Made by a program: the position numbers and the translations under genes. Under the pieces are notes generated by a model. That model worked only from the letters and a program-made list of their open reading frames with translations, was not told where the DNA came from and searched no databases. This document shows, one piece after another, positions 1-64,000 of a stretch of 64,000 nt of DNA (position 1 is the stretch's first letter; every line of letters starts with the position of its first letter). This DNA is from Pseudomonas tructae (GTDB taxonomy: Bacteria; Pseudomonadota; Gammaproteobacteria; Pseudomonadales; Pseudomonadaceae), in NCBI RefSeq assembly GCF_004214895.1, contig NZ_CP035952.1, forward strand, positions 4,102,501 through 4,166,500, read 5' to 3'.

Positions 1-1
1 C

Positions 2-520
2 GACTGCCCTCATTTCAAACCAGAGCAACTGGAGCACGTACGAAAATCCATAGCCGAGGTTACCGGAATAAACATAAAGGACAATGAGATTTATGTAGTA
101 GGTTCGGCAAAGTTGGGTTTTGGACTGCATCAAAAGACAAAAAGAGATGGGGAAATTCTTCCGGCATTCCGGCCTTTCAATGCCGACTCGGATATTGATA
201 TTGCATTCGCATCGGCGGAACTATTCGATATGGTATGGCAAGAAGTATCTACCTTTGCATTCTCTCAGACTAGATTTCCAGCACGAATAAATAAGCTTGG
301 TGATTATCTGGTCTACGGCTGGCTCAGACCCGACCACTTCCCTCGAGACACTCGACTTCTAAATTACGACCGCTGGAACGACAAAGTTCGCTCCCTTGGC
401 CGTGACCAATTACTAGGTCGACGAAAAATCAGCGGCGCGCTTTACCGCAACGTAGAGTTCGTTACCAAGTACCAAGCGCGCGGAATAAATACTTGTAAAA
501 AGCTTCTGGAGCTCTCATGA
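2..520 (+). CDS. nucleotidyltransferase-fold protein, 5' partial
   Basis: The reading frame is open from the first base, so the start lies outside the window; 172 residues and the stop are visible. The visible part carries a polymerase-beta-type nucleotidyltransferase signature: GSAKLGFGL, then about 27 residues later DSDIDIAF, matching the G-S ... D-x-D pattern whose acidic residues bind metal in this superfamily. The family transfers nucleotides to proteins, RNA or other nucleotides; the substrate cannot be read here. The stop overlaps the start of the DUF262 gene by four bases (ATGA), so the two are almost certainly cotranscribed and translationally coupled. The DNA is AT-rich compared with the core genome. 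It could be a CD-NTase, an MNT-type antitoxin or an RNA-modifying enzyme; the missing N-terminus prevents a choice. Confidence 0.72.
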   Translation, partial: DCPHFKPEQLEHVRKSIAEVTGINIKDNEIYVVGSAKLGFGLHQKTKRDGEILPAFRPFNADSDIDIAFASAELFDMVWQEVSTFAFSQTRFPARINKLGDYLVYGWLRPDHFPRDTRLLNYDRWNDKVRSLGRDQLLGRRKISGALYRNVEFVTKYQARGINTCKKLLELS

Positions 521-1554
521 AAACCTCATCGACCAACAAGAAAATTCGCGAACTTATCGCATCGGTCAAGGCTGAAAAAATAATTCCTCGCCCAGAATTC
601 CAACGCCGCCTTGTATGGTCTAGAGATGACAAAAATCACTTTATTGACAGTATTATAAACGGTTTCCCTTTTCCTGAGATTTATGTTGCCGATGGAGAGG
701 TAGACCTTGATAGCGGAGACGGATCTCAACTACTAGTAGATGGCTTGCAGCGCATTAGCACTTTGGTTCAGTACTTTGACGGCGACCCCACCCTGCGTCT
801 GACGACTGTTCCTAGCTATGCCGATCTAAGCGACGAGCAAAAACGCGCCTTTCTACAGTACGACGTTGCAGTTCGAGATCTAGGCACCATTAGCAAAGCA
901 CAAATTATTGAAGCATTTAAACGATTAAACGCAACGAAATACTCCCTGCTTGACATAGAAGTCAACAACGCAATATACAGCGGAAAGATCAAGAAATTCG
1001 CCGAGGATCTTTCCCTTGGTTCATTTTTCACAAACCACAGCATATTCAATGCGCTAGACTTTAAGCGTATGGGAGACCTTAGGTTCACCCTATCCATAGT
1101 AGGGACAATGATTCAAGGCTACTTCAATAGGGATGACGCCTTTGAAGATCTCTTGAGTCGCTATAATGATGATTTCCTGATTGAGAATGATATCAAGGTC
1201 CGATTTGAAAGAGCCACCAACTTCATAGAAGAGTGCGCATTCCCCGATAGAAGTCGCGCATGGAAAAAAGCGGACCTATTCACTTTAATTATTGAAATCG
1301 ATCAGATACTCACTGTCATTCAGGCCCCTATCAACCCTTCTGAAGCGGTTGAGCGACTTTATCAATTTTACAACCAAGTGGAGTCTGCCGGAATAAATGA
1401 GCCGACGATTCATTCCGTTTATTACAAAGCTGCACTCCAAGCTTCCAACGACCGCATAAACCGCCTCCGCCGGGGCATAATCATTTCCGGCATTCTCCTA
1501 GGCTACATTGATCATGTAATCATGGACCTATTGCAACAGGATGGCCTAGCTTAA
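517..1554 (+). CDS. DUF262 (GmrSD N-terminal-like) protein
   Basis: A 345-residue protein with the DUF262 hallmarks in its first 90 residues: RPEFQRRLVW (about 25-34), the FPFP segment, and LLVDGLQRIS containing the D-G-x-Q-R motif (about 74-77). DUF262 has a ParB/Srx-like fold and is proposed to bind and hydrolyse NTPs; it forms the N-terminal half of the type IV restriction enzyme GmrSD and occurs in several defence systems. No DUF1524 HNH nuclease half is visible: the protein ends with a helical region, so any nuclease would have to be a partner. It starts inside the stop of the preceding nucleotidyltransferase gene, suggesting a two-gene unit. Function is inferred as phage defence from family and context; the exact role is unknown. 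Confidence 0.75.
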   Translation: MKTSSTNKKIRELIASVKAEKIIPRPEFQRRLVWSRDDKNHFIDSIINGFPFPEIYVADGEVDLDSGDGSQLLVDGLQRISTLVQYFDGDPTLRLTTVPSYADLSDEQKRAFLQYDVAVRDLGTISKAQIIEAFKRLNATKYSLLDIEVNNAIYSGKIKKFAEDLSLGSFFTNHSIFNALDFKRMGDLRFTLSIVGTMIQGYFNRDDAFEDLLSRYNDDFLIENDIKVRFERATNFIEECAFPDRSRAWKKADLFTLIIEIDQILTVIQAPINPSEAVERLYQFYNQVESAGINEPTIHSVYYKAALQASNDRINRLRRGIIISGILLGYIDHVIMDLLQQDGLA

Positions 1555-1586
1555 CTACAGTCGAAGTCCCGAAAGCACGGTGATTA

Positions 1587-1610
1587 GCATCCGCCTTATC
1601 AGTCGGATGC
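1587..1610. other. inverted repeat, possible weak terminator
   Basis: GCATCCG and CGGATGC pair perfectly around a 10-base loop, 32 bases after the DUF262 stop. There is no run of T after either arm, so it would be at best a weak or Rho-assisted terminator. Confidence 0.35.
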
Positions 1611-1997
1611 GATCTGACACGGCCTAAGATATGCCCAAACGACTACCCTGTCGAAAGAGGTACTTGCTGGCAAAAACACTCAACAGGTGATCAATCCGAG
1701 CGTTGCCTCTACCCACCGCCTGGCCACTCCTTCGACCCCGCATAGGCTTGATTACCTAACCCCAGGCTGGAGGGACTTGAACTCCTCTACACAAAAGGTT
1801 CCACCGAGCTTGACTACGTACTCTCAGCTCGTTGGAACTTATTCATAGCCTTGGTCGCCAGGTCATTTCGCTCTTTAGCGCGCAGCGCGAGGTCGTCAAC
1901 TAGTCGTCAGAAATGAGCGGCTTGAGCTGATCAGCATCGAGATAGCTTGATGATCACCACCATGATGCTTGCGAATGGAGTTAGGAATGGTCCTATA

Positions 1998-2015
1998 CTT
2001 GCTGGTACCAGCAAG
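1998..2015. promoter_or_regulatory. 18-bp perfect palindrome, candidate operator
   Basis: CTTGCTGGTACCAGCAAG is self-complementary over all 18 bases and ends 24 bases before the start codon of the AAA-TOPRIM gene. It is flanked by an outer inverted pair, TGGTCC at 1988-1993 and GGACCA at 2028-2033, the latter overlapping the ribosome-binding site. The position suits repressor binding or an mRNA hairpin that limits translation of a toxic defence protein. No regulator gene is visible nearby. Confidence 0.5.
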
Positions 2016-2039
2016 ACAAGCTAAAAAGGACCAACGCAA

Positions 2040-3992
2040 ATGAAGCTGAGCTTTTACAGACCATACAAGTCAATTCAGATATTTGAGGATGTTGAGCTTC
2101 CTGACTTTACTGTAATCACAGGTGCTAACGGCTCTGGCAAAAGCCATCTTCTAAAAGCAATCCAGGAAGAACATATTAAAATTGATGGCTTTGACCACCT
2201 TCCGCAAGGGGCCAATATAATCTGGCATGATGCAACCACTTTAGCCCCCATTGACAATCCTTGCCCACCATCATCGCAAATAGTCCAAGAGCGAGAGCAG
2301 CACTGGAATTCGCTATCCATGCTGCTATATGGACCAACCGCGAACCTAAAGATGATAACTTATCGCTGGCCGAAATTATCCAAGCTTGAAATCGAAAAAC
2401 TATATAAACTCGAAGCACTTCAGCTGCTCGATTACGGAGTTGCCACCGATGAAGCCGAGAAACTGCACGAGCAAATCCAGAATACATTAAAAAACGAACA
2501 ACTACGCATCGTCAACAGCTTCACCCAGCTTAACCATCCAGCAAACTCCATCCTCATTCAACATATCTTATCGAAATTCGACAAACCAATCTTCACCATC
2601 GACAGAAAAACATTTATTGACCTCTACCCAATCGATTGGCAGCCGGTAAACCTGTTCCAGCAATCCTTTTCGAGAGTTTGCTCCGAATATCAGTCCACTC
2701 TAATCACTAATGAATTCAATGCATATCGCCGCGATTTTCGAGGTGCAACAACAAATGCTTTAACGCCCACTGAATTCATAAACAAACATGGCTCTCCACC
2801 CTGGGAAATAATTAATCATATATTTGAAATTGCCGATATTAAATTTAGGATAAGCCCACCTGACGACTCCATAGATTTTGTTTACCAAGCAATGCTTACA
2901 GACACGATCACAAACGCAAAAATCAGCTTTAGCGATCTCTCATCTGGCGAGAAAATCTTAATGTCTTTCGCCTTGTGCCTTTACAACACATCAAAACCCG
3001 AATCCCACATCGCAAATCTGCCGAAAATTCTATTATTCGACGAGATCGATGCACCCCTTCATCCCTCAATGACCAAGTCACTGCTCGATATTATCCAAAA
3101 AGTCTTCATCAACGAGCAAAAAATTAAAGTCATAATGACCACTCATTCCCCTTCGACTGTAGCTCTATGCCCAGAAGAGTCTATTTTCACCATGAAAAAG
3201 GAGGGAACGAAGCGACTCAGAAAAACAAACAAGGACAAAGCCTTATCATTATTGATGTCAGGTGTACCAAGTCTAAGTTTGAGCTACGAAAACAGACGTC
3301 AAGTTTTCGTGGAAAGCCATCTGGACGTAAAATACTATGACCAGATACTTCGCAAACTCAAACCAATGATACACCCAGCCATATCATTGAGTTTCATAGC
3401 ATCCGGCAAAACAAAAAAAGGTGGATGTGAGCTTGTAAAGGACATTGTGTCCCAGCTATCTAAAAACGGCAATCCAACTATCAGAGGCCTAATTGACTGG
3501 GATAGAAAAAACCAATCAACCGACAACATTGTGGTCCTTGGTTCTAACAAGCGTTACGCTATAGAAAATTATCTGCTGGATCCATTGTTGATAGCCATAT
3601 TGCTATTTCAGGACAAAGCCATTGACCGTCAAGACATAGGTTTAGAAGAGCATGAAGGTTCTGCCGAAATCTTAGCAATGCCTCCAGAGCGTCTACAGCG
3701 TATCGCAGACCACATTATAAATATAATCAATCCAGCTACACTCAACACAGACAGAATCAAATGCGAATACATTAGCAATCAATTTATATTCGTACCCAGG
3801 GTGATGTTAGAAATGCAAGGGCATGACCTTGAAGACTTACTTCCAGAAAAAATCCCCGCTTTACGAGGATACAAAAACAACAAAGGAATAAAAGAAACAG
3901 TACTTAAACGAGTCATAGACGAACACCCATCTTTCATACCAAAATGTTTTCTGCACGCCTTTTTATCATTGCAGAAGCCTATTACTGGTTAA
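2040..3992 (+). CDS. AAA ATPase-TOPRIM/DUF4435 fusion (merged-PARIS-like or OLD-like)
   Basis: A 650-residue protein. The N-terminal half is an ABC-type AAA ATPase: Walker A GANGSGKS (about 28-35), signature FSDLSSGEK (about 297-305), Walker B ILLFDEIDAPLHP (about 330-342) and the H-loop TTHSPSTV (about 367-374). The C-terminal half looks like a TOPRIM/DUF4435 nuclease: VFVESHLDVKYY (about 422-433), then GLIDWDRKN with a D-x-D pair (about 483-491) and AIENYLLDP. ATPase plus DUF4435 is the AriA/AriB pair of the PARIS system, which senses phage anti-defence proteins, and single-polypeptide versions are known; the same architecture also fits OLD nucleases. The start has GGACC about nine bases upstream. 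It stands alone with its own palindrome-bearing leader. ATPase is certain, nuclease likely, PARIS assignment tentative. Confidence 0.72.
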   Translation: MKLSFYRPYKSIQIFEDVELPDFTVITGANGSGKSHLLKAIQEEHIKIDGFDHLPQGANIIWHDATTLAPIDNPCPPSSQIVQEREQHWNSLSMLLYGPTANLKMITYRWPKLSKLEIEKLYKLEALQLLDYGVATDEAEKLHEQIQNTLKNEQLRIVNSFTQLNHPANSILIQHILSKFDKPIFTIDRKTFIDLYPIDWQPVNLFQQSFSRVCSEYQSTLITNEFNAYRRDFRGATTNALTPTEFINKHGSPPWEIINHIFEIADIKFRISPPDDSIDFVYQAMLTDTITNAKISFSDLSSGEKILMSFALCLYNTSKPESHIANLPKILLFDEIDAPLHPSMTKSLLDIIQKVFINEQKIKVIMTTHSPSTVALCPEESIFTMKKEGTKRLRKTNKDKALSLLMSGVPSLSLSYENRRQVFVESHLDVKYYDQILRKLKPMIHPAISLSFIASGKTKKGGCELVKDIVSQLSKNGNPTIRGLIDWDRKNQSTDNIVVLGSNKRYAIENYLLDPLLIAILLFQDKAIDRQDIGLEEHEGSAEILAMPPERLQRIADHIINIINPATLNTDRIKCEYISNQFIFVPRVMLEMQGHDLEDLLPEKIPALRGYKNNKGIKETVLKRVIDEHPSFIPKCFLHAFLSLQKPITG

Positions 3993-4451
3993 TATTTATT
4001 GCAGACTTCATACTTCCGCTTGAGGTCTTTTCTGTAAATTGTGAACAGATGACTCACCGCGCTTTGTGCACAGAGCAGGAGCCTTGGCTTGACTTGCAGC
4101 TCTAGACTGCGGATTAAGCGAGTGAGTCGGATGTTGACGCATCCACCTCGATCGCTCCTTTTCACTTCAGCGCGTGATAGCGCGCACGTAGGCCTGACAG
4201 GCCTTGAGGGCGATCAATCCTTTGTCGCCTCGATCGGTGATGCTGATAATTCGTTGAGCATGTCTTGGGTCAAGGTTGGCTCGAACGGCTCCATGAACCA
4301 TGCCGACGCCGCTGGTGGTGGCTGGCATCCCACAGTCACCACCCTGGGTGGCGACGTCGAACAGCAAAGATATCGCCGGTACGCAGGGACTGCTCCAAGG
4401 CGTTGAGCATGGCCTTGGCTTTCTCGGGGTCGGCCACCAACCCAACAGAAG
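3993..4451. other. 459-bp gap with a decayed coding remnant
   Basis: The segment from about 4090 to 4445 is GC-richer than the genes on both sides and shows broken coding-like frames on the minus strand. One frame reads VADPEKAKAMLNALEQSL before stopping near 4335; another reads TLTQDMLNELSASPIEATKD and ends near 4210. These may be pieces of one frameshifted gene or of two genes. I do not recognise the family. No intact gene, transposase or terminal repeat is visible. The remnant lies between the two convergent ATPase genes and may be left over from an older insertion. Confidence 0.4.
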
Positions 4452-6128
4452 TCAACTATTCCAAAGCATTATCCGCTCAACAATCTCACTCATTTCAACT
4501 TCTAACTCAGGTCGAAATGAAAGATTCTCCCTAGAAAAAACCTCACTATACTTCACAGCTTTGTGATGCTTACCCGAATACTCAGCCGCCGAAGACAAAT
4601 TATTATCTCTCAGATAATCCTGTATATAGTCATACTCCCCGATCTGCGACAAACCGATTACACCATGTACCGACTCGAATGACTCCTTTGGAATATAGTT
4701 TTCAATCTCACGACACTTACTAACCCAGACGTGCCCTCGCCCCTCATTAATTTCGCCAAGCAGCTCTGTTACCCGGTTCTTGAGCGCACCCCTTTTATTC
4801 CTTCTATCACTATCACATACAAAAATAAAATTCCTATTAATCCTCATTGCACTTACAGCTTCTTGAAGCTCAGCATCTGGTGTAGCAGCGCTTACATTAG
4901 CAAGCACGCTACCACCATAATATATAAACTGATAGTGATGCCCCTCTTTATAGGCGCCACCACCCCACAACTCAATAAATTTATTTAAATAGACTCGATC
5001 GGAAGGCCCCTCAACCCACAAAATTCCATTGGCCTGTAGAATATCACTCGCCTTAGCCCCCAAATCGTCCAACACAGAGTAGCCACGAACTAGATCGTCT
5101 AAGATAACTCCAACCGACTCTCTACCTTGTTTTCTCACATGAAGAATTTGAGCATCCTCCTCCCCATGGAACAGGTCAATCGCAACTTGAGAATGTGTGG
5201 TCAAAAAAATGTGGCACTGACTAGACTGCGCAAAAGCCAGCAAAAATGAGAATAAATTCCTTTGAAGGGATGGGTGCAGGTTATTTTCCAGCTCTTCAAA
5301 TGAGAACACATAAAAATCAATACTTTTCTTTTCAAAATCCGGCCGAACCAACAAGTTAAGCAAAGTCAGAATAACTGTCTTTAACCCACTACCTGAAGCG
5401 GAAAGCGGAACCAACCCCTTCCCCTCCTCCCCAAGATAAATTTCCCACATACCATCTGAATGGCGCTGCACTACTATCTCAGTGAAAACGGTATCAGGGC
5501 TGAAAATATCGTTTAAAGCAGTTAACAATCTTATTTGAATCAAATCCCTATCTAGAGTTGAACTAGTAATATACATTTGAACAATGTTTGTCCCTCCAAC
5601 ACCATTCCCTGCCAAAGACAGCTCACTAGAATACTGCTCTCTAACGAGATCTCTATCAGCGTCAAGTTTTATGTGCCTAATTTTTGCATTTTTGGCTTTC
5701 TGTATAGCATTAGCAAGTCGCGTTTTCTCTCCGGGCACTAACTCCCTCAGAAAGCCTTCCGCTCTCAAAACATCTAGCGTCGTTCCTTGCTCCCGCCAAA
5801 AAACAAGTTTATCAATGAAATTACACCCATGATCGTTCCAATGGTGCCCTGGGAGCTCCCCTCCCCGCGCCATGGTTGAAAACTCTCCCCGTACTTGCTC
5901 CTCACTCAGACGCTCACAATACTCAGCACTTTCACCGATAGGGGAACTCCCCCCACGCCCACGAAAAAGGTGCTCAACAGCTTCAACAAGACTGGATTTC
6001 CCTATATTATTTTTACCAACTATCACATTAACTGGCTTTATGCACTCAAACCCCGCCCCTAACTCTTTGAACCCCTTGTAATTCCTAACCCAAAAACCAG
6101 TATCAATAGTCACAAATGTCAACCCCAT
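4452..6128 (-). CDS. OLD-family ATPase with TOPRIM nuclease domain
   Basis: A 558-residue protein with both OLD halves. The ATPase has Walker A GKNNIGKSS (about 38-46), a signature-like SASGSGLKT (about 245-253), the Walker B region FEELENNLHP, and the H-loop LTTHSQVAID. The TOPRIM half starts at ILWVEGPSDRVYL (about 367), followed by the metal-binding D-x-D in FVCDSDRRN and the REIENYIP motif typical of this branch. OLD proteins are ATP-regulated DNases; relatives act alone or with a helicase (Gabija) or as retron and phage-exclusion effectors. No helicase partner is adjacent, so it resembles a class 1 stand-alone OLD. It faces the AAA-TOPRIM gene tail to tail and lies 16 bases downstream of the integrase, in the same direction. 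AT-rich composition marks it as island DNA. Confidence 0.82.
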   Translation of the reverse strand: MGLTFVTIDTGFWVRNYKGFKELGAGFECIKPVNVIVGKNNIGKSSLVEAVEHLFRGRGGSSPIGESAEYCERLSEEQVRGEFSTMARGGELPGHHWNDHGCNFIDKLVFWREQGTTLDVLRAEGFLRELVPGEKTRLANAIQKAKNAKIRHIKLDADRDLVREQYSSELSLAGNGVGGTNIVQMYITSSTLDRDLIQIRLLTALNDIFSPDTVFTEIVVQRHSDGMWEIYLGEEGKGLVPLSASGSGLKTVILTLLNLLVRPDFEKKSIDFYVFSFEELENNLHPSLQRNLFSFLLAFAQSSQCHIFLTTHSQVAIDLFHGEEDAQILHVRKQGRESVGVILDDLVRGYSVLDDLGAKASDILQANGILWVEGPSDRVYLNKFIELWGGGAYKEGHHYQFIYYGGSVLANVSAATPDAELQEAVSAMRINRNFIFVCDSDRRNKRGALKNRVTELLGEINEGRGHVWVSKCREIENYIPKESFESVHGVIGLSQIGEYDYIQDYLRDNNLSSAAEYSGKHHKAVKYSEVFSRENLSFRPELEVEMSEIVERIMLWNS

Positions 6129-6144
6129 CCTAGGAACATATCTT

Positions 6145-7257
6145 TCATCTGGATAACTTTACAGATGCATCAACTATGGACCGCAGCCACTCCCAGCCTG
6201 AATATATATCACCGCGCCCTCGAAGATGCGTGTATCGTCGCATTGAATTCCAATCCCTATGTCCTGAAACATTTGCCACACGCGGAATATCCCAATCCAT
6301 TTCAAACAAACGACTAACCCCTTCGTGTCGCAGGTCATGAAAATGTAGATCATCAATTTCTAGGAATTTACAAGCCCTGGTCCAAGCAGCCGAATTCGAA
6401 TCGCTATTGTAGGGAAATATCTCATCGCACTCCCGAGGCATGCTGTGAACAATCGCCCAGGCCTCATCCGGCAAATGGCACCAGACATCGTTACCGATCT
6501 TCTGCCCCGGGTTCTTCATGTCCCGAACCTTCACAGCCTGCCGCTCTTCATCCAGATCAGCCCAACGGATTCGCGTGATTTCCTCCTGGCGGCGCGTCGA
6601 GAACAGGGCGAAGGCAAGAACCTTCGGCATATTGATGGACGATGGTCGACGCTTTTGCATCTCGAAGAAGTGCTCAAGCAACTTGTCCAACTCATCCATC
6701 GCCGGCCGACGATCGCGCTCACGGCTTTTCATGTTGTACCCGAGCTTCTTCAACACGGTACGAGCATCACCCATGGCATGGGGTTCCACCTCGTACCCCC
6801 AAGCAGGCCGAGCCACTGATAACACTGACCCGAGGTGTGCGAGATCATTACCAGCCGTCTGCGGCTGCACAGCACCACCCTCGGGACTCATGCGCCACAA
6901 AGCGTAGTCGACCAGGATCTGATTGTTGATAGCAGAGTCCACTACCTCACCGAAGGGGCTCGCAGCAATGGCGAGCAACGTAGCCTTCTTGGTTTTACCT
7001 AGCGGCCGAACCTTGGCGCCTTCAACCAGGTACCGGTCAATCATCTCTCGAACGGTGTACCCCTTTCGGTTTGCCCGCTCGATCGCACCAGGCTCAGCTA
7101 GCTCTGTCTCTCGTCGCTTTGCCCAAGCTTGGGCAGCCTGCTTACGCGCGAATGTCTGGCTCTCTTGGTAAACTAGTTCCTTGTCGCGATTGATACGGAT
7201 CTGGACGGTGTAGCTGGATGTGCCATCGGCCCTTTTGCGTGCTCTGATCGTTGCCAT
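6145..7257 (-). CDS. tyrosine recombinase, dusA-type island integrase
   Basis: A 370-residue site-specific recombinase that integrates and excises the island. The catalytic set is visible: Arg in FSTRRQEEI (about 221), H-x-x-R in HDLRHEG (about 307-310), GHRDWNS (about 330), and the nucleophile Tyr in RRYTHL (about 343). The N-terminal part is a usual arm-binding and core-binding region. The ATG encoding MATIRARKRADG was chosen because the upstream in-frame codons would run through the repeat-rich attachment region. The gene sits beside the 5' end of dusA and points into the island, the arrangement known for dusA-associated integrases. It may be cotranscribed with the OLD gene downstream. Confidence 0.92.
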   Translation of the reverse strand: MATIRARKRADGTSSYTVQIRINRDKELVYQESQTFARKQAAQAWAKRRETELAEPGAIERANRKGYTVREMIDRYLVEGAKVRPLGKTKKATLLAIAASPFGEVVDSAINNQILVDYALWRMSPEGGAVQPQTAGNDLAHLGSVLSVARPAWGYEVEPHAMGDARTVLKKLGYNMKSRERDRRPAMDELDKLLEHFFEMQKRRPSSINMPKVLAFALFSTRRQEEITRIRWADLDEERQAVKVRDMKNPGQKIGNDVWCHLPDEAWAIVHSMPRECDEIFPYNSDSNSAAWTRACKFLEIDDLHFHDLRHEGVSRLFEMDWDIPRVANVSGHRDWNSMRRYTHLRGRGDIYSGWEWLRSIVDASVKLSR

Positions 7258-7359
7258 GGGAAATTGGTACACGTCGGTTTTGGATTGGTACATTGCACCA
7301 ACCACTTGGCAAAAACGCCCAAAAACCCCCGAAAATTGGTACAAAACACGTTGGACGAA
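7258..7359. other. island-chromosome junction at the 5' end of dusA (attachment region)
   Basis: Sequence composition changes here from the AT-rich island to GC-rich core. The region lies between the integrase start and the chosen dusA ATG. Insertion at this point replaces the native dusA leader, so dusA now depends on a promoter supplied by the island end. The dusA frame stays open upstream through 7264 (TTG-type starts), so a few extra N-terminal residues are possible. The exact core crossover sequence cannot be fixed because the other island end is not in the window. Confidence 0.65.
7263..7342. repeat. three ATTGGTAC direct repeats at the att region
   Basis: The octamer ATTGGTAC occurs at 7263-7270, 7284-7291 and 7335-7342. 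The first two are exactly two helical turns apart (21 bp). Such short repeats beside an integrase gene are typical of arm-type integrase binding sites, or of integrase autoregulation. The copy nearest dusA may belong to the core site. Confidence 0.55.
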
Positions 7360-8370
7360 ATGCCCTTAGAATCCGCCTCAACCCCAGTAAACCCGCGCCC
7401 TGAGCCGTCCCGCCGCTTCAGCGTTGCACCGATGATGGACTGGACTGACCGCCACTGCCGGTTCTTCCTGCGCCTGCTCTCCAGCAACGCCCTGCTCTAC
7501 ACCGAAATGGTCACCACCGGCGCCTTGCTGCACGGTGACGCCGAGCGCTTCCTGCGTCATAGCGAAGCCGAGCATCCATTGGCGTTACAGTTGGGCGGCA
7601 GTGTCCCGGCCGACTTGGCCGCCTGTGCCAAGCTGGCCCAGGCCGCCGGGTATGACGAGGTCAATCTCAACGTCGGCTGCCCGAGCGATCGGGTGCAGAA
7701 CAATATGATCGGTGCCTGCCTGATGGGCCATCCGGCGCTGGTCGGTGATTGCGTGAAGGCGATGCAGGATGCGGTGCAGATCCCGGTAACGGTCAAGCAC
7801 CGCATCGGTATCAATGGCCGTGACAGCTATGCCGAACTGTGCGATTTCGTCGGCCAGGTGCGTGACGCCGGCTGCCGCAGTTTTACCGTGCATGCGCGGA
7901 TCGCGATTCTTGAAGGGCTGTCACCGAAGGAGAACCGCGAGATTCCGCCGCTACGCTATGACGTCGCCGCGCAATTGAAGGCGGATTTCCCAGACCTGGA
8001 GCTGGTGCTCAACGGCGGTATCAAGACCCTGGCCGAATGCCAGGAACACCTGAAGACGTTCGACGGGGTGATGCTTGGTCGCGAGGCGTACCACAACCCG
8101 TATGTACTGGCGGAAGTTGACCAGCAACTGTTCGGCAGCACCGCACCGGTGATCAGCCGTAGCGAAGCACTGGCCAAATTGCGCCCATACATCGCCGCGC
8201 ACCTGGCCTGCGGCGGCGTCATGCACCATATCACCCGGCACATTCTGGGCCTGGGCCAGGGCTTCCCGGGGGCACGCAAGTTCCGCCAGTTGCTGTCGGT
8301 GGACATTCACAAGAGCAACGACCCGCTGGCCCTGCTCGACCAGGCCGGCGAGCTGCTGCAAGGGCGCTAG
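7360..8370 (+). CDS. dusA: tRNA-dihydrouridine(20/20a) synthase DusA
   Basis: Reduces uridine to dihydrouridine in the D-loop of tRNA, using FMN and NADPH in the cytoplasm. The 336-residue protein has the FMN-binding start RRFSVAPMMDWTDRHC (about 18-33), the catalytic Cys in NVGCPSDR (Cys107) and the VKHRIGI and LNGGIKT segments of the TIM barrel. The ATG that begins MPLESAS gives the usual family length; longer starts would enter the attachment region. The island is inserted immediately upstream, so its native promoter is likely displaced while the coding region remains intact. Confidence 0.96.
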   Translation: MPLESASTPVNPRPEPSRRFSVAPMMDWTDRHCRFFLRLLSSNALLYTEMVTTGALLHGDAERFLRHSEAEHPLALQLGGSVPADLAACAKLAQAAGYDEVNLNVGCPSDRVQNNMIGACLMGHPALVGDCVKAMQDAVQIPVTVKHRIGINGRDSYAELCDFVGQVRDAGCRSFTVHARIAILEGLSPKENREIPPLRYDVAAQLKADFPDLELVLNGGIKTLAECQEHLKTFDGVMLGREAYHNPYVLAEVDQQLFGSTAPVISRSEALAKLRPYIAAHLACGGVMHHITRHILGLGQGFPGARKFRQLLSVDIHKSNDPLALLDQAGELLQGR

Positions 8371-8495
8371 CGCCGGAACCTGTGGCCTGTTCGGCACTCG
8401 AAGGCTTATCCCCTTCGCCCCGCCTGCCAGCCAGCCCTTGAGCGGCTGGCAGCGCTCGGGTAATGTCGATCCATTGCACAGGACAGAGCACGCCC

Positions 8496-9422
8496 ATGAC
8501 TTCCAAGCTGGAACAACTCAAGCAGTTCACCACCGTGGTTGCCGACACCGGTGATATCGATGCCATCAGCCGACTGAAACCAGTCGATGCCACCACCAAC
8601 CCTTCGCTGCTGCTCAAGGCCGCAGCCATGCCCGGTTATGCCGAGCTGCTCAAGCAGTCGGTCGGACACAGCAAGGGCGATGTGGGCCTTGCCTGTGACG
8701 CCTTTGCCGTGGCGGTTGGCGCCGGCATTCTCAAGGTGATTCCGGGGCGTATCTCCACCGAGGTCGACGCCCGCCTGTCCTTCGACCAACCGGCGCTGCT
8801 GGCCAAAGCCCGGCAGTTGATCGCGCTGTACGAGCAGGCCGGCATCGGCCGTGACCGGGTGCTGATCAAGCTGGCCTCGACCTGGGAAGGCATCCGCGCC
8901 GCCGAGGTACTGGAGAAGGAAGGCATCCAGACCAACCTGACCCTGCTGTTCTCCTTCGCCCAGGCACAGGCCTGTGCCGACGCCGGGGTATTCCTGATTT
9001 CGCCGTTCGTGGGCCGGATCTACGACTGGTACAAGAAATCCACCGGCAAGGAGTATGTCGGTGCCGAGGACCCGGGCGTGCAGTCGGTAACGCGCATCTA
9101 CGACTACTACAAGACCAACGGTTACAGCACTGTGGTGATGGGTGCAAGCTTCCGCAATATCGGCCAGATCGAACAACTGGCCGGCTGTGACCGGCTGACC
9201 ATCAGCCCCGAACTGCTGCAACAGTTGAGTGATGACCAGGGCGAGTTGCCGCGCATCTTGAAGCCTGGCAACAAGGGCGAGGCACGCCAACAACTGACGC
9301 AGAGCCAGTTCCGCTGGGCGTCCAACGAAGATGCCATGGCCACCGAGAAACTGGCCGAGGGCATTCGCCAGTTTGCCCGGGACCAGGAGAAGCTGGAGGC
9401 GTTGTTGGCGGCAAAGGCCTGA
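8496..9422 (+). CDS. tal: transaldolase
   Basis: Moves a dihydroxyacetone unit between sedoheptulose-7-phosphate and glyceraldehyde-3-phosphate in the non-oxidative pentose phosphate pathway. The 308-residue length is normal for TalB-type enzymes. It begins [24 protein letters not shown] is the family's first signature and the Schiff-base lysine lies in [11 protein letters not shown] (about residue 125). An in-frame start 33 bases upstream lacks support. It follows dusA in the same direction, with about 125 bases between them, and ends at a REP palindrome that may stop or stabilise the transcript. Confidence 0.97.
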
Positions 9423-9485
9423 TACAAATCTGGGTTTGCCAGTGAGGGGTGCTAGGTAGAGCATCTTGTCGGCCTTGAGGGCCTC

Positions 9486-9540
9486 ATCGCGGGTCAAGCC
9501 CGCTCCCACCATTTCTGTGGGAGCGGGCTTGACCCGCGAT
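9486..9540. repeat. REP palindrome (pair)
   Basis: Two inverted copies of the Pseudomonas REP unit, ATCGCGGGTCAAGCCCGCTC and its complement, around a short spacer, forming a very stable hairpin. This copy has T in place of G in the GGGGC core (CGGGTCAAG). It lies between tal and the phosphatase gene. Confidence 0.9.
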
Positions 9541-9568
9541 GCTTTTGACTTTGCTTTCAGAGATGTTG

Positions 9569-11473
9569 ATGTCTGAATCTTCCGAAATACCCGCTGTACT
9601 GGCTGGCCCGCTGCTGCGCCGCCTCGAACCCACGCGGATCGTGTTCTGGCTGGTTGCCTCCAGGCCACTGCAAGCCGAACTGGAACTGAGCTGCGCCGAC
9701 ATTACCGCCACAATCAAGCGCACGGTTGTGCCGATCGGTCGCCACGCCTTCGTCCATCTGCTCGACATCAGCCTCGACAGCCCGCTGCCGAGCGATGAGC
9801 AGATCGACTACGACCTCACCCTCGACACCCAGGGCATCGCCCAGTACGCCTCGCACCTGCTCTACCCGGGCGCGCAACGGGCTAGTTTCGTTTTGCGCTC
9901 TCACCTTGAGCACTTGCTCCACGGCTCGTGCCGCAAGCCTCATCACCCGGCAGCCGATGGCCTGCTGTGCGCTGACCGCTGGCTGCTGGAAAACCCCGAG
10001 CCCTCGCAGCGCCCTGCCCTGCTGATGATGAGCGGCGACCAGGTGTATGCCGACGATGTCGCAGGGCCCATGCTGCGGGCCATTCATGGGCTGATCGAGC
10101 GCCTGGGGCTGTTTGGCGAGCACCTGCAAGGTGCAGTGGTCGATGACAGCGCCGCGCTTTACCAGCATCCGGCCAGTTACTACCACCGCGCCGACCTGCT
10201 GCCGGCGCTGGAAAGCAACGAAACCCTGCGCGAGCGTTTTTTCGGCGGCGCACGCAAGCCGATTTTCACCAGCAGCAACGCCGACAACCACCTGGTGACC
10301 TTCGCCGAAGTCATGGCCATGTACCTGCTGGTCTGGTCACCCGTGCCCTGGACGCTGCTTAAAGTGCAAATGCCGCAAGGCCTGAACACCGAGCGCCAGG
10401 CCCGCTATCGCCAGGAGCAACAGCTCATCGACACCTTTGCCAAAGGCCTGGGCGACGTCGCTCGGGTACTGGCGCATGTGCCGAGCCTGATGATCTTCGA
10501 CGACCACGACATCACCGATGACTGGAACCTGTCGGCGCAGTGGGAAGAAACCGCCTACGGCCATCCGTTCTCCAAGCGCATCATTGGTAACGCCCTGCTC
10601 GGCTACCTGCTGTGCCAGGGCTGGGGCAACAACCCGGATGCGTTCACCGAGTTGCTGGAGCACTGCCAGGCCTTCAGCCATAGCGCAGATGCCGATGGCT
10701 ACCTCGACACGCCCTTGCAGGATGCCCTGATCGACGAGGTGCTGCGCTTTCAGGGCTGGCAGTTTGTCCTGCCGAGCAGCCCGGCACTGCTGGTGCTGGA
10801 CACCCGCACCCGGCGCTGGCGCAGTGAGAGCAACTTCAACAAGCCCTCGGGCCTGCTCGACTGGGAAGCCCTCAGCGAATTGCAGCAGGCGCTGCTCGAC
10901 CATCCTTCGGCAATTATCGTTTCTCCGGCGCCGATCTTCGGCGTCAAGCTGATCGAGACCGTGCAGCGGGTGTTCAGTTGGCTGGGTTATCCGCTCCTGG
11001 TGGATGCCGAGAACTGGATGGCCCATCGCGGCGCTGCCCAGGTCATCCTCAACATCTTCCGCCATTCACGCACGCCGGGACATTACGTGATCCTCTCCGG
11101 CGACGTGCATTACTCGTTTGTCTACGAGGTGCTGATCCGCCACCGCCGGCGCGCCCCGCACCTGTGGCAGATCACCAGCAGCGGCATCAAGAACCAGTTT
11201 CCCAAGCGCCTGCTGGATACCTTCGACCGCCTCAACCGCTGGCTGTACTCGCCGCGCTCACCGCTCAACTGGTTTACCAAGCGCCGGCAAATGGAGGTAA
11301 TACCGCGTACCCCCAGCCACAGCAAAGCCGGCGAGCGACTGTGGAACAGCGCAGGCCTGGGCCAGGTATTTTTCAACCCGCAGGGGCAGCCGGCACGGAT
11401 TTACCAGCTCAACGCCGACGGCAGCGAAGCGACCGAGTTTCCACCACGGGTCGCTGACTTGAGAGAGATTTGA
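9569..11473 (+). CDS. PhoD-like metallophosphatase family protein
   Basis: A 634-residue protein with the metal-binding motifs of PhoD-type alkaline phosphatases: SGDQVYADD (about 153-161), FDDHDITDDWN (about 310-320) and LSGDVHYSF (about 509-517). PhoD enzymes hydrolyse phosphomono- and diesters with Ca/Fe. No signal peptide or Tat motif is visible, so unlike secreted PhoD this member is probably cytoplasmic and its substrate is unknown. The ATG giving MSESSEIP was chosen; an ATG six bases upstream is possible, while the earliest ATG lies at the edge of the REP element and is unlikely. Confidence 0.85.
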   Translation: MSESSEIPAVLAGPLLRRLEPTRIVFWLVASRPLQAELELSCADITATIKRTVVPIGRHAFVHLLDISLDSPLPSDEQIDYDLTLDTQGIAQYASHLLYPGAQRASFVLRSHLEHLLHGSCRKPHHPAADGLLCADRWLLENPEPSQRPALLMMSGDQVYADDVAGPMLRAIHGLIERLGLFGEHLQGAVVDDSAALYQHPASYYHRADLLPALESNETLRERFFGGARKPIFTSSNADNHLVTFAEVMAMYLLVWSPVPWTLLKVQMPQGLNTERQARYRQEQQLIDTFAKGLGDVARVLAHVPSLMIFDDHDITDDWNLSAQWEETAYGHPFSKRIIGNALLGYLLCQGWGNNPDAFTELLEHCQAFSHSADADGYLDTPLQDALIDEVLRFQGWQFVLPSSPALLVLDTRTRRWRSESNFNKPSGLLDWEALSELQQALLDHPSAIIVSPAPIFGVKLIETVQRVFSWLGYPLLVDAENWMAHRGAAQVILNIFRHSRTPGHYVILSGDVHYSFVYEVLIRHRRRAPHLWQITSSGIKNQFPKRLLDTFDRLNRWLYSPRSPLNWFTKRRQMEVIPRTPSHSKAGERLWNSAGLGQVFFNPQGQPARIYQLNADGSEATEFPPRVADLREI

Positions 11474-11501
11474 CGGGCACCAGAACGGCGCCCGGCGGTG
11501 A

Positions 11502-11984
11502 TCAGGTACGCTCGAGGGCGTTGACCAGATCGTGGAACGCCTCGCGGTTGGAGTCGTTCAGCCCCATGAGGATCTTGTGCGCCTCCAGCACCTTGGAGCG
11601 CACCACGTCTTCGTTCTGGTCCTGCGACGGCAGATCGGTCAGGCATTCCGGGCACGGAATCGGCCGGTCAACGATGTTGAACACCTGATCGAACCCCATC
11701 GACTGCAACAGCCGGGTGATGTCGGCGTGGGTGGTGACCACCGTTGGCAACAGCCCGACTTTTTGCCGCGACAGGATCGAGAGCTTGGCCAGCAAGCCCA
11801 GGGTGGTGCTGTCGATGCTGTGGGTTTCTGTCAGATCGATGACGATCGCCGAAAAATTCAGCGCCGTGAAGATCTTTTCAATCGTCGCATCCAGCGCCGA
11901 ACACAAGGTCAGGCGCACTTCACCGACAAACTTCAGCACAAAGGTGCCATTCTGTTCGGCGAACTGGATTCTACCCGTACTCAT
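11502..11984 (-). CDS. rssC: STAS-domain anti-sigma factor antagonist RssC
   Basis: A 160-residue protein whose first 100 residues form a STAS domain; IDLTETHSIDSTTLGLL contains the conserved Asp-Ser-Thr loop where such proteins are phosphorylated. Partners are a kinase anti-sigma factor and a PP2C phosphatase. The start overlaps the stop of rssB (ATGA), so the phosphatase and its likely substrate are translated together. Size, order and neighbours match the rssB-rssC pair of P. aeruginosa. The C-terminal 50 residues, with the C-x-x-C of CPECLTDL, lie outside the STAS fold and may bind a partner or metal. Confidence 0.85.
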   Translation of the reverse strand: MSTGRIQFAEQNGTFVLKFVGEVRLTLCSALDATIEKIFTALNFSAIVIDLTETHSIDSTTLGLLAKLSILSRQKVGLLPTVVTTHADITRLLQSMGFDQVFNIVDRPIPCPECLTDLPSQDQNEDVVRSKVLEAHKILMGLNDSNREAFHDLVNALERT

Positions 11985-13165
11985 TGAAGGTTCCTGCTCA
12001 ACACCAATAGGGCGATATCATCCGGCATCTCCCCAAGCGTAGCTAATCCGAATCGTTGGCGCAGCCCATCCAGACTACCGCCTGCGGCCTTGATGATTTC
12101 AGGCAGGGCCGCCTCTTTATCTTTGAGTGTGCTACCGGGCAAAAGATCCAGAATGCCATCAGATAGCAGGGTCAGGCTGAACTGCGGCGGCAACTCCAGG
12201 ATATGGTCCTGGTAGGTGGCCTCCTCGAACAATCCGACCGGTAATCCGCGACCTTCCAGGTAACGGCTCTGGCCCGGGCTGTAGAGCACTGGCAAGGGCA
12301 AGTGACCGCCGATGCTGTAGGTCATGATCCCGGTATCTTCGTCGATGACCCCGCCGACCATGGTCACATGCTTGCCCAGCTTGCAGTTGATCAGGCCGCG
12401 GTTGATGTGCCCAAGCACTTCCGACGGTTTGAAGTCGCGCAAGTTGCCGCCGCGCTTGAACTCGAACAACAGGCGGGTGGTCATGAACTTCAGCAGCACG
12501 GTGACGAACGCCGATGAAGCACCATGCCCGGAAACGTCTGCCAGGTAGAAGGCGATTCGCCGCTCATCCACCCGGAAGTAGTCGGCAAAGTCGCCTGACA
12601 GGTACAGCGACGGAATGATCTGGTGCTCGAACGACAGGTCGTCGACCACCCAGGGGCTTTCCGGCAGCATGTTCATCTGCACCTGGCGCCCCGCCGTCTG
12701 GTCTTCCTGCAACAGGTGCAGGCTGGCCTCGAGCTCGCGGTTGGCGGTTTCCAGTTTTTCCCGGTAACGCTGGTTTTCCAGCACCAGGCGAGCCCGGTCC
12801 AGCGCCCGGCGCACCGAATGCTCGAGCACGGCCAGGTCTTCCAGCGGCTTGATCAGGTAATCGGCCGCCCCCAGGCGCAGGGCCTCGACCGCGTCGTTCA
12901 TCACCCCGGCACCCGACACCACGATAACCGGCAACTCCGGCGCACGCTCGGTCACCTGCCGAATCAGCTCAAGACCGCCCATTTGCGGCATGCGCAGATC
13001 GCAGATCACAAGATCAGGGTGTTCCTGTTCGAAGACCTGAAGGCCCTGCTGGCCATTGCTTGCCTGCAGGACGCTGAAACCACTGTCTTCCAGATAGGCG
13101 GCCAGACTCGCACGTACGACGTCGTCGTCATCGATAATCAGCAGCGTTGCACTGGTTTTCTGCAT
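11981..13165 (-). CDS. rssB: response regulator with PP2C/SpoIIE phosphatase output, RssB
   Basis: A 394-residue protein: receiver domain (1-120) with acidic pocket IDDDD (11-15), phospho-acceptor Asp56 and Lys107; a coiled linker (about 125-165); then a PP2C domain. Metal ligands are present: GDFADYF (Asp192), YLADVSGHG (Asp210), LLSDGIL and PDDIALLVL near the end. E. coli RssB has lost these residues and is a RpoS proteolysis adaptor; here the phosphatase should be active, probably on RssC. The start MQKTSATLL was chosen because the 71 residues upstream look non-coding. No anti-sigma kinase domain follows, unlike in HsbR. Confidence 0.88.
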   Translation of the reverse strand: MQKTSATLLIIDDDDVVRASLAAYLEDSGFSVLQASNGQQGLQVFEQEHPDLVICDLRMPQMGGLELIRQVTERAPELPVIVVSGAGVMNDAVEALRLGAADYLIKPLEDLAVLEHSVRRALDRARLVLENQRYREKLETANRELEASLHLLQEDQTAGRQVQMNMLPESPWVVDDLSFEHQIIPSLYLSGDFADYFRVDERRIAFYLADVSGHGASSAFVTVLLKFMTTRLLFEFKRGGNLRDFKPSEVLGHINRGLINCKLGKHVTMVGGVIDEDTGIMTYSIGGHLPLPVLYSPGQSRYLEGRGLPVGLFEEATYQDHILELPPQFSLTLLSDGILDLLPGSTLKDKEAALPEIIKAAGGSLDGLRQRFGLATLGEMPDDIALLVLSRNLQ

Positions 13166-13428
13166 GTGGGCAAACGGCGCCAGGAATAGGTTGGGTGTAG
13201 GTGAGCATGGGCCCACGTACTGGGGTTCACTTCGAGCTACGCTTCTATGAGTTGTAGGACATGAAAACCTGTCCGGCAAATAACAGAGGTGCCTTGTAAG
13301 GCGCAGACGGTACTCCCATCCGCCGGGCGTTTCAAGGGCACACCGGTGGTCTGCGCTGCTCTTTACAGCTGAAAGCACCGGGAGTTATAAAAACCTCTCC
13401 AACCGCAACCCAATGAAAGGATGCAGAC

Positions 13429-13728
13429 ATGAGCTCAGGCCGTATGGACCATAGCGAAAAGCGCGATTTCATTCGCATGCGGGTGGATGCCGATGTAAGC
13501 CTGATCCATCAGGGTCAAGTCATCTCGGCCGTCTGCCTGGACCTCTCCAGTAGCGGCATGCAGGTCCAGGCACCGCGCCGGTTCCAGGTTGGCGATAGCC
13601 TCGAGGTACACATAGACTCCGATCACCCGGCCTTGCAAGGGCTGAAAGCGAGCACCGAAGTGGTCTGGATCGCCGATCAGTCAGACGGTGGGCAAAAGCT
13701 CGGCCTGCGCATTCTCAGCATGAAATAA
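13429..13728 (+). CDS. PilZ-domain c-di-GMP-binding protein
   Basis: A 99-residue single-domain PilZ protein. The ligand motifs are complete: RDFIR near residue 15-19 (R-x3-R) and DLSSSG at about 41-46 (D/N-x-S-x-x-G), so it should bind cyclic-di-GMP. The downstream effect is unknown. A GAAAGG ribosome-binding site precedes the ATG. It is divergent from rssB and ends at a strong terminator shared with mlaA. Confidence 0.92.
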   Translation: MSSGRMDHSEKRDFIRMRVDADVSLIHQGQVISAVCLDLSSSGMQVQAPRRFQVGDSLEVHIDSDHPALQGLKASTEVVWIADQSDGGQKLGLRILSMK

Positions 13729-13742
13729 ATGCAGACACAAAA

Positions 13743-13768
13743 AAGGCGACCCTGAGGTCGCCTTCTGT
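13743..13768. terminator. bidirectional intrinsic terminator
   Basis: AAGGCGACC and GGTCGCCTT form a 9-bp stem with a 4-base loop, with an A-run on the left and a T-rich tail on the right. It separates the convergent PilZ and mlaA genes and can serve both. Confidence 0.88.
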
Positions 13769-13781
13769 TTACCCGCACTGA

Positions 13782-14483
13782 TCAGAAGTCGTCGACGACT
13801 TCGCCATCCTTGACCTTGAATTCGCGGTTCTGCAGATACGCATTGCGAATGAAGATGTATTTATCGCCATTGATCAGTTTTTCTGCCGACAGCAGGCTAG
13901 CGCGGGTGTCGACCACATCGACGGCAATCGCCGTGTTGCGGGTCGGAATGTGATCGATATAGCGGTAGGGTTCGGTGTAGGTGTCCGGGTACTTGGCGAT
14001 GGCATCGCGCACGGTGCTCGGGCCGAGCAACGGCAGCATCACGTACGGGCCGCTGCTCACGCCCCAGTAACCGAGGGTCTGACCGAAGTCTTCGTCATTA
14101 CGCTGCAGGCCCATCCTGGTGCCGACATCAAAGAAGCCGCCCAGACCGAAGGTGGTGTTGACGATCAACCGCGCGGTGTCGACGCCAGCCGCGTGCGGCT
14201 TGAACTGCAGGACGTCGTTAGCCAGATTGGTGACATCGCCCAGGTTGCGGAACATGTTGTGGATGCCATCTTCGAGGAACTGCGGGGTGACCGCCTGATA
14301 ACCCTTGGCCAGCGGTTTGAGGGCATAGGTGTCGACCGTGTCGTTGAAGCGGAAGATCGGCCGGTTGATGCTTTCCCATGGATCTTCTTCAGTCGCCGCC
14401 TGGGCTGCGACTGCAGGCGCCAGCAGCAGACCGGCACAGACACAGGCTCGGGTCATCCGATCAATCAGGCCGATCCTACGCAT
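13782..14483 (-). CDS. mlaA: MlaA/VacJ family outer-membrane phospholipid trafficking protein
   Basis: Removes mislocalised phospholipids from the outer leaflet of the outer membrane and passes them to MlaC. The 233-residue protein has the VacJ core DPWESINRPIFRFND (about 34-48), FGLGGFFDVGTRMGL and the LGPSTVRD segment. An N-terminal secretion signal ends near AVAAQAA. There is no lipobox at the cleavage site: the only nearby cysteines (14 and 16) lie inside the hydrophobic stretch, so this MlaA is probably not lipidated, unlike E. coli MlaA. It is transcribed alone, convergent with the PilZ gene. Confidence 0.93.
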   Translation of the reverse strand: MRRIGLIDRMTRACVCAGLLLAPAVAAQAATEEDPWESINRPIFRFNDTVDTYALKPLAKGYQAVTPQFLEDGIHNMFRNLGDVTNLANDVLQFKPHAAGVDTARLIVNTTFGLGGFFDVGTRMGLQRNDEDFGQTLGYWGVSSGPYVMLPLLGPSTVRDAIAKYPDTYTEPYRYIDHIPTRNTAIAVDVVDTRASLLSAEKLINGDKYIFIRNAYLQNREFKVKDGEVVDDF

Positions 14484-14674
14484 AGAATTACTCCTCGAAC
14501 TGGGGCAGACGCCTTGCGTCCTTTGCCGAAAAATGAAGCAAGTATAAAGCCTCTGCTGCTGTTAAGCAGCCTGGCATAAACAGCGTCGCAAAATTGTGAA
14601 CAAGTGTGTAGCCGTCGCGTCACCAGAAGGTCACAAACCCAGGGTAGCCTGCAGGTTATTTCAGGGACGTTGCC

Positions 14675-15232
14675 ATGCCAGACTCCCCCGCCATTACCGC
14701 CCTGCTGTTTGGCCTGCGCGGATGCCTTGTTGATCTGCACGCCACCCCTGAATCGCCCAGCCCTACCCCGGGCGCGCTACCGGCTCTTGACTGGCTGAAC
14801 CAGCAACAGGTGCCTTGTGCCTGGTTAGATGAGCTTCCGGCCGCAGACGGCACACTGCTGGCCAGTGCCCTGCCGACCTGGCTTCAGGCCTACCCGAATT
14901 GCGCAATACCGTGGCCGGCGCCAGACGCCTGCTGGCAGGCATTGATGGGCCTCAAGGCGGAAAAACTCGAGGGCTGCGTGCTGGTCAGCGGCGAGCCGCG
15001 CCTGCTGCAATCGGCCCTTAATGCCGGGCTTTGGACCATCGGCCTGGCCAGTTGCGGACGCAGCAACCAGCAGTGGCAGACGCTCAGCCCCCAGGAGCAG
15101 GAACGCAAGCGCGGCCAGGCCACCGTGCAGCTGTTCAGCCTTGGCGTGCACTCGGTGATCGATCACCTGGAGGCCCTGGCCGACTGCCTGGCAGATATCG
15201 GCCAGCGCCGGCGCAAAGGCGAAAAACCCTGA
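14675..15232 (+). CDS. degenerate HAD-superfamily (phosphonatase-like) protein
   Basis: A 185-residue protein that looks like a HAD hydrolase, but the first motif reads LLFGLRGCLVDLHA where active enzymes have the D-x-D-x-T/V loop, so the nucleophile Asp is Gly. The later LVSGEPRLLQSALNAGLWTIGL resembles motif II and the substrate-loop region. It is unlikely to be an active phosphatase; a binding or regulatory role is possible. Start ATG follows CAGGGACG. About 120 bases separate it from the DUF4404 gene. Confidence 0.7.
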   Translation: MPDSPAITALLFGLRGCLVDLHATPESPSPTPGALPALDWLNQQQVPCAWLDELPAADGTLLASALPTWLQAYPNCAIPWPAPDACWQALMGLKAEKLEGCVLVSGEPRLLQSALNAGLWTIGLASCGRSNQQWQTLSPQEQERKRGQATVQLFSLGVHSVIDHLEALADCLADIGQRRRKGEKP

Positions 15233-15355
15233 AACAGCGGTGTTGATCCGGGTCATGCAAAGCGCTGCCGGGTGGATTACTCTGTAGGCAAGGCATGGAC
15301 CTTTCGCCAGATGGCGAGGTCCATGGCTGTGCCTATCCATAGAGGGAGAACACCC

Positions 15356-15619
15356 ATGCCTGCCCGCGAACTGCAAGAGCAACTCAACGCCCTGCGCGAG
15401 CAACTGGAGCAAAATCCACCGCTCTCGCTGGAAGAGCGTGATCACCTGCAACAACTGATGCAGCAAATCGAGGCCGAGATGAAACTCGAGGCTGCGACCC
15501 CGGACAACAACCTGGTTGATGGCGTCAACCTCGCCGTAGAACGATTTGAAGTCGAACACCCAGGCCTGACCGCCACCTTGCGCAATATCGTTCAGAGCCT
15601 GCAAAGTATGGGCATCTAA
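15356..15619 (+). CDS. DUF4404 family small protein
   Basis: An 87-residue soluble protein beginning MPARELQEQL with a strongly helical, charged N-terminal half (likely coiled coil), ending in a segment typical of the DUF4404 family, VERFEVEHPGLTATLRN. Function is unknown. The start is supported by GAGGGAG eight bases upstream; the 28 extra upstream codons look non-coding. It ends 13 bases before an intrinsic terminator. Confidence 0.85.
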   Translation: MPARELQEQLNALREQLEQNPPLSLEERDHLQQLMQQIEAEMKLEAATPDNNLVDGVNLAVERFEVEHPGLTATLRNIVQSLQSMGI

Positions 15620-15631
15620 GCCCAGCCAAAT

Positions 15632-15664
15632 AAAAAAGCCCCGTCATCGAACGGGGCTTTTTCG
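15632..15664. terminator. bidirectional intrinsic terminator
   Basis: AAAAGCCCCGT and ACGGGGCTTTT pair over 11 bp around CATCGA, with A- and T-runs on both sides. It lies between the convergent DUF4404 gene and queF and serves both. Confidence 0.92.
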
Positions 15665-16495
15665 TTACTGGCGAACCAGTCGCACGTTCTGCTGGGTCAC
15701 CTGCCCGGTACTGCGGTACGGGTTGATATCCAGCCCGCCGCGGCGCACGTAACGGGCGTAGACCGTCAGGTGCTCGGGGTTGAGCAGGTTCTTGAGGTCA
15801 AGGTAGATGCGCTCGACGCACTGCTCATGGAAATCGGCATGCTGGCGGAAGCTGATCAGGTAGGTCAGCAGGCTGGCATGATCCAGCGCCGCGCCGCGGT
15901 ATTCCACGGTAACGCTGCCCCAGTCTGGCTGGCCAGTGACTGGGCAGTTGGACTTGAGCAAATGGCTGTGCAGGGTTTCTTCAACAATCTTGGTGCTGTC
16001 GCAACGCAGCAGCTCCGGCTGAGGCTGCTCATAGTTGCTGATACTGATATCCAGCTCGTCGATGCACACACCCGGCAAGCCGACCACGCCCTGCCCTTGG
16101 ACCTCGGCCAGGCTGCGAATCTGCACGCCTACCGGCTTGCCGGCGGCAGCGGACAGGTCCTTGACCAGGCACGCCTGCAGTGCAGCGGGTGATTCGAACA
16201 CGGTCTGGTTCAGCGAGTTGAGGTACAACTTGAACGACTTCGACTCGATGATGTTCGGCGAATCGGCAGGGATGGCGAACTCGCCGATAGCCACCACCGG
16301 CTTGCCCGATGGCAGCAACCAGGACAGCTCGAAGCAGTTCCAGAAGTCGACGCCCAGCCATGGCAGGGTCTGGGCGCTGACGCCCAGTTCGGCCCATTTC
16401 GCCGCCCGCGGGATCGGGAACAGCAGCGAAGGGGTATAGGTGGACACGTATTCGCTGGATTTACCCAGCGGAGAATGTTCGGCAGCAGGATGCAT
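15665..16495 (-). CDS. queF: NADPH-dependent 7-cyano-7-deazaguanine reductase QueF
   Basis: Reduces preQ0 to preQ1 in queuosine biosynthesis for tRNA. The 276-residue protein is the bimodular (YqcD/long) type. The QueF motif [11 protein letters not shown] (84-94) binds NADPH; the catalytic Cys184 lies in [11 protein letters not shown], with Asp191. The start [11 protein letters not shown] gives the usual length. It is transcribed towards the terminator it shares with the DUF4404 gene. Confidence 0.97.
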
Positions 16496-16563
16496 GGCTA
16501 AAACCTGTAGGAGCAAATGCGCCTAGTTTATCGGTTTTAGGCCATGCATTGGGCAATCGGCTG

Positions 16564-17073
16564 TTATTGGCCGATGGTCAGCTTGCCGACCATGCCCGCC
16601 TGGTAGTGGCCGGGGACGTTGCAGGCAAACTCGATCGGCGTCGACTGGCTGAAAGTCCAGGTCAGTTCGGCGCGTTTGCCCGGCTCGACCATCACCGTGT
16701 TCGGGTCGTCATGTTGCATGCTCGCGCCCGGGCTCATGCTGCTATGGTCCATGCCGCCATGGCCCATGGCCGAATGATCCAACTTGCCCTGCATGGCAAT
16801 CATTTCTTGTTGGTGCTTGGCATGCATCACGGCATCGCCAAGGCTGAACTCATGAACGACCGCGCCCTTGTTGACCAGCACAAAGCGCACGGTTTCCCCG
16901 GCTTTGACCTCAAGGTTGCGCGGCTCGTAGTACATATCGCCCATCACCACCTCGACGGTGCGTGTGGCCTTGGCCGCCGCAGCCGGCTGACCGAAGGCAT
17001 AGGAATGCGCGGGCGATGCCAAGGTTGGCAGGCTGAACAGCGCCAGGGCGCCAGCGATCATCAGGTGTTTCAT
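16564..17073 (-). CDS. periplasmic cupredoxin with His/Met-rich insert
   Basis: A 169-residue secreted copper protein. A signal peptide (1-19, ending TLA-S) precedes a cupredoxin fold with a full type 1 copper set: His74 in VHEFSL, then Cys151, His156 and Met161 in ACNVPGHYQAGM. Between them, residues 83-121 form a loop rich in His and Met (MHAKH, HSAMGHGGMDHSSM), likely able to bind further Cu(I)/Cu(II) as in CopA/PcoA-type proteins. It diverges from copRS across a CopR box and so is likely copper-induced. The role is inferred: periplasmic copper tolerance. Confidence 0.9.
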   Translation of the reverse strand: MKHLMIAGALALFSLPTLASPAHSYAFGQPAAAAKATRTVEVVMGDMYYEPRNLEVKAGETVRFVLVNKGAVVHEFSLGDAVMHAKHQQEMIAMQGKLDHSAMGHGGMDHSSMSPGASMQHDDPNTVMVEPGKRAELTWTFSQSTPIEFACNVPGHYQAGMVGKLTIGQ

Positions 17074-17138
17074 TTCAAGCCCACTCCAGGGTTGCGACGG
17101 TTCGGGCTTCACTGTAGAAAACCGCCGCTGGCAGTCAC

Positions 17139-17165
17139 CTGACAAAAAGATTACAACTTTGTCAG
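17139..17165 (-). promoter_or_regulatory. CopR box in the cupredoxin/copRS divergent promoter
   Basis: Read on the minus strand, 17165-17150 is CTGACA-N5-GTAAT, the consensus reported for Pseudomonas CopR. An extra CTGACAAA at 17139-17146 forms an 8-bp inverted repeat with TTTGTCAG at 17158-17165. The box is about 66 bases from the cupredoxin start and 65 from copR, so it may control both directions. Confidence 0.75.
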
Positions 17166-17229
17166 CTTGGCCATCCACCCCGCCCGGCGCGGTATAACCC
17201 TCCGGCAATCCACGCAAAAGAGCCAGCCG

Positions 17230-17910
17230 ATGAAACTGTTGATCGTCGAAGACCAGACCAAGACCGGCCAGTACCTGTGCCAGGGCCTCAGCGAAGCAGG
17301 CTTCGCCACCGAGCTTGCCAGCGACGGCAACACCGGCCAGCACCTGGCCCTGACCGGCGACTACGACCTGCTGATCCTCGATGTCATGCTGCCCGGTCGC
17401 GATGGCTGGCAGATCCTCCAGGCCGTACGCGCCGCCGGCCTGGAAATCCCGGTGCTGTTCCTCACCGCCCGCGACGCCGTCGAAGACCGCGTACACGGCC
17501 TGGAGCTGGGCGCCGACGACTACCTGGTCAAGCCTTTCGCCTTCTCCGAGTTGCTGGCGCGGGTGCGCAGCCTGCTGCGGCGTGGCAGCAGCCCGGCGCA
17601 GGAAACCACCCTGGGCCTTGCCGACCTGCGTCTGGACCTCATCCGCCGCCGGGTCGAACGCACAGGCCAGCGCATCGACCTGACCGCCAAGGAGTTCGCC
17701 CTGCTCGAACTGCTGTTGCGCCGTCAGGGCGAAGTGCTGCCCAAATCCTTGATAGCCTCGCAGGTCTGGGACATGAACTTCGACAGCGACACCAATGTGA
17801 TCGAAGTGGCGATCCGCCGACTGCGCCTGAAGATCGACGACAGCCATGACAACAAGCTGATCCATACCGTGCGCGGCATGGGCTATGTGCTCGAAGAGCG
17901 CGGCGCCTGA
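17230..17910 (+). CDS. copR: copper-responsive OmpR-family response regulator CopR
   Basis: A 226-residue regulator: receiver domain with Asp51 in [10 protein letters not shown] and Lys101 in DDYLVKPF, followed by an OmpR/PhoB winged-helix domain (about 125-222) ending [12 protein letters not shown]. Members of this subfamily (CopR/CusR/IrlR) activate copper resistance genes. The start MKLLIVEDQ is preceded by an AAAGAGCC site; the stop overlaps the copS start by one base (TGATG). A CopR box lies upstream, consistent with autoregulation. Confidence 0.93.
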
Positions 17911-19256
17911 TGCGCCGCCTGTCCCTGGGCAGCCGCCTGGCCCTGCTGTTTGCCGCCTGCACGGCAGTGGTATCGCTGAGCGCCGGGCTGCTCTTCAGCC
18001 GTGCCAGCGCCACCCACTTCATCGAACTCGACCAGCAATTGCTCAACAGTCGCCTGTCGCTGCTACGGCAAATGCTCGACGGCGTGCATGACCCTGCCAG
18101 CCTGGCGCCACGCCTGCCCGCCCTGCAAACCGAACTCAGCCATCAGGCCGATTTGGCCGTGCGCATTCGCGGCCGTGATGGGCAGATCTGGTTCGACAGC
18201 CAGTCAGGCCTGCCGGATGCACCCCAGGTGCTCGGGCTCAGCACCTTGCACAGCAGCGGCACCGACTTTCGCAGCCTGTGCGTCAAGCTCAACGACGGCG
18301 ACGCACAACTGACGCTGTTTCTCGACATCACCCACCACCAGCATTTCCTCCAGCGCATGCAGCAGTTGATCTGGCTGACCGTCGGCCTCTCGGCGTTGGC
18401 TACCGCACTGCTCGGCGCCTGGGCCGCGCGCAGTGGGCTGCGACCGTTACGGCAAATGGGTGAAGTGGCTTCCGGGGTGTCGGCGCGCTCATTGACCACA
18501 CGCCTGCCCGAAGGGCAAATGCCGGTGGAGCTGGCGGAACTGGCGCGGACTGTCAACGCCATGCTCGAGCGCCTGGACGATGCCTTCCAGCGTCTGTCGG
18601 CGTTCTCCGCCGACATTGCCCACGAGCTGCGCACACCACTGTCCAACCTGCTGACCCACACCCAGGTGACCCTGACCCGGCCGCGTAACCTGGATGAGTA
18701 CCGCGAAGCACTGCACAGCAACCTCGAAGAACTGCAATGGATGGCGCAGCTGGTCAACGACATGCTTTACCTGGCCAAGGCCGACCACGGTTTGCTAATG
18801 CCCAGCCGTCAGCAACTGGCGCTTGAGGATGAGGCCGATGCCTTGCTCGAGTACTACGCCCCCCTGGCCGAAGAGGCCGACGTACAGTTGAGTCGCGAGG
18901 GGCAGGCGCCCTTGCACGGTGACCGGCATATGTTGCGCCGGGCGCTGTCCAACCTGCTGGACAATGCCTTGCGCTTTACCCCAGCCGGCGGCGAGATACG
19001 CGTGACGATTGAGCAAACGCAGGGTTTGGTGCGCCTGCAGGTGGCCAACCGTGGTGAGCCGATTGACATGGCGTTGCTGGCAAAACTATTTGATCGCTTC
19101 TACCGCGCAGACCCGGCGCGGCGCGAAGGCAGCAGCGAGCATGCCGGGCTGGGGCTGGCGATTACCCGCTCGATTGTGCAGGCCCACGGGGGGAGTATTT
19201 GGGCAGAGTCGGCTGGGGGCTGGACCCGATTTGTGGTCGATTTGCCGACGGTGTGA
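17910..19256 (+). CDS. copS: copper sensor histidine kinase CopS
   Basis: A 448-residue membrane kinase: TM1 (about 10-30), a periplasmic sensor of about 115 residues, TM2 (about 152-172), HAMP linker, H-box with phospho-acceptor His238 in ADIAHELRTPLSN, and ATPase boxes LSNLLDNALRF and HAGLGLAITRS. It phosphorylates CopR in response to periplasmic copper; THHQHF just before TM2 may contribute metal ligands. It is translationally coupled to copR. Confidence 0.93.
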   Translation: MRRLSLGSRLALLFAACTAVVSLSAGLLFSRASATHFIELDQQLLNSRLSLLRQMLDGVHDPASLAPRLPALQTELSHQADLAVRIRGRDGQIWFDSQSGLPDAPQVLGLSTLHSSGTDFRSLCVKLNDGDAQLTLFLDITHHQHFLQRMQQLIWLTVGLSALATALLGAWAARSGLRPLRQMGEVASGVSARSLTTRLPEGQMPVELAELARTVNAMLERLDDAFQRLSAFSADIAHELRTPLSNLLTHTQVTLTRPRNLDEYREALHSNLEELQWMAQLVNDMLYLAKADHGLLMPSRQQLALEDEADALLEYYAPLAEEADVQLSREGQAPLHGDRHMLRRALSNLLDNALRFTPAGGEIRVTIEQTQGLVRLQVANRGEPIDMALLAKLFDRFYRADPARREGSSEHAGLGLAITRSIVQAHGGSIWAESAGGWTRFVVDLPTV

Positions 19257-19261
19257 TACCT

Positions 19262-19322
19262 ATCGCGGGGCAAGCCCGCTCCCACAGGATGGTGATCATC
19301 CCTGTGGGAGCGCGATCAGCGA
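19262..19322. repeat. REP element, second arm degenerate
   Basis: A typical unit ATCGCGGGGCAAGCCCGCTC is followed by an inverted CTGTGGGAGCG that then breaks off, so only the inner stem (CTCCCACAGG/CCTGTGGGAG) is complete. It lies between the convergent copS and lolE genes and runs up to the lolE stop. Confidence 0.85.
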
Positions 19323-20567
19323 TCACTCGTAACGCAAGGCGTACGCCGGCTCTACCTGCGAGGCCCGCCACGCCGGATACAGCGTCGCCAGGAAGCTCAT
19401 GATCAGGCCGGCGCTGCAGATCAGCGCAACATCACCCCATTGCAGCTCGGACGGCAAGGTACTGATGAAGTACACGTCCGAGGTGAAGATGTGCTGGCCG
19501 CTGACCCGCTCCAGCCAGCCGACGATCTGGCTGACGTTCAACGCTGCGATCACCCCCAGCACGCCGCCGATCAAGGTACCGACGATACCGATCAGGCTGC
19601 CCTGGACCATGAAGGTACCCATGATCTGCGCCGGAGTTGCGCCAATGGTGCGCAGGATGGCGATGTCGGCGCCCTTGTCGTTGACCACCATGATCAGCGT
19701 GGCAATGATGTTGAACGCCGCCACGGCGATGATCAGCAGCAGCAACAGGCCGATCATGGTCTTTTCCATCTTCATGGCGCTGAACAGGCTGCCCTGGGTG
19801 TGGGTCCAGTCGTCGGCGCGGTACTGCTCGCCCAGGCTTGCAGTGATGGCCTTGGACACCTGCGGTGCGGCGTACAGGTCCTTGACCTTGAGGCGCACGC
19901 CCTGCACCTGGTCAGGTGCCCAGCGTTGCATCTGCGCGGCATCGGCCATGTGCATCAGGCCCAGCGAACCATCGAGCTCGGCACCGACCTTGAACACCCC
20001 GACCACGTTCAGGCGCTGCATGCGCGGCGTTATACCGCCCGGCGCGCTGCTGACTTCCGGCACGATCAGGGTCAGCTTGTCGCCGACATTCAGGCGAAAA
20101 CGCCGCGCGGTGATTTCACCGATGACCACGCCGAACTCGCCCGGCTTTAGGGCTTCGAGGCTGCCCTGAACGATATGCCGGGCCACGATCGAGACCTTGC
20201 CCTCCTCGGCCGGGTCGATGCCGCTGACCTGAATCGGCTGCATCGAACCCTTGTAGGAGAGCATGCCCTCCATCTCGGTCAGTGGCGCGGCGGCAACCAC
20301 TTCAGGGTTTTTCAGGGCCTGGGCCGCCACCGGCCGCCAGTCATCCAGCGGCTGTGCGCCAAGGACGCTGGCGTGCGGCACCATGCCAAGAATGCGCGAA
20401 CTCATTTCGCGCTGAAAGCCGTTCATCACCGACAGCACCACGATCATCGCCAGCACGCCCAGGGACAGGCCGATCATCGAGGTCATGGAAATGAACGAGA
20501 TGAAATGGTTGCGGCGCTTGGCGCGGGTGTAACGGGCGCCGATGAAAATAGACAAGGGTCTGAACAT
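19323..20567 (-). CDS. lolE: lipoprotein-releasing ABC transporter permease LolE
   Basis: An inner-membrane subunit of LolCDE, which extracts mature lipoproteins and passes them to LolA. The 414-residue protein has the MacB/FtsX-type layout: TM1 in [20 protein letters not shown] (about 27-46), a periplasmic domain (about 50-255), and three C-terminal TM segments. The start MFRPLSIFIG matches that of its paralogue LolC ([10 protein letters not shown]) in the same cluster. It is the last gene of lolC-lolD-lolE, with about 70 bases after lolD. The C/E naming follows gene order. Confidence 0.92.
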   Translation of the reverse strand: MFRPLSIFIGARYTRAKRRNHFISFISMTSMIGLSLGVLAMIVVLSVMNGFQREMSSRILGMVPHASVLGAQPLDDWRPVAAQALKNPEVVAAAPLTEMEGMLSYKGSMQPIQVSGIDPAEEGKVSIVARHIVQGSLEALKPGEFGVVIGEITARRFRLNVGDKLTLIVPEVSSAPGGITPRMQRLNVVGVFKVGAELDGSLGLMHMADAAQMQRWAPDQVQGVRLKVKDLYAAPQVSKAITASLGEQYRADDWTHTQGSLFSAMKMEKTMIGLLLLLIIAVAAFNIIATLIMVVNDKGADIAILRTIGATPAQIMGTFMVQGSLIGIVGTLIGGVLGVIAALNVSQIVGWLERVSGQHIFTSDVYFISTLPSELQWGDVALICSAGLIMSFLATLYPAWRASQVEPAYALRYE

Positions 20568-20639
20568 GAGTGAAAGCACCCGGGTAAAGAAAAGGAACCA
20601 GGTGCCCGCCTGACGTCGACGGGCACAGTGCACGGGCAA

Positions 20640-21323
20640 TCAGATCGGTACCAGGTGCCCGTCTTCCAGACGCAGTACGCGGTCCATCTGGCGTGCCAGG
20701 TTGAGATCGTGGGTCACCACCAGAAAAGCTGTTTGCGAGGACGTGCTGAGCTCCTGCATCAAGTCCTGGATGCCCTGGGCAGTGTGATGGTCGAGGTTGC
20801 CGGTAGGCTCGTCGAGCATCACCAGCCCCGGCCGGTTGACCAGCGCCCGGGCAATGGCCACGCGCTGGCGCTCGCCACCGGACAGTTCGGCCGGTTTGTG
20901 GCTCAGGCGATGGCCCAGGCCCACGCGTTTGAGCAGCGCCTGGGCGCGTTCGCGGGCTTCAGGGATGGCGGTGCGGCCGATCAGCAGCGGCATGCACACG
21001 TTCTCAAGCGCAGTGAACTCCGGCAACAGGTGGTGAAACTGGTAGACGAAGCCCAGGGCGCGGTTGCGCAGCAGGCCACGGGCACGCTCGCCCAGCGCCG
21101 AGAGTTCTTCGCCGGCCAGCCAGACGCTGCCTTCGGTCGGCGTATCGAGGCCGCCGAGCAGGTTGAGCAAGGTACTCTTGCCCGAACCCGAACTGCCGAC
21201 GATCGCCACCCGCTCACCCGGGTGCAGCTCCAACTGCAGGCCAGACAAGACCTGGACCTTCTCCGGGCCTTCCTCGTAGGACTTGCCCAGGTTGCGGCAA
21301 CTCAGCACTGCTTTATCACTCAT
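20640..21323 (-). CDS. lolD: lipoprotein-releasing ABC transporter ATPase LolD
   Basis: Powers lipoprotein release by LolCDE. The 227-residue ATPase has Walker [10 protein letters not shown], the Q-loop in [12 protein letters not shown], signature [12 protein letters not shown], Walker [13 protein letters not shown] and H-loop VTHD; all catalytic residues are present. The ATG of MSDKAVLS gives the usual length. An alternative ATG at 21338 has a better ribosome-binding site (GGAGG nine bases upstream) and would overlap the lolC stop by eight bases, adding five residues. Confidence 0.94.
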
Positions 21324-21330
21324 GCCCAAC

Positions 21331-22581
21331 TCACTCATAACGTAGCGCCTCCGCAGGCTGGGTGCGTGCCGCACGCCAGGCCGGATACAGGGTGGCGAGG
21401 AAACTCAGGACCAATGCCGCGCCGCAGACCATCCACACGTCTTCGGCCATGATTTGCGAAGGCAGGTAGTCGATGAAGTAGACGTCGGCATTGAGGAACT
21501 TGTGCCCGATCAGGGTCTCGATGCCGGCAATTGCGGCACTGACATTGAGCGCGGCGAAGATACCCACCAGCGCCCCGATCAGGGTACCGACCACGCCAAT
21601 CACCGTGCCCTGGACCATGAAAATGGCCATGATCTGCCCGGGCGTCGAACCCAGGGTGCGCAAGATGGCAATATCGCCCTTCTTGTCGTTGACCACCATT
21701 ACCAGGGTAGAAATGATGTTGAACGCCGCCACCGCGACAATCAGCAGCAACAACAGGCCGATCATGGCTTTTTCCATGCGGATCGCCTGGTACAGGTTGC
21801 CGTGGCTGCGGGTCCAGTCGCGGGCGTAGAACTCCTGCTCGCCCAGCTTCTGGGCGATGTCCCAGGCCACTCGCGGGGCCTGGAACAGGTCATCGAATTT
21901 CAGGCGCAGGCCCTGGACCTGGTCGGCCTTCCAGCGGTGCAGCCGGGACAGGTCGGACAGGTTGGTCAGGCCCAGATAGCCGTCGATTTCACCGGCACCG
22001 ACATGAAAGATGCCGACCACGGTAAAGCGCTTCATGCGCGGGAACATCCCGGCCGGGGTCACAGTGACCTCGGGTGCGACGAAGGTCAGCTTGTCGCCGA
22101 CACCGACGCCCAGCTTGGTGGCAGCCTTGTCACCGATCATGATGCCGAAATCGCCGGGGGCCAGGTCATCGAGCTTACCCTCGCGGATAAAGTCGTCGAT
22201 GATCGAGACCTGGCGCTCCTGGGCCGGATCGATGCCGTTGAGCAGCACCTTCTGCACCTTGCCGTCGTGGGTCAGCAGGCCCTGCATCTGGGTGAAGGGC
22301 GCCACCGCCAGAACCTGCGGGTTCTGCTTTACTTGACTGGCAAGGGCGGGCCAGTCGTTGATCGGCTGGCCGGTTTCCAGTGTGGCATGGGGCACCATGC
22401 CCAACACCCGGGTGCGCATCTCGTGATCGAAGCCATTCATCACCGACAACACCACGATCATCACGACAACGCCCAGGGCGAGGCCGATCATCGAGGTCAG
22501 GGAAATGAACGAGACGAAGTGGTTGCGACGCTTGGCACGGGTATAACGCGTGCCGATGAATACGAAGAGAGGTCTGAACAT
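21331..22581 (-). CDS. lolC: lipoprotein-releasing ABC transporter permease LolC
   Basis: First gene of the lol operon; 416 residues. TM1 at about 27-47 ([20 protein letters not shown]), a long periplasmic domain, then three TM segments including [20 protein letters not shown], and the C-terminus PAEALRYE. LolC contacts LolA and, with LolE, forms the lipoprotein cavity. Its N-terminus is almost identical to LolE, showing paralogy by duplication. GAACAAG-rich sequence precedes the ATG. Confidence 0.93.
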
Positions 22582-22675
22582 GTCGGGGCTTGTTCGGAGG
22601 AAAGAGGAACGTCCTTGTGGCGGGGCTTGAATAGCAGCTTTACACTCAGACCACCGCCGCTACCATGGGTTCGCC

Positions 22676-23263
22676 ATGTCGACATTAGATGAAGAAGATC
22701 GCCGCGAATACTACCGTATCGAGGATCGGATCGCACTGGAAATTAGCCCGTTGAGCGCCTCTGAAGCGCTTGGCACGGACTTGTTGCAAGATACTTCACC
22801 GCTATTCAACCTGCTCAGTGAACTGCACTTGAGCGAGTTCGAATCCCAGCACCTGTTGCGCCAGCTCAGTGACAAGGACCGCACCCTGGCCGCCTTTCTC
22901 AAGGCCCAGAACAAACGTATCGACCTGCTCAGTGCAGTGGTCGCACAAACCCTGCTCGGGCAGTTGAGCGCGCCACAACCGGTGGTGCTGTCCGAGGGCG
23001 GTATCGAATTCAGCCGCGCCGAGGCAGTGGCTGCCGGCGCCCGCGTCGCAGTGAAAATGGTGCTGATGCCACAAGCCCTGGGCCTGCTGCTGCGCGCCAG
23101 AGTCACCCATTGTGATCGCAGGGACGATGGCGCCTACGAAATCGGTGCCGAGTTCATCGACACCACCGATGCCCAGCGCCAACTGCTCGCCCGTTACATC
23201 CTGCAACGCCAAGCCCAACAACGACGCCAGGCGCTGGAGCAGAACGAACCAAGCGCCTCCTGA
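22676..23263 (+). CDS. PilZ-like domain protein
   Basis: A 195-residue cytoplasmic protein divergent from lolC. The N-terminus carries RREYYRIED, an R-x3-R type c-di-GMP motif; the middle SEGGIEFSR (about 107-115) resembles the second PilZ motif with substitutions. A helical segment (about 45-90) separates the two, so the PilZ fold is split or modified. The C-terminal tail is Gln/Arg-rich. c-di-GMP binding is plausible but less sure than for the PilZ protein at 13.4 kb. Confidence 0.72.
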   Translation: MSTLDEEDRREYYRIEDRIALEISPLSASEALGTDLLQDTSPLFNLLSELHLSEFESQHLLRQLSDKDRTLAAFLKAQNKRIDLLSAVVAQTLLGQLSAPQPVVLSEGGIEFSRAEAVAAGARVAVKMVLMPQALGLLLRARVTHCDRRDDGAYEIGAEFIDTTDAQRQLLARYILQRQAQQRRQALEQNEPSAS

Positions 23264-23291
23264 GTTTCACTTATTTGTTGAAGGAACACAC

Positions 23292-24014
23292 GTGACCACG
23301 ATTTACGGCCACCGCGGCGCCAAGGGCGAAGCCCCCGAAAACACCCTCGCCAGCTTCCAGCAGTGCCTCGGGCACGGCGTGCGTCGCTGCGAACTCGACC
23401 TGCACCTGTCTGCAGACAACGAGCTGATGGTGATCCACGACCCGAGCCTCAAGCGCACCACCGGCCGACGCGGCAAAGTGGTCGAGCACAGCGCTGCGGA
23501 CCTTGTGACCTATGATGCGCGCAAGGGCGGCCCGGGCTGGGTCTCACCCTGCCCAGTCCCACGCCTTGAGGAGTTGTTCGAAAAATGCGACTTCGAGCAC
23601 TGGCAACTGGAGGTCAAGAGTGCCTCGCGCACCCGCGCCGCCACCACCGTGTTGGCCATCCGCGAAATGGCCCAGCAGTTTGGCCTGCTCGACAAGATCA
23701 CCATTACCTCAAGCTCGCGCGAAGTGCTGGGCGCAGCGCTTGAGCTGACTCCGGATATTTCCAGGGGGCTGGTCGCCGAGTACGCCTGGCTCGACCCACT
23801 GAAGGTCGCCCAGAACTATGGCTGCAACTTGCTGGCATTGAACTGGACACTGTGCACCCCCGAGCGCCTGATCAAGGCCCAGCGTCAGGGGTTGCATGTG
23901 TCGGTGTGGACCGTCAACGAGCCGGCGCTGATGCGCAGGCTCGCCGACTTCGGCGTAGACAGCCTGATTACAGACTTTCCCGGTTTGGCCAGCGCCACCC
24001 TCGAGAATCGCTGA
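23292..24014 (+). CDS. glycerophosphodiester phosphodiesterase
   Basis: Hydrolyses glycerophosphodiesters to glycerol-3-phosphate and an alcohol. The 240-residue protein has the GDPD signatures: GHRGAKGEAPENT (6-18) with catalytic His and Arg, ELDLHLSADNELMVIHD with the second catalytic His, and LEVKS. No signal peptide, so it is a cytoplasmic UgpQ-like enzyme. GTG start with AAGGAAC nine bases upstream; an upstream in-frame ATG would lie inside the preceding gene. It is likely cotranscribed with the PilZ-like gene (28 bases apart). Confidence 0.93.
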   Translation: MTTIYGHRGAKGEAPENTLASFQQCLGHGVRRCELDLHLSADNELMVIHDPSLKRTTGRRGKVVEHSAADLVTYDARKGGPGWVSPCPVPRLEELFEKCDFEHWQLEVKSASRTRAATTVLAIREMAQQFGLLDKITITSSSREVLGAALELTPDISRGLVAEYAWLDPLKVAQNYGCNLLALNWTLCTPERLIKAQRQGLHVSVWTVNEPALMRRLADFGVDSLITDFPGLASATLENR

Positions 24015-24030
24015 AATCGGTCTCCCCGAC

Positions 24031-24055
24031 CGGCTCAGGCCACCGGCCGGAGCCG
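24031..24055. other. strong hairpin between convergent genes
   Basis: CGGCTC and GAGCCG enclose GGCC-ACC-GGCC, giving an almost continuous stem. No clear T-run follows on either strand, so it may act as a weak terminator or RNA-stabilising hairpin for the GDPD gene and sthA. Confidence 0.5.
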
Positions 24056-24056
24056 C

Positions 24057-25451
24057 TCAAAAAAGCCGGTTGAGGCCGTCGTAAGCCGCGACCCGGTAGG
24101 CTTCAGCCATGGTCGGGTAGTTGAAGGTGGTGTTGACGAAGTACTTCAGGGTATTGCGCTCACCCGGCTGATCCATGATCGCCTGGCCGATGTGGACAAT
24201 CTCCGACGCCTGGTAACCGAAGCAGTGCACGCCGAGGATTTCCAGGGTTTCGCGGTGGAACAGGATCTTCAGCATGCCCTGCGGCTCACCGGCGATCTGC
24301 GCCCGGGCCATGCCCTTGAAGAAGGCCTTGCCCACTTCATAAGGCACCTTGGCCTGGGTCAGTTCCTGCTCGTTCTTGCCGATCGAACTGATCTCCGGAA
24401 TGGTGTAGATGCCGGTCGGCACATCGTTGACGAAGCGCCAGCTGCCGTTATCGACGATGCTGCCAGCGGCCGAACGGCCCTGGTCGTGGGCGGCGCTGGC
24501 CAGGCTTGGCCAGCCGATCACGTCACCGGCACCATAGATGTTCGCCACGTGGGTGCGGTAGTTCTCGTCGACTTCGATCTGGCCGCGGCTGTTGACCTTG
24601 ATACCGATGTTTTCCAGGCCCAGCTTGTCGGTGTTGCCGGTACGGCCGTTGCACCAGAGCAAGGCGTCGGCCTTGATCTTCTTGCCGGACTTCAGGTGCA
24701 GGATCACGCCGTTGTCCACGCCCTCGACCCGCTCATACTCTTCGTTGTGGCGAACGGTGATGTTGTTGTTGCTGAAGTGGTAGCTCAACGCCTGGGAAAT
24801 TTCCGAGTCGAGGAAGCTCAGCAATTGCGCGCGGTTGTCCACCAGCTCCACCAGTACACCCAGGCCACTGAAGATCGAGGCGTACTCGCAACCAATCACG
24901 CCAGCGCCGTAGACGATCAGTTTGCGCGGGGTGTGGCCGAGGCTGAGGATGGTGTCGCTATCGTAGATACGCGGGTGGTGGAAATCGATATCGGCCGGAC
25001 GATACGGCCGCGAACCGGTGGCGATGATGATGTGCTTGGCCACCAGTTTCTCGACCACGCCGTTGGCGCAGACCACTTCGATGGTCTGCTCATCGGCGAA
25101 GCTGCCGGTGCCGAAGAACACATCGACCCGGTTGCGCGCATAGTAGCCAGTGCGCGAGGCGACCTGCTTGGAGATGACCTTCTCGGCGCTTTTGAGGACG
25201 TCCGGGAAGGAGAACCAGCGCGGCTCACCAATGGCCCGAAACATCGGGTTGGTGTTGAACTGCATGATCTGGCGCACCGAGTGACGCAGGGCCTTGGACG
25301 GAATGGTACCCAGGTGGGTGCAGTTGCCGCCGACCTGGCGACGGCTATCGACCATCGCCACCTTGCGTCCTGCTTTGGCAGCATTCATTGCCGCCCCTTC
25401 TCCTGCGGGGCCGGAACCCAGCACCACTACGTCGTAGTTGTAGACAGCCAT
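24057..25451 (-). CDS. sthA: soluble pyridine nucleotide transhydrogenase
   Basis: Balances NADPH and NADH in the cytoplasm by hydride transfer on FAD. The 464-residue flavoprotein has FAD motif [17 protein letters not shown] (about 12-28), NAD motif [17 protein letters not shown], and the C-terminal dimerisation domain. The region of the redox disulfide in related reductases reads [16 protein letters not shown]: only one Cys remains, as is normal for SthA and distinguishes it from dihydrolipoamide dehydrogenase. Confidence 0.97.
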
Positions 25452-25618
25452 GCGTACTCCTTCAGAACAGGCCCACGCGCCACGTCGGCGGGCGGGGCTA
25501 CCTCATGCCGCCAGCGGCGCCATGAAAAAATTCGGGTGCAGTCTAATCAAGCTTGAACGCCGCGCACATTAACCCTTGGTCGCGTCGTAGGCTATTTTTC
25601 TCTGCACTACATGTATTC

Positions 25619-25672
25619 ATCGCGGGGCAAGCCCGCTCCTACGGGTGTGTGGGAGCGGGCTTGCCCCGCGAT
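25619..25672. repeat. REP palindrome (pair)
   Basis: Two inverted full units, ATCGCGGGGCAAGCCCGCTC and its complement, with a CTACGGGTGTGT spacer. It lies between sthA and the end of apbE (both minus strand) and may end the apbE transcript. Confidence 0.93.
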
Positions 25673-25677
25673 GCGTG

Positions 25678-26676
25678 TCAATTCACCGCTACTTGCGCAA
25701 ACGCCGGCGTGCTTCTGGAGACGAATCCATCGGCAACCCGGGTCACGAACACCGCGGCAATCCCATGCTCGAGCGCAAAATCCCACCCCTGCTCAGGCCC
25801 GAGGATGAACAGCAAGGTCGAATAGCCATCCGCCATCAAGGTCGAACGATCGAACACCGTCACCGCCGCCAGGTCGTGTTTCACCGGTTGCCCCAGGCGC
25901 GCATCGAAGGTGTGTGAATAGCGCTGGCCATTCTCCTCGAAATAATTGCGATAGTCACCGGAGGTGGACACACCAAAACCGTCCACATTCACTACTTGCC
26001 GGGCAATCTGCCGATCATCACGGGGCAATTCCAGAGCCACTTTCCACGGACTGCCATCGGCTTTGCGCCCCACCGCCTTGAGCTCGCCAGTGGCTTCGAC
26101 CAGTAAATCCGCGATGCCCAGGGCGTTTAGCCGCGCCACCAGCAGGTCCACCGCATGCCCGGCGGCGATGCTGTTGAAGTCCACTTCCACCGGCGCATCC
26201 TTGCACAGTTGTTCAGCGCTTATGCGCAAATGCCCATGCCCAACCCGCTGGCGAGTGGCAGCCAAGACCTGGGCATCCGGCACTTTCTCCAGACGCGACT
26301 GTGGGCCGAAGCCCCACAGGTCGAGCAAGGGCTCCACGGTCAGGTCGAACGCGCCGCCACTCTGCTGCGCCAACTGCTCGCCCACCCGTACCAGCTCCAG
26401 CACATCGGCCGGCATCGGTTGACAGCTGTTGGCCGGCAAGCGGTTGAAGGCTTCGACCAGCGAATCACTGCGGTACGTGGAAAAACGCTTGTCAACGCCC
26501 TCGAGAACCCGCTCCACCTCACGCTTGACCTGCTCCGGCGCCGGCCCCTGGGGCGTGCGTACATACTGCACGGTATAGCTGCTGCCCATGGTCGGGCCGC
26601 TGATGCGCTCCAGGCTGTTGCCCTGCCCACACCCGGCCAGGCCCAGCAACATGCCCATCAACACTGTCCTGCGCAT
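25678..26676 (-). CDS. apbE: FAD:protein FMN transferase ApbE, lipoprotein
   Basis: Attaches FMN from FAD to a Thr of target flavoproteins such as NqrB/C or RnfG. The 332-residue protein has a lipoprotein signal with lipobox LAGC (Cys16), so it acts in the periplasm anchored to a membrane. Family motifs are present: GPTMGSSYTV, FSTYRSDS, the conserved GAFDLTVEPLLDLWGF, and STLMADGYSTLLF with the Mg-binding Asp. The start at MRRTVLMG gives the proper signal peptide. It lies 73 bases downstream of gap, beyond a terminator. Confidence 0.94.
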   Translation of the reverse strand: MRRTVLMGMLLGLAGCGQGNSLERISGPTMGSSYTVQYVRTPQGPAPEQVKREVERVLEGVDKRFSTYRSDSLVEAFNRLPANSCQPMPADVLELVRVGEQLAQQSGGAFDLTVEPLLDLWGFGPQSRLEKVPDAQVLAATRQRVGHGHLRISAEQLCKDAPVEVDFNSIAAGHAVDLLVARLNALGIADLLVEATGELKAVGRKADGSPWKVALELPRDDRQIARQVVNVDGFGVSTSGDYRNYFEENGQRYSHTFDARLGQPVKHDLAAVTVFDRSTLMADGYSTLLFILGPEQGWDFALEHGIAAVFVTRVADGFVSRSTPAFAQVAVN

Positions 26677-26699
26677 CCAGCCTCCTTCGGAAATCAGGG

Positions 26700-26733
26700 C
26701 AAAAAAAACGGGAACCCAAAGGTTCCCGTCTTT
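26700..26733 (-). terminator. intrinsic terminator of gap
   Basis: ACGGGAACC (26708-26716) and GGTTCCCGT (26721-26729) form a 9-bp stem with a 4-base loop. On the minus strand it is followed by a run of eight T, so it ends the gap transcript. Confidence 0.9.
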
Positions 26734-26749
26734 CACGACAAAGCCAAGC

Positions 26750-28213
26750 TTAGCGTGGGAAAGCAGGCGGGTTGACGCCAGCCATGTCTTCCATCACGCG
26801 CACTACCTGGCAGCTGTAACCGAATTCGTTGTCGTACCAGACGTACAGGACAACGCGGTTATCGTTGCAGATGGTGGCTTCGGCATCGACCACACCGGCG
26901 TGGCGGGAGCCGACGAAGTCGGTGGAGACCACTTCCTGGGAGCTCACGTAGTCGATCTGCTTGTGCAGGTCCGAGTGCATGGCCATCTGGCGCAGGTACT
27001 CGTTGATCTCTTCGCGGCTGGTGGCTTTTTCCAGGTTCAGGTTCAGGATAGCCATCGACACGTTCGGCGTTGGTACGCGGATCGCGTTGCCGGTCAGCTT
27101 GCCCTTGAGCACTGGCAGCGCCTTGGCGGCGGCAGTGGCGGCACCGGTCTCGGTGATCACCATGTTCAGTGGCGCGGCGCGGCCGCGACGGCTGCCTTTG
27201 TGGAAGTTGTCGATCAGGTTCTGGTCGTTGGTGAACGAGTGAACGGTTTCAACGTGACCGTTGATGATGCCGAACTTGTCGTTGACCGCTTTGAGGACTG
27301 GAACGATGGCGTTGGTGGTGCAGGAAGCCGCGGAGATGATCTTGTCATCGGCGCTGATTTCGCCATGGTTGATGCCGTGCACGATGTTCTTCAGCGCGCC
27401 CTTGCCAGGTGCGGTGAGAATCACGCGGGCAGCGCCCGGGCAGGCCAGGTGCTGACCCAGGCCATCGGCGTCACGCCAGACACCGGTGTTGTCGACGATC
27501 AGGGCGTTGTCGATACCGTACTGGGTGTAGTCGACTTCGCTCGGGCTCTTGGCGTAGATAACCTGGATCAGGTTGCCGTTGGCGGTGATGGTGTTGTTGG
27601 CTTCATCGATGGTGATGGTGCCATCGAACGGGCCATGCACCGAATCACGACGCAGCAGGCTGGCACGCTTGACCAGATCGTTGTCGGCGCCTTTGCGCAC
27701 GACGATGGCGCGCAGACGCAGGCCGTCGCCACCACCGGTTTTTTCGATCAGGATACGCGCCAGCAGGCGGCCGATACGACCAAAGCCGTACAGCACGACG
27801 TCGGTGCCTTTGCGCGCCGAAGCGTTTTGCTGGCCAACCACGTCAGCCATTTCTTCGCGCACGAACTGCTCGGCTGTACGGCCGTTGCCTTCTTGCTTGA
27901 ACTTGTTGGCCAGCTTGCCCAGGTCGACTGAAGCTGCGCCCAGTTTCAGCTCGCTCATGGCTTTGAGCAGCGGGAATGTCTCGTGTACAGACAGTTCGGT
28001 TTCGTCGGTCTGGCGATGACGGGCAAAGCGGTGTGCTTTGAGGATCGAGATCACCGAGCGGTTGATCAGGCTACGGCCATAGATCGAGCTCACCACATTG
28101 TTATTGCGGTAGAGCTGACCGATAAGCGGGATCATCGCTTCTGCAAGCGCTTCACGATCAATCCACTCACCAAGACACTGGTCGGGCTTCTGAGTCACGG
28201 GAACCTTCCACAT
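26750..28213 (-). CDS. gap: glyceraldehyde-3-phosphate dehydrogenase, N-terminally extended type
   Basis: Oxidises glyceraldehyde-3-phosphate with NAD(P). The catalytic core is clear: nucleotide-binding YGFGRIGRLLARIL (about 131-144), active-site SAASCTTNAIVPVL with the nucleophile Cys, and WYDNEFGYSCQVV near the end. At 487 residues it is about 125-150 longer than ordinary GAPDH because of a helical N-terminal domain; this long type occurs in Pseudomonas beside another GAPDH and is usually linked to gluconeogenesis. The ATG (MWKVPVTQ) fits, but a GTG 15 bases downstream (MTQKPDQ) has a better ribosome-binding site, GGAAGG. Confidence 0.94.
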   Translation of the reverse strand: MWKVPVTQKPDQCLGEWIDREALAEAMIPLIGQLYRNNNVVSSIYGRSLINRSVISILKAHRFARHRQTDETELSVHETFPLLKAMSELKLGAASVDLGKLANKFKQEGNGRTAEQFVREEMADVVGQQNASARKGTDVVLYGFGRIGRLLARILIEKTGGGDGLRLRAIVVRKGADNDLVKRASLLRRDSVHGPFDGTITIDEANNTITANGNLIQVIYAKSPSEVDYTQYGIDNALIVDNTGVWRDADGLGQHLACPGAARVILTAPGKGALKNIVHGINHGEISADDKIISAASCTTNAIVPVLKAVNDKFGIINGHVETVHSFTNDQNLIDNFHKGSRRGRAAPLNMVITETGAATAAAKALPVLKGKLTGNAIRVPTPNVSMAILNLNLEKATSREEINEYLRQMAMHSDLHKQIDYVSSQEVVSTDFVGSRHAGVVDAEATICNDNRVVLYVWYDNEFGYSCQVVRVMEDMAGVNPPAFPR

Positions 28214-28315
28214 GTAGGGACAGAAAAAAGGGGCTACATTATGACGCCCCGCAGCCCATCGGGCAATGAGCGCCTGTCGCCAGCACGCCACTACATGCTT
28301 TTAACCTGTACAAAC

Positions 28316-28345
28316 CTGACAGCGCAGGCCCGCGCCCGGTACAAT
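28316..28345 (+). promoter_or_regulatory. candidate sigma-70 promoter of mfd
   Basis: CTGACA and TACAAT are separated by 18 bases, good matches to -35 and -10. Transcription would start about 30 bases before the mfd GTG. It lies in the divergent gap-mfd spacer. Confidence 0.6.
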
Positions 28346-28382
28346 TGGCGTCTTTGTCGCAACGCTTGGAGCTCGACCTCCC

Positions 28383-31300
28383 GTGCCTGTTCTGCGTCTA
28401 CCGCACCTGCCGGCCACTGCCGGCAAACAAACCTGGGGCAACCTGCCGGGCGCCGCCCTGAGCCTGGCCATTGCCGAAGCGGCCAGTGCCGCCAAACGCT
28501 TTACCCTGCTGCTGACCGCCGACAGCCAGAGCGCTGACCGCCTCGAGCAGGAACTGCGTTTCTTTGCGCCCGAGCTGCCGGTACTGCCCTTCCCCGACTG
28601 GGAAACCCTGCCCTACGATCTGTTCTCGCCGCACCAGGACATCATCTCCCAGCGCATTTCCAGCCTGTACCGGCTGCCGGAGCTCGACCACGGGATTCTC
28701 GTGGTGCCGATCACCACGGCGCTGCACCGCCTGGCGCCGACACGCTTTTTGCTCGGCAGCAGCCTGGTCCTGGACATTGGCCAGAAGCTGGATGTCGAGC
28801 AGATGCGCACACGCCTCGAGGCCAGCGGCTACCGTTGTGTCGACACGGTCTACGAGCATGGCGAATTCGCCGTGCGCGGCGCCTTGATCGATCTGTTCCC
28901 GATGGGCAGCAAGCTGCCGTACCGCATCGACCTGTTCGATGACGAAATCGAGACCCTGCGCACCTTCGACCCGGAAACCCAGCGCTCGATCGACAAGGTC
29001 GATTCGGTGCGGCTGCTGCCGGCCCGCGAGTTCCCGCTGCAAAAAGAGGCAGTCACGCGTTTCAAGGCACGCTTTCGCGAGCGCTTCGATGTCGATTTCC
29101 GCCGCTGCCCGATCTTCCAGGACCTGTCCAGCGGCATTACTCCGGCCGGTATCGAGTACTACCTGCCGCTGTTCTTCGAAGACACCTCGACCCTGTTCGA
29201 CTACTTGCCCCAGGACACCCAGGTGTTTTCCCTGCCGGGCGTCGAGCAAGCCGCCGAACACTTCTGGAGCGATGTACGCAACCGTTACGAAGAGCGCCGC
29301 ATCGACCCGGCGCGGCCGTTGCTGCCGCCCGTCGAGCTGTTCCTGCCGGTGGAAGACTGCTTTGCCCGGCTCAAAAGCTGGCCACGGGTGGTCGCAAGCC
29401 AAGATGACGTCGACAGCGGCGTCGGCCGCGAACGCTTCGCGGCCCAGCCTCTGCCCAACCTGGCCATCGAAGCCAAGGCCAACCAGCCACTGGCGGCGCT
29501 GTCGGGCTTCCTCGACCAGTTCCCTGGCCGCGTGTTGTTTACCGCCGAATCGGCGGGCCGCCGCGAAGTCCTGCTGGAGCTGCTCGAACGCCTGAAGCTG
29601 CGCCCCAAAACCGTCGACAACTGGAGCGCGTTCGTTGCGGGTAAAGAGCGCCTGGCGATCACCATTGCGCCGCTGGACGAAGGCCTGCTGCTGGATGACC
29701 CGGCCATTGCCCTGGTCGCCGAGAGCCCGCTGTTCGGCCAGCGGGTCATGCAGCGCCGACGCCGCGACAAACGCAGCGACGCCAACAACGATGCAGTGAT
29801 CAAGAACCTCACCGAGCTGCGCGAAGGCGCGCCGGTGGTGCACATCGACCATGGTGTCGGCCGCTACTTGGGCCTGGCGACCCTGGAAATCGACAACCAG
29901 GCCGCAGAATTCCTCACCCTCGAATACGCCGAGGGTGCCAAGCTCTATGTACCGGTGGCCAACCTGCACCTGATCGCCCGTTACACCGGTAGCGACGATG
30001 CCCTGGCGCCGCTGCACCGGCTCGGCTCCGAAGCCTGGCAAAAAGCCAAGCGCAAGGCCGCCGAGCAAGTGCGCGATGTGGCCGCCGAGCTGCTCGACAT
30101 CTATGCCCGCCGCGCCGCACGCAAAGGCTATGCGTTTGCCGACCCGTCGGTGGATTACGCCACCTTCAGCGCCGGCTTCCCCTTCGAGGAAACCCCGGAC
30201 CAGCAAAGCGCCATCGAAGCGGTGCGCGAAGACATGCTGGCGGCCAAGCCGATGGACCGCCTGGTGTGCGGCGACGTTGGCTTCGGCAAGACCGAAGTGG
30301 CCATGCGCGCCGCCTTCATCGCCGTGCACGGTGGCCGTCAGGTCGCCATTCTGGTCCCCACCACCCTGCTCGCCCAGCAACACTACAATAGTTTCCGCGA
30401 CCGCTTTGCCGACTGGCCGGTGACCGTTGAAGTGATGAGCCGCTTCAAGTCACCCAAGGAAATCGCCGCCGCAGTGGCGGACCTGGCCGAAGGCAAGATC
30501 GACATCGTCATCGGCACCCACAAACTGTTGCAGGACGACGTCAAGATCAAGGACCTGGGCCTGGTGATCATCGACGAAGAACACCGTTTCGGCGTGCGTC
30601 AGAAAGAACAGCTCAAGGCCCTGCGCAGCGAAGTGGACATCCTCACCCTGACCGCCACGCCGATCCCGCGCACCCTGAACATGGCCGTGGCCGGCATGCG
30701 CGACCTGTCGATCATCGCCACGCCGCCGGCCCGCCGGCTGTCGGTGCGCACCTTCGTCATGGAGCAGAACAAAAGCACGGTCAAAGAGGCACTGCTGCGT
30801 GAGCTACTGCGCGGCGGCCAGGTGTACTACCTGCACAACGATGTCAAAAGCATCGAGAAATGCGCCGCCGACCTTGCCGAGCTGGTACCCGAGGCGCGCA
30901 TCGGCATCGGCCACGGGCAGATGCGCGAACGCGAACTCGAACAGGTGATGAGCGACTTCTACCACAAGCGCTTCAACGTGCTGATCGCCTCGACCATCAT
31001 CGAGACCGGCATCGACGTGCCCAGTGCCAACACCATCATCATCGAGCGTGCCGACAAGTTCGGCCTGGCCCAGCTGCACCAGTTGCGCGGCCGGGTCGGG
31101 CGCAGCCACCACCAGGCCTATGCCTACCTGCTCACCCCGCCACGCCAGCAGATCTCCCCGGACGCCGAGAAGCGCCTGGAAGCCATCGCCAATACCCAGG
31201 ACCTGGGCGCAGGTTTCGTCCTGGCCACCAACGACCTGGAAATCCGCGGTGCTGGCGAGCTGCTCGGCGAAGGCCAGAGCGGTCAGATCCAGGCGGTCGG

Positions 31301-31832
31301 CTTTACCCTGTACATGGAAATGCTCGAACGCGCGGTCAAGGCCATCCGCAAGGGCACCCAGCCCAACCTTGACCAACCGCTCGGTGGCGGCCCGGAAATC
31401 AACCTGCGTTTGCCGGCGCTGATTCCCGAAGATTATCTGCCGGATGTGCATGCGCGCCTGATCCTCTACAAGCGCATCGCCTCGGCGGTGGACGAAGACG
31501 GCCTCAAGGACCTGCAGGTCGAGATGATCGACCGCTTCGGCCTGCTGCCCGAGCCGACCAAGAACCTGGTGCGCCTGACCCTGCTCAAGTTGCAGGCGGA
31601 AAAGCTCGGGATCAAGAAAGTCGACGCCGGGCCCAATGGCGGCAAGATCGAGTTCGAGTCAGAAACCCCGGTCGATCCGCTGGTGCTGATCAAACTGATC
31701 CAGGGTCAGCCCAAACGCTACAAGTTCGAAGGCGCGACCCAGTTCAAGTTCATGGTGCCGATGGAACGCCCGGAAGAACGCTTCAACAACCTTGAGGCGC
31801 TGTTCGAGCGCCTGACCCCACAATCTGCGTGA
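28383..31832 (+). CDS. mfd: transcription-repair coupling factor
   Basis: Removes RNA polymerase stalled at DNA damage and recruits UvrA. The 1149-residue protein has the usual order: UvrB-like N-terminal region binding UvrA (includes LPFPDWETLPYD), RNA polymerase-interacting domain (near VVHIDHGVGRYLGL), RecG-like translocase motor with Walker A GDVGFGKTEVAMRA and DEEHRFG box, the TRG region, and a C-terminal regulatory domain. GTG start at the usual length. Confidence 0.98.
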   Translation: MPVLRLPHLPATAGKQTWGNLPGAALSLAIAEAASAAKRFTLLLTADSQSADRLEQELRFFAPELPVLPFPDWETLPYDLFSPHQDIISQRISSLYRLPELDHGILVVPITTALHRLAPTRFLLGSSLVLDIGQKLDVEQMRTRLEASGYRCVDTVYEHGEFAVRGALIDLFPMGSKLPYRIDLFDDEIETLRTFDPETQRSIDKVDSVRLLPAREFPLQKEAVTRFKARFRERFDVDFRRCPIFQDLSSGITPAGIEYYLPLFFEDTSTLFDYLPQDTQVFSLPGVEQAAEHFWSDVRNRYEERRIDPARPLLPPVELFLPVEDCFARLKSWPRVVASQDDVDSGVGRERFAAQPLPNLAIEAKANQPLAALSGFLDQFPGRVLFTAESAGRREVLLELLERLKLRPKTVDNWSAFVAGKERLAITIAPLDEGLLLDDPAIALVAESPLFGQRVMQRRRRDKRSDANNDAVIKNLTELREGAPVVHIDHGVGRYLGLATLEIDNQAAEFLTLEYAEGAKLYVPVANLHLIARYTGSDDALAPLHRLGSEAWQKAKRKAAEQVRDVAAELLDIYARRAARKGYAFADPSVDYATFSAGFPFEETPDQQSAIEAVREDMLAAKPMDRLVCGDVGFGKTEVAMRAAFIAVHGGRQVAILVPTTLLAQQHYNSFRDRFADWPVTVEVMSRFKSPKEIAAAVADLAEGKIDIVIGTHKLLQDDVKIKDLGLVIIDEEHRFGVRQKEQLKALRSEVDILTLTATPIPRTLNMAVAGMRDLSIIATPPARRLSVRTFVMEQNKSTVKEALLRELLRGGQVYYLHNDVKSIEKCAADLAELVPEARIGIGHGQMRERELEQVMSDFYHKRFNVLIASTIIETGIDVPSANTIIIERADKFGLAQLHQLRGRVGRSHHQAYAYLLTPPRQQISPDAEKRLEAIANTQDLGAGFVLATNDLEIRGAGELLGEGQSGQIQAVGFTLYMEMLERAVKAIRKGTQPNLDQPLGGGPEINLRLPALIPEDYLPDVHARLILYKRIASAVDEDGLKDLQVEMIDRFGLLPEPTKNLVRLTLLKLQAEKLGIKKVDAGPNGGKIEFESETPVDPLVLIKLIQGQPKRYKFEGATQFKFMVPMERPEERFNNLEALFERLTPQSA

Positions 31833-31842
31833 AGGAAGTACC

Positions 31843-32403
31843 ATGCGTGCACTGCGTAGCCTGACCCTGCTGCTGGCGCTGATTGCCCCGGCAGCGTTTG
31901 CCGACGGCATTTATCAGGTCGAAATGATCCTGGTGCGGCAGAACGCCGTGCCGGCAATCACCAGCCAATCCGCCCCGGAAGACTGGAGCAACGGCGCCCA
32001 GGCCATTGCCGAAGGCGACCTGCGCCAACCGGCCATGACCGACGAAGCGTCCAAGCTGAGCGCCGACAACCAATACACCGTGCTCCTGCATAAAGCCTGG
32101 AAACAGGATGCCGGCGCGGTCGCCATCAGTGATGGGCAAAAGCAGTTCGGCCACTTCCCGATCGAGGGCAACCTGAACCTCAAGGAAGATCGTTTCATCA
32201 GCGTCGAGGCCAGCCTCTGGGTCAACCAGTTCGACGGCAATGGCACAGTGATCCAGAGCGAACAGCTCAAGCAGAGCAACAGCACGGTAAAAAATGGCGA
32301 ACTGACCTTCCTCGATGGCGGCCACCTGGCCCTGCTGCTCAAGGTAACGGCCAATCGACCCGCCAGCAGCCCCGCTCCGGCACCGGAGTTGATGGAGCAG
32401 TAA
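31843..32403 (+). CDS. csiV: CsiV-family periplasmic protein
   Basis: A 186-residue secreted protein: signal peptide (about 1-20, ending AFA), then the family's opening strand YQVEMILVRQNAV, and a beta-rich domain. CsiV-type proteins are linked to peptidoglycan binding and to lytic transglycosylase or penicillin-binding protein function. It lies 10 bases after mfd and 4 bases before the helicase gene, and is probably cotranscribed with both. Name given by family and position. Confidence 0.75.
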   Translation: MRALRSLTLLLALIAPAAFADGIYQVEMILVRQNAVPAITSQSAPEDWSNGAQAIAEGDLRQPAMTDEASKLSADNQYTVLLHKAWKQDAGAVAISDGQKQFGHFPIEGNLNLKEDRFISVEASLWVNQFDGNGTVIQSEQLKQSNSTVKNGELTFLDGGHLALLLKVTANRPASSPAPAPELMEQ

Positions 32404-32407
32404 CCTG

Positions 32408-35400
32408 ATGCGCAAGACGCTGCAACAAGTGCTCGAAGATAGCGACTGGACCGAAGCCTTTCCACCCAATGCGCTGGAAAGAGGATTTCACTATGCCGAT
32501 GAACACCGGGTAAAGGTGATCTCCCTGGAGGATTACAAATTCACCTCGGTCTGTCGCGGTTCAGGCGCTAACGTCTACACCCAGTCCGTCAGCGTAAATC
32601 CAGGCACGCACTTTTCTTCGTTGAATGCCGACTGCACCTGCCCAGTCGGCTTCGACTGCAAGCACTGCGCAGCCGCCTTGTTCCACCTGACAACGGTTTG
32701 CGAATCACAGTCGGGTACGCAAAAGGACGACGGTGAGCAGCTAAGCCCTGAGCTGGAGAACTGGCTGGGGCGCCTGGAAAAATCAGCGCCCGATACCGAA
32801 AAACCTGCCGAGCCCAGCACCCGCACCCTGATGTACGAGCTTGAGTTCCAGCCAGGCGGAACAGCCACCATCACGCCCTACAAGTGCAAGCGCCTCAAGG
32901 ACGGTCGCTTCACAGGCCACAAGCCGATCCTGTACCCGCACGAAATACTGCGACAGCACCCCGGCTTCCTGAGCGAAAGCGACGCAAAATTTTTACGCAT
33001 GGTTGTTGCCGGTACGTCCAACGGCGCTCTTTCGCGCGGTGTGAACCTCGAAGGCAGTGAAGGCGCCGAGCTGCTTGCCCACGCCCTGGCCACCGAGCGT
33101 CTGTTTCTGCTTGCAGGCGAACAACCACTCAAACCAGGCCCGACTTTAACGGGCGAATTTCGCTGGGAAGCATTCAATAGCGAATGCTTCACTGGCAGTT
33201 GGTACCACCAGGGCAGGATGCTCAAACCGGTACTGGCCTTGAAGCCGCTGTACTACGTTGATACCGAAAAGGACGTAATTGGCCTGCTCAGCCACAGCTA
33301 TGATGAAGTGGTTGCTTGCTCACTCACACTGGCACCCTTGGTGCCTGCAAACCAGGTGGTGAATTTCAGCCACAGGATCCAGACCCTCAACCGGCAGATC
33401 CCAACCCCCAGAACATTGAGCGAGACGATCATCGACGGTATTGCCCCCACGCCTCACCTGATTCTGGGCAGTCACGAGTTCAGCGCCTATGTGCCGCAAT
33501 CAGGCCGGATGCAGCGCCAGCATCAGCACCGCGCGGCACTCTCCTTTGTCTATGACGGCATTCACGCCAGCGGCAAGCAAGGCACAGAAATCACCCGCCT
33601 TGATGGCACGACCAACCAGCGCATCCAGCGCCAGCCTGATGCCGAGAAGCTGATACGCCTGACCCTGCTGCGCCTGGGCTTCAAAGTGGCCACCCGCCAG
33701 AGCAAAGCCTTGCCGGAAAGCGCGGGCGAGCTTCTGGAACTCGCAACCGAAGGCGCCTGGTTGCGCTTTATGCTCAACGACCTACCGACCCTGCGCGAGC
33801 AAGGCTGGAAAATCGAATACACCGACGACTTTGCCTTCAATCTCACCGAGGTCGATGACTGGTACGCGCATATTGACGAGGCGGGTGGGCGCGACTGGTT
33901 CGACCTGGAAGTGGGCATTGAGGTCAACGGCCAACGCTTGAGCCTGCTGCCCATTCTGCTCAACGTACTACGCACCCACCCGGAACTGCTCAATCCTGCC
34001 CAACTGAACAAGCGGCGCGACGACGAGAGCCTGCTGGTGCAGATCCCCACCACCCAAGGCGAGGTACGCCGCAGCCTGCAAGTAGCACTGCCATACGGCC
34101 GGCTGAAGCCCGTGCTGGCTACACTGGGCGACTTCTACCTGCGCGAGCCGGGTGAGGCCAGCGTACGCCTGCCCACGCTAGATGCCACCCGCCTCAACGC
34201 ACTGCAAGACATCCCCCTGAGCTGGCAAGGCGGCGACCGGGTACGCAACCTGGGCGAACGCCTGCGTGACATCCGCCAGCAACCGGTACAGATTCCGCAG
34301 GGCCTCAACGCCACGCTGCGCACCTATCAGCTCGAAGGCCTGAGCTGGATGCAGGCCCTGCGCGAGCTGGAAGTGGGTGGCATCCTCGCCGACGACATGG
34401 GCCTGGGCAAAACCCTGCAAGCCTTGGCACATCTGCTGACCGAGAAAAACGCCGGACGCCTGACGCGCCCGGCCATGGTGGTGATGCCGACCAGCCTGAT
34501 CCCCAACTGGCAGGACGAAGCGCAACGCTTTGCGCCCGGCCTCAAGGTACTGACCCTGCAAGGCCTGAGCCGGCGCAAACACTTTGATACGCTGCAAGAC
34601 TACGACCTGCTACTGACCACCTACGCCCTGCTGCCCAAGGACCTGGAACACTTCAAAGGCCTGACGCTGCATGTACTGATCCTCGACGAGGCCCAGTACA
34701 TCAAGAGCCCGAGCAGCAAGGCGGCCCAGGCCGCACGCCAGCTTGAAGCACGCCAGCGCCTGTGCCTGAGCGGCACGCCCCTGGAAAACCACCTGGGCGA
34801 ATTGTGGTCGCTGTTCCACTTCCTGCTGCCTGGCTGGCTGGGCGATGCGCAGTCTTTCAACCGCGACTACCGCACACCGATCGAACGCCAGGGCAACAAT
34901 GAGCGCCTGCAGCACCTCAACTCACGGATCAAGCCGTTCCTGCTGCGCCGCACCAAAGAGCAAGTGGCCACGGAACTGCCGGCCAAGACTGAAATGATCC
35001 ACTGGGTCGACCTCAGCGATGCCCAGCGCGATGTCTACGAGACCATGCGCCTGGCCATGGATCAGAAAGTGCGAGCCGAGATCACCCGCAAAGGCGTGGC
35101 CCGCAGCCAGATCATCATTCTTGAAGCACTGCTTAAACTGCGCCAGGTCTGCTGTGATCTGCGCCTGGTCAACAGCGAAGCACCGACGGCACGCGGCGCC
35201 CATTCGGGCAAGCTCACAAGCCTGATGGAGATGCTTGAAGAATTGCTCGCCGAAGGCCGTCGGGTGCTGCTGTTCTCGCAGTTCACCAGCATGTTGCGAC
35301 TGATAGAACACGAGCTGGAACAGCGTGGCATTGCCTATGCCCTGCTGACTGGCGAAACCCGCGATCGCCGCGCGCCGGTGCAGGACTTCCAGAACGGCCG

Positions 35401-35743
35401 GCTGCAGATCTTCCTGATCAGCCTCAAGGCGGGTGGCGTGGGCCTGAACCTGACTGCAGCCGATACCGTGATCCATTACGACCCGTGGTGGAACCCGGCC
35501 GCCGAAAACCAGGCCACTGACCGCGCCTATCGCATTGGTCAGGAAAAGCCGGTGTTTGTTTACAAATTGATTACCCGCGGCACCGTGGAGGAGAAAATCC
35601 AGCAGTTGCAGCAGGAGAAATCGGCGCTGGCGGCCGGCGTACTGGATGGGCGTCAGGCGGGGGATTGGCGCTTGGCGGCGGAAGATATCGATGCATTGTT
35701 TGCACCGCTGCCTCGCAATCGCAAGGCTTCGAAGACGGGTTGA
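32408..35743 (+). CDS. SWIM zinc-finger SNF2-family helicase
   Basis: An 1111-residue DNA translocase. The N-terminus has a SWIM zinc motif, DCTCPVGFDCKHC (about 74-86). A long middle region (about 130-620) of the SNF2-associated type follows. The C-terminal motor has Walker A DDMGLGKTLQALA (about 661-673), the DEAQ box ILDEAQYIKS, motif III SGTPLENHLGELW, and helicase motifs V/VI SLKAGGVGLNLTAADTV and QATDRAYRIGQ. It belongs to the bacterial Snf2 proteins of unclear role, likely in nucleoid or repair processes. The start is 4 bases after csiV with GGAG about 11 bases upstream. A REP element follows immediately. Confidence 0.93.
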   Translation: MRKTLQQVLEDSDWTEAFPPNALERGFHYADEHRVKVISLEDYKFTSVCRGSGANVYTQSVSVNPGTHFSSLNADCTCPVGFDCKHCAAALFHLTTVCESQSGTQKDDGEQLSPELENWLGRLEKSAPDTEKPAEPSTRTLMYELEFQPGGTATITPYKCKRLKDGRFTGHKPILYPHEILRQHPGFLSESDAKFLRMVVAGTSNGALSRGVNLEGSEGAELLAHALATERLFLLAGEQPLKPGPTLTGEFRWEAFNSECFTGSWYHQGRMLKPVLALKPLYYVDTEKDVIGLLSHSYDEVVACSLTLAPLVPANQVVNFSHRIQTLNRQIPTPRTLSETIIDGIAPTPHLILGSHEFSAYVPQSGRMQRQHQHRAALSFVYDGIHASGKQGTEITRLDGTTNQRIQRQPDAEKLIRLTLLRLGFKVATRQSKALPESAGELLELATEGAWLRFMLNDLPTLREQGWKIEYTDDFAFNLTEVDDWYAHIDEAGGRDWFDLEVGIEVNGQRLSLLPILLNVLRTHPELLNPAQLNKRRDDESLLVQIPTTQGEVRRSLQVALPYGRLKPVLATLGDFYLREPGEASVRLPTLDATRLNALQDIPLSWQGGDRVRNLGERLRDIRQQPVQIPQGLNATLRTYQLEGLSWMQALRELEVGGILADDMGLGKTLQALAHLLTEKNAGRLTRPAMVVMPTSLIPNWQDEAQRFAPGLKVLTLQGLSRRKHFDTLQDYDLLLTTYALLPKDLEHFKGLTLHVLILDEAQYIKSPSSKAAQAARQLEARQRLCLSGTPLENHLGELWSLFHFLLPGWLGDAQSFNRDYRTPIERQGNNERLQHLNSRIKPFLLRRTKEQVATELPAKTEMIHWVDLSDAQRDVYETMRLAMDQKVRAEITRKGVARSQIIILEALLKLRQVCCDLRLVNSEAPTARGAHSGKLTSLMEMLEELLAEGRRVLLFSQFTSMLRLIEHELEQRGIAYALLTGETRDRRAPVQDFQNGRLQIFLISLKAGGVGLNLTAADTVIHYDPWWNPAAENQATDRAYRIGQEKPVFVYKLITRGTVEEKIQQLQQEKSALAAGVLDGRQAGDWRLAAEDIDALFAPLPRNRKASKTG

Positions 35744-35747
35744 ATTC

Positions 35748-35801
35748 ATCGCGGGGCAAGCCCGCTCCCACTTCAATGTGGGAGCGGGCTTGCCCCGCGA
35801 T
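35748..35801. repeat. REP palindrome (pair)
   Basis: Two full inverted units, ATCGCGGGGCAAGCCCGCTC and its complement, with a CCACTTCAATGTGG centre. It fills the space between the convergent helicase and nagZ genes, five bases from each, and probably acts as a shared terminator or stabiliser. Confidence 0.95.
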
Positions 35802-35806
35802 TGCCA

Positions 35807-36817
35807 TCAATCGACCAGTTGCGCTTCCTTGAGCGCCCCCAGCGCCTCCAGCCAGCGCGGCTGCTGCCGATAGTCGGTGCGGGCAAAGCCCTGCCCGCGC
35901 ATCTGCGCGATGCGCGGCGAAGGCTTGACCTTCAGGCGCTGGGCCGCTGTCAGGGCCAGCTCGGCGGCCGCACGATCATTGCACACCAGCCCCATGTCAC
36001 AGCCAGCACTGAGCGCCGCCTCGATACGGCTGGCGGCGTCGCCAACCACATGGGCACCGGCCATGGACAGGTCATCGCTGAAGATCGCCCCATTGAAACC
36101 CAGCTCGCCGCGCAGGATGTCCTGCAACCAGCGCCGGGAAAAACCGGCTGGCTGATTGTCGACCTGCGGGTAGATCACGTGAGCCGGCATCACCGCTGCC
36201 AGTTGCCCGCTCAAACGGGTGAACGGCACCAGGTCGGCTGCGCGGATTTGCTCAAGAGTGCGCTCGTCGGTGGGGATCGCCACGTGGGAATCGGCCTCGG
36301 CCCAGCCATGCCCGGGGAAGTGCTTGCCGCAGGCGGCCATGCCAGCAGTGTTCATGCCACGGATAAAGGCACCGGCCAGCAGCGTGGCGCGCTGCGGGTC
36401 ACCTTCGAAGGCGCGACTGCCGACCACGGCGCTGCGCTGGTGATCGAGGTCCAGCACCGGTGCGAAACTCAGGTCCAGGCCCACCGCCAGCACTTCGGTC
36501 GCCATCAGCCAACCACATTGCTCGGCCAAGTACTCGGCGTTGTCGTTGTCGGCAATCGCGCGCATCGCCGGCAAGCGCACAAAGCCCTGGCGCAGGCGCT
36601 GGACCCGGCCACCCTCCTGGTCCACCGCCAGGATCAGTTCTGGGCGAATCGCGCGAATCGAGGCGCACAGCTCGCGCACCTGGCGCGGGCTTTCAATGTT
36701 GCGGGCAAAAATGATCAGGCCGGCCACTTCGGGCTGGCGCAGTAGCTGGCGGTCCTCGGCGGTCAGCCAGGTACCGGCGATATCGACCATCAGGGAGCCT
36801 TGCAGGCTGGCACTCAT
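35807..36817 (-). CDS. nagZ: beta-N-acetylhexosaminidase NagZ
   Basis: Cuts N-acetylglucosamine from anhydromuropeptides in cytoplasmic peptidoglycan recycling, which affects AmpC beta-lactamase induction. The 336-residue GH3 enzyme has the KHFPGHG motif followed by DSHVAIP (catalytic Asp-His pair) and the nucleophile in IFSDDLSMAGA. The start MSASLQGSL fits family length. It is 10 bases after the L,D-transpeptidase gene; the two probably form an operon, both related to peptidoglycan. Confidence 0.97.
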   Translation of the reverse strand: MSASLQGSLMVDIAGTWLTAEDRQLLRQPEVAGLIIFARNIESPRQVRELCASIRAIRPELILAVDQEGGRVQRLRQGFVRLPAMRAIADNDNAEYLAEQCGWLMATEVLAVGLDLSFAPVLDLDHQRSAVVGSRAFEGDPQRATLLAGAFIRGMNTAGMAACGKHFPGHGWAEADSHVAIPTDERTLEQIRAADLVPFTRLSGQLAAVMPAHVIYPQVDNQPAGFSRRWLQDILRGELGFNGAIFSDDLSMAGAHVVGDAASRIEAALSAGCDMGLVCNDRAAAELALTAAQRLKVKPSPRIAQMRGQGFARTDYRQQPRWLEALGALKEAQLVD

Positions 36818-36827
36818 AATTGATCCT

Positions 36828-37352
36828 TCAGTTGACGCTGATGTGAGCCCATTGGGGGCACGCGGCTTCGTCGATCTGCACCGGACAATGCACCGGCACC
36901 TGGTCAAACAGGCTCAGCAGGTCGGCGTTGCGCAAGCGCACGCAGCCATGGGACAACGGCACGCCCATAGGTTCGCTATCGGGCGTGCCATGCAAGTAGA
37001 TGTAACGACGAAAGGTATCGACCAGCCCCAAGCGATTGACGCCCGGCTCGCAACCGCTAAGCCAGAGTATGCGCGTGAGGATCCAGTCGCGACCGGGATA
37101 TTGTTCATGCAGCTCGGCCGACCAGGTCTCGCCCGTCCAGCGTCGTCCGCGCAGCACTGCGCCTTGCGGCAGACCAGCGCCGATCTTGGCGCGCACCTGG
37201 TGGCGTCCACGGGGCGTACAGCCCGAGCCATTGAGTTCACCGGCGCCGTTTTGCGCAGTGGAGACCTCGAGGCGCAGGCGCAACTGCCCCTGGGCGAACC
37301 CGTAGAGGCATTGATCGGTGAGGGAAATGTGCAGGAAATCGAGACTGGCCAT
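36828..37352 (-). CDS. L,D-transpeptidase (YkuD domain) protein
   Basis: A 174-residue protein with the YkuD active-site motif HGTPDSEPMGVPLSHGCVRL: His, then S-H-G-C-V-R containing the nucleophile Cys (about residue 137). YkuD enzymes make 3-3 peptidoglycan crosslinks or attach proteins to the wall. No signal peptide is visible (it starts MASLDFLHISLT), so it may be cytoplasmic or exported by another route. Close coupling to nagZ suggests a link with wall recycling. Confidence 0.88.
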   Translation of the reverse strand: MASLDFLHISLTDQCLYGFAQGQLRLRLEVSTAQNGAGELNGSGCTPRGRHQVRAKIGAGLPQGAVLRGRRWTGETWSAELHEQYPGRDWILTRILWLSGCEPGVNRLGLVDTFRRYIYLHGTPDSEPMGVPLSHGCVRLRNADLLSLFDQVPVHCPVQIDEAACPQWAHISVN

Positions 37353-37398
37353 GGGGCGCTAGCTTAGCCGATGCCGCTCGCCGCGCCCAGCCGTGGCA

Positions 37399-38112
37399 TC
37401 AGGCCTTGGCAGCGGCCGCGCTGCTGGTGGACTTGCTGCGCGGGCGCAGTTGCGCGGCCGCCATGACCTCGTCGGTGACGCCGCTGTCGGCGCGCATGCC
37501 GGCGGCCAGGAACGGCACCATCAGGCGCATGACCTGTTCGATCGAGGTGTTGATGCCAAAATCGGTTTCGGCAATGGCCCGCAAGGCCTTGATCCCGGAC
37601 ATGCTGAACGCTGCGGCGCCGAGCATGAAGTGCACGCGCCAGAACAGCTCGATCGGCGGGATGCGCGGGGCGGCTTCGTTGACCAGCAGCATGTAGCGGC
37701 GGAACACCTTGCCGTACATGTCTTCCAGGTAACGGCGCAGGTGGCCCTGGCTCTGGCTGAAGGCCAGGCCAAGCAGGCGCATGAAGATCGACAGGTCGTT
37801 GCCGCTGCGTGGTTGCACCACCAGCGCCTGCTCGACCAGCATCTCCAGCAGCTCTTCAAGGGTAGGCTTTTGCTCGGGGCGTGACTGGCGACGCTCCAGT
37901 TCGCGCTCAAGGCTTGCGCAGAACGGCCCGAGGAAGCGCGAGAAGACTGCCTGGATCAGGGCCTTCTTGGAACCGAAGTGGTAGTTCACCGCCGCCAGGT
38001 TGACGCCGGCCTTGCTGGTGATCAGCCGCAATGAGGTTTCGGCAAAACCTTTTTCCGCGAACAACTGCTCGGCAGCATCGAGAATGCGTTCTACGGTTTC
38101 CGACTGGGCCAT
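37399..38112 (-). CDS. psrA: TetR-family regulator PsrA
   Basis: A 237-residue regulator with an N-terminal TetR HTH (ILDAAEQLFAEKGFAETSL, then the recognition helix in KAGVNLAAVNYHFGSKKAL). PsrA of Pseudomonas binds long-chain fatty acids, represses itself and fadBA, and activates rpoS. The start MAQSETVER has normal length. An excellent palindromic PsrA-type operator lies 26 bases upstream, and fadBA is in the same window. The Ala/Ser-rich C-terminus (SSAAAAKA) is a typical disordered tail. Confidence 0.94.
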   Translation of the reverse strand: MAQSETVERILDAAEQLFAEKGFAETSLRLITSKAGVNLAAVNYHFGSKKALIQAVFSRFLGPFCASLERELERRQSRPEQKPTLEELLEMLVEQALVVQPRSGNDLSIFMRLLGLAFSQSQGHLRRYLEDMYGKVFRRYMLLVNEAAPRIPPIELFWRVHFMLGAAAFSMSGIKALRAIAETDFGINTSIEQVMRLMVPFLAAGMRADSGVTDEVMAAAQLRPRSKSTSSAAAAKA

Positions 38113-38137
38113 GACTACTCCGCCTGACAAACACTTG

Positions 38138-38157
38138 TTTGAAACATACGTTTCAAA
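38138..38157. promoter_or_regulatory. PsrA operator
   Basis: TTTGAAAC-ATAC-GTTTCAAA is a palindrome with 8-bp arms and contains the PsrA core G/CAAAC-N4-GTTTG/C. It sits just upstream of psrA, as expected for autorepression. Confidence 0.85.
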
Positions 38158-38226
38158 GTGGTGATCTGTCAAGTCCGCACAGCCGTTTCGCGGCCATACG
38201 GTCACGTATTAAATCACAGTCACACG

Positions 38227-38288
38227 CTTCAAGCTGCAAGGCACAAGCGGCAAGTGGGTTCGACACCGCTCCTTCTTGCAGCTTGACG
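38227..38288. repeat. inverted AAGCTGCAAG repeat
   Basis: CTTCAAGCTGCAAG (38227-38240) and CTTGCAGCTTGACG (38275-38288) are inverted copies matching at 12 of 14 bases, with more GCAAG units around them. It belongs to the AAGCTGCAAG-type repeats scattered in Pseudomonas intergenic regions. It lies between psrA and lexA promoters. Confidence 0.7.
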
Positions 38289-38306
38289 CTTGCAGCTCGC
38301 CTCATA

Positions 38307-38322
38307 CTGTATATAATCCCAG
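38307..38322. promoter_or_regulatory. LexA (SOS) box 1
   Basis: CTGTATATAATCCCAG fits CTG-N10-CAG with a TATA-rich left half. It is the distal of two boxes before lexA. Confidence 0.9.
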
Positions 38323-38325
38323 TCA

Positions 38326-38341
38326 CTGTATAAAAAGACAG
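38326..38341. promoter_or_regulatory. LexA (SOS) box 2
   Basis: CTGTATAAAAAGACAG fits CTG-N10-CAG and begins 19 bases after the first box, nearly two helical turns, allowing side-by-side LexA dimers. It ends 10 bases before the lexA ATG. Confidence 0.93.
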
Positions 38342-38351
38342 AGCGATCGAC

Positions 38352-38960
38352 ATGCTAAAACTGACGCCACGCCAAGCTGAGATTCTGGCTTTTATCAAAC
38401 GTTGCCTGGAAGACAACGGCTTCCCTCCGACCCGTGCGGAGATTGCCCAGCAGCTCGGTTTCAAATCGCCCAACGCCGCTGAAGAACATCTCAAGGCCCT
38501 GGCCCGCAAGGGTGCGATCGAAATGACCCCGGGCGCGTCACGTGGCATTCGCATCCCCGGCTTCGAGGCCAAACCCGACGACAGCGGCTTGCCGATCATC
38601 GGCCGGGTGGCTGCCGGCGCACCGATCCTCGCCCAGCAACACATCGAAGAATCCTGCAACATCAATCCGGCCTTCTTCCACCCCCGCGCCGACTACCTGC
38701 TGCGCGTTCACGGCATGAGCATGAAGGATGTCGGCATCGTCGACGGCGACCTGCTGGCCGTACACACCTGCCGCGAAGCCCGCAACGGCCAGATCGTCGT
38801 CGCCCGTATCGGCGACGAGGTCACGGTCAAGCGCTTCAAGCGCGAAGGCAGCAAGGTCTGGCTGATTGCCGAGAACCCCGAATTCGCCCCCATCGAAGTC
38901 AACCTGAAAGACCAGGAGCTGGTGATCGAGGGCTTGAGCGTCGGCGTCATACGCCGGTAA
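38352..38960 (+). CDS. lexA: SOS repressor LexA
   Basis: Represses the SOS regulon and self-cleaves when RecA is activated. The 202-residue protein has an N-terminal winged HTH (1-70), cleavage site Ala88-Gly89 in RVAAGAP, and the Ser123/Lys160 dyad (GMSMKD and TVKRF). It starts just after two LexA boxes, so it is autoregulated, and is followed 10 bases later by sulA. Confidence 0.98.
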
Positions 38961-38970
38961 AGGAGGCATC

Positions 38971-39465
38971 ATGCAGTTTCCCCCTGCGTCACAGAACGTA
39001 CCGCTGCAAGCGCAATTGCCACTGTTCGAGGCATTCCTCGCCCAGCCGGTGCTGCCCGGCCTGAAAAACACCAAGCCTGCGCCCCACCCCGGCGCAGCCC
39101 AGGTGTTCAGCGAGGTGTCTTTGCGTGGCGCACTGGGTAGCTGCCAGAGCCTGTTGGCGCCGATGCTGCGTGAACTGAGCGAGCTGAGCGAAGAGCATGA
39201 CGCCCGCTGGCTAACCCTGATCGCCCCGCCCGCCAGCCTGACCCAGGCCTGGCTGCGCGAGGCCGGCCTGAACCGCGAACGCATTCTGCTGCTGCAACCA
39301 CGTGGCAACCAGAGTGCCCTGCAATTGGCCTGCGACGCCTTGCGCCTGGGCCGCAGCCACACCGTGGTCAGCTGGCTCAACACTGTCAGCAGCAGCGCCC
39401 GCCAGCAACTGAGCAACGCCGCTCGTGCGGGAGACGCACAAAGCCTGAACATCCGCCTCGGCTGA
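38971..39465 (+). CDS. sulA: cell-division inhibitor SulA
   Basis: Blocks FtsZ polymerisation during the SOS response. The 164-residue protein has the SulA core: FSEVSLRGALGSCQSLLAPM, LTLIAPP, the WLREAGLNRERILLLQP segment and SALQLACDALRLGRSHTVVSWL. An AGGAGG site precedes the ATG. It forms an operon with lexA, so it is controlled by the two SOS boxes. Confidence 0.95.
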   Translation: MQFPPASQNVPLQAQLPLFEAFLAQPVLPGLKNTKPAPHPGAAQVFSEVSLRGALGSCQSLLAPMLRELSELSEEHDARWLTLIAPPASLTQAWLREAGLNRERILLLQPRGNQSALQLACDALRLGRSHTVVSWLNTVSSSARQQLSNAARAGDAQSLNIRLG

Positions 39466-39531
39466 TACTCAGGTCTGTCTCAATAGTTGATTTCGCCAGG
39501 CTTTCTCAGGACGAGAAAGCCACACAGGCGA

Positions 39532-39765
39532 TCAGTGCAGGACCCGCGGCCCCTCGTCGCGCTCGATCTCACCCTCTACCAGCTTGCCAGCCATCTGCAC
39601 GCCAACACTGAGCATGGCCTTGGCCACTTCGACATGCTGACCTTGCAAAAAGGCTTTGGCGTCCTCGGAGAAATCCAGGGTTACCAACGAACCTTCGTCC
39701 TCGGCACGGCGCAGCTCGATCCGGCCATCAGGCAACTCGACAATTTCTAGAAAGGACGTTGGCAT
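39532..39765 (-). CDS. small conserved protein, function unknown
   Basis: A 77-residue acidic protein beginning MPTSFLEIVELPDG, with a beta-hairpin-like N-terminal half (GRIELRRAEDE) and a helix (AKAFLQGQHVEVAKAMLSVGVQM). The start with AAAGGACG upstream was chosen over a more distal one. It lies in a run of minus-strand genes (topA, DUF6586, this) conserved beside lexA-sulA in Pseudomonas. No domain is recognised. Confidence 0.8.
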   Translation of the reverse strand: MPTSFLEIVELPDGRIELRRAEDEGSLVTLDFSEDAKAFLQGQHVEVAKAMLSVGVQMAGKLVEGEIERDEGPRVLH

Positions 39766-39815
39766 AAGGGGCTGTTCTCCACGAAAGACCAGCATTGTAC
39801 CAGCCAGCGCCCCAA

Positions 39816-40337
39816 TCAGCACTCACTCAAGCCCTCGCGAAAACGCACTGTGAGCCCCTTGAGATTCTGCCGCCAGCCTTCCAGCTCTTCGCGCGACAGC
39901 GCTGGCACCTCGGCTTGATCAAGGCTCACCGCCTGGATCAGGGGCTGGGTGACATCGGTTTTGGGCGCTTTTTTCGCGACCGGCGGTCGGAACAAATCGG
40001 CATAAGCGGCAAGCAGTTGGGCCAGCCAGGTCTCGCGCTGTTCGGCCAGTTCAACCAGTTCAGCCATCTCCGGAATAGCGACGGCCTCAAGCACTTCACG
40101 GGTCAGCAACAGCTCGGCACGGGGTGCGCCGGCCTGGGGCAAGCGATAAAAGCCGGCAATCTCATGGCACAGGCCCAGCAGTGCGCCGTACAGGTGAAAC
40201 AGTGCCGATTCACGCTCGGCCTGGATCAACGCCTGGGCGTTCATGGCCCGGCTTTCCTGCGCCTTGCCGAGGGCCTCGAGGGACAGGCCTGCGAAGTAAA
40301 TCTTCTGATTGGTACGGGTGTAGAGTTCCTGGGCCAT
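39816..40337 (-). CDS. DUF6586 family protein
   Basis: A 173-residue protein opening MAQELYTRTNQKIYFAGLSL, predicted to be mostly helical, with no signal or membrane segment. It is conserved at this position between topA and lexA-sulA in Pseudomonas. Function unknown. GGAGGG lies eight bases upstream of the ATG. About 50 bases separate it from the downstream small gene. Confidence 0.82.
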   Translation of the reverse strand: MAQELYTRTNQKIYFAGLSLEALGKAQESRAMNAQALIQAERESALFHLYGALLGLCHEIAGFYRLPQAGAPRAELLLTREVLEAVAIPEMAELVELAEQRETWLAQLLAAYADLFRPPVAKKAPKTDVTQPLIQAVSLDQAEVPALSREELEGWRQNLKGLTVRFREGLSEC

Positions 40338-40390
40338 CTGGGTGCCCTCCGAAAGGCTGCAAGGCGGCCTGTCAATTTGACCTTAAATGC

Positions 40391-40451
40391 ATCGCGGGGC
40401 AAGCCCGCTCCCACAGGCTAACCACCTGTGGGAGCGGGCTTGCCCCGCGAT
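40391..40451. repeat. REP palindrome (pair)
   Basis: Two full inverted units, ATCGCGGGGCAAGCCCGCTC and its complement, joined by an inner stem CCCACAGG/CCTGTGGG. It lies between topA and the DUF6586 gene on the minus strand, followed on the plus side by a T-run. Confidence 0.95.
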
Positions 40452-40469
40452 TTTTACCTGAACAGCCGA

Positions 40470-43082
40470 TCAGCGCTTGTCTTCGACCTTCCAGGCATTA
40501 CCGTCGTAGAACGCGCGCCAGCCAGTCGGCTTGCCATCAACCTCGGTCTGCACATACTGCTCCTTGGTCTTGCGGCTGTAGCGGATGACCGCCGGACGAC
40601 CCTCTGGGTCTTTCTTCGGCGCTTCGCAGAGGAAGTGGTACTTCGGATCGATTTCATCCTTGTGCGGAACGATCTCGATCACCAGCGGTGCGCGGGTTTC
40701 GCGGTTTTTCGGGAACTGGCTGGCCGCCAGGAACAACCCCGATGCGCCATCACGCAGCACATAGGTGTCGTTGACCTTCTCGCACTTGAGCTCCGGCATT
40801 TTCACCGCGTCCATCTTCGGCGGCGCCGCCTCGCCGCTCTTGAGCAGCTTGCGGGTGTTCTTGCACTCGGCATTGGTGCAACCGAAGAACTTGCCGAAAC
40901 GGCCGGTCTTGAGCTGCATCTCACTACCGCACTTGTCGCACTCCAGGCTCGGCCCTTCGTAGCCCTTGATGCGGTAGCTACCCTCTTCGATCTCGTAGCC
41001 GGTGCAATCTGGGTTGTTACCGCAGATGTGCAGCTTGTGCTTCTCGTCGAGCAGGTAGGCGTCCATGGCCGTCGAGCAGATCGGGCAGCGGTGCTTGTTG
41101 AGCAGTACTCGCGATTCCGACTCACCCTCGTCGTCGGCAGCGATTTCATCGCCCGGCACCAGATTGACAGTGGCCTTGCAGCGCTCCTTGGGCGGCAGGC
41201 TGTAACCCGAGCAGCCAAGGAACACGCCAGTGGAGGCGGTGCGGATCATCATCGGCCGGCCACATTCCTTGCAGGCAATGTTGGTCAGGGTCGGCTGGTT
41301 GGCACGCATGCCCTTCTCGCTGTCTTCGGCCAGCTTCAACTTGTTGCTGAAATCGCCGTAGAACTCGTCGAGGACGTTCTTCCAGTCACGCTCACCCTGG
41401 GCCACGTCATCGAGGTTTTCCTCCATGCCGGCAGTGAAACCGTAGTCCATCAGGTTGGCGAAGCTCTCGGACAGGCGTTCGGTAACGATGTCGCCCATTT
41501 TCTCGGAGTAGAACCGGCGATTGTGCAAGGTCACGTAACCGCGGTCCTGGATGGTCGAGATAATCGCCGCATAGGTCGAAGGACGACCGATACCGCGTTT
41601 TTCCATCTCCTTGACCAGGCTGGCTTCGGAGTAGCGCGCCGGTGGCTTGGTGAAGTGCTGGCTGGGGTCGATCTGGATCAGCTTGAGCACTTCGCCCTGG
41701 TTCATTTCCGGCAGCACATCGTCATCGCCCGGCTTGCTCTGCTGTGGCAACACCCGGGTGTAACCGTCGAACTTGAGGATGCGACCCTTGGCACGCAGCT
41801 CGAAGTTGCCTGCGGTGACGCTGACGGTCGTCGACAGGTACTGCGCAGGTGGCATCTGGCAGGCCAGGAACTGGCGCCAGATCAGCTCGTACAAGCGCTC
41901 GGCATCACGCTCCATGCCGCTGAGCTTGGTCGGATGGGTATTGACGTCGGATGGCCGGATCGCTTCGTGCGCTTCCTGGGCCCCCTCTTTGCTGCCATAG
42001 ACAATCGGCGCTTCGGGCAAGTATTTCTTGCCGAACTCGCTTTCGATATAGCTGCGGGCCATATCCACCGCATCGACCGAGAGGTTGGTCGAGTCAGTAC
42101 GCATGTAGGTGATGTAGCCAGCTTCGTACAGACGCTGGGCCATCATCATGGTTTTCTTCACGCCGAAGCCCAGCCGGTTGCTCGCCGCCTGCTGCAGGGT
42201 CGAGGTGATGAACGGCGCCGACGGCTTGCTGCTGGTCGGGCGGTCTTCACGTTTGGCCACGGTGTAGCTGGAGGACTTGAGCTGCGCAAGCGCGGCCATG
42301 GCCTGAGCTTCGTTGAGCGGCTTGAAGGCTTCGCCGTTCTCGCGGGCCACTTCGAAACGTACCTTGGCGTCCTTGGCGGTGCCCAGGTCGGCGTGCACTT
42401 CCCAGTACTCTTCAGGGATGAAGGCACGGATCTCGCGCTCACGCTCGACCACCAGCTTCACTGCTACCGACTGCACACGGCCGGCAGACAGGCCACGGGC
42501 GATCTTTGCCCACAGCAGCGGCGAGACCATATAGCCCACCACGCGATCGAGGAAGCGCCGCGCCTGCTGGGCGTTGACCCGGTCGATATCCAGCTCGCCA
42601 GGCTGCGAGAACGCTTCCTGGATGGCTTTCTTGGTGATTTCGTTGAACACCACACGCTTATAGCGGCTGTCATCACCACCGATGGCTTCGCGCAGGTGCC
42701 AGGCAATGGCTTCCCCCTCGCGATCCAAGTCGGTTGCGAGATAGATGGTGTCGGCGTCTTTGGCCAGGCGACGCAATTCGTCGATGACCTTCTCCTTGCC
42801 CGGGAGAATCTCGTACTTGGCTTTCCAGCCGTGATCTGGGTCGACACCCATGCGTGCGACCAGCTGCTTGCGCGCCTTCTCTTTCGGCGACAGGGCCGGC
42901 GCTTCGCCTGCGGCGGCCTTGCCACGCTTGGCGGCCGGCTCTTTGCTGGCGCTGGCCGAACCGCTGGTGGGCAGGTCTCGGATATGGCCGATACTCGACT
43001 TCACCACGTACTGGCTGCCCAGGTACTTGTTGATGGTCTTGGCCTTAGCCGGGGATTCCACAATGACCAGCGATTTGCCCAT
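40470..43082 (-). CDS. topA: DNA topoisomerase I
   Basis: Relaxes negative supercoils. The 870-residue type IA enzyme has an N-terminal TOPRIM domain ([25 protein letters not shown]), the active-site Tyr in [11 protein letters not shown], and a C-terminal zinc-ribbon region: [20 protein letters not shown] with FGCTNAEC. A basic linker (about 45-70) follows the first TOPRIM strand. A lone REP element lies downstream. Confidence 0.98.
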
Positions 43083-43182
43083 GGATCGGAAAATTCCTGA
43101 ATACTGAAAATAAAAACACGGCAGGTACCTGACGCGGCACCGCTATATATAGTGGCAACACAGTGAGGTCAAGCGCGGGGCT

Positions 43183-43434
43183 CTAGCCACCCTCGGCATC
43201 GGGCCGGGAAAACACCCCGTCTTCAGCCTTGACCAAAGCAAAGCGCGGCACTTGCTCGCCGTCAACCTCGACCGACTCGAGAAACATCGACAGCGGTCGT
43301 ACCCACAGGCCGAATTCACCGTACAACGCCTGGTAGAACACTACCCACTCCTCGGTCTCGGAATGCCGCGCGGTGCCGAACACACGATACTCAGGCCCCT
43401 TGTAATGCCGGTATACGCCTGGTTGTATCTGCAT
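43183..43434 (-). CDS. DUF1653 family protein
   Basis: An 83-residue protein with the DUF1653 pattern: PGVYRHYKGPEYRV, then VVFYQALYGEFGLWVRPLSMF. The family is a small beta-rich fold of unknown function. The ATG giving MQIQPG has AAGAGG at a good distance; a GTG nine bases upstream would sit on top of that site. It is downstream of topA's start and not in an evident operon. Confidence 0.9.
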   Translation of the reverse strand: MQIQPGVYRHYKGPEYRVFGTARHSETEEWVVFYQALYGEFGLWVRPLSMFLESVEVDGEQVPRFALVKAEDGVFSRPDAEGG

Positions 43435-43469
43435 GTTGCTCACCCTCTTGAAAAAAAATCCTGCAAAAA

Positions 43470-43500
43470 CAAAAACCGGGGCACCAGGCCCCGGTTTCCA
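43470..43500 (-). terminator. intrinsic terminator of fadBA
   Basis: AACCGGGGC and GCCCCGGTT form a 9-bp stem around ACCAG. On the minus strand it is followed by TTTTTGTTTTTG, 12 bases beyond the fadA stop. Confidence 0.92.
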
Positions 43501-43512
43501 TCGAGCGATGCG

Positions 43513-44703
<1,191 letters not shown>

Positions 44704-44719
44704 CTATATCGTTGGGCGC

Positions 44720-46867
44720 TTAACCGAAGAAGCTCTGGCCATTCTTGGCCATTTCACGCAGCTTCGCGGTGGGGTGATACAGCGGACCCAGATCGGCGTA
44801 TTTGTCGGCCAGGGCAACGAATTCGGCTACACCGATCGAGTCGATGTAACGCAGCGCACCGCCACGGAAGGGAGGGAAACCAATACCGTAGACCAGGCCC
44901 ATGTCGGCTTCGGCGGCGGTATCGACGATGCCGTCTTCCAGGCAGCGAACGGTTTCCAGGCACAGCGGGATCATCATCCAGTTGATGATGTCTTCGTCGC
45001 TGACTTCGCGCTGCTCGTAGACGATCGGCTTGAGCACTTCGAGGACAGCCGCGTCGGCGACTTTCTTCGGCTTGCCGCGCTTGTCGGTCTCGTAGGCGTA
45101 GAAGCCCTTGCCATTCTTCTGGCCCAGGCGCTTGGCTTCGTAGAGCACATCGATGGCCGAGCGACGATCGTCCTTCATGCGGTCCGGGAAGCCTTCAGCC
45201 ATGACGTCACGGCCGTGGTGGCCGGTGTCGATGCCGACCACGTCCATCAGGTAGGCCGGGCCCATTGGCCAGCCGAATTTTTCCATGATCTTGTCGATGC
45301 GCACGAAGTCGATACCGGCGCTGACCAGCTTGGCGAAACCGCCGAAGTACGGGAACAGAACGCGGTTGACCAAAAAGCCCGGGCAGTCGTTGACCACGAT
45401 CGGGTTCTTGCCCATCTTCTTGGCGTAGGCCACGGTGGTGGCAACGGCCACTTCACTGGACTTCTCGCCACGGATAACTTCGACCAGCGGCATCATGTGC
45501 ACCGGGTTGAAGAAGTGCATGCCGACGAAGTTTTCCGGACGCTTGAGGGCCTTGGCCAGCAAGTTGATGGAGATGGTCGAGGTGTTCGACGCCAGGATCG
45601 CGTCTTCTTTCACCTGGCCTTCGACTTCAGCCAGCACCGCCTGCTTGACCTTCGGGTTCTCGACAACGGCTTCGACAACGATGTCGACGTTGGCGAAGTC
45701 ACCGTAGGACAGGGTCGGGCGAATCGCGTTCAGCGCTTCAGCCATTTTCGCCGGGGTCAGGCGGCCTTTCTCAACACGCTTGCCGAGCAGCTTGGAAGCT
45801 TCGTTCAAGCCCAGCTGGATGGCGCTTTCGTTGATGTCCTTCATCAGGATTGGGGTGCCCTTGACCGCCGACTGGTAGGCGATACCGCCACCCATGATGC
45901 CGGCGCCGAGTACGGCAGCCTGCTTCACGTCGTGAGCGATTTCGTCGTGGGCCTTGGCTTTGCGCTTGAGCTCCTGATCGTTGAGGAACAGGCCGATCAG
46001 GCTTTCGGCAACCGAGGTCTTGGCCAGCTTGGCGAAACCTGCGGCTTCGACTTCCAGAGCCTTGTCACGACCGAAGTTGGCGGCCTTCTGGATGCTCTTG
46101 ATCGCTTCGACCGGCGCCGGGTAGTTCGGGCCAGCTTGACCGGCAACGAAACCTTTGGCGGTTTCGAACGACATCATCTGCTCGATGGCGTTGAGCTTGA
46201 GCTTTTCCAGCTTCGGCTGGCGCTTGGCCTTGTGGTCGAGCTCGCCGCTGATGGCGCGCTGAATCAGGTCCAGGGCAGCTGCCTGCAGCAGCTCAGGCAC
46301 CACCACGGCATCGACGGCGCCGACTTTCAGCGCGTCTTCAGCACGGTTTTCCTTGCCGGCGGCAATCCACTCGATGGCGTTGTCGGCACCGATGATGCGT
46401 GGCAGGCGCACGGTACCGCCGAAGCCCGGGTAGATACCCAGCTTGACTTCCGGCAGGCCGATCTTGGCGCTGCTGGCCATGACGCGGTAGTCGGCAGCCA
46501 GGCACATTTCCAGACCGCCGCCCAGGGCGATGCCGTTGATCGCAGCAACGGTCGGCACGCCCAGGTCTTCGAAATCGCTGAAAATCCGGTTGGCTTGCAG
46601 GTTGCCGGCGACCAGTTCGGCCTCTGGCAGCTTGAAGTTATCGACAAACTCGGTGATGTCCGCGCCGACGATGAACACGTCCTTGCCACTGCTGACAATC
46701 ACGCCTTTGATCGATGCGTCGGCTTTGATGGTGTCTACGGCCTGACGCAATTCGTTCAGGGTAAGACGGTTGAACTTGTTGACGGACTCACCCTTGAGGT
46801 CGAACTTCAGTTCGACGATGCCGCTTTCAAGAGCCTTAACCGTGATGGCTTTACCTTCGTAAATCAT
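44720..46867 (-). CDS. fadB: fatty-acid oxidation complex alpha subunit FadB
   Basis: Carries enoyl-CoA hydratase/isomerase and 3-hydroxyacyl-CoA dehydrogenase activities. The 715-residue protein has an N-terminal crotonase domain ([26 protein letters not shown]) and the dehydrogenase NAD motif [13 protein letters not shown] (about 320-332), followed by [14 protein letters not shown]. The ATG (MIYEGKAI) is preceded by GGAGATC. First gene of fadBA; a PsrA-like site lies upstream. Confidence 0.98.
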
Positions 46868-47208
46868 CAACTGATCTCCACGATATGGAAGCTGAACTGT
46901 ACACGCCGATCGCTGGTGAAAGATCCGGCAGGCCTAAGGCCGTTGTCGCCGAACCCTTGCTCCAGGCACACCCGCCAGCGCGATAGTCGGGATTCTGTAA
47001 GAGCCGTCTGACAATACAAACGCTCAATTCATACGCCCGTTTGATTTGGGTATGCACACATTCAACGAAAAGATCGCCGTTGTCAAATACCCAAAAGCAG
47101 CGGGATTGCTCGACTTTGCAGTCATTTTCCAATGAAGGGGAGGTAAACACCCAACGCCGTGATGGCACGCCATTCAGTGGCGCGATAGTAGTCAATGGCT
47201 TACACGCA
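46868..47208. other. fadBA upstream region
   Basis: This 341-bp part of a 484-bp gap holds the fadBA promoter on the minus strand. The possible PsrA site at 47030-47043 is the only recognised element; no gene is convincing on either strand. Confidence 0.5.
47030..47043 (-). promoter_or_regulatory. possible PsrA site upstream of fadBA
   Basis: On the minus strand it reads CAAAC-GGGC-GTATG, one base different from the PsrA core CAAAC-N4-GTTTG. It lies 163 bases before fadB, which PsrA is known to repress in Pseudomonas. Weaker than the psrA site. Confidence 0.45.
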
Positions 47209-47223
47209 TTGATCATTGATCAA
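47209..47223. promoter_or_regulatory. perfect FNR/ANR-like palindrome
   Basis: TTGATCATTGATCAA is a perfect 7-1-7 palindrome. It resembles the ANR/FNR box TTGAT-N4-ATCAA but has five bases between the half-sites, so ANR binding is uncertain. It lies about 50 bases before a possible -10 (TAAGAT, 47260-47265) of the candidate small RNA. Confidence 0.45.
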
Positions 47224-47271
47224 CGCCGAACACGAGCGCAATTGGAAAGCGGATAGCCGTAAGATGGCTAC

Positions 47272-47340
47272 ACTGGAAGGGATTGAAACATTACACCGGC
47301 CTGCCTGGCCTGTCCGCCCGATCTTTGCATCGGGCTTTTT
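47272..47340 (+). ncRNA. candidate small RNA ending in an intrinsic terminator
   Basis: A strong plus-strand terminator at 47316-47340 has no plus-strand gene before it: the genes on both sides are on the minus strand. A TAAGAT -10-like box at 47260 would start transcription near 47272, giving an RNA of about 70 bases with a GGCC-TGCCT-GGCC hairpin before the terminator and an unpaired CTGGAAGGGATTG 5' part. No open frame with a ribosome-binding site was seen. Expression and the exact start are inferred. Confidence 0.45.
47316..47340 (+). terminator. intrinsic terminator, plus strand
   Basis: GCCCGAT and ATCGGGC pair over 7 bp around CTTTGC, followed by five T. On the minus strand there is no T-run after the stem, so it is not the end of the neighbouring minus-strand gene. 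Confidence 0.85.
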
Positions 47341-47351
47341 ATTGATGGCGA

Positions 47352-47789
47352 TCAGGCCAGGGCCTTGAGGACCCCGGCAATATCCTGCAATACAGACGTT
47401 TCGCCGCGCTCTCCCCAGTACAAGGCAACCATTTGCGGGCCTGCCTCGACCTTGAAGACACTCTCTGGCAAACGCGCCAACTGCTCGGCATGCACCGCAT
47501 CGGTGCACGGCTCGCGCCATTGGTTGAGCCATACACCGGGAGTGGTTTGCCAGTAGCACCAGCTGTCGCTACGACCCTGGCGCCGGGGCCGCAGGTACTG
47601 TGCACAAGGGCTCGGCGGCTCTTTGGGCAGCCAGTGCGGCCATTCCTGGGGCGCCAGCTGCATGTTCAAGCCCATGCGCCGCGCCTCCATGCGCAGCGCC
47701 ATCCGGCCACTCTGGCTGCGCGAAGGGCGCAGCCAGGCCAGGGGGCTGAGAATCAGCGCAAGGATTGACACCACTACCCAGACCGTCAT
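47352..47789 (-). CDS. membrane-anchored protein of unknown function
   Basis: A 145-residue protein with one N-terminal membrane segment (VWVVVSILALILSPLAWL, about 3-20) and a basic, Trp-rich soluble part (LAPQEWPHWLPKEPPSP). The start MTVWVVV was chosen over an upstream one because it places the hydrophobic segment at the N-terminus. It probably faces the periplasm or cytoplasm as an anchored protein. No family recognised; conserved position next to the universal stress protein gene in Pseudomonas is likely. Confidence 0.75.
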   Translation of the reverse strand: MTVWVVVSILALILSPLAWLRPSRSQSGRMALRMEARRMGLNMQLAPQEWPHWLPKEPPSPCAQYLRPRRQGRSDSWCYWQTTPGVWLNQWREPCTDAVHAEQLARLPESVFKVEAGPQMVALYWGERGETSVLQDIAGVLKALA

Positions 47790-47898
47790 ATCTGTTGATC
47801 CCACAAAGGCTTGCAAATGAGCTGGTTAGCCGAGGTTCGAAGCGATCAGCCTGAAACCGACCATACTTTACCTATCGCGACTGTCAGGAGAGCTTCTC

Positions 47899-48342
47899 AT
47901 GCCCTACGAACACATACTGGTTGCCGTCGACCTGACCGAAGAATGCGACCCGGTCATCAAACGCGCCATGACCCTGGCCGAGCCGAACAAGACCAAAGTG
48001 TCCCTGGTACATATCGTTGAACCCATGGCCATGGCCTTTGGTGGCGACGTGCCAATGGACCTGTCGCAACTGCAACAGCAACAGTTTGACCAGGCCAAGG
48101 AGCGCATGGACCGCCTGTTCAACAAGTACCCGGAGATCAACCGCGGCGATTCGCACCTGACCTACGGCCAGCCGCGCCAGGAGATCCACCAGTTGGCCAA
48201 GGACCAGCGCTGCGACCTGATCGTGGTTGGCAGCCATGGACGCCACGGCCTGGCCCTGCTGCTGGGCTCCACCGCCAACGACGTACTGCACGGCGCACCC
48301 TGCGATGTGCTGGCGGTACGCCTGCAGAAAAAAGCCGAGTAA
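47899..48342 (+). CDS. universal stress protein UspA family
   Basis: A 147-residue UspA-fold protein, cytoplasmic, supporting survival under stress. The nucleotide-binding motif G-x2-G-x9-G-S/T is present as GSHGRHGLALLLGSTAN (about 115-131), so it is of the ATP-binding type. The start follows AGGAGA with good spacing. Confidence 0.95.
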   Translation: MPYEHILVAVDLTEECDPVIKRAMTLAEPNKTKVSLVHIVEPMAMAFGGDVPMDLSQLQQQQFDQAKERMDRLFNKYPEINRGDSHLTYGQPRQEIHQLAKDQRCDLIVVGSHGRHGLALLLGSTANDVLHGAPCDVLAVRLQKKAE

Positions 48343-48387
48343 TACCCTGGCGGGCCCGGCGCCGCTTCAGACGCCGGGCCCTGCCCT

Positions 48388-50307
48388 TCAGCTGTCGAGT
48401 TCGGCCCAGCGCTCGACCAGTACATCCAGTTCGGCCTGCAACTTCTCCAGGCTCGCCAGTACGGCGCTGGTCTGCTCGATCGGACGCTGATAGAAGGTCG
48501 GAGCAGAAATCTCTTCCTGCAGCGCCGCCATCTTTTGCTCCAGGGTGTCGATCTGGCCTGGCAAGGCTTCCAGCTCGCGCTGCAGCTTGTAGCTGAGTTT
48601 TTTCTTCGGCGCTTCAGCCGCTGCCACCGCTTCGGGCGCAGGTGCCACGGCCTCGATCACAGCAGTATTGAGCTCGGACTTGCCCGACTTGCTCTCGGTA
48701 ACGCCGAGCAACTTCGGCGAGCCACCCTGGCGGATCCAGTCCTGATAGCCACCGACATACTCACGCACTTTGCCCTCGCCTTCGAACACCAGGGTACTGG
48801 TCACCACGTTGTCGAGGAATGCCCGGTCGTGGCTGACCATCAGCACGGTGCCGCTGAAGGTTAGCAGCACCTCTTCAAGCAACTCGAGGGTTTCAACGTC
48901 GAGGTCGTTGGTCGGTTCGTCGAGGACCAGCAGGTTCGCCGGCTTGCTGAACAGCTTGGCCAGCAGCAGACGCGCCCGCTCGCCACCGGACAAGGCTTTC
49001 ACCGGAGTTCGTGCGCGCTGCGGGCTGAACAGGAAGTCGCCCAGATAGCTCAGCACGTGGCGGCTCTGGCCGTCGATATCGATGAAGTCGCGACCTTCGG
49101 CAACGTTATCGATCACGGTCTTTTCCAGATCCAACTGATGGCGCAACTGGTCGAAATACGCCACATCGAGCCGGGTACCCTCTTCCACTTTACCGCTGGT
49201 TGGCTGCAAGCCGCTGAGCATCAGCTTGAGCAACGTGGTCTTGCCCGTACCGTTGGCGCCGAGCAGACCGATTCGGTCGCCACGCTGCAGCACCATGGAG
49301 AAATCCCTGATCAAGAACGGCCCGCCCGGGTGAGCAAAGCTCACATTCTCGAGCACCATCACCTGCTTGCCAGACTTGTCGGCGGTATCGAGCTGAATAT
49401 TGGCCTTGCCGGTGCGCTCGCGACGTTCGCTGCGCTCAACGCGCAGAGCCTTCAAGGCGCGCACGCGGCCTTCGTTACGGGTACGACGGGCCTTGATGCC
49501 CTGACGGATCCACACTTCTTCCTGAGCCAGACGCTTGTCAAACAGCGCGTTGGCGGTGGCTTCGGCAGCCAGTTCGGCTTCCTTGTGCACGAGGAAGCTG
49601 GCGTAGTCGCCGTTCCAGTCGATCAAACCGCCGCGATCCAGTTCCAGAATACGCGTGGCGAGGTTCTGCAGGAAAGAACGGTCGTGGGTGATGAACAGCA
49701 CGGCGCCCTGAAAATCCTTCAGTGCGTCTTCGAGCCAGGCAATGGCACCGATGTCCAGGTGGTTGGTTGGTTCATCGAGCAGCAGCAGATCCGGCTCGGA
49801 CACCAGAGCCTGCGCCAGCAATACGCGGCGACGCCAGCCACCGGACAACTCGGCAAGGGTCTTGTCGGCAGGCAGCTGCAGGCGACTCAGAGTGCTGTCG
49901 ACCAGGGTCTGCAAGCGCCAGCCATCACGTGCCTCGAGGTCGTGCTGAACATGCATCAGCTTTTCCAGGTCAGCATCGGTGACGATGTTCTGGCTCAGGT
50001 GATGATATTCGGCAAGCAACGCGCCAACACCGTCGAGGCCTTCGGCGACCACGTCGAACACTGTCCGCTCGTCGGCCACTGGCAACTCTTGCGGCAACTC
50101 GCCGATTTTCAAACCGGGCGCACGCCACACCGAGCCATCATCAGGATTCTGGTCGCCTTTGACCAGTTTGAGCATGCTCGACTTGCCCGTACCGTTGCGA
50201 CCAATGATGCACACCCGCTCACCACGGGCGATCTGCCAGGACACCTTGTCCAACAACGGCGTGGCGCCGAACGCAAGGGACACATCGCTTAATTTGAGCA
50301 GGGTCAT
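48388..50307 (-). CDS. uup: ABC-F ATPase Uup
   Basis: A 639-residue soluble protein with two ABC domains joined by a charged linker and ending in a coiled-coil tail, the layout of Uup. First domain: Walker A GRNGTGKSS, signature ELSGGWRRRVLLAQ, Walker B LLLLDEPTNHLD. Second: GANGTGKTT, ALSGGERARLLLAK and LLVLDEPTNDLD. ABC-F proteins act on ribosomes; Uup also affects excision of transposons and ribosome assembly. The start MTLLKLSDVS has family length. Confidence 0.95.
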   Translation of the reverse strand: MTLLKLSDVSLAFGATPLLDKVSWQIARGERVCIIGRNGTGKSSMLKLVKGDQNPDDGSVWRAPGLKIGELPQELPVADERTVFDVVAEGLDGVGALLAEYHHLSQNIVTDADLEKLMHVQHDLEARDGWRLQTLVDSTLSRLQLPADKTLAELSGGWRRRVLLAQALVSEPDLLLLDEPTNHLDIGAIAWLEDALKDFQGAVLFITHDRSFLQNLATRILELDRGGLIDWNGDYASFLVHKEAELAAEATANALFDKRLAQEEVWIRQGIKARRTRNEGRVRALKALRVERSERRERTGKANIQLDTADKSGKQVMVLENVSFAHPGGPFLIRDFSMVLQRGDRIGLLGANGTGKTTLLKLMLSGLQPTSGKVEEGTRLDVAYFDQLRHQLDLEKTVIDNVAEGRDFIDIDGQSRHVLSYLGDFLFSPQRARTPVKALSGGERARLLLAKLFSKPANLLVLDEPTNDLDVETLELLEEVLLTFSGTVLMVSHDRAFLDNVVTSTLVFEGEGKVREYVGGYQDWIRQGGSPKLLGVTESKSGKSELNTAVIEAVAPAPEAVAAAEAPKKKLSYKLQRELEALPGQIDTLEQKMAALQEEISAPTFYQRPIEQTSAVLASLEKLQAELDVLVERWAELDS

Positions 50308-50528
50308 GATCTTCTCCAAAAACCGGGCGCGCATTCTACCCGACTTGCGCCGGCTTCACATTAAGCAGCGTGTCTTACAGCACCTTCCGACGACAGGCCG
50401 AGTCTTTACAACCAGATACAAGCACAATGCTTTCATCCGCCTGCGGCAACCGGCTAAGCTAAGGCAATGCAATTCCAACAGTGCTGGCCTCGCCGTCACT
50501 TTTCATGGTCAAACTGCCCGGAAGTCTC

Positions 50529-52457
50529 ATGCGCAGCCGCCTGTTCTGCCTCGTATCCAGCCTGCTTCTCACTGCCTCGGCGGTGAGTGTTGCCCAAGCC
50601 ACCGACATTACCCAGCAACGTCAATATTACGATGAAGCCAAACGCGCCCTGGCCAAGGGTGACAAGGGCCCCTACCTGCGTTATGCCGACGCCCTGCGCG
50701 ACTACCCGTTGACGCCGTACCTGGCCTACGACGAGCTCACCGCCCGGCTGAAAACCGCCAGCAACGACGAAATCGAAAAATTCCTCGCCGCCCACGGCGA
50801 CCTGCCCCAGGCCAACTGGATGAAGCTGCGCTGGTTGCGCTGGCTGGCCGAGCGTGGCGAATGGGCAACCTTTACCAAGTATTACGATCCGAAGCTGAAT
50901 TTCACAGAGCTGGACTGCCTCAACGGCCAGTACCAGCTCAGCCACGGCCAGCGTGCCGAAGGCTTCGCCAGCGCCGAAAAACTCTGGCTGGTCGGCAAGT
51001 CGCAACCGACAGCCTGCGATGCCCTGTTCGAACGCTGGGCCGCCGAAGGCCAACTGACCGAGCAAAAGCGCTGGGAGCGCGCCAAGCTGGCAGCGCAAAC
51101 CCGCAACTATGCGCTGGCCAACACCTTGGTCAAGAGCCTCAACACCCTGGCCCCACAAGGCCGCCTGCTGATTGAGGTGGCGCAGAAACCCGAGCTGCTC
51201 AACCAGCCCGGGCGCTTCACCCCGGTCAATGAGGCGATGTCCGACGTGGTCAGCCTCGGCTTGCGCCGCCTGGCTCGCCAGGACCCGGAGCGGGCCATGA
51301 GCCTGCTCGACGATTACGCCAACCGCATGCATTTCTCCCGCGACGAGAAAGTCGCCATTGCCCGCGAGATCGGCCTGACCCTGGCACGCCGCTACGACCC
51401 GCGAGCGCTGGAGCTGATGACCCGGTACGACCCGGAGCTACGCGACAACACCGTCACCGAATGGCGGCTGCGCCTACTGCTGCGCCTGGGCCGCTGGGAA
51501 GATGCCTACGAGCTGACCAAACGCCTGCCGCAGGACCTGGCCACCAGCAACCGCTGGCGCTACTGGCAAGCGCGCAGCCTGGAGCTGGCTCAGCCGAAGA
51601 ACCCGCAGATTCCGCTGCTGTACAAAACAGTGGCACGCGAGCGCGACTTCTACGGCTTCCTTGCCGCCGACCGCTCGCAAACGCCTTACCAGCTGAACAA
51701 CAAGCCCCTGGCACTGAGCCAGCAACTGATCAACAAGGTACGCAACACGCCGGGGGTCAAGCGCGCACTGGAGTTCCACGCCCGCGGGCAGATCGTCGAC
51801 GGTCGCCGTGAGTGGTATCACGTCAGCCGGCATTTCAACCGCGACGAAATGGTCGCCCAGGCCAAGCTGGCCTACGACATGCGCTGGTACTTCCCGGCCA
51901 TTCGCACCATCAGCCAGGCCAAGTACTGGGACGACCTGGACATCCGCTTCCCGATGGCCCACCGCGACACCCTGGTGCGCGAAGCCAAGGTGCGCGGCCT
52001 GCATTCGAGCTGGGTGTTTGCCATTACCCGCCAGGAAAGTGCATTCATGGACGACGCCCGCTCAAGCGTCGGCGCCAGCGGGCTGATGCAACTGATGCCG
52101 GCCACCGCCAAGGAAACCGCGCGCAAGTTCAGCATTCCATTGGCTTCGCCTGCCCAGGTGTTCAACCCGGACAAGAACATCCAGCTGGGCGCGGCTTACC
52201 TGAGCCAGGTGCACAGCCAGTTCAATGGCAACCGGGTACTCGCCTCCGCCGCTTACAACGCCGGGCCAGGCCGTGTGCGCCAATGGCTGCGCGGTGCCGA
52301 TCACCTGAGCTTCGATGTCTGGGTCGAATCGATCCCGTTCGACGAAACACGCCAATATGTACAGAACGTGCTGTCGTATTCAGTGATCTACGGGCAGAAG
52401 CTCAATTCGCCGCAGCCGCTGGTGGATTGGCATGAGCGGTATTTTGACGATCAGTGA
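50529..52457 (+). CDS. slt: soluble lytic murein transglycosylase Slt
   Basis: Cuts peptidoglycan glycan strands with formation of 1,6-anhydro-MurNAc in the periplasm. The 642-residue protein has a signal peptide (about 1-25, ending VAQA), a long helical superhelix domain, and a C-terminal lysozyme-like domain: ITRQESAFMDDARSSVGASG with catalytic Glu, LMQLMPATA, and AAYNAGPGRVRQW. The start MRSRLFCLV was chosen because it begins the signal peptide; a start 24 bases upstream is also in frame. Confidence 0.96.
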   Translation: MRSRLFCLVSSLLLTASAVSVAQATDITQQRQYYDEAKRALAKGDKGPYLRYADALRDYPLTPYLAYDELTARLKTASNDEIEKFLAAHGDLPQANWMKLRWLRWLAERGEWATFTKYYDPKLNFTELDCLNGQYQLSHGQRAEGFASAEKLWLVGKSQPTACDALFERWAAEGQLTEQKRWERAKLAAQTRNYALANTLVKSLNTLAPQGRLLIEVAQKPELLNQPGRFTPVNEAMSDVVSLGLRRLARQDPERAMSLLDDYANRMHFSRDEKVAIAREIGLTLARRYDPRALELMTRYDPELRDNTVTEWRLRLLLRLGRWEDAYELTKRLPQDLATSNRWRYWQARSLELAQPKNPQIPLLYKTVARERDFYGFLAADRSQTPYQLNNKPLALSQQLINKVRNTPGVKRALEFHARGQIVDGRREWYHVSRHFNRDEMVAQAKLAYDMRWYFPAIRTISQAKYWDDLDIRFPMAHRDTLVREAKVRGLHSSWVFAITRQESAFMDDARSSVGASGLMQLMPATAKETARKFSIPLASPAQVFNPDKNIQLGAAYLSQVHSQFNGNRVLASAAYNAGPGRVRQWLRGADHLSFDVWVESIPFDETRQYVQNVLSYSVIYGQKLNSPQPLVDWHERYFDDQ

Positions 52458-52478
52458 TTGAAAAGAGCCCGCCCCCGT

Positions 52479-52556
52479 TGTGGGAGCGGGCTTACCCCGC
52501 GAAAACGCCGAACTAACAACGCTGTACACTCCATCGCGGGGCAAGCCCGCTCCTAC
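52479..52556. repeat. REP pair, reversed arrangement
   Basis: A unit in complement orientation (TGTGGGAGCGGGCTTACCCC, with A for G in the core) is followed 30 bases on by a direct unit (ATCGCGGGGCAAGCCCGCTC). The order is opposite to the other pairs in the window, where the CGCG ends point outward. The last bases overlap the stop codon of the MOSC gene. Confidence 0.85.
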
Positions 52557-53353
52557 AACACCGTCACCGCCATCCCCACCTCAAGCACCCCCGCCCCGTC
52601 CGCCACCAGGTTCTGCCCAAACAGCACATTCCCTTCCTTCTCCCGGTAGGTGCGCAAGGTCGCCAGCGGCTCACGGTCCGCGCTGCGTTCGCCGGTCTGC
52701 GGGTCGATGGTGGTCATGATGCAGCGCTCACAGGGCTTGAGCACACGAAACTCCATCTCGCCGATGCGAATGCGTTTCCAGCCATCCTCGGCAAATGCCT
52801 CAGCGCCTTGCACCACCAGGTTGGGGCGAAAGCGCAGCATCTCCAGCGGCCGCCCGACCCTGGCAGCCAGATCATCCAGCGACGCCTGGCCGATCAGCAG
52901 CAAGGGAAAACCATCGGCGAACGCCACGCGGTCGCCGATCAGGCCATAGCCGCCGGGCAAGAAGCGCGCGCGCTGTTCGGGCACGTGCACCAGGCGCACG
53001 TCCTTGCCGATGAAGTCGCTGAGCCACTGCGCGGCCGCATCGCCAGCATCCGGGACACGAAACGTGTCGCGCCAGATGGTGATACCGCGCAGGTCGCTGT
53101 CCGGCTCAGGCACGGCCACATGCAAGGCAGGGTGGCCCGACGCTTGGAGGGTGAGGCTGCCATCGGCGCTGTGCAAGGCCGTTAACTGGCTCATCTGCGG
53201 GTACATGCGCTGGGTCAGAAAGCGCCCGTTGCCCTGCTCCACCAGCAACCAGCGACGGTCCCCGCCCAACCCCAGAAGGTCCAGCGAGGAAGTTTGCAGC
53301 GCCTCACCGCGCGCTGATTTGAGCGGATATCGATACAACGCACTCAGGTGCAT
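52553..53353 (-). CDS. MOSC-domain molybdenum enzyme (YcbX/mARC-like)
   Basis: A 266-residue protein with an N-terminal MOSC beta-barrel domain (LYRYPLKSARGEALQTSSL) and a MOSC domain (about 125-262). The Mo-binding Cys lies in LKPCERCIMTTIDPQTGER. Relatives reduce N-hydroxylated compounds such as N-hydroxylaminopurine and so protect from base analogues. Its stop codon TAG lies inside a REP element. The moeA-moaB molybdopterin genes are 8 kb away in the same window. Confidence 0.92.
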   Translation of the reverse strand: MHLSALYRYPLKSARGEALQTSSLDLLGLGGDRRWLLVEQGNGRFLTQRMYPQMSQLTALHSADGSLTLQASGHPALHVAVPEPDSDLRGITIWRDTFRVPDAGDAAAQWLSDFIGKDVRLVHVPEQRARFLPGGYGLIGDRVAFADGFPLLLIGQASLDDLAARVGRPLEMLRFRPNLVVQGAEAFAEDGWKRIRIGEMEFRVLKPCERCIMTTIDPQTGERSADREPLATLRTYREKEGNVLFGQNLVADGAGVLEVGMAVTVL

Positions 53354-53397
53354 CGCGACCTGCCTTGTGTCGGTGAAAAAACCTAGTCTATACCGAC

Positions 53398-54333
53398 TCA
53401 GGCCGTGGCTTCATCCAGCATCAGGCGTTGACGCACGACATCGACCAGCTTGTCGGGCTGGAACTTGGACAGGAAGTTGTCGCAACCGACCTTTTTCACC
53501 ATCGATTCGTTGAAACTACCCGACAGCGACGTGTGCAGCACCACATACAGTGGACGCAGGCGCGCGTCATTGCGGATTTCGGTGGTCAGGCGGTATCCGT
53601 CCATTTCCGGCATTTCGGCGTCGGTGAAGATCATCAACAGCTTCTTGCAGACATCTTCGCCGGCATCGGCCCAACCCTTGAGCATGCGCAAAGCCTTGAG
53701 ACCATCACTGGCCACGTGCATCTTCACCCCCAACTGCGACAACGTGTCACGCAGTTGCGCCAAGGCGACAGTGGAGTCATCTACCAGCAGCACTTCACGG
53801 CCTCGGGCGCGCGCCAGCACCGGGTCTTCGAGCTTGTCGCGCGAGACCTTGGCGCTATAGGGAACGATTTCCGCCAGGACCTTCTCGACGTCGATGATTT
53901 CCACCAGTTGCTCGTCCACCTTGCTGATCGCCGTCAGGTAATGCTGACGACCGGCGCTGGTCGGCGGCGGCATGATGGCTTCCCAGTTCATGTTGACGAT
54001 GCGATCGACCCCACCGACCAGGAACGCCTGCACCGAACGGTTGTACTCGGTGACGATGATGGTGCTGCCCGGACCCGGCTCCAGCGGGCGCATGCCAATG
54101 GCTTGCGACAGGTCGATCACCGGCAGGGTCTGCCCGCGCAGGTTGACCACCCCGCAGACGTACGCATGCCGCTGCGGCATCAGGGTCAGCTTGGGCATCT
54201 GCAACACTTCCTGGACCTTGAACACGTTGATCGCGAACAGTTGCCGGCCCGCCAGGCGGAACATCAGGATTTCCAGGCGGTTTTCGCCCACCAGCTGCGT
54301 TCTTTGATCTACCGTGTCGAGAATGCCAGCCAT
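53398..54333 (-). CDS. cheV: chemotaxis coupling protein CheV
   Basis: A 311-residue hybrid: an N-terminal CheW domain (about 15-165; VCGVVNLRGQTLPVIDL) and a C-terminal receiver (about 180-305) with acidic pocket LLVDDSTVA and phospho-acceptor Asp in MIFTDAEMPEMDG. It links receptors to CheA and tunes adaptation. The start MAGILDTVDQ is right for the family; 79 upstream residues were left out as non-coding. Confidence 0.95.
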   Translation of the reverse strand: MAGILDTVDQRTQLVGENRLEILMFRLAGRQLFAINVFKVQEVLQMPKLTLMPQRHAYVCGVVNLRGQTLPVIDLSQAIGMRPLEPGPGSTIIVTEYNRSVQAFLVGGVDRIVNMNWEAIMPPPTSAGRQHYLTAISKVDEQLVEIIDVEKVLAEIVPYSAKVSRDKLEDPVLARARGREVLLVDDSTVALAQLRDTLSQLGVKMHVASDGLKALRMLKGWADAGEDVCKKLLMIFTDAEMPEMDGYRLTTEIRNDARLRPLYVVLHTSLSGSFNESMVKKVGCDNFLSKFQPDKLVDVVRQRLMLDEATA

Positions 54334-54680
54334 CGAAGAGCCCCCAGGTGTGTCGAAAAATGATCCCAATGGCCCTGTATCGGCCGCTTGCCGTAGAGCT
54401 TGACCCCTTGAAGAAAATGCTCCACGGCCCATTGATGTCATTTTACCATCATGCTTTACTGCACTCACCTCTCCGCTGTCGCAAACACCCGCAAAGGGTC
54501 GTATCGAAAACACCTCATCAGGGAATCCCCTAGTGACAATCGGGTGAGACCTGATGTTCGCAATATCCATTAGCCATTAATGTGACGCCATTCTCATTGC
54601 ATGAACGGAGTCAGGCTTTTGTCAGCGATCGCCTCATGGTGGACAGCCCCCGCTCCAGCCTTTCACGCTGGAGCCAAATG
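54334..54680. other. divergent spacer between cheV and the Hpt-like gene
   Basis: 347 bases. It must hold promoters for both genes. A reading frame runs in from 54582 but its first 32 codons look unlike coding sequence. No clear operator was seen. Confidence 0.5.
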
Positions 54681-55205
54681 ATGGCTAACGACGCACTGTA
54701 CAACAGCGCCCTACAGGATTTCCTGATCGACGCACAGGTACTGCTGACCAAGGCAGAGGAATGCCTGCTACACCTGCAACTGATCGATAACGATCCGGAT
54801 GCCTGCCACTGCCTGAACCACACCCTGGCCACCCTGGTGGAACGCGCGCAGGCGCTGGGGCTGGTCGAGGTCGCCGCCTACAGCCTGCAATTGCAACAGT
54901 TGCTGGAGCCCGCACAGGCGCAACCGGCATTGCAAGGTGACGCCTTGCAGGCCCTGGAAAGCTGCCTGACCTTGCTCGCCTGGCAACTGGAACTGATCGA
55001 CCCGCACACCGGACGTCTGAGCCTGGATACCGAGGAGCAGGTGCAATTGCTCGATACCCTGGCCAGTGCCCTGAGCCCGACAGCCTCCCTGGCCTGCGCC
55101 TCTTGCCTCGAAAGCCGCCACACCTGCGAGCACCCTGCCCCGGCAATGACTGCGCCAGCCGCCGCGCACTCCACTGCACTTTCCTCGGCAACCAAGGGCA
55201 ACTAA
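54681..55205 (+). CDS. Hpt-like protein with degenerate phosphotransfer motif
   Basis: A 174-residue protein, all helical. The pattern DFLIDAQVLLTKAEECLLHLQ, then LNHTLATLVERAQALGL, resembles the Hpt/CheA-P1 fold, whose usual H-x-L-K-G-x-A reads H-T-L-A-T-L here: the phospho-acceptor His is kept but the following Lys-Gly is lost. The C-terminus is Ala/Ser/His/Cys-rich and probably disordered. The start at MANDALY has GGAG at good spacing; an ATG immediately before it is equally possible. Divergent from cheV, so a signalling role is plausible but unproved. Confidence 0.65.
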   Translation: MANDALYNSALQDFLIDAQVLLTKAEECLLHLQLIDNDPDACHCLNHTLATLVERAQALGLVEVAAYSLQLQQLLEPAQAQPALQGDALQALESCLTLLAWQLELIDPHTGRLSLDTEEQVQLLDTLASALSPTASLACASCLESRHTCEHPAPAMTAPAAAHSTALSSATKGN

Positions 55206-55640
55206 GCGACATAACAACACTGCCTTGGCGAAGATAATCAGCCGACCTCATGCGCGCACACTAAGGTCTAACTTAGCGTAATTCACAACATTTCCAGTGA
55301 CGCAAAAAAACACTCTACTTAATTGATATCGGACAAGATTGTTGCTCCGCAAACTGATGGCAAAGTGCTAGATTTGTGGGTAAGCGGAACTCTCGTACCA
55401 GCCCGTAAAAGCTGGCTATTCAGTCAGTTATAAGAGTTCGCGACCAATTGTATTTGAAGTGATACCATGCGCGCAGATGAAGGCTTGATCATTGCGCTCT
55501 CCCCCCGAGAGACCCCATGCAGACTTCATCGCCAACCCCAGGCTCCGACATTTAAACGTTATTGAAGGCAATCCGACAAAAGCCTCTAATTTGACCTTTG
55601 CAGGGCTTTCAACAGCGATATTTCAGTGGCTTCATTTTCT
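55206..55640. other. 435-bp region upstream of the NarL-type two-component pair
   Basis: AT-rich for this genome. It contains the inverted repeat CTAAG-GTCTAA-CTTAG near 55263 and a hairpin CCAGC-CCGTAAAA-GCTGG near 55400. A 32-codon frame at 55467 lacks a good ribosome-binding site and is not called. It probably holds the promoter of the kinase-regulator operon. Confidence 0.5.
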
Positions 55641-56531
55641 ATGCTCTCAAGCCTCAAGACATTCACGCGCTGGCCCCCCCAAGCCGCTGCGTTGCGCTGG
55701 GCAACCGCCCTGCTGTGCCTGGCTTCGGTTGCCTTCAACCTGGCAATCTACCTGCTTGAACGCCCGCTGCCGGTCGCTGCCCTGGCCCTGCAACTGATTG
55801 CCCTGTCGAGCATTGCCTGGCAGTTGCGCCAATGGGCCCGCTCGATTGCTCTGCGCCCTGCGGAGCTTGCCGATCGGTTGCTCAAGGTTCAGGAAAGTGA
55901 ACGCCAGCGGCTGAGCCGCGAATTGCACGATGACATAGGCCAATTGCTGACCGCCGCCAAGCTCCAGGCCGACTGGCTGCAACGTCGCGCGCCGGCTGAG
56001 TTGCAGGAGCATTGCAGCACCTTGCGCAGCACCCTGGATGACACTCTGGCCAATGTGCGCGATGTCTCGACCATCCTCAATCCAAGACAACTGACCAGCC
56101 TGGGCCTGGAAGCCAGCTTGCGCGCACATTTGCTGCGCACCCTGGAGAACACCAACCTGCACTGGAGTCTGGAATGCCGCCAACGCCTGGGCGGACTCCC
56201 TAAAGACATGGCGATTGCCGCCTTCCGCATTACCCAGGAAGCAGTAACCAACATACTGCGCCATGCCAAGGCAAAGAACCTTGTGGTGCGCATTCAGCGC
56301 CAATCTGACGGTCTGTCCCTGTCAATCAGTGATGATGGCCTGGGCTTTTTACCCGCCAACAGTCCGGCCGATGCAGGCCAACGCGGCATGGCCGGCATGC
56401 TCGAGCGTGCCGGCCTGCTCAATGGCACCCTGTCGATCAACAGCCAGCCTGGCCTGGGCACCCAGATCGACGCCCTGTTCCCCTGGCCTCCCCGTACCCT
56501 CGAACGCGCCAAGACAAATAACGCCCCATGA
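55641..56531 (+). CDS. NarL-type sensor histidine kinase
   Basis: A 296-residue kinase with two membrane segments near the N-terminus (about 20-38 and 45-62), a HisKA_3 dimerisation domain with phospho-acceptor His in ERQRLSRELHDDIGQLL, and HATPase boxes (ITQEAVTNILRHAKA, DDGLGF, GMAGMLERAGLL). There is almost no periplasmic loop, so it probably senses within the membrane or cytoplasm. An in-frame GTG five codons upstream is an alternative start. The stop overlaps the regulator start by four bases. Confidence 0.9.
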   Translation: MLSSLKTFTRWPPQAAALRWATALLCLASVAFNLAIYLLERPLPVAALALQLIALSSIAWQLRQWARSIALRPAELADRLLKVQESERQRLSRELHDDIGQLLTAAKLQADWLQRRAPAELQEHCSTLRSTLDDTLANVRDVSTILNPRQLTSLGLEASLRAHLLRTLENTNLHWSLECRQRLGGLPKDMAIAAFRITQEAVTNILRHAKAKNLVVRIQRQSDGLSLSISDDGLGFLPANSPADAGQRGMAGMLERAGLLNGTLSINSQPGLGTQIDALFPWPPRTLERAKTNNAP

Positions 56532-57187
56532 CCTGTACATTGCTGTTGGTGGACGACCACTCACTGATCCGCGCAGGTGTTCGCGCACTGGTGTCCGACA
56601 TACCTGGCTATGCCGTGATTGGCGAAGCCAATGACGGCGGCCAGGTGCCCGAACTGGTCATGCAACTGGACCCGGACATCGTCCTGCTGGATATTTCCAT
56701 GCGCAGCACCAGCGGCCTGGACGCCCTGAGCCGGCTGCGCGCCATGGGATGTCGCTGCAAGGTACTGATCCTGTCAATGCATACCGACCCGGAGCTGATC
56801 ATGCAGGCGCTGGAAAGCGGCGCCCATGGCTACCTGCTCAAGGACACCACCGCCACCGAGCTTGAACAGGCATTGGCGGCGCTACGCAGCAACGAGCGCT
56901 ACCTGAGCCCGGCAATCGCCCACACGGTGATCAACCAGGCGCTGCTGCACGCCCAGTCAGGCAAGCCGGAGGCGGCCGAAAAGCACAACCTGACCGCCCG
57001 CCAACTGGAAATCCTGCGCCTGATCGTGCGCGGCAAATCGACCCGGGAAATCGCCCAGGGCCTGGGCCTGAGCATCAAGACCGTCGAAACCCACCGTTCG
57101 CAAATCATGAAACGCCTGCAGATCTACGATGTTGCCGGCCTGGTATTGTTTGCCGTGCGCGAGCAGATCATCAGCCTTGACGACTGA
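56528..57187 (+). CDS. NarL/LuxR-family response regulator
   Basis: A 219-residue regulator: receiver with acidic pocket LLVDDHSLIRAG and phospho-acceptor Asp in IVLLDISMR, then a LuxR HTH (LTARQLEILRLIVRGKSTREIA ending KTVETHRSQIMKRL, split here). It is coupled to the kinase by ATGA overlap. Its 3' end overlaps the convergent lipid kinase gene by 17 bases. Confidence 0.93.
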   Translation: MTCTLLLVDDHSLIRAGVRALVSDIPGYAVIGEANDGGQVPELVMQLDPDIVLLDISMRSTSGLDALSRLRAMGCRCKVLILSMHTDPELIMQALESGAHGYLLKDTTATELEQALAALRSNERYLSPAIAHTVINQALLHAQSGKPEAAEKHNLTARQLEILRLIVRGKSTREIAQGLGLSIKTVETHRSQIMKRLQIYDVAGLVLFAVREQIISLDD

Positions 57188-58070
57188 GTAACGGCGAGCC
57201 CTGAGGCAAGTGCACCCGCAAGGCTTGCGGCATTACCCGAAAACACAGGTTGTCACCCTGCAAGGGCTCACCATCGAGGTTGATATCCAGGCCTTGCGAG
57301 CTTTTGATCTCGACCCAGGGCAAACGCGCGCGGACAAACAGGCTTTCCAGGCCCAGGCCGTCGCTGAGCAAACCACGCAAAGTCCCGACCACCTCCTGGG
57401 GCGCCGGCAGAATGCTGACCTCGAGCAGGCCATCGTCGACCCGGGCCTGTGGGCACAACACATGCCCACCGCCGGCCTGCCGACCATTGCCAATACCCAG
57501 CGCCAACAATTCGCCCTGCCACTGGAAATCCGGCCCTTGCAGCTGCACGGAAGCTGCGCTCAGCTCACTGAAGCGCGACAGGCCGGTAAACAGGTAGGCT
57601 GCAGCACCCAGGACCTTTTTCAGGTCTTCGCTGGTGTTGGCCGTGACCTGACTGCCAAAGCCGCCAGTGGCCATGTTCAAGAACACCTGCCCACCAACCT
57701 CCCCCAGATCGATCGCCTGCGCCGGCGTCTCCAACAGCGCCAGGGCCCGGTCTGGCTCCAGCGGCACGCCGGCAGCCCTGGCAAAGTCATTGGCGGTCCC
57801 CAACGCCAGCAACACCAGGCTGGCGTCAGTACCTGCGCGCGCCATGGCCTCGGCCACATCGCGCAAGGTGCCATCGCCGCCCGCCGCGACCAACTGCGAG
57901 TAACCGCCGGCCAGCGCCTCTTCCACCAGGCGCTGGGCATCTCCACCCTCCCAGGTCAGGCGCACCTCCAGTTGCCAGCCACGTTCACGCATGGCGGCCA
58001 CCGCGGCGCGCACTTCTTCATTCATGGCTTGCTTGCCATGCAGGATCATCAATGCCTTTTGCTGCGCCAT
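57171..58070 (-). CDS. yegS: YegS-like lipid kinase
   Basis: A 299-residue diacylglycerol-kinase-fold protein. Catalytic-domain motifs are clear: AAGGDGTLRDVAEAMARAG (the G-G-D-G-T nucleotide loop) and LGTANDFARAAGVPLE. E. coli YegS phosphorylates phosphatidylglycerol in vitro; the natural lipid is unsure. The start MAQQKALMILHG was chosen by family length. The stop end overlaps the LuxR-type regulator gene tail to tail. Confidence 0.93.
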   Translation of the reverse strand: MAQQKALMILHGKQAMNEEVRAAVAAMRERGWQLEVRLTWEGGDAQRLVEEALAGGYSQLVAAGGDGTLRDVAEAMARAGTDASLVLLALGTANDFARAAGVPLEPDRALALLETPAQAIDLGEVGGQVFLNMATGGFGSQVTANTSEDLKKVLGAAAYLFTGLSRFSELSAASVQLQGPDFQWQGELLALGIGNGRQAGGGHVLCPQARVDDGLLEVSILPAPQEVVGTLRGLLSDGLGLESLFVRARLPWVEIKSSQGLDINLDGEPLQGDNLCFRVMPQALRVHLPQGSPLLSRQG

Positions 58071-58350
58071 GTGTGCGTTCCCCGAACAATTGAGCGTCGA
58101 GTATCTCGACCTTATCCGGCGCGCCTTTACTGCAGTGCATTTGAGATTTTTGCAGTGATTGGCACACCATTCATACAAATGTCATTGAAAGCTTCGCCGC
58201 CCAGAGGCATCATTCGACAAATATTTGGCCTTCATGGAAGATGCTGGTGATAAAAGTCATTTTATTGACTCATTACGCAAAAGCCTGCCTGGTTGCTCTG
58301 TTTACTGTTGCTGCACTGCCCCGGCAGTGCCTCTGACTCGAGGCTGTGAG

Positions 58351-59805
58351 ATGAGTGTTCTGATTCCTTGCATCATCGCCGGTGGCGCCGGCACCCGCCT
58401 GTGGCCGGTCTCCCGGGAGACCATGCCCAAGCCGTTCATGCGCCTGCCCGATGGCCAGAGCCTGCTGCAAAAGACCTTTAGCCGCGCCAGCCGACTGGCC
58501 GACGTCGAGCGGATCTTGACCGTAACCAATCGCGACGTGTTCTTCCGCACCCAGGACGAATTCCGCCAACTGAACAAAGCCAACCTGGCCCTGGATTACA
58601 TCCTTGAACCCATCGGCCGCAACACCGCAGCTGCAATCGCCGCCGCCGCCCTGCACTGCGCCCGCCTGTACGGTGAAGACGCACAATTGCTGGTACTGCC
58701 CGCCGACCACCTGATCACCGACCTCAACGCTTTCGAACAAGCCGTCAACCATGCCCGAGCCCTTGCCAGCCAAGGCTGGCTGACCACCTTCGGCCTGGTG
58801 CCAAACCGCGCCGAAACCGGTTTCGGCTACATCGAAAAAGGTCAACCCCTGGACGCCAACGGCTTCAAGGTCGCCCGTTTTGTCGAAAAGCCCGACGCTC
58901 AAACCGCACAACAGTACCTCGACGGCGGCCAACACCTGTGGAATGCCGGGATGTTCTGCATGCGTGTCGATGCCATCCTCCATGAGCTGGAACGGCACAC
59001 CCCGCAATTGCTGGCGGCGGTCAATCATTGCCTGGCCCTGAGTTCTTGCAAAGAAGGCGCGCGCGAGCGCCAGGTGGAACTGGACCCGGACAGCTTTGCC
59101 CAGGTGGAGGATATCTCCATCGATTATGCCGTCATGGAAGTATCGCAACAGGTCGCAGTACTGCCCAGCCAGTTCGGCTGGAGCGATATCGGTAGCTGGG
59201 AGGCCGTTCGCGCGCTCAAGGCCGGTGACCACCAAGGCAATCGCTGCACCGGCGAAACCGTGCTGCACGATGTGCGCAATTGCTACATCGACTCCCCTCG
59301 GCGCCTGGTCGGCGCGGTGGGCCTGGACAATCTGATCATCATCGACACCCCCGACGCCCTGCTGATTGCCGATGCCGCGCGCAGCCAGGAGGTCAAGGTG
59401 ATTGCCCAGCAGCTCAAACGCCAGGGTCACGACGCCTACCGCCTGCACCGCACCGTCAACCGGCCGTGGGGCACCTATACCGTGCTCGAGGAAGGCCCGC
59501 GCTTCAAGATCAAGCGCATCATGGTCCGCCCCGAAGCCTCGCTATCACTGCAAATGCACCACCACCGCAGCGAGCACTGGATCGTGGTCAGCGGCATGGC
59601 CTGTGTCACCAATGGTGAAGAGGAATTTCTGCTCGACACCAACGAATCGACTTTCATCAAACCCGGACGGGTGCACCGCCTGACCAACCCGGGCGTGATC
59701 GATCTGGTGATGATTGAAGTACAAAGTGGCGAATACCTGGGCGAGGACGACATCGTGCGCTTTACTGATATCTATGGACGCGCCTCGGAGCCAGCCGCAA
59801 GCTGA
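58351..59805 (+). CDS. mannose-1-phosphate guanylyltransferase / mannose-6-phosphate isomerase
   Basis: A 484-residue bifunctional enzyme making GDP-mannose for polysaccharides (AlgA/PslB/WbpW type). The N-terminal transferase has GGAGTRLWPVSRETMPKPF (about 9-27) and VLPADHLI; VEKPDAQTA is the FVEKP motif. The C-terminal cupin isomerase has QMHHHRSEHWIVVSG with metal-binding His. The start MSVLIPC follows a GTGAG site. Which polysaccharide it serves is not shown; only one glycosyltransferase follows. Confidence 0.95.
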   Translation: MSVLIPCIIAGGAGTRLWPVSRETMPKPFMRLPDGQSLLQKTFSRASRLADVERILTVTNRDVFFRTQDEFRQLNKANLALDYILEPIGRNTAAAIAAAALHCARLYGEDAQLLVLPADHLITDLNAFEQAVNHARALASQGWLTTFGLVPNRAETGFGYIEKGQPLDANGFKVARFVEKPDAQTAQQYLDGGQHLWNAGMFCMRVDAILHELERHTPQLLAAVNHCLALSSCKEGARERQVELDPDSFAQVEDISIDYAVMEVSQQVAVLPSQFGWSDIGSWEAVRALKAGDHQGNRCTGETVLHDVRNCYIDSPRRLVGAVGLDNLIIIDTPDALLIADAARSQEVKVIAQQLKRQGHDAYRLHRTVNRPWGTYTVLEEGPRFKIKRIMVRPEASLSLQMHHHRSEHWIVVSGMACVTNGEEEFLLDTNESTFIKPGRVHRLTNPGVIDLVMIEVQSGEYLGEDDIVRFTDIYGRASEPAAS

Positions 59806-59870
59806 CTGCCACGACGCGTCCATTTTCATTTGCATGCCGTTACCTGCCTTAACACAGAGGAAAAGGGGTC

Positions 59871-61118
59871 ATGCGTGTACTCTGGACACTACCTTACTTA
59901 CCCTGGCCAACCACCAGCGGCGGCAAAACCCGGCAATACCATCTACTGCGCAGCCTGGCGCAGCGCGGTCATCGCATTACCCTGCTGGTGCAGTCCAAAG
60001 TGCCTCCAAGCGAGGCCGCACGACAGGCGCTGGAGCCTTTTCTCGAACGCCTGATCGTGCTCCCCAGGCGGCCCTTGCACAGCCCGCTGAACCTGCTGGC
60101 GGCGATCTACGCCAGCTACCCGATGCGCGCCAGCATCAATGGCCTGGCGCCGCACCTGCGCCATCGCTTCGAGCAAATGCTGGACGAGCCGTGGGATGTC
60201 ATCCAGATCGAACACAGCTACAGCTTCCAGCCGTTCGAGAAAGCCCTGCAGGCACGCGGGCTGCCGTTCCTGCTCAGCGAACACACGATCGAGTCGATAA
60301 GCGGCGCGGCCTGTCACGATCGCCTGCCGCTGTGGCTGCGCCCGTTCAATGCGTTCGATCGCTGGCGCTATCGGCGCTGGGAGAACCGCGTGCTGAGCCA
60401 GGCTCACGAAGTGGTTGCGGTCAGCCCAACGGATGCTGCGCATATCAGCCAGGTGACCGGCCACCCCACCGCGGTGGTGATCAACGGGGTCGACTGCGCG
60501 CACTACCAGACCATCCAGCCCGCACCGCACAGCCAGCGCCTGCTGTTTGTCGGCAACTTCGAGTATGGCGCCAACCTTGAGGCCATCGAATGGGCACTTG
60601 AAGACATTCTTCCGCAAGTCTGGCTGAGCAATCCGGCGGTACGCCTGGCCGTGGTTGGCCACGCGCTGCCACCCAGCTGGAAACTGCGCTGGAGCGACCC
60701 ACGGATTGAATGGGTGGGCTACTTACCTGATCTGCGCGAACTGCAACGTCAGTCGGCAATCTTCTTCGCGCCACTGCGTTACGGCGGCGGCTCAAAGATC
60801 AAGGTGCTCGAGGCCATGGCCGCCGGGCTGCCGGTGGTGACCACAGAAAAAGGCGTTTCAGGCTTGCAGGTAACCCAGGGTGAACACTACCTGGCCAGCG
60901 ATGACGGCGGCCAGTTGGCGCTGATGATCACCCAGTTGCTCAACCAGCCGTGGCGCATGCGCCAGTTGTCGCAAGCGGCGCGCGAGTTTGTCTGCAGCCA
61001 GCACGACTGGAGTGTCGCCGCCGGCCAGCTGGAAAGCGTGCACGCGCGCCCCAGCCTGCGCGCGCCCAGCGGCGCCGATCTGGTGGATGGCGCCTTGCTG
61101 AGCCGCTCAGCCAAGTAG
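59871..61118 (+). CDS. glycosyltransferase family 4 protein
   Basis: A 415-residue GT-B glycosyltransferase. N-terminal LPYLPWPTTSGGKTRQYHLL is the family's substrate-side opening; the C-terminal domain has LLFVGNFEYGANLEAIEW and the nucleotide-sugar E-x7-E region in KIKVLEAMAAGLPVVTTEKG. It probably adds a sugar, perhaps mannose, to a surface polysaccharide or lipid. GAGGAAAAGG precedes the ATG. It lies 65 bases after the GDP-mannose gene (likely operon) and its 3' end overlaps moeA by 12 bases. Confidence 0.9.
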   Translation: MRVLWTLPYLPWPTTSGGKTRQYHLLRSLAQRGHRITLLVQSKVPPSEAARQALEPFLERLIVLPRRPLHSPLNLLAAIYASYPMRASINGLAPHLRHRFEQMLDEPWDVIQIEHSYSFQPFEKALQARGLPFLLSEHTIESISGAACHDRLPLWLRPFNAFDRWRYRRWENRVLSQAHEVVAVSPTDAAHISQVTGHPTAVVINGVDCAHYQTIQPAPHSQRLLFVGNFEYGANLEAIEWALEDILPQVWLSNPAVRLAVVGHALPPSWKLRWSDPRIEWVGYLPDLRELQRQSAIFFAPLRYGGGSKIKVLEAMAAGLPVVTTEKGVSGLQVTQGEHYLASDDGGQLALMITQLLNQPWRMRQLSQAAREFVCSQHDWSVAAGQLESVHARPSLRAPSGADLVDGALLSRSAK

Positions 61119-62309
61119 CTCGCTCAAGGGAATGAACTGGACGATGTCGCCTTTGCCCGGGGTGTGGCCCTCACGGACTTCGACCAACCCCTCGGCCCAG
61201 GCGGCGCTGCGCAGCACGCCGGAACTCTGGTTCTTGTAAATCAGCGCACTGCCCTGCTCCAACCGGCCGCGCAGGTACTCACGACGACTGCCAGCCTTGG
61301 GCCAGTCGAAACCGGCCGGAACCGGAAACTGCAGCGGCGTGACCTCGGCAACGCCCTGGCGGCGCAGCAGGTAAGGCCGGGTGAGCAAGCCGAAGGTCAC
61401 CAGGGTCGAGGCCGGATTGCCAGGCAGCCCAATCACCGGCACACCTTTGTAATGGCCGAAGGTCAATGGTTTACCGGGCTTGATCGCTAGTTTCCACAAC
61501 GACAGCTCACCCTCTTCGCGCAAAGCGATGCCCAGGTAGTCCGCTTCGCCCACCGACACACCGCCCGTGGAGAGAATAAGGTCAACCGCCTGCAACGCCG
61601 CGAGGCAATCACGGGTGGTCTGCAGGTCATCGGCGATGATACCGGCATCGATCACTTCGCAACCCAGGCGCTGCAACCAGCTGCCGAGCAAACGCCGATT
61701 GCTGTTGTAGATTTGCCCGGGGCCCAGGGGCAAGCCAGGCTCGACCAGTTCGTCGCCGGTGGACAACACCGCCACCCTCACCCGCCGCACCACAGTCAGC
61801 TCGCCGCAGCCCAACGACGCCGCCAGCCCCAGCTCGATCGGCCCGAGCCGGGTGCCGGCCGCCAGTACCGCCTCACCGGCCCGGGTCTCCTGACCTTGCG
61901 GCCGGATGTTCTGACCAACACGCAAAGGCTCGCGAAAGCGCACGCGCTGATCGTCAAGCACTTCGGCGTTTTCCTGCATCTGGACGCAGTCAGCGCCCGG
62001 CGGCAGCGGCGCACCGGTAAAAATTCGCGCACAGGTGCCTGGCTGCAATGGCTGGGGCGCATGCCCGGCGAATACACGCTGACTGACCGGTAACGGCTCG
62101 CCGGTCCAGTCGGCCAGGCACAAGGCGTAGCCGTCCATGGCACTGTTTGGCCAGGGCGGCAGGTCGAGGCTCGACACCAGCTCCCGGGCCAGCACGCGGC
62201 CCTCGGCGGCGGCCAGGGGAACCTGTTCGGTCTCCCTGATGGGCGCGGCCTCAGCCAGCGCCAGCAATCTGCCCAGAGCGTCCTCGACTGGCATCAACGA
62301 GGTGGTCAT
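61107..62309 (-). CDS. moeA: molybdopterin molybdenumtransferase MoeA
   Basis: Inserts molybdate into adenylated molybdopterin. The 400-residue protein has the MoeA domain order: NSAMDGYAL (domain III/I), RIFTGAPLPPGADCVQMQE, VAVLSTGDELVEPG, STGGVSVGEADY and LPGNPASTLVTF. The start MTTSLMPVEDAL was chosen; MPVEDAL five codons later is possible. Seven bases after moaB, so an operon. Confidence 0.95.
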   Translation of the reverse strand: MTTSLMPVEDALGRLLALAEAAPIRETEQVPLAAAEGRVLARELVSSLDLPPWPNSAMDGYALCLADWTGEPLPVSQRVFAGHAPQPLQPGTCARIFTGAPLPPGADCVQMQENAEVLDDQRVRFREPLRVGQNIRPQGQETRAGEAVLAAGTRLGPIELGLAASLGCGELTVVRRVRVAVLSTGDELVEPGLPLGPGQIYNSNRRLLGSWLQRLGCEVIDAGIIADDLQTTRDCLAALQAVDLILSTGGVSVGEADYLGIALREEGELSLWKLAIKPGKPLTFGHYKGVPVIGLPGNPASTLVTFGLLTRPYLLRRQGVAEVTPLQFPVPAGFDWPKAGSRREYLRGRLEQGSALIYKNQSSGVLRSAAWAEGLVEVREGHTPGKGDIVQFIPLSELLG

Positions 62310-62316
62310 AGACGCC

Positions 62317-62856
62317 TCAACCACGGCTTTCACAGGCTGCGGCCTGCTTCAGGTGGGTAACGAAGTTGCAGGGCCGGTGACGGGCATCCAGCTGTTCGGC
62401 GAGGATGCCATCCCAACCGGTGCGCACCGCATTGGTCGAGCCCGGCAGGCAGCACACCAGGGTGCCATTGGCCAGCCCGGCCAGCGCCCGGGACTGCACG
62501 GTGGAGGTGCCGATGTCGGCCAGGGAAATGTGCCGGAACAGCTCGCCGAAACCATCGACCTGCTTGTCCAGCAGGCAAGCCACTGCCTCCGGCGTGCTGT
62601 CGCGGCCCGTGAAGCCGGTACCGCCGGTGATCAATACGACTTGCACCTGCTCGTCGGCAATCCAGGTGGCAACCTGGGCGCGAATCTTGTAAAGGTCATC
62701 CTTGAGCAGCACCCGCGCAGCCAGGGCATGGCCGGCCTCGCTCAGGCGGTCGACGAAGACTTGACCTGAAGTATCGGTTTGCAGGGTGCGGGTATCGCTG
62801 ACCGTCAGTACGGCAATGTTCAGCGGCACGAACGGTACATCTGCCTTGGCTTTCAT
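62317..62856 (-). CDS. moaB: molybdenum cofactor biosynthesis protein MoaB
   Basis: A 179-residue MoaB/MogA-fold protein that binds or adenylates molybdopterin before MoeA acts. The motif ITGGTGFTGRDSTPEA (about 77-92) is complete, as is LPGSTNAVRTGWDGI. First gene of moaB-moeA. Confidence 0.94.
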   Translation of the reverse strand: MKAKADVPFVPLNIAVLTVSDTRTLQTDTSGQVFVDRLSEAGHALAARVLLKDDLYKIRAQVATWIADEQVQVVLITGGTGFTGRDSTPEAVACLLDKQVDGFGELFRHISLADIGTSTVQSRALAGLANGTLVCCLPGSTNAVRTGWDGILAEQLDARHRPCNFVTHLKQAAACESRG

Positions 62857-63053
62857 GGGACCTTGAATCCATTGATAGGAACGAATGAGCGGTGTTATAT
62901 CACAGCCCCGCCAGCCTCGCGCCCGGCGCAGCCCCAGGCATTGTTGCCAGTCAATAATGTGGGATTGCCGCTATGCTGCAATCTGTATGGAACTTGCGCA
63001 GGCGCTCTGCGTCTCAAGAAACATTACGCACCATCCTTTATTGGAGAAACACA

Positions 63054-63275
63054 ATGATTCAACGGACTCTTCCCGCTTTCCTGCTTGCCCTGGGCCTCGG
63101 CACTCTGGCGGGCTGCGCATCGCCGACCGTCATCACCCTGAACGATGGTCGCGAAATCCAGGCGGTCGATACTCCACAGTACGATGAAGACTCGGGCTTC
63201 TACGAATTCGAACAGCTGGACGGCAAACGCACCCGCATCAACAAGGATCAGGTCCGTACCGTCAAGGACCTGTGA
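63054..63275 (+). CDS. YgdI/YgdR-type small lipoprotein
   Basis: A 73-residue lipoprotein: signal peptide with lipobox LAGC (Cys20), then the DUF903 SH3-like domain [30 protein letters not shown] (split), ending [12 protein letters not shown]. Function unknown in E. coli too. The start MIQRTLPAF has GGAG upstream. Confidence 0.93.
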
Positions 63276-63340
63276 CCTGAGCGACAAGCCACTTTCGAGG
63301 GGCTTGCCGATAAGGGGATTTTGAGTAATATTTTCTCCAT

Positions 63341-63417
63341 CGGAGTGTAGCGCAGCCAGGTAGCGCGTCTCGTTCGGGACGAGAAGGCCGCAGGTTCGAA
63401 TCCTGTCTCTCCGACCA
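63341..63417 (+). tRNA. tRNA-Pro(CGG)
   Basis: A 77-base tRNA with CCA encoded. Acceptor stem CGGAGTG/.. pairs with CTCTCCG, D-arm GCGCAGCCAGGTAGCGC, anticodon stem TCTCG/CGAGA with loop TTCGGGA giving anticodon CGG, and T-arm CAGGTTCGAATCCTG. Decodes CCG proline codons. Confidence 0.97.
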
Positions 63418-63428
63418 GCTTGCTCATC

Positions 63429-63457
63429 GAAAAAGCCCGCCCCGCGCGGGCTTTTTC
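63429..63457 (+). terminator. intrinsic terminator after tRNA-Pro
   Basis: AAAAAGCCCGC and GCGGGCTTTTT pair over 11 bp around CCCGC, 12 bases after the tRNA. Confidence 0.93.
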
Positions 63458-63548
63458 GTGCCTGGCAGATGAGTTGCAATGGCCAGCATTGCGCGGCGGC
63501 GGCGCTGCCAGCAGAATGCGCGCCTTTCGAACATTGAGGTTGATTCAC

Positions 63549-63923
63549 ATGCGTAAGACTCTTGTCGCCCTGACCCTGGGCCTGCTGTGCGCACAAGGCG
63601 CCATGGCCGGTGATGGCCAGACCGCAGTAGGCGGTGGCCTGGGTGGAGTACTGGGTAACGTGGTCGGGCAACAGCTTGGCGGTAGCACCGGTGCAGCCAT
63701 TGGTGCCGGCGTCGGCGGCGCGGCGGGCAGCGCCATGGGCGCGAAGAAAGGCAACAAGACCAAGGCGGCCATTGGTGGCGGCCTGGGCTCGGCCGGTGGC
63801 TCGCTGGTTGGCGGCAAGCTGGGCGGCAGCACCGGGTCGGCAATCGGGGCCGGCCTGGGCGGCGCGGCTGGCGGCGCACTGGGCAACAACCTGGCGGACA
63901 GCCATCGCAAGAAGCGTCACTGA
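63549..63923 (+). CDS. glycine-zipper periplasmic/outer-membrane protein
   Basis: A 124-residue secreted protein: signal peptide (about 1-21, ending GAMA), then two near-identical glycine-zipper blocks (GQQLGGSTGAAIGAGVGGAAG and GGKLGGSTGSAIGAGLGGAAG, split) each likely to form a membrane-inserting helical pair, and a basic tail ADSHRKKRH. Function unknown; related proteins are envelope-stress-linked. The start MRKTLVAL begins the signal peptide. Confidence 0.88.
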   Translation: MRKTLVALTLGLLCAQGAMAGDGQTAVGGGLGGVLGNVVGQQLGGSTGAAIGAGVGGAAGSAMGAKKGNKTKAAIGGGLGSAGGSLVGGKLGGSTGSAIGAGLGGAAGGALGNNLADSHRKKRH

Positions 63924-63940
63924 TCCGCAAACCACAAAAA

Positions 63941-63975
63941 CAAACAACCCCCTATTCAGGGGGTTGTTTGTTTCC
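63941..63975 (+). terminator. intrinsic terminator
   Basis: CAAACAACCCCCT and AGGGGGTTGTTTG pair over 13 bp around ATTC, followed by TTTCC. It ends the glycine-zipper gene and may also serve a gene from the right. Confidence 0.9.
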
Positions 63976-64000
63976 AGCACAGCAACAGCTTACAGCGCAG

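Follow-up and report, generated by a model that had tools for sequence, protein, structure and literature searches.

The window analysed here, a stretch of 64,000 nucleotides of Pseudomonas tructae, opens inside a gene for a small predicted nucleotidyltransferase (NTase), of which positions 2 to 520 of the forward strand, an ORF with an open 5′ end, lie within the window. The full gene (L002:11924-12520) starts 77 bases before the window and encodes 198 amino acids. An ATGA overlap at positions 517 to 520 (forward strand) connects it to a DUF262 gene on the same strand (517 to 1554), whose product of 345 amino acids comprises a ParB/Srx-like N-terminal domain (residues 1 to about 141) and a helical C-terminal domain, without HNH. 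The overlap, as well as an NTase and a DUF262 motif, had been claimed in an earlier note made from the letters alone, and all are present, the motifs as VGSAK and SDIDIAF in the NTase and DGLQR in DUF262. Extension of the sequence upstream yielded the complete NTase and no larger known system. Among ORFs of at least 100 amino acids no further gene of the unit was found upstream; the nearest one, 1.4 kb from the NTase gene and on the opposite strand, appears acyltransferase-like when its sequence is judged by eye.

The island carries a gene for a tyrosine integrase (6145 to 7344, reverse strand; PF00589, 8e-16) and, at the 5′ end of dusA, a right attachment-like repeat (7321 to 7445, forward strand), the left repeat being located outside the window (L002:11543-11667). 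The repeats were found by BLAST, as a match of 127 columns with 89% identity (E 4e-41), and not by the direct-repeat finder; the name dusA rests on its protein sequence and the earlier note. The repeats at the dusA start and the adjoining integrase place the pair on an integrated element about 7.8 kb in length. On this element the pair stands alone. The first gene downstream of DUF262, about 0.5 kb away, encodes an AAA protein, and neither a DNA methyltransferase nor a DUF1524 match was found among the scanned proteins of the island. The element holds two further defence-like AAA genes (2040 to 3992 and 4452 to 6128), one with ATPase-Toprim_I-B as its best PADLOC match (2e-28) and the other matching the AriA, PDC-M38A, AbiLi and GajA models (1e-20 to 3e-16). 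Neither falls into a BLAST cluster with the neighbours of the pair elsewhere (57 loci compared).

The GS..DxD signature of the NTase is intact in all 62 distinct NTase-DUF262 pairs described below. At G60-S61 (101 to 106, forward strand, in VGSAK) the glycine is present in all 62 NTases and the second residue is always S or T, and D90 and D92 (191 to 199, forward strand, in SDIDIAF), the predicted metal-binding carboxylates, are invariant. Judging from its conservation in 50 of the 62, D137 of an RPD motif (332 to 334, forward strand) is a candidate third carboxylate. The AlphaFold2 model of the NTase has a mean pLDDT of 93.0, and its best fold match, a weak one, is HI0073, of a two-protein nucleotidyltransferase. 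Searches of Pfam and PADLOC (2023 release) gave no match at E≤1, and no match to HEPN was obtained; NCBIfam gave chance level only (0.22), the NTase profile reached an E of only 0.16 at best in the PDB, and phrog_32008 was matched weakly (5.1e-6). At E≤0.001 the NTase has 198 relatives; among the 120 of them listed, lengths are mostly near 198-200 amino acids and precomputed Pfam domains are absent. The single NTase protein as query found no relative in the genome contigs, nor did tblastn find one in plasmids and phages.

The DUF262 protein matches PF03235 with an E of 4.2e-17 (63.4 bits, cut-off 33.2). Its best PADLOC match is NsnA (E 3.6e-29, residues 5-242), and it also matches PD-T4-2_A (E 1.2e-18) and the REase_II model (1.4e-9). 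In its structural model (pLDDT 87.7) the best fold matches are BrxU, PadC, SspE and ParB, led by BrxU and SspE. The NTPase-type motif DGLQR (739 to 753, forward strand) is found as DGxQR in 62 of 62 DUF262 proteins, with Q at the variable position in 48 and L in 14, and the L forms make up the window's own clade. Two tyrosines are conserved, Y115 in 62 of 62 and Y302 in 58 of 62. The earlier note was right that the HNH half of GmrSD is lacking: neither protein of the pair has an HNH or DUF1524 match in the Pfam scan, and the motif DH[IV][YFHW]P is absent from all 62 DUF262 proteins. No fusion of NTase and DUF262 occurs among the best 120 of 1458 DUF262 relatives, which are 330-360 amino acids long.

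Searching with a profile built only from the NTase (A1) gave 54 genome loci, and in 51 of them a DUF262 gene lies directly downstream on the same strand. Pairing at this frequency is more than chance, and the possibility that the two genes are chance neighbours was rejected on this count. Measured from the NTase stop, the distance to DUF262 ranges from -37 to +10 bp in 49 of these loci; in the other two (L012 and L049) one gene is frame-split. The three loci without DUF262 are L045, in which only 97 bp of contig follow the NTase ORF, and L055 and L056, which hold weak relatives. With the loci from genus, class, plasmid and viral sequences included, there are 62 distinct pairs; repeat fetches (L001, L057-L061, L065-L071, L078, L080) and NTases without DUF262 (L045, L055, L056, L075-L077) were left out, and for the frame-split DUF262 of L012 and NTase of L049 the better-scoring piece was counted as is. 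The frame changes that split the NTase of L049/L080 (Pseudomonas neustonica) and the DUF262 of L012 may represent decay or an assembly error.

Over the 62 pairs the similarity matrices of NTase and DUF262 correlate with an r of 0.85, a value reached in none of 2000 permutations; two linked genes that descended together would show such a correlation too. The tree includes loci labelled from eleven phyla, and since many of the loci are metagenome bins single phylum labels may be wrong. In any one group the pair is rare: counting the window's genome each time, profile A1 found the NTase in five of the 398 family genomes, always with DUF262, and further hits came from 2 of 369 genomes of the class and 6 of 398 of the genus (A4), three of the six without DUF262. 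No third gene recurs with the pair, the largest neighbour clusters comprising six of 57 loci, chiefly from Poribacteria. In four Poribacteria loci (L025, L027, L028, L053) a same-strand gene of 356-371 amino acids that clusters across these loci precedes the pair by 21-57 bp; its product in L027, the one scanned, contains TPR repeats. The association pointed out in the earlier note is thus widely conserved across genomes, and the NTase-DUF262 pair is a real, conserved two-gene unit.

The pair is present on a 6.2-kb Cronobacter plasmid (L062) and on an 801-kb Pseudoalteromonas plasmid (L064). In two phage contigs (L082, L084) it is placed between Phage_GPA and portal/terminase genes, and this position is the gpA-gpQ anti-phage hotspot of P2-like phages, where P2 carries old and tin according to PMC9122126. 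In the viral contig L083 a KAP NTPase gene follows the pair. DNA methyltransferases of two unrelated families lie near the pair at eight of 62 loci. Those of m5C type adjoin it at 0 bp in L036 and L038, 13 bp in L051 and 21 bp in L074, or share its operon in L050, whose order is m5C-NaeI-Vsr-NTase-DUF262. Those of N6/N4 type (PF01555) lie at 4 bp in L048 and 0.6 kb in L047, and a PF01555-like one, detected by phmmer only, lies 0.6 kb away in L042 with an HNH gene between. A PF01555-like gene 2.1 kb away in L033 and a cut m5C-like piece 1.3 kb away in L023 were not counted. On the DUF262 tree the methyltransferase label requires at least six changes, against a mean of 7.7 after shuffling; 13 of 500 shuffles gave a count this small. 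In the 54 two-gene loci that were counted, methyltransferases make up 4 of 16 immediate neighbours of at least 150 amino acids and 5 of 441 others (Fisher p 1e-4), a statistic biased by the choice of queries from these same hits. Taking into account the dusA island, the P2-like gpA-gpQ hotspot and the R-M operons, the defence context of the pair is strong; of the undescribed two-gene defence unit suggested earlier, this much stands, and the defence role itself is a prediction.

Other DUF262 proteins of the genus have other partners. A DUF262 profile (A3) matched in 54 of 298 genus genomes, and among the 30 loci read the three best (above 200 bits) all have the NTase upstream and the other 27 do not; the NTase therefore goes with one DUF262 subfamily. 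The DUF262 proteins of L088 and L089 (184 and 170 bits) are nearest in score to this subfamily and have no NTase, and in L089 the downstream partner, of 216 amino acids, has no Pfam match. A co-directional ORF lies within 150 bp downstream in 22 of the 27 NTase-less loci. Ten of these 22 partners were scanned, giving eight HEPN proteins (seven above the Pfam cut-off, that of L095 below), one AAA_21 and one without a match; the eight HEPN-linked DUF262 proteins are 344-484 amino acids long. L097 has the order methyltransferase-DUF262-HEPN, and L090 looks like it, with a putative partner of 224 amino acids. A survey of HEPN proteins (PMC3710099) describes a HEPN family whose operons also hold genes for a ParB nuclease and a DNA methylase. 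A protein kinase gene directly follows DUF262 on an Asticcacaulis plasmid (L063:4989-7135), as another DUF262 partner.

The NTase, in turn, has a sister lineage without DUF262 in 3 of 298 genomes of the window's genus (L075:6805-8029, L076:7486-8785 and L077:7574-8792, from genomes G816, G293 and G212). In all three its partner is an ORF of 182-223 amino acids resembling peptidoglycan transglycosylases (GT51). The ORF of L077 matches PBP1A (7e-14), those of L075 and L076 are 43-47% identical to it or to each other, and by eye all three retain the motifs EDHR and GGSTI. Sister NTase and GT51-like ORF are possibly a separate two-gene unit.

The pair shares features with several known systems and coincides with none of them. 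DUF262 proteins without DUF1524 are known from PD-T4-2, Menshen and Dazbog (PMC10952713, PMC8565348). As in PD-T4-2 of E. coli (DUF262 + HEPN), the unit is built around a DUF262 without DUF1524, whereas the partner here is an NTase encoded upstream and not a HEPN protein. With Menshen it shares the NsnA-type DUF262. The Nsn models of PADLOC are those that we take to be the Menshen system. Unlike Menshen, the operon of the pair includes no ATPase/nuclease partner, the AAA genes of the island lying apart, and a Menshen fragment was rejected since no ATPase/OLD partner recurs in the 57 loci compared. GmrSD, BrxU, SspE, DndI, TgvAB and GrwAB have a DUF262 domain with DGxQR in common with the pair, but neither of its proteins has the DUF1524 HNH (DHxxP), the NTase being found instead; with no DUF1524 in the pair or in the scanned proteins of the island, the GmrS half of a split GmrSD was likewise rejected. 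HEPN/MNT (HepT-MntA, type VII toxin-antitoxin) is also a two-gene module with a small MNT-like NTase; it differs in its HEPN protein, replaced here by DUF262, and RPD and Y183 are motifs particular to the present NTase. We class the pair with the DUF262-centred defence systems, and not with GmrSD, PD-T4-2, Menshen, HEPN/MNT or CBASS. No description of it was found in the freely available journal literature on DUF262 and nucleotidyltransferase defence.

We tentatively propose that the pair is an anti-phage unit in which DUF262 is a predicted NTP-switched sensor and the small NTase an effector released in infection. DUF262 is the constant element and its partner varies (HNH, HEPN, OLD/ATPase, NTase), so that sensor plus effector is the simplest reading; and since eight of the ten scanned partners of the other standalone DUF262 proteins in the genus are HEPN RNases encoded downstream, as in PD-T4-2, DUF262 would be the invader-sensing switch, with the NTase in the effector's place. 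The DUF262 domains of BrxU, SspE and GmrSD bind or hydrolyse NTPs, and in SspE this step triggers the protein's own DUF1524 nuclease domain (PMC10952713 and PMC8565348). In the manner of GmrSD-family proteins, DUF262 (ParB/Srx-like) would here bind and hydrolyse NTP when it meets DNA that is foreign or wrongly modified, and the NTP step would set the NTase free. The freed NTase would attach nucleotides to a protein or to some essential RNA, such as the ends of tRNA, and this attachment would stop growth or phage production. Toxins blocking tRNA 3′ ends exist in toxSAS (PMC11559606), and a mycobacterial NTase toxin figures in a title cited in PMC8565348. The weak fold match of the NTase, the example of MNT modules, whose NTase acts as the antitoxin, and the GT51 partner of the sister NTase speak against this proposal.

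The reverse assignment, with the NTase as regulator or antitoxin nucleotidylating DUF262, the toxic or nucleic-acid-acting part, much as MntA does with HepT, and with infection removing the modification or the NTase, is rather unlikely in our estimation and yet a serious rival. It corresponds to the modifier and target of the earlier note; a DUF262 sensor or gate with an effector NTase fits best. It would account for HI0073, of a two-protein nucleotidyltransferase, being the best fold match, for Y115 and Y302 as conserved tyrosines, and for the sister NTase with GT51, as a shared regulator might have another partner. The NTase gene comes first and overlaps that of DUF262, and an antitoxin-first order is usual in toxin-antitoxin pairs. 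MntA adenylylates HepT, according to PMC7641770. However, DUF262 has no Pfam nuclease domain or DUF1524-type motif that would make it the acting part, and elsewhere DUF262 is accompanied by a separate effector.

That the pair is instead a two-subunit restriction enzyme, DUF262 recognising and, with the NTase, cutting or otherwise damaging DNA that lacks or bears a modification while a methyltransferase protects the host, appears improbable. The two methyltransferase families at eight loci, with their label changing at least six times on the tree, the neighbour statistic with its biased queries, and the REase_II match would agree with it, but 54 of the 62 loci, the window's included, have no adjoining methyltransferase by the queries used, and no nuclease motif was found. 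L050 already has the NaeI endonuclease and L042 an HNH gene, for which reason the restriction half of an R-M system was demoted from general role to rival. CBASS-like signalling, with the NTase making a nucleotide second messenger sensed by DUF262, is very improbable, and the signal producer and sensor envisaged earlier gain little support. The motif GS..DxD would suit such an enzyme, and two oligonucleotide-cyclase models of PADLOC each find one match among 41 NTase family members (E 0.0045 and 0.0054); yet the NTase of the window matches none of the PADLOC CBASS/cyclase models and, with 198 amino acids, is shorter than the CD-NTases. The fold of its partner, moreover, is ParB/Srx of NTPase type, and in the genus loci read the DUF262 proteins outside this subfamily have no adjoining NTase.

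Returning to the sensor and effector proposal, the pair may possibly represent a new effector class, in which a modification-sensing NTP switch frees a nucleotidyltransferase, and not a nuclease, that poisons RNA or protein, the NTase lineage being re-used with other partners such as GT51. DUF262 occurs in many defence systems, and with a two-gene form whose predicted enzyme is small and separate, sensing could be told apart from killing. Related systems carry HEPN in place of the NTase, and some are coupled to a methyltransferase; if the proposal is true, nucleotidyl transfer would be added to the effectors under DUF262 control.
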